A DNA stretch of 21,585 nucleotides from a virus, in the IMG/VR virus record IMGVR_UViG_3300037217_000082, positions 1 to 21,585 of that record. One strand, written 5' to 3'. Positions 1 through 21,585 of the stretch are shown in pieces. Position 1 is the stretch's first letter. Each line of letters begins with the position of its first letter. A program made the position numbers and the translations under genes. Under the pieces are notes generated by a model. That model made no database searches. It was not told where the DNA came from and saw nothing but the letters and a program-made list of their open reading frames with translations.

Positions 1-106
1 CGCGATCGGCAACAGCAAGGCCGTGCCCGTCGTCGCCTGGATCGGCCGGCGGATCGAACGCGCGCTGTCCGGTGCGACGGCGCGCAGCCAGGACAGGAGG
101 GGTTGA
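1..106 (+). CDS. C-terminal end of a C5-cytosine DNA methyltransferase (partial)
   Basis: Only the last 34 residues are in the window, read from base 2 to the TGA at 104-106. The visible sequence AIGNSKAVPVVAWIGRRIE matches the conserved C-terminal block of Dcm-type cytosine-5 methyltransferases, where the IGNxxxVP segment (motif X) helps form the S-adenosylmethionine pocket. The catalytic Pro-Cys motif IV and the target-recognition domain lie upstream and cannot be checked. Phages often carry such solitary enzymes to modify their own DNA against host restriction. The stop codon is two bases before the next start, so the gene seems to be in the same transcription unit as the small genes that follow. 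The family call rests on this short block only. Confidence 0.72.
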   Translation, partial: AIGNSKAVPVVAWIGRRIERALSGATARSQDRRG

Positions 107-108
107 GC

Positions 109-330
109 ATGACCGATTGCCCACACTGCCGCGCGCTGCGCGACCAGGTCGGCGACCTCGAATCCGCCGCCCGCATCACGATTTTGCCCGGCGTGCTCGA
201 AGGCATGCAGGACGAGCTCGACGGCGAGGGCGCGGCGCCGGGCGGCGCCTGGGAAATGCTTTTGGTCTTCTATCGCAACGTCAAGCAGGCGGCGAACGCC
301 GTTCGCGAGGGGGTCAAGGATGGCCAGTGA
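109..330 (+). CDS. small phage protein with an N-terminal CxxC motif
   Basis: Encodes 73 residues. I prefer the ATG at 109 over the in-frame TTG at 103 because an AGGAGG at 95-100 sits eight bases ahead of it. The protein begins MTDCPHC, a single CxxC pair (C4, C7) that could bind metal only with a partner, followed by a short acidic helix-prone stretch and a hydrophobic segment around WEMLLVFYRNV. I do not recognise a family. Its place between a methyltransferase and replication genes suggests an early accessory protein; no function can be assigned. It overlaps the next gene by 11 bases. Confidence 0.6.
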   Translation: MTDCPHCRALRDQVGDLESAARITILPGVLEGMQDELDGEGAAPGGAWEMLLVFYRNVKQAANAVREGVKDGQ

Positions 331-532
331 ATGGGAAGTCGTGCTCGACGGCACGGTCATCGCGACGCGATCGAGCAAACAGGCGGCGATGAATTTTCTC
401 GATAAGCCGCGCCGTGTCGGTCGCGCCGAAGTGCGCAATGCGCGCACGCACGAAAGCTTTCATCGCCGCGGCGGCGGCTGGTATCGCGGCGATACGCATG
501 TCGCGTCCAATGTCGCGAAAGGCGCCAAATGA
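320..532 (+). CDS. small basic phage protein, unknown function
   Basis: Encodes 70 residues starting MASEWEVVLDGTVIATRSSK. It is rich in Arg, Lys and His with a glycine-rich patch (RRGGGWYRGD) near the C-terminus, which would suit nucleic-acid binding, although that is inference only. The start overlaps the preceding gene and the stop overlaps the next ATG by four bases, consistent with translational coupling in an operon of small early genes. No recognised domain. The antisense open frame over the same bases looks like a by-product of high GC content. Confidence 0.55.
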   Translation: MASEWEVVLDGTVIATRSSKQAAMNFLDKPRRVGRAEVRNARTHESFHRRGGGWYRGDTHVASNVAKGAK

Positions 533-828
533 CGGCGCCGGAAAACCGTCTGCTGACCTTGACCTACGACGCCGCACCGCTTGGCCTTGCGGCGCTGTTG
601 CAGATCGACTTCGGACCGGATGCCCGCGCACGCGCCTGCCGCTTGCGGTCGATCGACGATGCCGGAACGTCGGCGGTGCCGGAACGCTGGCACGCGCTGG
701 CGGCGGCCGTCTCGGCCTTCATCGACGGCGGACAGGCGGGCTTCGTAGCGCTCTGCATGCTGGTCCATGAGATAGAGCTGAGCGACACGATAGCGATCCG
801 CGATGCTTTTGCCGCAGTGACGCCATGA
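529..828 (+). CDS. hypothetical phage protein (99 aa)
   Basis: Encodes 99 residues beginning MTAPENRLLTLTYDAAPLG. Start and stop both overlap their neighbours by four bases (ATGA), the arrangement used throughout this block. The sequence is alanine-rich and mixed alpha/beta in character, with a Leu/Ile-rich C-terminal half (FIDGGQAGFVALCMLVHEIE) but no clear transmembrane segment. No family recognised. Position just upstream of the primase suggests an accessory role in replication or early takeover; this is inferred from neighbourhood only. Confidence 0.55.
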   Translation: MTAPENRLLTLTYDAAPLGLAALLQIDFGPDARARACRLRSIDDAGTSAVPERWHALAAAVSAFIDGGQAGFVALCMLVHEIELSDTIAIRDAFAAVTP

Positions 829-1007
829 CCTGCCATCGCTGCTTTCCCGGCCCGTGCCGCGAAGCCTGCCGGGGCGACGAGCCGGTGCCGATCGTGGATG
901 ATGCGGCGCGGCGGATCGAAATGCTCGAAGGTAAGGTTGCCCGCCTGGCCGCGCGCGTCACGGCGCTCGATATCCATACCTGGAACACGATCGGAGACGC
1001 GCCGTGA
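825..1007 (+). CDS. small Cys-rich N-terminus plus coiled-coil protein
   Basis: Encodes 60 residues. The first 16 contain four cysteines (C3, C6, C11, C15) in a CxxC-x4-C-x3-C pattern that could bind a zinc ion. The middle (AARRIEMLEGKVARLAARVTAL) has heptad-like Leu/Val/Ile spacing typical of a short coiled coil. Such small zinc-plus-coil proteins are common in phage early regions, but this one is not recognised. ATGA overlap with the upstream gene and GTGA overlap with the primase gene place it in the operon. Confidence 0.55.
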   Translation: MTCHRCFPGPCREACRGDEPVPIVDDAARRIEMLEGKVARLAARVTALDIHTWNTIGDAP

Positions 1008-2134
1008 GCGCGATCGTCGGCCGGCGCGGACAAAGTCGGCAATCGCTCGTGCCGATCGAGACGGTCGTCGGCATGCTGGCCGATCGGATCGAAGCGCTGT
1101 GCCACGCGCTGTTCCCGAACGGCACCAAGGCCGGGCGCGAACCGGAATTTCGCGTCGGCGACCTGGCGGGCACGCCGTCGCGTCACGGGCGCGGCATGGG
1201 ATCGCTGTCGATCCGGCTGATCGAGCCGCGGGCCGGCGTGTGGAAGGATTTCGCGACCGGTGAATGCGGCGATGCGCTCGACCTGATTGCGCAAGCCGTG
1301 TGCGGCGGCGACAAGCGCAGGGCGGTGCGCTGGGCAATGGTGTGGCTGGGGCTGGCCGATGCCGACGCCGAAACGCTTCAGCGCATCCGCCGGGCGCCGC
1401 CGCCGGAGCGCGCAGAAGCGCCGGAGGAGGAATCGGCCACGCGCGGCCGGGCGCAGATGCTTTATCTGAAGGCCGAGGAGCAGATCGTCGGCACGCCGGT
1501 TGACGGTTATCTCGCCGGCCGCGGCCTCGATCTGCGCAAGCTGCCGTTTCCCGTTCGATCGCTCCGGTATCACCCGCGCCTCTGGAATGTCGAAAGCCGC
1601 CGGCACTGGCCCGCCATGGTCGCGGCGGTCGTCGGCGGCGACGGCAAGTTCCTGTCGATCCATCGCACGTGGCTGGACGTTCGCGCCGCTGGCGTGACCA
1701 AGGCGCCTCTGGCCGAGCCGAAGAAGACCTACGGTCCCTATGCCGGCGGCGTCATCCGGCTTTGGCGCGGCATCACGATCGACGGCGAAACGGGCGAGAT
1801 CAAGCAGGCGCGTCGTCTTGCCGAGGTCAAGGCGCCCGTTTGGGTCGATCTGGTGGAAGGGATCGAGGACGGGCTGACGGTCGCGATCGCCGCGCAGGAA
1901 GCGCGCGTGCTGTCGGGCGTCTCGCTCGGCAACATGCTGGCACTAGATTTCGGGCCGACCGTCGAAGGCGTCTATTTCTGGCGCCAGAATGACGAGCCGG
2001 GCAGTCCGGCGGCGAAGACGAGCGACAAGATCGTCGCGGCGCTCCAGGCGCAGGGCAAGCGCGTGCGCATTCCGCGTCCGCCTTGGGGTGTGAAAGACGT
2101 CAACGACTTTGCGCGTGAGGAATTCGCCTCGTGA
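1004..2134 (+). CDS. phage DNA primase-like protein with Toprim domain (DUF7146/Toprim type)
   Basis: Encodes 376 residues from a GTG that overlaps the preceding TGA; an ATG at 1073 is an alternative start 23 codons in. The N-terminal part (about 20-130) has the pattern of CHC2-like phage primases that recognise template DNA, including VGDLAGTPSRHG and VWKDFATGECGDALDLI. The C-terminal half (about 160-370) resembles the Toprim_3 catalytic domain: VEGIEDGLTVAIAA with the likely catalytic Glu at E285, then SGVSLGNM, then a KDVNDF ending. At the usual DxD site the sequence reads RQND (Q328-N329-D330), so the first acidic residue of the canonical pair appears replaced. With the following helicase-like gene it would prime and unwind phage DNA. 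Family assignment is fairly secure; activity is less certain because of the Toprim substitution. Confidence 0.78.
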   Translation: MSAIVGRRGQSRQSLVPIETVVGMLADRIEALCHALFPNGTKAGREPEFRVGDLAGTPSRHGRGMGSLSIRLIEPRAGVWKDFATGECGDALDLIAQAVCGGDKRRAVRWAMVWLGLADADAETLQRIRRAPPPERAEAPEEESATRGRAQMLYLKAEEQIVGTPVDGYLAGRGLDLRKLPFPVRSLRYHPRLWNVESRRHWPAMVAAVVGGDGKFLSIHRTWLDVRAAGVTKAPLAEPKKTYGPYAGGVIRLWRGITIDGETGEIKQARRLAEVKAPVWVDLVEGIEDGLTVAIAAQEARVLSGVSLGNMLALDFGPTVEGVYFWRQNDEPGSPAAKTSDKIVAALQAQGKRVRIPRPPWGVKDVNDFAREEFAS

Positions 2135-3870
2135 GCGGCGGGCTTGACAATGTCCGGCGCTTGCGGGATAGCACGGAAGACGAGCCGCCGAGCGATGGCG
2201 GTTCCGTCGATACCGACGAGTGCCCGGTTACGGTGCTTGGCCGCGCGGCCGGCGTTTATTACTTCATCGCCGCCTCGGGCGAGCTCATGGAAATCGCCGC
2301 GCGGGAGATGACGCCGCGCGTGATCAACAGCGTCTTCGACGGTCGCCTGCGCTGGCTGATCGACAATTTCCCGGCCGTCGACAAGGCCGGCGATCCGACC
2401 GGCGGCGTCAATTACAACTCGGCCGCGGCAGGGTTGATGCGCATGGCGGCGGACCGGCCGATCTGGGATCGCGAAACGCCGATCCGCGGTCGCGGCGTGT
2501 GGCGCAGCGGCGACAAGGTGATCGTGCATTGCGGCGACGGCGTGCTGGTCGGGCGCGACTGGCAGCGGCCCGGCCTCATGATGGGCGCCGCCGTCTATCC
2601 GGCCTATGCGGCGATCCGGCGGCCGGCCGAGCGCGCGGCCACGGCCGCGGATGGCGCGCGGCTGCTCCAGGCTTTCGGTTTGTGGAATTACCAGCGGCCT
2701 GTCATGGGCCATCTGTCGCTCGGCTGGTGCTCGCTCGCCATGCTGGGCGCGGCGCCGCGCTGGCGGGCGCATTTTCTGGCGACCGGCGATCGCGGCTGCG
2801 GGAAAAGCGCGCTCATGAACCTGTTCGGGGCAGCGCTCGGGCCGCAGTCCTATGCGCTTAACGATTTCACCCCAGCCAGCATTCAGCAGACGCTGAACGG
2901 GCAGGGCCGCGCGCTGCTGCTCGACGAAGCCGAGGACGACGGCAGCCTCGGCCGAGTGCAACAGGTCATCGAATTGCTGCGGAAAATGTCCGGTGGAGAC
3001 GGTGCCGTTGGCGCCCGCGGCTCGTCCGGCGGCCAGGCGCGCAGCTTCGTCGTCAACGCGACGACGGCGCTTGGCGCGATCAATCCGCCGCAGCTGCTGC
3101 CGCAGGATCGCAGCCGCATCCTCGTGTGCGAGCTCGGCAAGATCGTCGATACGTCGAACGAAGCCAAGGTGCTGTCGGAAACGCTGTGGGCCGAACAAAT
3201 GTCGCCGCGATTGCGCGCGCGCATGTTGCGTGGGTGGTCGCGCTTCGGCCAGGCGCTCGAGTTCTGGCGGGCCGAGCTTCTGCAAACCTTCTGCGACAAC
3301 CGGCAGGCCGATCAGATCGGCTGTCTCTTGGCCGCGGCCGATATCATGCTCAACGACGCGCCGCCGGACGCGGATTCCACGCGCGTGCTGATCGAGGCGT
3401 TGACGCCGGTGCTGGTCGCGATGTTCCACGCCGACAGTGAGCAGACCGATCCGCAGCTCTGCCTCAACCGCCTCTTCTCGCGCCAGATCGAGGCGTGGGA
3501 CAAGGGGTCGAAGGAGACCGTTGGCGCGGTGGTCGAGAAGGCGCTTACCAACGATTTTCCGGAAACGGCGGAAAAGGCTTTGCGGCGCAACGGGATGCGC
3601 CTCGAAGCGCATAACGGGGAATGGGTGCTGCTGGTCGCGCACATCCATAACGGCATGGCCGAAATCTTCCGCGCGTCGCGCTGGCGAGATGGCGGGTGGA
3701 ACTCGGCGCTATCCCGCATCGAACGCACATTTCCCTGGCCGAAGCCCGAGAAATTTGCCGGTGCGCAGTCGCGGGCGATCGCGATACCGATGGAATACCT
3801 GCCGCTGCCGGAGGATAAGATACTGCGCAGCGTGCCGCCGGCCAGGCCTCCAGATACTGGGGGTGCATGA
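2131..3870 (+). CDS. P-loop helicase/ATPase of phage replication
   Basis: Encodes 579 residues from a GTG overlapping the primase stop by four bases. Walker A is TGDRGCGKSA at residues 218-227 with K225 and S226. Walker B is ALLLDEAED at 261-269 with D265 and E266. A sensor-1-like Asn is at N309 (SFVVNATTALGAI), and QDRSRILV downstream may hold an arginine finger. The region before the P-loop (about 30-210) carries no motif I recognise. The architecture fits the primase-helicase partners of phages, with the primase half supplied by the upstream gene. Likely role: ATP-driven unwinding at the replication fork in the host cytoplasm. SF3-like or DUF927-like affiliation is plausible but not settled by eye. 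Confidence 0.75.
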   Translation: MSGGLDNVRRLRDSTEDEPPSDGGSVDTDECPVTVLGRAAGVYYFIAASGELMEIAAREMTPRVINSVFDGRLRWLIDNFPAVDKAGDPTGGVNYNSAAAGLMRMAADRPIWDRETPIRGRGVWRSGDKVIVHCGDGVLVGRDWQRPGLMMGAAVYPAYAAIRRPAERAATAADGARLLQAFGLWNYQRPVMGHLSLGWCSLAMLGAAPRWRAHFLATGDRGCGKSALMNLFGAALGPQSYALNDFTPASIQQTLNGQGRALLLDEAEDDGSLGRVQQVIELLRKMSGGDGAVGARGSSGGQARSFVVNATTALGAINPPQLLPQDRSRILVCELGKIVDTSNEAKVLSETLWAEQMSPRLRARMLRGWSRFGQALEFWRAELLQTFCDNRQADQIGCLLAAADIMLNDAPPDADSTRVLIEALTPVLVAMFHADSEQTDPQLCLNRLFSRQIEAWDKGSKETVGAVVEKALTNDFPETAEKALRRNGMRLEAHNGEWVLLVAHIHNGMAEIFRASRWRDGGWNSALSRIERTFPWPKPEKFAGAQSRAIAIPMEYLPLPEDKILRSVPPARPPDTGGA

Positions 3871-4079
3871 ATGATCATCCACCATATGTGGTGGTTCGTT
3901 CCGCCGCTTCATCGATTATCGGGCTCGTCGAAGCGGTACGGGGAGCGCTACGCGTATCGCCTGCGTACCACTTTGCGTACCAGAATTTTATCCAATATTT
4001 TCAGACGGTTATAGCAAGAGGATACGGGCCGTACCGGCGCCGTCTCGTGACGACGCGCGCACCCGTGACAGGCCTATAG
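3867..4079 (+). CDS. doubtful small ORF in the intergenic region
   Basis: A 70-codon open frame whose ATG overlaps the helicase stop by four bases, as real genes do here. The product begins MNDHPPYVVVRSAASS and resembles nothing I know. Against it being real: it runs through an AT-richer stretch that contains octamer repeats (TGCGTACC at 3962 and 3974) and a near-perfect 16-base palindrome at 3879-3894, so the bases may be conserved for DNA-level reasons. It is listed as possible only. Confidence 0.25.
   Translation: MNDHPPYVVVRSAASSIIGLVEAVRGALRVSPAYHFAYQNFIQYFQTVIARGYGPYRRRLVTTRAPVTGL
3962..3982 (+). repeat. direct repeat TGCGTACCA x2 (left octamer pair)
   Basis: The nonamer TGCGTACCA occurs at 3962-3970 and again at 3974-3982, a start-to-start spacing of 12 bases (slightly over one helical turn). 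The first eight bases are the reverse complement of the pair at 4156-4174. A related GGTACGGGG lies at 3935-3943 and CGTACCGG at 4030-4037. Phased short repeats like these usually bind a dimeric or multimeric protein. Confidence 0.65.
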
Positions 4080-4107
4080 CGTCTCATCACGTATCGTTCG
4101 TATCTAT

Positions 4108-4126
4108 ATACATAATACATATACAT
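4108..4126. repeat. ATACAT x3 AT-rich run
   Basis: ATACAT occurs at 4108-4113, 4115-4120 and 4121-4126. The run is part of about 35 almost GC-free bases in an otherwise strongly GC-rich window, so it would melt easily. It could be the unwinding element of an origin or the -10 region of a promoter. Confidence 0.55.
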
Positions 4127-4142
4127 ATCAGTGAGTTAAGAG

Positions 4143-4174
4143 GGTACGGGCAGGGGGTACGCAGGCGGTACGCA
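4143..4174 (-). repeat. GGTACGCA x2 plus GGTACGG (right octamer group)
   Basis: GGTACGCA occurs at 4156-4163 and 4167-4174, 11 bases apart start to start, preceded by GGTACGGG at 4143-4150. These are inverted relative to the TGCGTACC pair at 3962-3981. The group lies 30 bases upstream of the start of the regulator gene at 4204, a position suited to an operator or an iteron cluster. Confidence 0.65.
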
Positions 4175-4203
4175 AACAGGGTGGCGTAACAGCGGGGTGC
4201 AAC

Positions 4204-4653
4204 ATGGCTTTAGCGATGACAATGGCTTCGGTAGACGCGCAGGTTTGGACCGAGGACGAGGTGCAGTACCGCCTCGGCGAAGCGGCGGATTGTCTTCGCC
4301 GTATGCCGATGGGCAAGAACGCGCGGCCGAGCACGCGCTCGACCGCTTGGCCCGACGTGGTGCAAGAGACCTTCGACGCGTGGATCAGCTACGGCCGGGA
4401 AGACGCCAGGACAAGGCCGGCGGCGCCATCGTCGGAAGACATCGACCGGATGGATGAGGTCATGCAGTGGCTCATGTGGCTTTCGGCCGATCAACGCCGG
4501 GTCATCTGGGCTCGCGCCTGCGACATCAAATGGCGCCGGCTGGAAGACATCGACGGCCGCAGCGTCAGGACGCTGCAACGCCTGCATAACGACGGATTGT
4601 GTGTCATCGCCCGCCGCCTCAACAAAATCTGCTTTCCTGCGAAAAAATCTTGA
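4204..4653 (+). CDS. DUF6362-like protein with sigma-region-4-like HTH; candidate late-gene regulator
   Basis: Encodes 149 residues. The N-terminal part has VWTEDEVQYRLGEAADCLRR and a WPDVVQETFDAW segment, and the C-terminal part (about 90-142) reads LSADQRRVIWARACDIKW, then LEDIDGRSVRTLQRLH and LCVIARRLN. This pattern matches what I know of DUF6362 phage proteins and has the layout of a sigma-70 region 4 helix-turn-helix. ArpU, RinA and similar phage late activators have the same kind of fold and the same place, between replication genes and terminase. I therefore infer a DNA-binding late-gene switch; that role is not demonstrated for the family. Several ATGs are near the start (4204, 4216, 4222); 4204 has a weak GGGG upstream. 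The stop overlaps a TTGACGC repeat. Confidence 0.68.
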   Translation: MALAMTMASVDAQVWTEDEVQYRLGEAADCLRRMPMGKNARPSTRSTAWPDVVQETFDAWISYGREDARTRPAAPSSEDIDRMDEVMQWLMWLSADQRRVIWARACDIKWRRLEDIDGRSVRTLQRLHNDGLCVIARRLNKICFPAKKS

Positions 4654-4670
4654 CGCACTTGACGCGTCAA
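4650..4670. promoter_or_regulatory. TTGACGC repeat and TTGACGCGTCAA palindrome; candidate operator/promoter
   Basis: TTGACGC at 4650-4656 is followed nine bases later by a perfect 12-base palindrome TTGACGCGTCAA at 4659-4670. TTGACG also matches a -35 hexamer, but no convincing -10 lies 16-18 bases further on, so an activator-dependent promoter or an operator is more likely than an ordinary sigma-70 promoter. It lies at the end of the DUF6362-like gene and ahead of the late genes. Confidence 0.45.
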
Positions 4671-4701
4671 TGGTAGGTCCAGACCCACACTGTGCCGAAT
4701 T

Positions 4702-4740
4702 GCGACCGCCCCGGATATCTCCGCGGCGGTCGCTTCGTTT
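4702..4740 (+). terminator. terminator-like hairpin upstream of the late module
   Basis: GCGACCGCC (4702-4710) pairs perfectly with GGCGGTCGC (4725-4733). Inside, CGGA (4712-4715) pairs with TCCG (4720-4723) around a TATC loop. The stem is followed by TTCGTTTT, a modest U-tract. The structure could end transcription of the regulator gene or, if transcription reads through, separate it from the late genes. Confidence 0.6.
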
Positions 4741-4753
4741 TCGGGGATGGGCC

Positions 4754-5395
4754 ATGACGTCGATGCGGGTGCGGATCGACGGCCGGGCCGTGAGCCGCAT
4801 GCTCCGCGACCTGCGATCCGATCAGGTGCCGTTCGCCATCGCGACGGCGGTCAATGCCCTGGCCAAGCGCGTCGCCGATGCCGAGCGTGAAGCCGTCGGT
4901 TCCGTCTTCGACAAGGCCACGCCGTTCACCCGCAACGCGTTCGCCGTTCAGCGCGCGTCGAAGGCGATGCCATACGCCATCGTCTTCGCCAAGGACAAGC
5001 AGGACGACTACCTCGCGCCCTACGAGACTGGTGGCCGTCAGTTCCTCGGCAGCAAGCACGCGCTGCTGAACCCGAAGGGGATAGCGCTCAACCAGTTCGG
5101 CAACCTGCCGAAAGGGGCACTGCAACGCTTGAAGGGCCGGAAGAACGTCTTCATCGGCGCATTGCCGACCAAGGCCGGCATGGTCGCGGGCGTGTGGCTG
5201 CGCCTGCCGTCGCCGCGTCGTCCGAAGGGCTCGCCGCCGGTGCCGCACAAGCATCGCCTGCTCATCCGCTGGGGCGATGCGCAGCCGGTCCAAGCCAAAC
5301 TGCATTTCGGCGATCGCGCGGTGGCAGTCGCCAACGCCAACCTGGTCGCCGAGTTCGACGCCGCCATGGCCAAGGCCATCGCGACGGCAAAGTGA
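4754..5395 (+). CDS. phage structural-type protein, unassigned (possibly minor tail gpZ-like)
   Basis: Encodes 213 residues from the ATG at 4754; the open frame continues upstream but overlaps the DUF6362-like gene and the hairpin, so the internal ATG is preferred. Seen in the sequence: an N-terminal VNALAKRVADAE helix, a conserved-looking TPFTRNAF motif, FAKDKQDDYLAPYETGG, FGNLPKGALQRLKGRKNVF, and a basic Pro-rich patch before the C-terminal helix. The overall pattern resembles a family of phage proteins of about 200 residues that I associate loosely with lambda gpZ/neck proteins that help complete tails or head-tail joints. Placement ahead of terminase is unusual for gpZ, so the function stays open. 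It is followed by 120 non-coding bases. Confidence 0.6.
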   Translation: MTSMRVRIDGRAVSRMLRDLRSDQVPFAIATAVNALAKRVADAEREAVGSVFDKATPFTRNAFAVQRASKAMPYAIVFAKDKQDDYLAPYETGGRQFLGSKHALLNPKGIALNQFGNLPKGALQRLKGRKNVFIGALPTKAGMVAGVWLRLPSPRRPKGSPPVPHKHRLLIRWGDAQPVQAKLHFGDRAVAVANANLVAEFDAAMAKAIATAK

Positions 5396-5515
5396 CCGGC
5401 CATGACCGCGGGTCCTTCCTGGACCCCTCCGAAACGCGGGCATTTCGCGCGCGCGTTTGGTGGCTCTAGCTAAATATCGAAAATCCTTGGTGTTTCTGTT
5501 TTTGGTGTTGTCGCC
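5396..5515. other. candidate cos (packaging) site
   Basis: A non-coding stretch directly upstream of the terminase small subunit gene, where lambda-type phages keep cos. It contains a hairpin GGGTCC-TTCCT-GGACCC (5410-5426), a second inverted repeat AAACGCG (5432-5438) with CGCGTTT (5452-5458), and GCTAAATATCGAAAAT at 5469-5484. The last resembles the right side of lambda cosN (GCTATTTATGAAAATTTT, from memory), and CGCGGG at 5435-5440 resembles its CGCGGG. A T-rich tract follows. Cleavage position and strand offsets cannot be read by eye. Confidence 0.45.
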
Positions 5516-6100
5516 ATGGCAATCGCTCCGGGTCTCGGTCACGTCGAAAGCGTCTACGTCAACAAGCGCGAGCTCGTGCAGATACTCGACATTGCCCTGC
5601 CGACGCTCGACAAGTGGATAGCCGACAATCCCGATTTCCCGATCGTCGAGCGCGGCAGCAACGGGCGCGAATGGCGCTTCGACGCTGTGGCGGTCAAGCG
5701 CTGGCTCGCCCAGCTTGAAGAGAACGAGCGGACCGAAGAAGCCGAGCGTCAGCGCAAGATCAGTCAGATCGTCTTGCCTCTGGGCGGCGACGGACCGCTA
5801 GGCGACGCGCTACCCGGCGGATCGCCCGTTCAGCGGCTCCAGCTGATGAAGGCCGCGCAGATTGAGCAGAACCTCGCCGTTCAGGCAGGCCAGCTGGTCG
5901 AGAAGGCCAAAGTGCGAACGGGGCTGCAAACGGCGCTCGGCTTGGCGAGGGCGAGGCTGCGGCGCGTGCCGGGCGACGTCAAGGCGGAATGCGCGGTGCC
6001 GGACGCGGTCGTGCGGGTGATCGAGCGCATATTGGACGATGCGTGCCGCGGGCTGGTTGCAGACATCAAGACGGCTTTGAGTATGTCGGAGGTAGAATGA
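5516..6100 (+). CDS. terminase small subunit (Nu1/DUF1441-like)
   Basis: Encodes 194 residues. The N-terminus (about 12-65) is a winged-helix DNA-binding region of Nu1/excisionase type: VNKRELVQILDIALPTLDKW followed by WRFDAVAVKRWL. The middle contains charged helix (ENERTEEAERQRKI) and LMKAAQIEQNLAVQAGQLVE, typical of DUF1441/Nu1 proteins for assembly and large-subunit contact. It should recognise the packaging site and recruit the large subunit. The ATG at 5516 has no good ribosome binding site, so a start slightly further in is possible. The stop overlaps the large subunit ATG by four bases. The candidate cos site is immediately upstream, as in lambda. Confidence 0.82.
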   Translation: MAIAPGLGHVESVYVNKRELVQILDIALPTLDKWIADNPDFPIVERGSNGREWRFDAVAVKRWLAQLEENERTEEAERQRKISQIVLPLGGDGPLGDALPGGSPVQRLQLMKAAQIEQNLAVQAGQLVEKAKVRTGLQTALGLARARLRRVPGDVKAECAVPDAVVRVIERILDDACRGLVADIKTALSMSEVE

Positions 6101-8220
6101 GCGCGCCTGCCACGATCGCCTATGCCGACGCCGCCGGCCTGGTGGCCGATGCCTTCGACGCGCTGTTGCCGCCCGAGGCGATCAACACGGCCGAGTTCGC
6201 CGAAAAGCACCGCTACCTGTGCAACGAAGGCGGCTATGTCGGCATGTGGCAGAACGACAAGGTGCCCTACCTGCGCGACCCGATGGTGGCGCTGGACGAT
6301 TGCCGCTACACGACCTTGTGCGTCGTCGGCGCCGGCCAGTCGGCCAAGACGGAAATCGCGCAGAACTGGTTGTTGAAGAATGTCTGCGCGCCGGACCCCG
6401 GAAACACGCTTTGGTACATGCAAAACCAAGCGGCGATCGACCAGTTCGTCAAGACGCGCCTCAACCCGATGATCGCGCAACACCCGGCGATGCGCGACCG
6501 GCTGGGTAGCGGTGCCATGGACAACTCACTGAAGTTCAAGCAGTTCGACGGCATGTGGTTGGAGCTGCTGCCGGCCGCGGAAAACTCGATGATCGGTAAG
6601 TCGGCACCGCGCATCGTCGCCGACGAAGTCGACGCGATGCGGTCGGTGGGCGACGTCAAATCAAAGCTCGACGTGCGCCGGCAGACCTACGGCGACAACA
6701 GCATGATGATCATGATGTCTCACCCCGATCTGGCGACGGGCCTAGATCCTGAAGCCGACTGGCACTCCGGCATCATGTCGGTCTATGCCGACAGCACGCG
6801 CAGCGTATGGTACTGGCGCTGCCCGCATTGCGACGGCTACTCGTCGACCGCGCCGACGGCGGACCGCGTGATGGTGTTGGACTATCCGCACGGCGCGTCA
6901 CTCGACGAGATCGAGGCCGAGGCGCGTCTCGTGTGTCCGTGCTGCCGCAGGCTGATCGGCGACGAATGCCGGCGCGAGATGAACCGCACCGGCGTATGGG
7001 TCGGGCGCGGCCAATCTATCAATGAGGCCGGCGTCATCAAGGGCGAGCTGACGAACACGCGCACGGCCGGCTATTGGATCACCGGCCTCATGTCGACCTT
7101 GAACCGCGGCATCGGTTCGCTCGCCCGTGCCCGCGTGAAGGCCGAGCGCGACCTTGCGGCCGGCGGTGATGACGATGCGCTGCGGCAGGTCGTCGTCAAG
7201 CAATGGGGCTTGCCGTACCGGCCGCCGCGCGAAACCGGCTCGATCGATGCGCGCGAGCTGTCCGACGCGGCAGATGCGACATTGGTCCGTGGCCGCGTCG
7301 CGAACGGCGTTCGCTTCCTCACGGCCGGGATCGACGTCCAGAACGACCGTTTCGAAATCCTGGTGCGCGGCTGGTGCGCCGAGGGCCGCAGCGTCGTGGT
7401 GGATTACAGCGTCATTCCGTGCCGGCCGGCAACCGAGTCCGCCGCCTGGGACCTGCTGGTCGCGGCCGTCGTCACGCGGCGATATCCGCTGGCGGACAAT
7501 AGCGGGCGCGTGATGGCGATCCGCGCGATCGGCTACGATTCTGCCGGCGCGCCAGGCGTGACCTTGCACGCCGGCGACGCATGGCGCCGCTGGAAGCTGG
7601 CCGGTCTGATCCGGCTTTACGGCCAGGTCAGCGGGCGCGATGCGTGGTCGATCGTGCCGACGAAGGGCGCGTCGGGCTTCGACGCACCCCGCATCGTGCT
7701 CTCCTATCCGGAAACGCAACGGCAGGGCCGCCTCGCCTCGCGCGGGTCGGTGCCGCAATTGATGTACAACGCTAATTTGTTCAAGGACGACCTGGCGGGT
7801 CAGCTCTGCGCCGTGCTCGGCGAGCCGTGGTCTGTACGGTTCCCGGCCGATCTGCGCGCGGAATCTGGTCGTCAGGGTTTTTTCGACCAGTTGGTATCGG
7901 AGCGCAGAGACATCCGCGGGCGCTGGGCGAAGGAGCACGCGGGCATCCGCAACGAAGCGCTCGACCTGATGGTCATCAACCACACCGTGGCGCGCTTGCA
8001 CGGCGTCGGCCGGATTGATTGGGCGAACCCGCCGCCCTGGGCGGCGGAATGGGGAGAAAACAGCATGGTCACAACTCCGCCGGCCGAAGCGGCACCGGTG
8101 CCGGCTGCCGTGCCGCCGACGCACGCCGAGGTTCCGGCGGCACAGCCCGCCAAACGCGTCGCCGGCCTCTCGCAGGACGAGGAGACGAACCTTCGCAACC
8201 TGCTGCGGCGGCGCAAATGA
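6097..8220 (+). CDS. terminase large subunit, GpA family
   Basis: Encodes 707 residues; the ATG at 6097 has GGAGG at 6088-6092 and overlaps the small subunit stop. It is an ATPase-nuclease that moves DNA into the prohead and cuts it. The Walker A-like loop is GAGQSAKT at residues 78-85 (K84), with Ala where classic P-loops have Gly, a deviation of the kind seen in lambda gpA. Walker B is RIVADEVDA with D176 and E177. Two cysteine pairs, CPHC (242-245) and CPCC (280-283), form a zinc-ribbon-like insert seen in many GpA proteins. The C-terminal half has FLTAGIDVQND, fitting the RNase H-like nuclease domain. The last 50 residues are an Ala/Pro-rich tail ending in an Arg/Lys patch, possibly for portal contact. 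Length is close to that of the family. Confidence 0.93.
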   Translation: MSAPATIAYADAAGLVADAFDALLPPEAINTAEFAEKHRYLCNEGGYVGMWQNDKVPYLRDPMVALDDCRYTTLCVVGAGQSAKTEIAQNWLLKNVCAPDPGNTLWYMQNQAAIDQFVKTRLNPMIAQHPAMRDRLGSGAMDNSLKFKQFDGMWLELLPAAENSMIGKSAPRIVADEVDAMRSVGDVKSKLDVRRQTYGDNSMMIMMSHPDLATGLDPEADWHSGIMSVYADSTRSVWYWRCPHCDGYSSTAPTADRVMVLDYPHGASLDEIEAEARLVCPCCRRLIGDECRREMNRTGVWVGRGQSINEAGVIKGELTNTRTAGYWITGLMSTLNRGIGSLARARVKAERDLAAGGDDDALRQVVVKQWGLPYRPPRETGSIDARELSDAADATLVRGRVANGVRFLTAGIDVQNDRFEILVRGWCAEGRSVVVDYSVIPCRPATESAAWDLLVAAVVTRRYPLADNSGRVMAIRAIGYDSAGAPGVTLHAGDAWRRWKLAGLIRLYGQVSGRDAWSIVPTKGASGFDAPRIVLSYPETQRQGRLASRGSVPQLMYNANLFKDDLAGQLCAVLGEPWSVRFPADLRAESGRQGFFDQLVSERRDIRGRWAKEHAGIRNEALDLMVINHTVARLHGVGRIDWANPPPWAAEWGENSMVTTPPAEAAPVPAAVPPTHAEVPAAQPAKRVAGLSQDEETNLRNLLRRRK

Positions 8221-8480
8221 GGTTCAACCCGTCGACATCCGACCTGGCCGGCGTCCCGCACGCGACATTGCAGCGCTGGTTGGGTGAGGCGCAGGAAGCG
8301 CTGCATCAGCTGTCGATCGGCGGCTTGCCGCAGGCCTTGTCCTACGGCCAGGGCGAAAGCACGAAATCCGTGACCTACACCCGTGCCGAGATGGCGTCGC
8401 TGCGCGCGCATATCGCCTCGCTCAAGGCGCAGCTCGGCATCCACGATCGGTCGCGTCGCGCGATCAGGCCGATCTTCTGA
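8217..8480 (+). CDS. head-to-tail joining protein, lambda gpW family
   Basis: Encodes 87 residues from an ATG overlapping the terminase stop. The core, LQRWLGEAQEALHQLSIGG then KSVTYTRAEMASLRAHIAS and LKAQLG, matches the gpW pattern of two helices around a beta hairpin. In lambda, gpW binds the portal ring after packaging to retain DNA and prepare the site for gpFII. It sits between terminase and portal, exactly as in lambda. It is slightly longer than lambda gpW (68 residues) because of an N-terminal extension and a basic C-terminal tail. Confidence 0.85.
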   Translation: MRFNPSTSDLAGVPHATLQRWLGEAQEALHQLSIGGLPQALSYGQGESTKSVTYTRAEMASLRAHIASLKAQLGIHDRSRRAIRPIF

Positions 8481-10177
8481 TGCGCAAATCTGTCAAGCCG
8501 ACACGCCTGAAGCACGGTGGTGCCGCCGGCAAGGGCACGCCGACGCCGCGCGCCGATGGCGGCGCCGTGCCCGGTGCCGGCGATCCGGTGCGCCGCGCGC
8601 TGGGGCCTGGCCAGGGCTGGTTCCCCTACCAGGCCGCGGCGTGGGGTACGCAGGAAATGGGCGATTGGTGGCCGTGGATACGGTCGCCGGATGCCGAATA
8701 CACGGACTACCGCGACCTCATGGTCGCGCGCAGCCGCGACCTTGTCCGCAATGATGGCACAGCGTCAGGCGCCGTCACGCGCGTCCTCGACAACACCGTG
8801 GGTGCGGGCATGAAGCTGATGGCGCTGCCCGATTACAGTGCGCTGAAGATCGACAATCCCGCCTTCGATGCGAAATGGGCGGCGGAATTCGGGGCGGCGG
8901 CCGAAGCGCTGTTCCGCGAATATGGCGGCGATATCGGCCATTGGAACGACGTCCAGCGGCAGCTCACGACCGGGCAGCAGCAGCGTTTGGCGCTACGGCA
9001 CCAGCTGATCGACGGCGAGGCGTTCATCGTCAATTACTGGCGTCCCGATCGGATCGGCTACGGCGCTGCGCGCTATGCCACGGCGTCGCTCGTCGTAGAT
9101 CCCGACTTGTTATCGAACCCCTATGAGCGGGTCGATACCCGCTACCTGCGCGGCGGCGTCGAAATCGACGACGATGGCGTCCCGATCGCCTATCACATCC
9201 GCCGGGCGCATCAGAACGATTGGTATGGTGCGTTGGAATCGATGGAGTGGGAGCGCGTCGAAGCCGAGGATGAGGACGGCTGGCGCCGCGTGATCCACAG
9301 CTATGAGCGCGACCGTGCCAGCCAGCATCGCGGCATTGGCGTGTTCACGCCGGTGCTGGCGCGCATGAAGATGCTGGCCAGGTACTACGGGGTCGAGCTC
9401 CAGGCCGCGACGCTCGCCGCGTCGCTCGGCGTCTATATCACCAGCCCGTTCGACAAGGAGATGTTGACGCAGGCCGTCGATGGCGGCCGGAACAGCAGCG
9501 ATATGCTGACCAGATATCTCGGCATCCAGGGTATCGCGCATGATGAGAACCCGGTGCATTTCAACGGCACGGTTCTCCCGATACTGACACCGGGAGAGGA
9601 CGTCAAGACCGTCACGGCAGCGCATCCGCACAACGCGTTCGGGGCCTTTTCCTCGGCGATGTTGCGCACGATGGCCGCGTCTGTTGGCGTTTCGGACGGA
9701 CAAATCACGCAGGATTGGGGCGGATACAACTATTCGTCTGCGCGCGTTTCGCTGATGGAAGCCTGGAAGACACTTGTGCGACGGCGCGAGGATTTCATCA
9801 TCTCGTGCGCCATGCCGCATTACGCCGTGTGGCTGCGCGAGGCCTTCGAACGCCGCATGCTGCCTCTGCCGCGCAACGCGCGGGCCTTCATGGAACGCGC
9901 GACGTCCTATGCCCGCTGCACCTTCCTCGGGCCGGGCCGCGGTTGGATTGATCCCGTCAAGGAGCGGCAGGGCAGCGTGCTCGGCATGGATGCCGGCCTC
10001 TCGACCCTCTCGCACGAAGCGGCCGAGAACTCCGGCCGCGACTGGCGGGAAATCCTCGATCAGCGACAGATCGAGCTGCTGGCCTTCGACGAACGCGGCC
10101 TGCCGCGGCCGAGCTGGCAGGGCACGTTCGATGCGAGCTCGGCATCCGATCCGCCGCAAGAGCCGCAGCCGCGGTAA
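8480..10177 (+). CDS. portal protein, lambda gpB family
   Basis: Encodes 565 residues; the ATG overlaps the gpW stop. The dodecameric portal forms the DNA channel at one head vertex. Family features include the early RSRDLVRNDGTASGAVTRVLDN stretch (about 75-100, shown here in part), a LRHQLIDGEAFIVNY segment, SASVGVSDGQ-like MAASVGVSDGQITQD, and YNYSSARVSLMEAWK, all typical of lambda-type portals. Residues 521-546 (DWREILDQRQ through GLPRPSW) are the normal C-terminal block; a further 19 residues follow it. That block is repeated in the next gene (10524-10601) at 60 of 78 identical bases by my count, implying a past duplication or insertion here. The core protein looks intact. Confidence 0.93.
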   Translation: MRKSVKPTRLKHGGAAGKGTPTPRADGGAVPGAGDPVRRALGPGQGWFPYQAAAWGTQEMGDWWPWIRSPDAEYTDYRDLMVARSRDLVRNDGTASGAVTRVLDNTVGAGMKLMALPDYSALKIDNPAFDAKWAAEFGAAAEALFREYGGDIGHWNDVQRQLTTGQQQRLALRHQLIDGEAFIVNYWRPDRIGYGAARYATASLVVDPDLLSNPYERVDTRYLRGGVEIDDDGVPIAYHIRRAHQNDWYGALESMEWERVEAEDEDGWRRVIHSYERDRASQHRGIGVFTPVLARMKMLARYYGVELQAATLAASLGVYITSPFDKEMLTQAVDGGRNSSDMLTRYLGIQGIAHDENPVHFNGTVLPILTPGEDVKTVTAAHPHNAFGAFSSAMLRTMAASVGVSDGQITQDWGGYNYSSARVSLMEAWKTLVRRREDFIISCAMPHYAVWLREAFERRMLPLPRNARAFMERATSYARCTFLGPGRGWIDPVKERQGSVLGMDAGLSTLSHEAAENSGRDWREILDQRQIELLAFDERGLPRPSWQGTFDASSASDPPQEPQPR

Positions 10178-10196
10178 CCGATCTCAAGGAGTGATC

Positions 10197-10604
10197 ATGT
10201 GGTACGATCCCGTGAGGCGAGTATTTGTTTCGGGTCGCATATCGGTACTGCTGCCGCGTGACCTGGCGATCGCTCGGTCGCGCTTTGCGGTCAAGTACAG
10301 CTTCTATTTTTTCGGTATGCGCGATGAGTGTATTTTTGCGCTTGCGGAAACCAGGGAAAGCGCAGAGGCGTCCGCTAAAGAGCTTCGATCCTGGCGCAAG
10401 GGGTGCAGCGTCTGGGTTGACCCTCTGGGTGGGCAAGAAGATCTAGTCAATGCGATATTTGAATTCTTTACGCAACGTCCGCCATATGATCCCGAACTCT
10501 TGAAGGAATGGGTGCCGGCGACCGATTGGCGAGAGGTGCTCGATCAGCGCGAACGTGAGCGGTGCGCCTTCGCCGACCGCGGCCTGCCGCGACCGAGCTG
10601 GTAA
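10197..10604 (+). CDS. inserted small gene ending in a copy of the portal C-terminus
   Basis: Encodes 135 residues with a good AAGGAG ribosome binding site at 10186-10191. The first 108 residues are unfamiliar: MWYDPVRRVFVSGRI, an aromatic KYSFYFFGMRDECIF segment, a charged helix, then VDPLGGQEDLVNAIFEFF. Base composition here is visibly less GC-rich than in neighbours, suggesting foreign origin. The last 26 residues (DWREVLDQRE through GLPRPSW) match portal residues 521-546 at 19 of 26 positions. The stop overlaps the protease ATG (TAATG), as the original portal stop may once have done. I infer a moron-like insertion near the portal 3' end. Function unknown; the shared tail could let it contact portal partners. 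Confidence 0.7.
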   Translation: MWYDPVRRVFVSGRISVLLPRDLAIARSRFAVKYSFYFFGMRDECIFALAETRESAEASAKELRSWRKGCSVWVDPLGGQEDLVNAIFEFFTQRPPYDPELLKEWVPATDWREVLDQRERERCAFADRGLPRPSW

Positions 10605-11467
10605 TGAAGCGCTTCCCACACCTGGCGCAGCGTCTCTTCAACACGCCGATCGCCATCCTGCCGGCCAAGGCCGAGGTGGTCATGTGTGCGCTGGCCGATC
10701 GCCTGGGCATTGCCAAGCTGTTCCGGGCCGACGGTGGAACCGTGCCGCTCGCCATGGACGATTGGGAAGACGACGGGCCGGGTGAATATCGCGGCTACGA
10801 GCTGGTCGCCGATGTGGCGATCATCCCGGTCGAAGGGACGCTCGTCCAGAAGCTCGGCCAACTGCGGCCGTATTCCGGCATGTGCGGCTACGACGCGATC
10901 CGGGCTGGCCTGTCGATGTCGCTGGAAGATGAGCGCGTCCGGGCCATCGTCCTTGACATCGATTCACCGGGCGGCGAGGTGGCCGGCTGCTTCGACCTGG
11001 TCGACGCGATCTACGCCGCGCGCGGCACGAAACCGATCTGGGCGATCCTGTCGGAAACGGCATTCAGCGCTGCCTATGCCATTGCGTCGGCCGCCGATCG
11101 CATCTGCGTGCCCAGGACCGGAGGGACCGGATCGGTCGGCGTGATCTGCCTGCATGTTGATTTCTCGCAGGCGCTAGCCACCGAGGGCATCGCGGTCACC
11201 TTGATCCAATACGGCGCCCGGAAATCCGACGGGTCGGAATTCAAGCCCTTGTCGGCCGACGCACTCGCCCGGTTCCAGGCGGACGTCGACGGCATGGGCG
11301 AAATCTTCGTGGAGACTGTCGCGCGCAATCGAGGGCTCAAGGCGAACGCCGTTCGCGCGACCGAGGCGACGACCTTCCTCGGTGCGGCCGGCGTCAAGGT
11401 CGGCCTTGCCGACGCCGTCATGTCGCCCGATGCAGCCTTTGCCGAGCTGGTGAAACAGCTGGGCTGA
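10604..11467 (+). CDS. S49-family head maturation protease (lambda gpC-type)
   Basis: Encodes 287 residues from the ATG in TAATG. Lambda gpC-type proteases trim scaffold and head proteins during prohead maturation. The S49/SppA fold is clear: LDIDSPGGEVAG, then ETAFSAAYAIASAAD with nucleophile Ser155, then TGSVGVICLHVD, and the Lys general base at K207 in GARKSDG, followed by FVETVARNRGL and GLADAV. Lambda gpC continues into a scaffold domain, but this protein stops after the protease, and a scaffold-like protein is encoded separately just downstream. The 53 bases after the stop hold only a GC-rich direct repeat (GCGGCCCGGC at 11471 and 11490). Confidence 0.9.
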   Translation: MKRFPHLAQRLFNTPIAILPAKAEVVMCALADRLGIAKLFRADGGTVPLAMDDWEDDGPGEYRGYELVADVAIIPVEGTLVQKLGQLRPYSGMCGYDAIRAGLSMSLEDERVRAIVLDIDSPGGEVAGCFDLVDAIYAARGTKPIWAILSETAFSAAYAIASAADRICVPRTGGTGSVGVICLHVDFSQALATEGIAVTLIQYGARKSDGSEFKPLSADALARFQADVDGMGEIFVETVARNRGLKANAVRATEATTFLGAAGVKVGLADAVMSPDAAFAELVKQLG

Positions 11468-11520
11468 TCGGCGGCCCGGCCCGGCGAACGCGGCCCGGCC
11501 AAACACTGTCAGGAGAAATC

Positions 11521-12186
11521 ATGTCTTTGACCAATCGCCTGCGCAGCGCGGCGAGCGCGCTGTCGTTTGCTCATTTGGCCGGCGTCAAGGGCGTCGGGCC
11601 GTCCAAGGCGCGCGCCCGCGCCGATGATGATGCCGATGACGGTAATGCCGGCTCAAACGATCAGAATGACGACGGCAACGGCCAAAGCAAGAAGTCGAAG
11701 AAGGCCAAGAAGGCCGATGACGACGGCGGCTACCAATACGCCGATGACGACGACCCGCAGGCCGACGATGGCGACGCCGATGCGGACGACGACGGTGATG
11801 CCGACGACCAGGGCGACAACGAGGATGACGACGAAGACGGCGGCGATCGCGACGACGACGAAGCCGAGATGCGCGGCAATTCGCCCGTTGCCAAGGCACG
11901 CCGCCGCGAGCGTGCCCGCTGTGCCGCTATTTTCTCGAGCCGTCACGCGGCCAAGAACGTCGCCTTCGCGGCGCATCTGGCCTTCAACACCACGATGACG
12001 CGCCGCCAGGCGCTGGCATCGCTCAAGGATGCCCCGGCGCCGGCCGCGGCCGATCCGCTCGCCCGCACGCGGCGCAATCCCAGTCTCGGCGCTGCCGGCG
12101 GCAGCCGGTCCGGCCCGTCTCGCGCCGTCGCACATGACCGCATGGTGGGCTTCATGCGCGGCGCCCGCGACGGCAACAGCAAGTAA
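11521..12186 (+). CDS. Asp-rich scaffold-like head assembly protein
   Basis: Encodes 221 residues with AGGAGA at 11511-11516. Residues about 34-118 are a low-complexity acidic tract of Asp, Glu, Gly and Asn with one Lys cluster (KKSKKAKK). The part after it, ARRRERARCAAIFSSRHAAK and LAFNTTMTRRQALASLKDA, matches the short block found at the C-terminal scaffold end of many S49 head proteases. It lies where lambda Nu3 is, between protease and decoration protein. It would guide major capsid assembly and then be removed by the protease. The acidic tract may mimic DNA or keep the prohead interior soluble; this is inference. Confidence 0.68.
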   Translation: MSLTNRLRSAASALSFAHLAGVKGVGPSKARARADDDADDGNAGSNDQNDDGNGQSKKSKKAKKADDDGGYQYADDDDPQADDGDADADDDGDADDQGDNEDDDEDGGDRDDDEAEMRGNSPVAKARRRERARCAAIFSSRHAAKNVAFAAHLAFNTTMTRRQALASLKDAPAPAAADPLARTRRNPSLGAAGGSRSGPSRAVAHDRMVGFMRGARDGNSK

Positions 12187-12210
12187 CCTTATCCAGCGAA
12201 AGGGTCTTTC

Positions 12211-13527
12211 ATGTCCGGCATCGGCATCACGCTGACCGAGCTCCGCCACCGCGGAGAATTCCTCGTGTCCTGCGCCGAAGGTCACCTGTCGATCGACCGC
12301 GGCGTCGTCGAGAACAACACCGGCCAGCTGATGCAATTGCAGGCCGGCACCGTCATGGCGAAGCAGATCGACGGGTCGTGGGCGCCGCTGGTGCGGGCCG
12401 GCGTCGTCGGCAGCCTGATGTCGACGACGATCCTCGCTGCGGGCGCGGGCTTCGCGGCGATCCCCGCCGTCAGCGCCGAATCGGGCAATGGCGGCGTCTT
12501 CGTGCCGACGATGACCGCGGTCACGGTGCAGCCGGCCGGCGGCAATATCACCGGCACCTACCAGCCGAACGACCTGGTGACCCTGGCCGGCGGTCAGACA
12601 CCGGTCAAGCTGGCAGTGACGACGACCTCGCTTGCCGCCGCCGGGTCATCGGCACCGGGAACGGCCTATGCACCGGGCGATACGATCACCCCGGCCGGCG
12701 GCACGCAGATCGCAGCACCACAACTGACCGTCACGACGACCAAGGTCGTCGGCGCCACGATCGTGGCGCCCGGCAATGGCGGCACGAATGGTGCTGCCAC
12801 GGTGACGGGCACCACCGGCACGGGCGTCAAATTCCAGGCGAGCGTGACGATCGCGAACGGCGCGATTTCCGCCGTCAACGCCATTACCCTTGCCGGCTCC
12901 TACACGGTCAATCCGGCAGCACCGGCGGACGAGCCGGTGACCGGCGGCAACCTCAACGGCGCTGCGCTGAACGTCGTCATGGGCGTGGCGGCGGTCGCGG
13001 TTTCGAATGGCGGTGTCTTCACGGCCAATGCCGCCGCGTTCACCCAGGCGGCAACCTCGGGCAACGGCATCGGGGCGACCTTCAGCAATCTGCTGTTCGC
13101 ACCGAACGCCGTGACGCTGGTTTCCGGCGGCGCCTATACCGTGCTGCCAGCCACGCCGATCGCCCAGGCCGCAACGACCGGGCAGGGTGCCGGCGCCGTC
13201 TTCACGGCGAGCTGGGGCGTCCTCTCTGTCTCGGCAACCGGCGGCGCAAACTACGATCCCGGCGACCCGCTGGTCTTTGCGGGCGGCAACCCGACCCAAC
13301 CGGCGGGCGGCTTCATCAATGTCAGCACGGCCGGCGATCTGCGCGCGGCGGGCATCCTCTACGACACACTCTACATCCTGGCCGGACAGACCGTCACCAG
13401 CAGCGCCTTCGTCGTCCGCCTGGCGGAGGTCAACGGCTCCGAGCTGACCTGGGATGCGTCCATGGGGCCGGAGGACATCGCGGCGGCGCTCGCCCAGCTG
13501 CGCGACCTCGGCATCGTCGCCCGATAG
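12211..13527 (+). CDS. head decoration protein (lambda gpD family) with large repeat insertion
   Basis: Encodes 438 residues, about four times lambda gpD (110). The ends match the HDPD decoration family: EFLVSCAEGHLSIDRGVV and LQAGTVMAKQ near the N-terminus, and GDLRAAGILYDTL with VVRLAEVNGSELTW at about 375-420. Between them, residues about 68-370 form a Gly/Ala/Thr-rich insertion of repeats. One unit is xYxPxDxxTxAGG with a following LxVTTT (Y117, Y153 and a variant at Y348). Another is a GGxYTVxP unit with GxGxGAxF. gpD trimers stabilise the packed capsid from outside, so the insertion should project from the head. Its beta-rich repeats could bind cell surfaces or polysaccharide; that is inference. 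No frameshift or stop interrupts it. Confidence 0.8.
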   Translation: MSGIGITLTELRHRGEFLVSCAEGHLSIDRGVVENNTGQLMQLQAGTVMAKQIDGSWAPLVRAGVVGSLMSTTILAAGAGFAAIPAVSAESGNGGVFVPTMTAVTVQPAGGNITGTYQPNDLVTLAGGQTPVKLAVTTTSLAAAGSSAPGTAYAPGDTITPAGGTQIAAPQLTVTTTKVVGATIVAPGNGGTNGAATVTGTTGTGVKFQASVTIANGAISAVNAITLAGSYTVNPAAPADEPVTGGNLNGAALNVVMGVAAVAVSNGGVFTANAAAFTQAATSGNGIGATFSNLLFAPNAVTLVSGGAYTVLPATPIAQAATTGQGAGAVFTASWGVLSVSATGGANYDPGDPLVFAGGNPTQPAGGFINVSTAGDLRAAGILYDTLYILAGQTVTSSAFVVRLAEVNGSELTWDASMGPEDIAAALAQLRDLGIVAR

Positions 13528-13568
13528 TCGCCGCCCGGTAATCGTCAAATAGCCCAAGGGGTTGTGCC

Positions 13569-14606
13569 ATGGTTTCAATGAATGTCTTTCAGCAGGACGC
13601 GTTCTCGGCCTTCCAGCTGACCCAGGCGATCGAGAAGGTGCCCTATCAGCCCCAAGGGCTCGGCGAGCTCAATCTGTTCGAAGACGATCCGATCCGCACC
13701 ACCTCGTGTGGCGTGGAAGAGCGGCAGGGCAAGCTTGTCGTCATTCCGTTCAGCGACCGGGGCGAAGAAGGCACGCAGCGCACGAAGGAACTGCGCGACA
13801 TCAAATACTTCAACGTGCCGCGCATCATGACCTCGGACACGATCACGGCTCAGGAAATCCAGAGCATCCGCGAATTCGGACAGGAGTCCGAGCTGATCCA
13901 GGTCGAGAAGGAAGTTGCGCGCCGCCTGGCCGGTCCGACCGGATTGACGCGGAACATCGAATACACCTGGGAATTCCATCGCCTGGCGGCGATCCAGGGG
14001 CTGCTGATCGATGCCGACGGCCAAGTCGTCTATGACTGGTACGCGTCGTTCGGCAAAGCGCGTCCGGTCGAAATCGGCTTCGATCTTGCGGCGCAGACAC
14101 CGAACAGCCTGCGCCCATTGTGCAACGGCGTCGTGCGTAAAATGGCGCGCGCCAGCCAAGGGGCGTTCATTCCCAGCACCGAGGTATGGGCGGCCTGCGG
14201 CGACCAGTTCTACGACCTGTTCGTCAACCACCCCGACGTTATCCGCACCTTCCTGAACTGGCAGGAAGCGCGGGATATCCGTGACGGTGACGCCGGTTCG
14301 GCCTTCAGCTCGTTTCGGTTCGCCGGCATCAACTGGTACAATTACCGCGGCTCGGACGACACGATCAGCATCGCTATTCCGTCCGACAAGGTGAAGTTCT
14401 TCCCGCGCAGCGCGCCCGGCGTCTTCAAGCGCGCGCTGGCACCCGGCGAATCCTTCCAGTGGGTCAACACACCCGGCAAGCCGATGTACGTGCTGCCGAT
14501 CCCCGACCTGCAGCGCAACGCCTTCTGGAAAATAGAATGCTACTCCTACCCGCTGCACATGTGCTCGCGGCCGGAAGTGCTGCAATCCGGCCGCGCCGAA
14601 GCCTGA
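13569..14606 (+). CDS. major capsid protein, lambda gpE family
   Basis: Encodes 345 residues, near lambda gpE (341). The pattern is typical of Phage_cap_E: an N-terminal helix FQLTQAIEKVPYQPQGLGEL, VEERQGKLVVIPFSDRG, the conserved HRLAAIQGLLIDADGQV segment, DQFYDLFVNHPDV, and a C-terminal part with IPSDKVKFFPRSAPGVF, NTPGKPMYVLP and YSYPLHMCSRPEVL. It builds the icosahedral shell with an HK97 fold. AAGGGG at 13556-13561 is a reasonable ribosome binding site for the ATG at 13569; a second ATG four codons in is possible. It follows the decoration gene by about 40 bases, giving the lambda D-E order. Confidence 0.93.
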   Translation: MVSMNVFQQDAFSAFQLTQAIEKVPYQPQGLGELNLFEDDPIRTTSCGVEERQGKLVVIPFSDRGEEGTQRTKELRDIKYFNVPRIMTSDTITAQEIQSIREFGQESELIQVEKEVARRLAGPTGLTRNIEYTWEFHRLAAIQGLLIDADGQVVYDWYASFGKARPVEIGFDLAAQTPNSLRPLCNGVVRKMARASQGAFIPSTEVWAACGDQFYDLFVNHPDVIRTFLNWQEARDIRDGDAGSAFSSFRFAGINWYNYRGSDDTISIAIPSDKVKFFPRSAPGVFKRALAPGESFQWVNTPGKPMYVLPIPDLQRNAFWKIECYSYPLHMCSRPEVLQSGRAEA

Positions 14607-14622
14607 AGCGAACGGCATTCGC

Positions 14623-14949
14623 ATGCAGTCGATCGATTGGGCTCGTCTAACGGCGGTGTGCACGCGCCGCCTGGGCGAGGACGTGCTCTACCGTCCGGCC
14701 GCGGGCGGCGAGTACCGCATCCGCGGCGTCTTCGACAGCGCCTATCGCGAACTGTCCATGGGGCGTGAGGACACGCCGATCGCCGCCGGCTCGCCCGTGC
14801 TCGGGATGCAGCCGGGCGATGTGCCGGTGCCGCTGGCGAAAGGCGATCGGCTCGTGATCGTCTCGTCCGGCGGCGCTTACACGGTCACCGAAGTGCGTCC
14901 GGACAGCCATGGCGGCGCGATCCTGATGCTGATCGGCGGCGCACCGTGA
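14623..14949 (+). CDS. head-tail attachment protein, lambda gpFII family
   Basis: Encodes 108 residues. The core YRIRGVFDSAYRELSMGRED with SPVLGMQPGDV, then LAKGDRLVIVSSGGAYTV and PDSHGGAILML, follows the lambda gpFII layout of a beta-barrel connector that caps the gpW ring and receives the tail. The length is close to gpFII (117). There is no recognisable gpFI counterpart between capsid and this gene, which is common in relatives. The stop overlaps the next GTG start by four bases. Confidence 0.78.
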   Translation: MQSIDWARLTAVCTRRLGEDVLYRPAAGGEYRIRGVFDSAYRELSMGREDTPIAAGSPVLGMQPGDVPVPLAKGDRLVIVSSGGAYTVTEVRPDSHGGAILMLIGGAP

Positions 14950-15449
14950 CCACGCTTTATACGGCAGCCATTCTCCGTGCCCTGGTGATCTCGGCGCTCG
15001 AAGCTGCGGTGTCCACGGGCGGTCTCGTCAGCCGCGTCCGCTCGCCTGGCGACGAGAGGACGGCCGAACAGGAGCTGCCTTGCGTCATCGTCCGCACCGG
15101 CCGGCAGCGGAAGGAACAGAACACGCCTGGCGCGCTCAATTTCCGCAGCACGATCGAAATCCTCGTGACGGCGCAGCTAGAAACGGCCCTGTCCGGCGAA
15201 GCCGCGCAAGACACGGCCGAGACGACGGCCTTCGCGATCGAGTCCGCGCTGTTCACCTATGCGCCGCTGCTGCGCCAGGTGCAGCAATGGAGCTACGTCG
15301 ATGAGCAGATCACCATCGTCTCGGACGGCGGCAAGCATCACGCGCAGATCGATTTCGCCTTTGCGATGACCGTCTTCGAATTCGTCCAGCCGCAAGGCGG
15401 ACAGCCTTTGACCCTCAACCCGGTTGTGCCGCGATCCGGCGGCTCTTAG
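14946..15449 (+). CDS. tail terminator / tail completion protein
   Basis: Encodes 167 residues starting at a GTG that overlaps the upstream TGA. The fold signature is a helix (LRALVISALEAAVSTG), a strand containing LPCVIVRTGRQRKE, a second FRSTIEILVTAQLE strand, a helix with AETTAFAIESALF, and a final strand DFAFAMTVFEF. This is the alpha/beta pattern of phage tail terminators such as lambda gpU and the Mu gp37/gpK group. Position at the head-tail boundary, just before the sheath gene, fits Mu gp37. It should cap the tail tube and join it to the gpFII-capped head. The exact family is by pattern only. Confidence 0.7.
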   Translation: MTTLYTAAILRALVISALEAAVSTGGLVSRVRSPGDERTAEQELPCVIVRTGRQRKEQNTPGALNFRSTIEILVTAQLETALSGEAAQDTAETTAFAIESALFTYAPLLRQVQQWSYVDEQITIVSDGGKHHAQIDFAFAMTVFEFVQPQGGQPLTLNPVVPRSGGS

Positions 15450-15460
15450 CGGAGAGCATC

Positions 15461-15646
15461 ATGCATGTGCGACCCAAAATTCCCGGCTCGATCGTGCGGT
15501 TCGAGCCGCCGTCCCGGCGCGTCCTCGATCAGGCCGGCGAAGCGGTGCCGGACACGCTCTATTGGCGCCGCCGCGTCGCCCATGAAGACGTCGTCGAATT
15601 GCCGGCCTCGGTCGGGTTCGGCGCGCATGTCCCGGCGGAGGGCTGA
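15461..15646 (+). CDS. DUF2635 protein (Mu gp38-like)
   Basis: Encodes 61 residues with GGAGAG at 15451-15456. MHVRPKIPGSIVRFEPPSRR, EAVPDTLYWRRRVAHEDVVE is the DUF2635 pattern (PG..V, then YWxRRxxxxDVV), a small protein found immediately upstream of the sheath gene in Mu-like phages. Its role is not established; its fixed place suggests a tail structural or assembly function. Three bases separate its stop from the sheath ATG. Confidence 0.8.
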   Translation: MHVRPKIPGSIVRFEPPSRRVLDQAGEAVPDTLYWRRRVAHEDVVELPASVGFGAHVPAEG

Positions 15647-15649
15647 ACC

Positions 15650-17134
15650 ATGAGCCTCATCAATGTCGGGAACTACCCGTCGAGCAACCTCGTTCCCGGC
15701 GTCTTCGGCGTCGTCAACAATTCGGGCGCCAATACGGCGATCGCTCCGCAGCGCACGATGCTGATCGGCGGCAAGACGGCGTCCGGCACCTATGTGCCGA
15801 GCATGCCGATTATCGCGACCAGCCAGGGAGATTGCGAGGTCGGGGCCGGCCAGGGCTCGATGATGGCCAGCATGCTCCGCCGCTACCGCAAGAACGACAG
15901 CTTCGGCGAAGTGTGGCTGCTGCCGATCGCCGACAACGGCCAGGCCGCGGCGGCGTCTGGTCAGATCGCGATCACCGGCACGGCGACAGCGGCCGGCGTG
16001 TTCACGCCATATATCGCCGGCCTGCGCGTGCCGGTCGGGGTCAATGTCGGCGACAGCGCCGCGACGGTCGCGGCGAACATGGTGTCGCAATGCGCGCTCC
16101 ATGCCGGCCTGCAAGCTTCGGCGACAGCAGCGGCCGGCGCCGGCACCGTCACCTTGACCGCGTTGCACAAGTCGCTGGCCGGGAACGACATCGATATCCG
16201 CCTCAACTACCGCGGCCAGGCCGGGGGCGAGGTCACGCCCGCGGGATTGACCGTCGCGATCACGCCCATGGCCGGCGGTGCGCTCAACCCGGACATCACG
16301 GCGGGCCTGGGCGCGATCGCGGGCAATCAGACCTTCGACTTTATCGTGCTGGGCTTCAACGACCCGACGTCACTTGCCGCCGTGAGCTCGTTCCTCAATG
16401 ACCAGTCTGGCCGGTGGAGCTGGTCGCAGCAGCTTTACGGCGGGGCCTGGTCGGCGGTCCGCGGCAACCTGTCGGCGCTGGCGACCTTCGGCGCGACGAT
16501 GAACGATCAGCATACGCAGATCATGGGCTTTTTCGACGTGCCGAACCCGTATTGGGAAGTCGCCGCCGATCTCACGGCCACGGCGGCATCGTCGCTACGC
16601 AGCAACCCGGCGGTGCCCCTCAACACCCTGGCCATGACGATATTGCCGCCGCCGCTGCAATCCCGCTTCACCATGAGCGAACAGAACTCGCTGCTGACGG
16701 ACGGCCTCTCGACCTACGACGTCGACGATTCCGGCACGCTGCGGATAGAGCGTTGCGTCACCACTTATCAGCGCAATGCCGCCGGTGCGCCGGACAACTC
16801 GTACCGAAACACCGAAGGGCTCTACACGCTGCAATTCTGCCTGCGTGATCTGATCGGCTATCTCAAGAGCCTGTACAGCCGCTCGATCCTCGTTGCCGAC
16901 GGCACCTCGATCCCGTTCGGCTCGTCCATGACGACGTCGCAGATCGTCCTCAAATCCGCAATCGCCCGCTACCAGCTGTATTGCAATCTAGGGCTGATGC
17001 AGAACTTCGCCATCTTCGCGAAAACCGCCACGGCCGTGAATGCCGGCGGCGGCGTGGTGCAGCTGGCTTTGCCGATGCAGCGCAGCGACCAGCTCGAACA
17101 GATCGTCGCGGCCGTCAATCTCGTCGCCGCCTGA
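15650..17134 (+). CDS. contractile tail sheath protein (Mu gpL family)
   Basis: Encodes 494 residues, the normal length for Mu gpL (495). GGAGG at 15637-15641 precedes the ATG. Features include the N-terminal VPGVFGVVNNSGANTAIAPQ segment, TMLIGGKTASGT, SMLRRYRKNDSFGEVWLLPI, the FDFIVLGFNDPTSL block and the C-terminal RCVTTYQRNAAGAPDNSYRN with TLQFCLRDLIGYLK typical of phage sheaths. The sheath surrounds the tube and contracts on infection, so this phage is a myovirus. Residues about 100-200 form the variable domain that faces outward. Confidence 0.93.
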   Translation: MSLINVGNYPSSNLVPGVFGVVNNSGANTAIAPQRTMLIGGKTASGTYVPSMPIIATSQGDCEVGAGQGSMMASMLRRYRKNDSFGEVWLLPIADNGQAAAASGQIAITGTATAAGVFTPYIAGLRVPVGVNVGDSAATVAANMVSQCALHAGLQASATAAAGAGTVTLTALHKSLAGNDIDIRLNYRGQAGGEVTPAGLTVAITPMAGGALNPDITAGLGAIAGNQTFDFIVLGFNDPTSLAAVSSFLNDQSGRWSWSQQLYGGAWSAVRGNLSALATFGATMNDQHTQIMGFFDVPNPYWEVAADLTATAASSLRSNPAVPLNTLAMTILPPPLQSRFTMSEQNSLLTDGLSTYDVDDSGTLRIERCVTTYQRNAAGAPDNSYRNTEGLYTLQFCLRDLIGYLKSLYSRSILVADGTSIPFGSSMTTSQIVLKSAIARYQLYCNLGLMQNFAIFAKTATAVNAGGGVVQLALPMQRSDQLEQIVAAVNLVAA

Positions 17135-17181
17135 TCCGGCCGTCTGCGCCTCGATCCCTCATCTTCAGCGGAGTTCCGTAA

Positions 17182-17565
17182 ATGGCCCTACTCGGATCGG
17201 TGTTCGGGCCGAACACCATTGCCGGCGCCGCCAGCGTCACCATCGCCGGCCAGCCCTACAATCTGGTCGGCGAGTTGGCCTATCAGCCGAACACCTTCAC
17301 GGCCGAAACCTTGAAGGGCATGGACGGTGTGCATGGCCGCTCGATCAAGCCCGATGCGCCCTACATGAAGTTCAAGATCCGCGACGCCCTCGGCATGACG
17401 GTGGCGACCTTCATGGCGATGGACAGCGTCACGGTGACGGCCGTGCTCGCCAGCGGCAAGAGCGTGTCCGGCGACGGCATGTGGTGCGAGGAATGCTCCG
17501 AGGTCAACACCGAGGATGCGTCCTTCGAGCTCAAATTCGCCGGCCGGCAGCTGATCGAGGGCTGA
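17182..17565 (+). CDS. tail tube protein (Mu gpM family)
   Basis: Encodes 127 residues, close to Mu gpM (118). GLGT-like tube features are AGAASVTIAGQPYNLVGELA near the start, ETLKGMDGVHGRSIKPDAP in the middle, MKFKIRDALGM, and CEECSEVNTEDASFELKFAG at the C-terminus, all fitting the Tail_tube family of Mu-like phages. Hexameric rings stack to form the inner tube through which DNA passes. It follows the sheath gene directly, as in Mu. Only a weak GCGGAG precedes the start. Confidence 0.9.
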   Translation: MALLGSVFGPNTIAGAASVTIAGQPYNLVGELAYQPNTFTAETLKGMDGVHGRSIKPDAPYMKFKIRDALGMTVATFMAMDSVTVTAVLASGKSVSGDGMWCEECSEVNTEDASFELKFAGRQLIEG

Positions 17566-17569
17566 TCCC

Positions 17570-18160
17570 ATGCGCAAGAAGCCCATTGCCGAAAAGCTGG
17601 ATATCTCCATTCCGGCGCTCACGGTCGGCGGCAAGACTGTCACGGCCTTGAACCTGGTGGAGCCGCTGTCGAAGCACGTTCAGACTGCCGGTCTGCTGCT
17701 TGTGCCCGGCCACAGCCATGCCGATCGCCGGCAGTGGCAGTTCCGGCTTGTCTCGCAAGTGACCGGCATCCCGGAAGAGGACGTGCAGAAGATCCCCGTG
17801 TCCAGGCTGGATCGTGCGTCGGCATATCTGTGGGAATGGATCGACAAGGACGCCTATCAGTTCAAATTCGACGCGGACAGCCACGTCATTACGCTGAAGA
17901 AGCCGGTCGTTCTCGAGAACGCGCAATGTGAGCGGCTGAGCCTGCGCGAACCGTTTGGCGGCGAAGTGCTGACCGCCGAACGGCGCCTGCGCCCGCCGAA
18001 CGGTTCCGGCCAGGCGCGCGACTATGAGATTGCGCTCGTAGCGCTGGTGTCCGGCGTTCAGGAACCGTTGATCCGTAATGTTCCGATTTCGCAGTTGAAC
18101 GAGGCAGTCGCGTTCTTCGCGCATTTTTTCGACGATGGCCAGGAAGCTGGCGACGCCTGA
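17570..18160 (+). CDS. tail assembly chaperone with tandem domains (Mu gp41-like)
   Basis: Encodes 196 residues. It belongs to the Mu gp41-type chaperones that coat the tape measure while the tube polymerises. Two similar halves are visible. Residues about 10-92 have LDISIPALTVGG, LNLVEP, LVSQVTGIPEEDVQKIPVSRL. Residues about 104-188 have HVITLKKPVVLEN, LSLREP, LVALVSGVQEPLIRNVPISQL. Usual members have one such domain of about 90-100 residues. The second half ends AFFAHFF, and H185-F186-F187 lies on a T TTT TTC slippery heptamer (18124-18130) leading to the -1 product. It is four bases after the tube gene. Confidence 0.82.
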   Translation: MRKKPIAEKLDISIPALTVGGKTVTALNLVEPLSKHVQTAGLLLVPGHSHADRRQWQFRLVSQVTGIPEEDVQKIPVSRLDRASAYLWEWIDKDAYQFKFDADSHVITLKKPVVLENAQCERLSLREPFGGEVLTAERRLRPPNGSGQARDYEIALVALVSGVQEPLIRNVPISQLNEAVAFFAHFFDDGQEAGDA

Positions 18161-18312
18161 TTTCCTTTCTGGCCGTCTATTACCGCTGGTCGCCGCGCGA
18201 CGTCCTGAGCATGGACATGACCCAGATGAAATATTGGGTCGAAGAAGCCGCTCTCATGAACAAGGAACGGGCCGCCGCGATCGAGAAGGCGCGGCAAGGC
18301 CGGAGACGATGA
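17570..18312 (+). CDS. -1 frameshift product of the tail assembly chaperone (gp41-gp42-like fusion)
   Basis: Reading continues in the -1 frame from the slippery T TTT TTC at 18124-18130 to TGA at 18310-18312, giving about 247 residues. The extension includes LISFLAVYYRWSPRDVLSMD, then MTQMKYWVEEAAL and a basic KARQGRRR tail. The YYRWSPxDVLxM pattern is what gpE/gp42-type chaperone extensions look like. Known biology: Mu, P2, lambda and many other tailed phages make two chaperone forms by a programmed slip at this gene, upstream of the tape measure. The fusion stop is immediately followed by the tape measure ATG, leaving no gap, which supports the extension being translated. Efficiency and any stimulatory RNA structure cannot be judged by eye. 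Confidence 0.8.
18124..18130 (+). promoter_or_regulatory. programmed -1 ribosomal frameshift site TTTTTTC
   Basis: In zero frame the heptamer reads T TTT TTC, the canonical X XXY YYZ slippery form. After a -1 slip both tRNAs can re-pair as TTT TTT. It lies 30 bases before the zero-frame stop at 18158-18160 and opens a 60-codon extension typical of tail assembly chaperones. Confidence 0.8.
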
Positions 18313-21300
18313 ATGACCGATAAGAAAGTATCGTTCATCGTCTCCGCCGTCGACGACACGTCGGAAACGCTCGACAAGGTCAACAAGCGCCTGAAGGCGC
18401 AGAACGAACCCTACGATCGTCTGAACAAGCAGTGGAAGTCGCTGAAGGAGAATAGCGGGCTCGACACGGCGGCGCGCAGCCTGCGTTCTATCGGCTCCGC
18501 CGGTGGCGATGTCGTGCGCTCGGTCGAGAAGGTCGCGGCACCGCTGGCCGCGATCACGGGCGCCGCAAGCATAGCCGGGATGACGCGGCTCATCGAAAGC
18601 TGGGAACAGCTTGGGTCGGAACTGAAGTTCTCGGCCTCGGCCATGGGCATCAACGTCTCGTCGTTGAGCCGGCTTCAGGGTGCTGCGCGCCTGGCCGGCG
18701 GCAGTGCCGACGGCATGGCGTCGGGCCTGGGCAATCTGGGCCGGGTCATGAACGATGCGGTCGGCGGGCGAAACGGCGAGGCTGTGGCGCTTTTCAACAC
18801 AATGGGCATCGCGCTCACGGATACGGCCGGCCGCGCCCGCTCCGTCGACAAGGTCATGCCCGAGCTCGCCGATAAGGTCGCGTCGATCCGCGATCCGTTC
18901 ACGCAAGCCCGCGTCGCCGGCATGCTGTTCGGCGGTGCTGCGGATTCGCTGCTGCCGGTCCTGCGCATGGGGTCGGCCGGCATGGCGGACTATGCCGCCA
19001 TGGCTGGTCGATATGGCGCCATGTCCGACGAGGGCGCGGATGCGGCCAACCGCCTGCGCCTGGCGCAAACCCGCGTCGGCCTGGCCGTCGACGGCTTGCA
19101 GAACTCGATTGCCGAGCATCTTGAGCCGATCCTCGGCCCGATGCTGACCGATTTCGCCGAATGGGTTGCGCTCAACCGGGACTGGATTGCCACCGATATC
19201 GGCGATGCGGTGAAGGAAGTCGGCGATTGGCTGCGCCGTATGGATTGGAAGGGCACGGGCGAGGAAATCAAGTCCGCGGCGGAGGCGGTCAACGGCGTCG
19301 TCCAGGCCTTCGGCGGCTGGGGCGCCGTCGTCAAATGGGTGATCGGCCTTCAGGTGGCGGGGTGGATCGCCGGCATCCTGGTGCCGATGGCGACGCTGGG
19401 CCTGTCGCTGCTGCGCATGCCGGGCGCCATTCGCGCCGTGGCGTCCGAGTTCCGCGGGATGCGCACGGCGGCGTCCGCAGCAGCCGGGGCGGCGGCGGAA
19501 ATCAAACCGCCGGCGGCGGCCGGGCCGCCCGGCAAACCCGGCGGTCTCTCGGGCAAGGCCGTGGCGTTGAGCGGCGCCGGCCTGGCGCTCGAACTGGTCA
19601 CGGCCGTGCCGGCAGTGCAGCAGCACCTGGTAGAGCAAGGCGACCTGACGGCCGATGGCGTCGCCGCCGGCAAGGGCGTTCCGGACGCAGGATTTACCCG
19701 GAACAAGATCCTGGCGGACGCGAAGGATCGCTTCGGCCCGGACACGGCCGGATTCGAGGCCTGGCAGCAGGCGCTCGACCGCAAGACGGCGCGGGACGAT
19801 CAGGACAATTCCTTCTTCGGCGCGATGAGCGGCGTCGACGAACGCAAGACGGGCCTCGGCGTCGTCACCGGCCTGTTCGACCATGGCGGCCTGTTGGGCA
19901 GCGGCTTGACCGATGCCGAAAAGCAGTCACGCCGTGACGAATATGACCGCGTCCTTGCGACCCTGCCGGCGAAGGCTACGGAACAGCCGAAGGACGGGCA
20001 GGCGCCGAAGGTGCCCGAGGCGCCCAAGGGCGCGCAGCCGTCGACAGTCCCGGAAATCCAGGGCCCGCCGGCAGACGATGCGCAACCGCCGACGGTGCCC
20101 GCTGCGGACAAGCCGGACGGTCCGGCAGAGATCGCCGGCCCGAAGGTCGAAGATTTGTGGAAGGATCTGTCGAAGGGGAAGGGCGCGGACAAGGATCGAG
20201 ACCGCGCCAGCGATCAGTACGACGCGAACGCCGTTCGCCATCCGGCGATCGCTGCGCCCGACGGCGATGCGCCGCCGACCCGCCTGGCCGATCTGGGGCC
20301 GCTCGACCTGACCGAATTGCGCGTGCTGCATGCCGATCGGATCGTGATCGACACGGCAAGTGTCGAGCTCGGCCATCGCGGAGGGCGGACGCAGCGCGGC
20401 GAAGGTGAGGCGCCAATCGGCGGTTTCGAGCATGCGTCGTTCACAGTGCCGGATCGGTCCGTGCCGCCGCCTGCATCGACGCCGACGCGCCTGGCGCCAA
20501 CGTCCAATATCAAGGTGCCGCCGATACGCGCTCCGGGCGTGCCGGGCGCTGGCACAGAGGATACGGCCGCAGCGGCTTTAGCCGATGCGCGACGGCCTGG
20601 GAAGACGGACGATCGCGGCCGGCCAGCGGCAAAGGGTGGGTTGAACGCGGCGACGTTGGAACTGCTGAATTTCTATCAGGTGCACGGGCTCAGCAAGGCG
20701 GCGGCGTCCGGCGTCGTCGCCAATGAGATCGAAGAAAGCGGCCTCAACACGAAGGCGGTCGGCGATGGCGGGCACGCGATCGGCCTGCAGCAATTGCATC
20801 CCGACCGTCAGCTTGAAGCCGAGAAATTCCTCGGCAAGCCGCTGGTCGATGCCAGCCTGACGGAGCAGGCTGCGGCGACATTGCATGAGCTGAACACGAC
20901 GGAACGACGCGCTGGCGCGCTGCTCAGCCGGGACACGACGGCGGCGCAGGCTGCGGCGGATTTCTCGCAGTACGATGAGCGGCCGGCCGACGTCGAAGGC
21001 AACAAGCGGCGCCGCGCGGCGCTGGCGGAAAAGATCTTCGCCGAGGCTCCGGACTTCAAAGCGCCGGGTCCGGCCGATCATCCTTCGCCGGTCCTGGCAG
21101 AAGCCGACAAACCGGCGCCGCCTCCCGAAAGCCCCGCGCGCGCCGAAATCGCCACAACCTCGGCCGAGGCGCCTGCCTTCGCTGCGGCCGACCCGTCCTT
21201 GCCGCAGTTCGGCCCCCCGATCGAGCTGCCCGAACTGCCGCGTGGAACGACGGGCGGCGAAGACGACGGCGACGGCAAGAACAAGCTCGACGTCCATATC

Positions 21301-21405
21301 CGCCACAGCAACGTGCCGGCGGGCACGACGCTCACCGCGGGGACGGACGGCGACATTTTCGGCGGGCCGGCACGGGTCGAGACGAGCATGGCTTTTGCGG
21401 TCTGA
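18313..21405 (+). CDS. tape measure protein with phage tail lysozyme domain
   Basis: Encodes 1030 residues; the ATG directly abuts the frameshift product's stop. The N-terminal 60 residues are charged coiled-coil (DDTSETLDKVNKRLKAQNEP). Residues about 70-330 are the helical tape region with SIAGMTRLIESWEQLGSELK and repeated Gly/Ala helices. A hydrophobic segment (about 340-372) could insert into the inner membrane. A Pro-rich linker occupies about 550-640. Residues about 777-911 match the Phage_lysozyme2 tail hydrolase pattern: SKAAASGVVANEIEESGLN, AVGDGGHAIGLQQLHPDRQ and SQYDERP, with E808 a likely catalytic acid. The protein sets tail length and should cut peptidoglycan as DNA enters. Tail length would be roughly 150 nm at 0.15 nm per residue, as a rule of thumb. 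Confidence 0.92.
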   Translation: MTDKKVSFIVSAVDDTSETLDKVNKRLKAQNEPYDRLNKQWKSLKENSGLDTAARSLRSIGSAGGDVVRSVEKVAAPLAAITGAASIAGMTRLIESWEQLGSELKFSASAMGINVSSLSRLQGAARLAGGSADGMASGLGNLGRVMNDAVGGRNGEAVALFNTMGIALTDTAGRARSVDKVMPELADKVASIRDPFTQARVAGMLFGGAADSLLPVLRMGSAGMADYAAMAGRYGAMSDEGADAANRLRLAQTRVGLAVDGLQNSIAEHLEPILGPMLTDFAEWVALNRDWIATDIGDAVKEVGDWLRRMDWKGTGEEIKSAAEAVNGVVQAFGGWGAVVKWVIGLQVAGWIAGILVPMATLGLSLLRMPGAIRAVASEFRGMRTAASAAAGAAAEIKPPAAAGPPGKPGGLSGKAVALSGAGLALELVTAVPAVQQHLVEQGDLTADGVAAGKGVPDAGFTRNKILADAKDRFGPDTAGFEAWQQALDRKTARDDQDNSFFGAMSGVDERKTGLGVVTGLFDHGGLLGSGLTDAEKQSRRDEYDRVLATLPAKATEQPKDGQAPKVPEAPKGAQPSTVPEIQGPPADDAQPPTVPAADKPDGPAEIAGPKVEDLWKDLSKGKGADKDRDRASDQYDANAVRHPAIAAPDGDAPPTRLADLGPLDLTELRVLHADRIVIDTASVELGHRGGRTQRGEGEAPIGGFEHASFTVPDRSVPPPASTPTRLAPTSNIKVPPIRAPGVPGAGTEDTAAAALADARRPGKTDDRGRPAAKGGLNAATLELLNFYQVHGLSKAAASGVVANEIEESGLNTKAVGDGGHAIGLQQLHPDRQLEAEKFLGKPLVDASLTEQAAATLHELNTTERRAGALLSRDTTAAQAAADFSQYDERPADVEGNKRRRAALAEKIFAEAPDFKAPGPADHPSPVLAEADKPAPPPESPARAEIATTSAEAPAFAAADPSLPQFGPPIELPELPRGTTGGEDDGDGKNKLDVHIRHSNVPAGTTLTAGTDGDIFGGPARVETSMAFAV

Positions 21406-21418
21406 GGGCGGGTGATCG

Positions 21419-21585
21419 ATGAGTGCCTTGGGTATCTGGGCGGCCGGGCTTCAACAGGCGAGCTGGCGCAGCGTGCCGTTCGTCGTGCGCGAGGCGACTT
21501 TGCGGGCCGGGCGCAAGACGGCCGCGCATGAGTATCCGTTTCGCGACGAAGTGTGGATCGAAGATCTGGGCAAGCAGGCACGGAA
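21419..21585 (+). CDS. DNA circularisation / baseplate hub protein, Mu gpN-like (5' part)
   Basis: The first 55 codons are present; the gene runs off the window. The ATG at 21419 lies 13 bases after the tape measure stop with GGGCGGG upstream. Visible residues ASWRSVPFVVREATLRAGRK then HEYPFRDEVWIEDLGKQAR match the DNA_circ_N domain of Mu gpN, whose hallmark is ASWRGVPF...HEYPFRD..WVEDLG. In Mu this protein is part of the tail tip/baseplate hub and was named for a proposed effect on the entering DNA. Its presence confirms that the Mu-like tail order continues beyond the window. Confidence 0.88.
   Translation, partial: MSALGIWAAGLQQASWRSVPFVVREATLRAGRKTAAHEYPFRDEVWIEDLGKQAR

Follow-up and report, generated by a model that had tools for sequence, protein, structure and literature searches.

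Free-standing GIY-YIG homing endonucleases of phage T4 are sited between conserved genes, where they cut alleles that lack them and cause co-conversion, and their intron-encoded relatives are associated with illegitimate break repair at microhomologies (PMC2988022). SegB promotes segmental amplification (PMC13096335). In the lambda portal protein, residues 453-511 form the crown, and the structure leaves the last 20 residues unmodelled (PMC10721106). Here we describe a small gene, hereafter gene X, that lies between the portal and protease genes of a phage with a lambda-type head module. It resembles the T4 seg-type free-standing enzymes in its intergenic position (PMC2988022) and occupies the same junction as GIY-YIG genes of related phages (L023, L321, L328, L330 and L342), but differs from them in that no search run (Pfam, PHROGs, NCBIfam) found a GIY-YIG domain in it. 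Its last 26 residues correspond to the crown tail of lambda-family portals (PF05136, lambda gpB), whereas the other 109 have no significant portal similarity. Two junction genes of related phages, L036 and L190, are comparable to gene X in place, size class and possession of a head-gene fragment, but their bodies and fragments (portal ~386-421; terminase) differ, and their sequences are unrelated to that of gene X.

The initial annotation proposed a moron-type insertion, and the comparison holds in part. Like a moron, gene X is an extra gene between genes that are adjacent in relatives (the closest relative, L005, and most others lack it), with atypical base composition (54.7% versus ~66% GC), an orphan body and no recognised function. 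Unlike a moron, it has no promoter-like or terminator-like site in a simple consensus scan (promoters of the sigma-70 type only), closes with sequence copied from the gene upstream, and overlaps the start of the protease gene.

The end of the portal gene is repeated at the end of gene X

The window, i.e., the whole stretch of DNA analysed, is the 21,585-base virus record IMGVR_UViG_3300037217_000082. Its head module includes genes for a GpA-type terminase, a portal (PF05136) and an S49 protease, and a tail sheath gene is also present. The features at the portal/protease junction are as follows.

8480..10177, + strand: lambda-family portal gene, 565 aa (PF05136, 304 bits over residues 58-436; phrog_21 portal)
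10040..10117, + strand: repeat copy 1, portal residues 521-546 (60/78 nt versus copy 2)
10118..10177, + strand: 19 codons and stop 3' of the repeat in the portal gene (equal in length and homologous in L005)
10186..10191, + strand: Shine-Dalgarno-like AAGGAG 5' of the gene X ATG (sequence)
10197..10604, + strand: gene X, apparently chimeric open frame, 135 aa
10197..10523, + strand: gene X body, 109 residues, low GC, orphan (no significant match)
10524..10601, + strand: repeat copy 2, portal-derived tail of gene X (19/26 aa, 60/78 nt; tail HMM 38.4 bits)
10602..10606, + strand: TAATG, gene X stop overlapping the protease start (sequence)
10604..11467, + strand: S49-family head maturation protease gene (PF01343; phrog_53)

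The initial annotation had noted that portal codons 521-546 (10040-10117) recur as the final 26 codons of the following gene (10524-10601), and all of its figures were reproduced, with 60 of 78 bases and 19 of 26 residues in agreement. It had also described a stop of the second copy that overlaps the protease ATG and, between the copies, a lower-GC segment with its own ribosome binding site; both are present (TAA at 10602-10604, ATG at 10604; 54.7% GC in the body, AAGGAG 5' of the ATG). The match between the copies far exceeds chance. A six-frame search of the window with gene X recovered the portal copy at an E value of 3.3e-9, blastn gave 7e-11, and an HMM of the portal tail built without the window sequence scored 38.4 bits on gene X, confirming that the C-terminal crown tail of a lambda-family portal is present there. 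Beyond portals, this HMM produced no comparable match in the loci scanned, the single match being one of 9.6 bits in a reverse frame of L127. The copies are homologous from the DW codons to a W codon, after which copy 1 extends for 19 codons that are found in related portals and are absent from copy 2, which stops at TAATG.

An upstream extension of the repeat was considered and rejected. The apparent continuation (WVDP versus WIDP) scored no better than shuffles. Homology of gene X residues ~60-109 to the WIDP region of the portal, prompted by tblastn matches starting at query residue ~57-73, was ruled out by HMM and tail-fixed shuffles, 2046/3000 and 1455/3000 of which scored at least as high as the real sequence, and was also rejected in a pairwise test (19/150 shuffles).

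Copy 1 and the working end of the portal gene

In L005, the closest relative found (portal 77% and protease 85% identical to the window), the portal/protease junction is 43 bases and gene X is absent. Homology of the L005 portal covers copy 1 and the following 19 codons, through the portal stop; this portal is closer to copy 1 (65/78 nt, 23 aa) than to copy 2 (60/78 nt, 19 aa). Comparison with relatives lacking the insert, as proposed in the initial annotation, thus joins the portal to copy 1. Among ~147 distinct portal tails, no protease-adjacent portal ends at the last tryptophan of copy 2; the few short portal ends in this set belong to contigs truncated at that point or to distant portals of another kind. 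When viral contigs were scanned with a degenerate pattern for portals ending RPSW-stop-ATG, just 4 matches were returned, all spurious. Because L005 aligns through copy 1 and the later codons, and no protease-adjacent portal ends at this tryptophan, copy 1, not copy 2, is the working end of the portal. The earlier suggestion that copy 2 might be the original end is supported by neither observation. By the initial annotation, relatives with gene X as a long-standing conserved portal partner and no insert-free forms would have counted against an insertion; relatives proved to be mostly insert-free.

The body of gene X looks foreign

The body of gene X (10197-10523) has a GC content of 54.7%, as against values of 65.6% (portal gene) and 66.1% (protease gene), and the contig reaches its GC minimum, measured in 327-nt windows, over it. 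Its frame is the sole stop-free one of the six and has the best codon-usage score, which nonetheless lies below those of the phage's own genes, indicating foreign codon usage. The frame is also open upstream to 9756, which is relevant to a plus-one frameshift fusing the portal to X, but GC-rich frames are often open.

In agreement with the initial annotation's description of about 108 unfamiliar residues, database and structure searches with residues 1-109 gave no significant match. Nothing was detected in Pfam, including the PF05136 portal core domain, or in NCBIfam, and gene X had only chance-level, weak matches in PHROGs (phrog_1034, E 0.45), PADLOC (PDC-M06A, E 0.03) and the PDB (E 0.14). 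Residues 1-109 had no significant match in IMG/VR, phages or plasmids, and none in genome contigs searched with exact short peptide patterns, which would catch close relatives only. Searches of whole genomes from three groups (385, 369 and 299) likewise gave nothing significant, nearly all matches being to the ends of portal-sized frames. Neither the rest of the L005 record nor 19 further virus records contained gene X, although, as these are fragments, this bears only weakly on its distribution. Against a portal C-terminal profile, the body scored like shuffles. A derivation of the body from fragments of the window phage's own genes was tried with 17 profiles, none of which was convincing (the best, portal, reached p ~0.01 and 0.1 bits in 17 tests). 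The body of gene X looks like foreign DNA, for which these searches found no source.

The portal/protease junction repeatedly gains genes

Across 272 distinct junctions, the commonest state was a portal/protease stop/start overlap (194), and most relatives are insert-free. At least 100 bp of extra DNA was present in 15 of the 272, and these inserts are of many unrelated kinds. The portal/protease junction is therefore a recurrent landing site in these lambda-type head modules. Five loci carry GIY-YIG homing endonuclease genes at this position, of which the L328 gene matches PF01541 (29.0 bits; cutoff 22.6) and those of L023, L321, L330 and L342 are homologous to it. The junction genes with recognisable content include the following.

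L328:4142-4927 and L023:4698-5489: genes for GIY-YIG homing endonucleases, located precisely between portal and protease in related phages
L036:4593-4856: small junction gene, 88 codons, with a portal core fragment (portal ~386-421)
L190:4072-4359: junction gene related to that of L036, with a conserved start and GWDTLENVR end

The fragment in the L036 gene (0/500 shuffles) matches PF05136 (E 2.8e-4) and is 82% identical over 51 nt to the portal gene of L029. L031, L030 and L029 are without the insert and are 91-96% identical to L036 on both flanks, providing a clean before/after pair in which an insert of ~260-270 bases, with stop/start overlaps at both ends, is joined at ~5 shared nt, TGA(G/C)C. 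The middle of the related L190 gene resembles the terminase nuclease domain (10.6 bits, 0/500 shuffles), and this gene may perhaps also include a short piece of portal. Together with gene X, three junction genes bear head-gene fragments, a small count and one found after the fact.

Other contents of the junction are varied. L087:5141-5545 and L115 have a 134-codon orphan with overlaps at both ends, and in L027:4542-5813, L028 and L035 the usual overlap is replaced by an in-frame N-terminal extension of the S49 protease, ~137 residues long and without a match in Pfam or PHROGs. Small hydrophobic genes occupy the junction of L032. The 134-aa gene and junction of L087 and L115 are identical, although the two MAGs are labelled Acidobacteriia and Telmatospirillum; this common prophage suggests mis-binning or recent transfer. 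In Paraburkholderia adhaesiva, portal and protease are separated by 968 bases of inserted low-GC DNA with a membrane-like 286-aa ORF on the minus strand (L114:5147-6004).

Origin of the portal-derived tail

Copies 1 and 2 differ by a pS of 0.45 and a pN of 0.16, and the whole portal genes of the window and L005 by a pS of 0.54 and a pN of 0.154. Given this resemblance in divergence, copy 2 looks like a portal tail from another phage in the clade, or like a duplicate that is just as old. The two copies fit the portal tail profile equally well (62.1 bits for copy 2, 61.9 bits for copy 1), and among the tails compared, only they and L005 have the RPSW ending. The portal of a sister phage or an old duplication is the probable source of copy 2, 26 codons being too few to separate these sources firmly. 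No donor with gene X or copy 2 was found. Recombination between two related portals, which the initial annotation offered as an alternative, is consistent with the tail, this being portal-derived and diverged to the extent of a related phage's portal.

A possible route to gene X

With moderate confidence, we favour the view that gene X is a chimeric recombinant gene at a junction of recurrent insertion, with a foreign body and a portal crown tail acquired, most likely, via the portal of a sister phage. That it is a recombination product is suggested by the repeated gain of foreign genes, including homing enzymes, at this junction in related phages. Gene X would have arisen by recombination or insertion between portal and protease, its last 26 codons most likely having been captured from the sister portal when the junction was repaired or recombined. 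The GIY-YIG enzymes known at the junction of relatives may be the likeliest source of breaks, judging from co-location; none was identified in the window phage. One would expect such enzymes to cut relatives without an insert, and chimeric repair products could result. From the same co-location, break repair of this kind would account for the position and recurrence of the inserts and for the scraps of head genes. Gene X itself may be translated from its own ribosome site within the late operon. Given the overlap between the X stop and the protease start, translation of the protease probably follows that of X by reinitiation; inspection of the sequence upstream of the protease start at TAATG revealed no obvious Shine-Dalgarno motif. 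The 3' stop/start overlap suggests that inserts survive when translation of the protease is kept going. On this account, gene X represents a small case of phage gene birth in which the copied part, the gene it came from, the position and the state without the insert are all identifiable.

Whether the tail also serves a function is a separate matter. The copied segment aligns with lambda gpB ~485-510, the end of the crown domain, and the end of copy 2 coincides with that of the ordered lambda crown (residue 511). A docking role is possible on this ground, but a scar would look alike. It is conceivable, though doubtful, that gene X encodes a small head protein which docks onto the portal ring or procapsid through the terminal crown segment, a segment kept by selection, as the tail spans the conserved crown tail, remains in frame and portal-like, and belongs to a gene in the head operon. 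However, if the origin from a donor portal is recent, the sequence owes its portal-like form to the donor and is uninformative about its use in X, no homologue of X demonstrates conservation, and structure prediction of X alone, made without relatives, was poor (pLDDT 44). If the tail does dock X on the portal, it would constitute a natural portal-targeting tag.

An old duplication in which the phage copied its own portal 3' end in tandem, with the unrelated DNA of the X body inserted between the copies, would explain why the insert is flanked by a direct repeat and why the RPSW ending is confined to the two copies and L005 among the tails compared, and such a duplication within the lineage would fit the similar agreement of L005 with copy 1 (65/78 nt) and copy 2 (60/78 nt). 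We nevertheless regard it as unlikely, since the duplication is absent from L005, copy 2 lacks the 19 codons 3' of the tryptophan, and it has retained portal-like constraint (pN/pS ~0.36), unlike a freely decaying copy.

A broader and distinctly improbable extension of the recombinant reading is that the junction is a gene-making site, where homing breaks are repeatedly repaired with foreign DNA and scraps of head genes (portal tail, portal core, terminase), yielding new head-operon genes coupled translationally to the protease, their pieces serving as docking tags or as decoys for systems that sense portal or terminase proteins. With its independent inserts, homing enzymes and two more genes bearing head-gene fragments, the junction allows a direct test of whether homing breaks give rise to chimeric head genes.

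Very little probability attaches to copy 2 being the original portal end, with copy 1 and gene X as arrivals, for although copy 2 adjoins the protease, L005 is nearer to copy 1 in both bases and residues, copy 1 carries on into the homologous 19 codons, and protease-adjacent portals in the compared loci never end at this tryptophan. An assembly chimera is scarcely credible, for while gene X is known from one metagenomic contig and its body is an orphan, the closest relative is the same on either flank, X runs as a single uninterrupted frame through the tail to the stop/start overlap, and the analogous gene has a clean insert/no-insert pair (L036 and L031).

Elsewhere in the window, positions 3800-4080 form another low-GC patch, with a 70-aa orphan ORF at 3867-4079, which may also be a late insert.

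Follow-up and report, generated by a model that had tools for sequence, protein, structure and literature searches.

What is an internal stretch of some 300 repetitive residues doing in a phage decoration protein, and does its role concern the capsid alone? The question arises from one gene in an IMG/VR virus record of 21,585 bases, which was analyzed over its whole length and is called the window below. The window carries head and tail genes of a phage with a contractile tail: terminase and portal, S49 protease, an acidic protein, the decoration gene, capsid protein E and the head-tail connector, and then tail sheath, tail tube, and tape measure. The decoration gene (12211..13527, plus strand) encodes 438 residues plus a stop, and a GAAAGGG stretch lies shortly 5' of its ATG at 12211. 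It adjoins, and directly precedes, the gene for the major capsid protein (PF03864; 13569..14606, plus strand), and the S49-type head maturation protease (10562..11467, plus strand) is encoded upstream. The order protease, decoration protein, capsid protein is the one expected for a gpD-type protein, with one gene (11521-12186) sitting between the protease and the decoration gene. The product of this intervening gene is an Asp-rich protein of 221 residues that matches phrog_6382, with a head maturation protease family as second match, and is perhaps a scaffold. Elsewhere in the window, residues 785-909 of the tape measure protein (18313-21405) correspond to a phage tail lysozyme domain (PF18013, E 9.8e-19), and the gene at 4454-5395, which lies upstream of the terminase genes and away from the other tail genes, matches a minor tail protein family (phrog_1924, over residues 103-313).

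The ends of the decoration protein are gpD-type by profile and predicted fold

The initial annotation held that the N- and C-terminal blocks of gpD were intact in this protein. We built a gpD profile HMM from ten insert-free relatives (L018 and nine of 19 loci from a relatives' search), with the window excluded. It matched residues 8-79 at 31.7 bits, convincingly to about residue 61, and residues 370-438 at 43.4 bits, against a best score of 10.2 bits among 1000 shuffles of the two ends, which bears out both blocks. The N-terminal block thus spans residues 1 to about 61 (12211..12393, plus strand), as drawn from the profile and alignment A6, and the C-terminal block spans residues 370-438 (13318..13524, plus strand). 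The two blocks break at about the same profile position (57-60), which argues for a clean insertion. The Pfam HDPD model matched the C-terminal part only, at 28.6 bits, 0.5 bit under its cut-off of 29.1 bits; this cut-off was passed in the relative L003 (33.6 bits). Lambda gpD was not reached by sequence search from this decoration protein.

The AlphaFold2 model, computed from alignment A6, was of high confidence at the ends only, with pLDDT under 50 across nearly the whole insert. None of the 4 matches that Foldseek listed for the full-length model was a decoration protein, and the gpD-type match came only from a second look with VIA-align. Applied to the 26 best Foldseek chains, VIA-align superposed 97 to 116 model residues on seven beta-tulip decoration-protein entries at Z scores of 7.9 to 11.6 (Sf14, 11.6; Bas63, 10.7; SHP, 9.6 in two entries; PhiTE, 9.5; lambda, 8.8; YSD1, 7.9), the decoration chains of these entries being identified by entry title and chain length. 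Structure prediction had been proposed as a check on the initial annotation, and the predicted ends aligned with beta-tulip structures rather than departing from the gpD fold. By profile and by predicted fold, the ends of the protein are therefore of the gpD (beta-tulip) type.

The insert is built of two kinds of repeat

Between the two blocks lies an insert of 308 residues (about 62-369; 12394..13317, plus strand), with boundaries good to a few residues; the annotated repeat insert of about 300 residues (12414-13320) was thus confirmed with slightly different limits. It consists of two repeats of about 36 residues (type 1), a spacer, three repeats of about 38 residues (type 2), and one stray motif copy, all on the plus strand. 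Repeat detection with repeat-unit profiles recovered the type-1 copies at residues 103-138 (12517..12624; 42.5 bits) and 141-176 (12631..12738; 46.4 bits), both of which are contained in the profile that scored them, and the type-2 copies at residues 221-258 (12871..12984; 53.5 bits), 259-296 (12985..13098; 43.7 bits), and 298-335 (13102..13215; 45.1 bits). The third type-1 motif, at residues 348-359 (13252..13287), is a motif match accompanied by a weak module-profile match (residues 343-374, 7.0 bits).

The type-1 motif YxPxDxxx(x)AGG starts at residues 117, 153, and 348 and was absent from 2000 shuffles of the insert, and the type-2 motif G[SAV][YF]T[VA] occurs at residues 229, 268, and 307, with a spacing of exactly 39 (shuffle mean 0.04, maximum 2), both motifs having been picked after inspection of the sequence. 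A plain 25-residue self-comparison of the insert gave a modest excess (49 versus a maximum of 44 in 20 shuffles); the stronger support for the repeats comes from the repeat-unit profiles and from the occurrence of the module elsewhere. Recent duplication was dropped as their source, since the repeats are too diverged. In composition, the insert is rich in Ala (60), Gly (49), and Thr (43) and has only 11 charged residues (5 Asp, 2 Glu, 3 Lys, 1 Arg), and its computed pI of 4.3 is low only through this scarcity of charges.

The insert is conserved in one relative, and other relatives use another loop

We collected 36 IMG/VR loci that encode a related capsid protein (62-81% identity), and the gene upstream of it reads as gpD-type in all of them (17 were aligned in A1 and 7 in A6; all 36 were read, those outside A1 by eye). 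Most of these decoration genes carry one (24) or two (9) modules of about 85 residues of an NTGNG type, one has no insert (L018), one is cut by the contig end (L020), and a single one, L003, has the window's kind of insert. L003 lies on a separate contig, and its whole protein is 70% identical to that of the window. An assembly chimera was dropped as an explanation, because this independent contig has the identical architecture. The identity between the two proteins is 77% in the N block, 65% in the C block, 70% in the insert (NG86 dN 0.23, dS 0.73), and 68% in the module (dN 0.24, dS 0.79); the dN/dS of the module, about 0.3, is close to that of the N-terminal gpD block. The insert is conserved as protein between the window and L003.

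The NTGNG-type modules were also considered as the source of the insert, and this was dropped: profile comparison gave a probability of 1.2%, and the repeat-unit profiles made only one 10-bit match on two NTGNG-type gpDs. In alignment A6, these modules stand before the strand corresponding to GSWAPL (rows AGKWVP, SASLVP, and others), and the window's insert stands after it, so that two loops are used. With one insertion site on each side of this strand, it does not follow that both face outward. MAFFT placed the window's strand otherwise in both A1 and A6, and the placement adopted here is the one settled by the insert-free gpD profile. Alignments A3 and A4, which combined gpDs and fragments of the module, had their gpD rows misaligned and were set aside; structure predictions relied on A5 for the module and on A6 for gpD.

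The NTGNG modules themselves (decoration genes of L004-L038, e.g., L012:3467-3709) weakly resemble a flagellar hook-associated domain when compared as a 27-row profile (FlgL 5ziz, E 0.021). One of the 27 members matched an FlgK D2-like Pfam model (E 0.032), and nine matched WZC_N, the best at 3.7e-4 and below its cut-off; the likeness to the flagellar domain is suggestive only. Among named phages, Synechococcus phage Yong-M2-251 and Aurantimonas phage AmM-1 (capsid proteins with 46% and 37% identity, respectively) have decoration proteins without an insert, of 121 and 124 residues, and the decoration protein of Cyanophage Cy-LDV1 has 208 residues.

The repeat module occurs in several kinds of virion protein

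Within the insert, residues 100-334 (12508..13212, plus strand) form a module shared with proteins of other phages. In L002, a 925-residue phrog_376 tail protein contains a match to window residues 108-332 at 55% identity. Judging from its N-terminus and its neighbors, we take this protein to be of the nozzle type (T7 gp12-like). A scan based on the window and L003 returned only L003's own contig; the profile scan found the module at 32 loci, 31 of them in IMG/VR and one in a Hyphomicrobiales MAG (L070), which was the only match among 397 genomes of its order. The carriers comprise 13 nozzle-type phrog_376 proteins (four of them, L042, L044, L046, and L047, assigned by N-terminal likeness only), 7 tail sheath proteins (phrog_23 or phrog_10581), and 6 proteins encoded directly after the portal (L051-L056). 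The rest are two phrog_3758 and one phrog_10938 virion proteins, one spike-like protein, one unknown, and L040, which repeats L003's contig. These classes rest on scans of nine phrog_376 members and three sheaths, the others being assigned by near-identical N-termini or by neighbors.

A profile built from six non-gpD carriers scored the window at 254.5 bits, against at most 2.5 bits for the controls (200 shuffled sequences, the two gpD blocks joined together, and eight further proteins of the window). Alignment A5 did not include L044-L048, L050-L057, and the partial L060-L069, for reasons of length or coverage, nor the near-copies L042 and L059. Copy numbers, whose comparison the initial annotation had proposed, were read in 21 carriers: two type-1 and three type-2 repeats in eight, including the window, four and six in another four, and fewer in six partial ones. 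The 2+3 layout is kept within nozzle-type tail proteins and a tail sheath at 46-57% identity. Enlarged copies, with 4 type-1 and 4-5 type-2 repeats, are found in three genes of 487-576 residues directly after the portal (L051:3869-5596, L052:3770-5230, and L056:3821-5284), which may represent a second kind of head protein with the module. In the L002 protein (1971-4745), the module is directly followed by an E1_FCCH Pfam match (residues 356-425, E 2.4e-10).

The module is thus found in at least four kinds of unrelated virion proteins (gpD, phrog_376 tail protein, tail sheath, and others), and, as far as these sequence matches go, is not specific to the capsid. The carriers are alike in being part of the virion, often of its exterior, as would suit a general role directed outward. 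The presence of the same module in nozzle-type tail proteins and sheaths of other phages makes a head-specific role less likely. The initial annotation, which read the insert as a display on the capsid, was thus right about the gpD ends and the insert of about 300 residues, and overlooked the module in the nozzle-type tail and sheath proteins.

Family, fold, and ligand searches with the module

The module of the window protein had no match in Pfam, NCBIfam, PHROGs, or PDB sequences. Searches of phage records with P0002 and with the module alone (limits E 0.01 and E 10) returned nothing, as did searches of PDB sequences with P0002 and with profile A5. Three PHROGs (phrog_701, phrog_9703, and phrog_2885), one of which (phrog_9703) is labeled head decoration, matched repeat stretches of other carriers (L051, L061, and L067) weakly to moderately, whereas the window protein itself matched none of them; the repeats thus probably belong to a broader kind. 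In the open-licence literature, the terms used brought up no paper whose title or abstract dealt with the module or with such an insert in a gpD.

Modeled alone, the module was predicted to be all-beta, with a mean pLDDT of 64 and no significant fold match by Foldseek or VIA-align, and Pfam gave no Ig-like family match. VIA-align scored the T4 sheath best (Z 5.0, 74 residues); the occurrence of the module in sheaths made this match tempting, but it was within the chance range and was rejected as the module's fold. The searches lent no support to the glycan or mucus binding that had been proposed. The insert matched no carbohydrate-binding family in Pfam, and the galectins, alginate lyases, and carbohydrate-binding modules listed by Foldseek were not significant (best E 0.35, TM below 0.2), so this listing was set aside as an indication of glycan binding. 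Mucus binding has no support.

A probable movable surface module on a gpD-type scaffold

On balance, we favor, with some reserve, a gpD-type decoration protein carrying an inserted mobile repeat module as an outward domain for weak contacts, with the tulip still cementing the head. A lambda-gpD-type (beta-tulip) protein would have received the 308-residue insert in the loop after the GSWAPL strand, an insert built round the mobile module with its two type-1 and three type-2 repeats. As excerpts from PMC7602432, PMC7385642, and PMC11821841 indicate, gpD-family proteins sit on the head as trimers with the N-terminal arm on the shell; by analogy, the window protein would trimerize at the threefold sites of the mature head, and the insert, added to the trimer platform, would be displayed in hundreds of copies. 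High-copy display on the head is thus what we infer from the family. Because head decoration, nozzle-type, and sheath proteins all carry the module, it likely serves a general, outward-directed purpose, and it is probably a movable surface part. Its distribution suggests an accessory surface domain making weak, many-fold contact outside the virion, with host envelope sugars, exopolysaccharide, or particles as candidate partners, as proposed for Ig-like domains. Weak binding of cell-surface components has been put forward for added domains on heads and sheaths (PMC10491603, PMC9230969, in part), and Ig-like proteins on a phage capsid are described as conferring adhesion to epithelial cells (PMC13370021, in part). 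Weak adhesion would accordingly be the most likely role of the module, while the tulip part would retain its cementing role.

The main rival, which we consider doubtful, is that the insert is itself a cementing device, its modules reinforcing the head by packing against one another or against the capsid, like the outer chainmail formed by the N-terminal hooks of YSD1_16. The gpD-type proteins are indeed stabilizers (PMC7602432, PMC7385642, in the parts available), stabilization has also been proposed for added sheath domains (in part of PMC9230969), and the near absence of charge in the insert would permit packing. However, nozzle-type and sheath proteins, which have other symmetries, carry the same module, so that head-specific contacts cannot be the common function, and close relatives manage without a window-type insert. 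An unlikely reading is that the module coats the virions passively or acts as a spacer, holding them apart or shielding them; the expected copy number is high, and Hoc keeps T4 dispersed (PMC10385173, in part), but that effect is attributed to acidic charge, and the insert, in place of the acidic, strongly charged surface of Hoc, has just 7 acidic and 4 basic side chains in its 308 residues. More improbable still would be a neutral hitchhiker, spread by recombination and tolerated in exposed loops without benefit. The patchy distribution, with one of 36 capsid relatives and many kinds of virion protein, would suit it, whereas the constraint on the module between the window and L003 (dN/dS as given above) and the repeat layout kept between distant carriers speak against it.

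Beyond the favored reading of a weak-contact surface domain on a cementing tulip, we put forward a wider proposal more tentatively. An unnamed, probably non-Ig module (two type-1 repeats, a spacer, and three type-2 repeats; 4 + 6 in some phages) may move as a unit among decoration, nozzle-type, and sheath proteins of unrelated phages, giving them a common adhesive coat, and gpD-type proteins may be natural scaffolds that take unrelated modules at two loops. The interest lies in the spread of the module and less in the insertion, because decoration proteins with added domains are already known. A module without a match in the family libraries searched joins the domains traded by phages between unrelated outer proteins, and the function of added domains on heads and tails becomes newly testable, since the same module is available for comparison in three settings: head, nozzle-type protein, and sheath. 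Natural gpD-type proteins, moreover, accommodate inserts of about 85 to 308 residues in two internal loops, and this points to sites of natural insertion in a family of scaffolds employed for display.

Comparison with known systems

Lambda gpD, SHP, Sf14 gp33, and YSD1_16 resemble the window protein in the predicted fold of its ends and in gene position before the capsid gene, but they have about 100-150 residues, and the window protein has 308 more in an internal loop. The phi29 head fiber gp8.5 likewise combines a beta-tulip base with an extended projecting part (in the account of PMC7602432, in part); this part is a C-terminal helix-turn-helix supercoil, whereas the window's insert is internal and predicted to be beta-rich. 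T4 Hoc, N4 gp17, and Milano LP1 (Ig-like) also display added domains on the head, and adhesion or dispersal has been proposed for them (PMC10385173, PMC7602432, and PMC10491603, each in part). They differ in their capsid-binding parts, and the window's module has no Ig-like Pfam match. Extra domains that enter a conserved virion protein and pass from phage to phage are also known from tail sheaths and from domain shuffling of phage proteins (PMC9230969 and PMC10684548, in part). The sheath and shuffled domains described there are mostly Ig-like, whereas here one repeat module is common to head decoration, nozzle-type, and sheath proteins.
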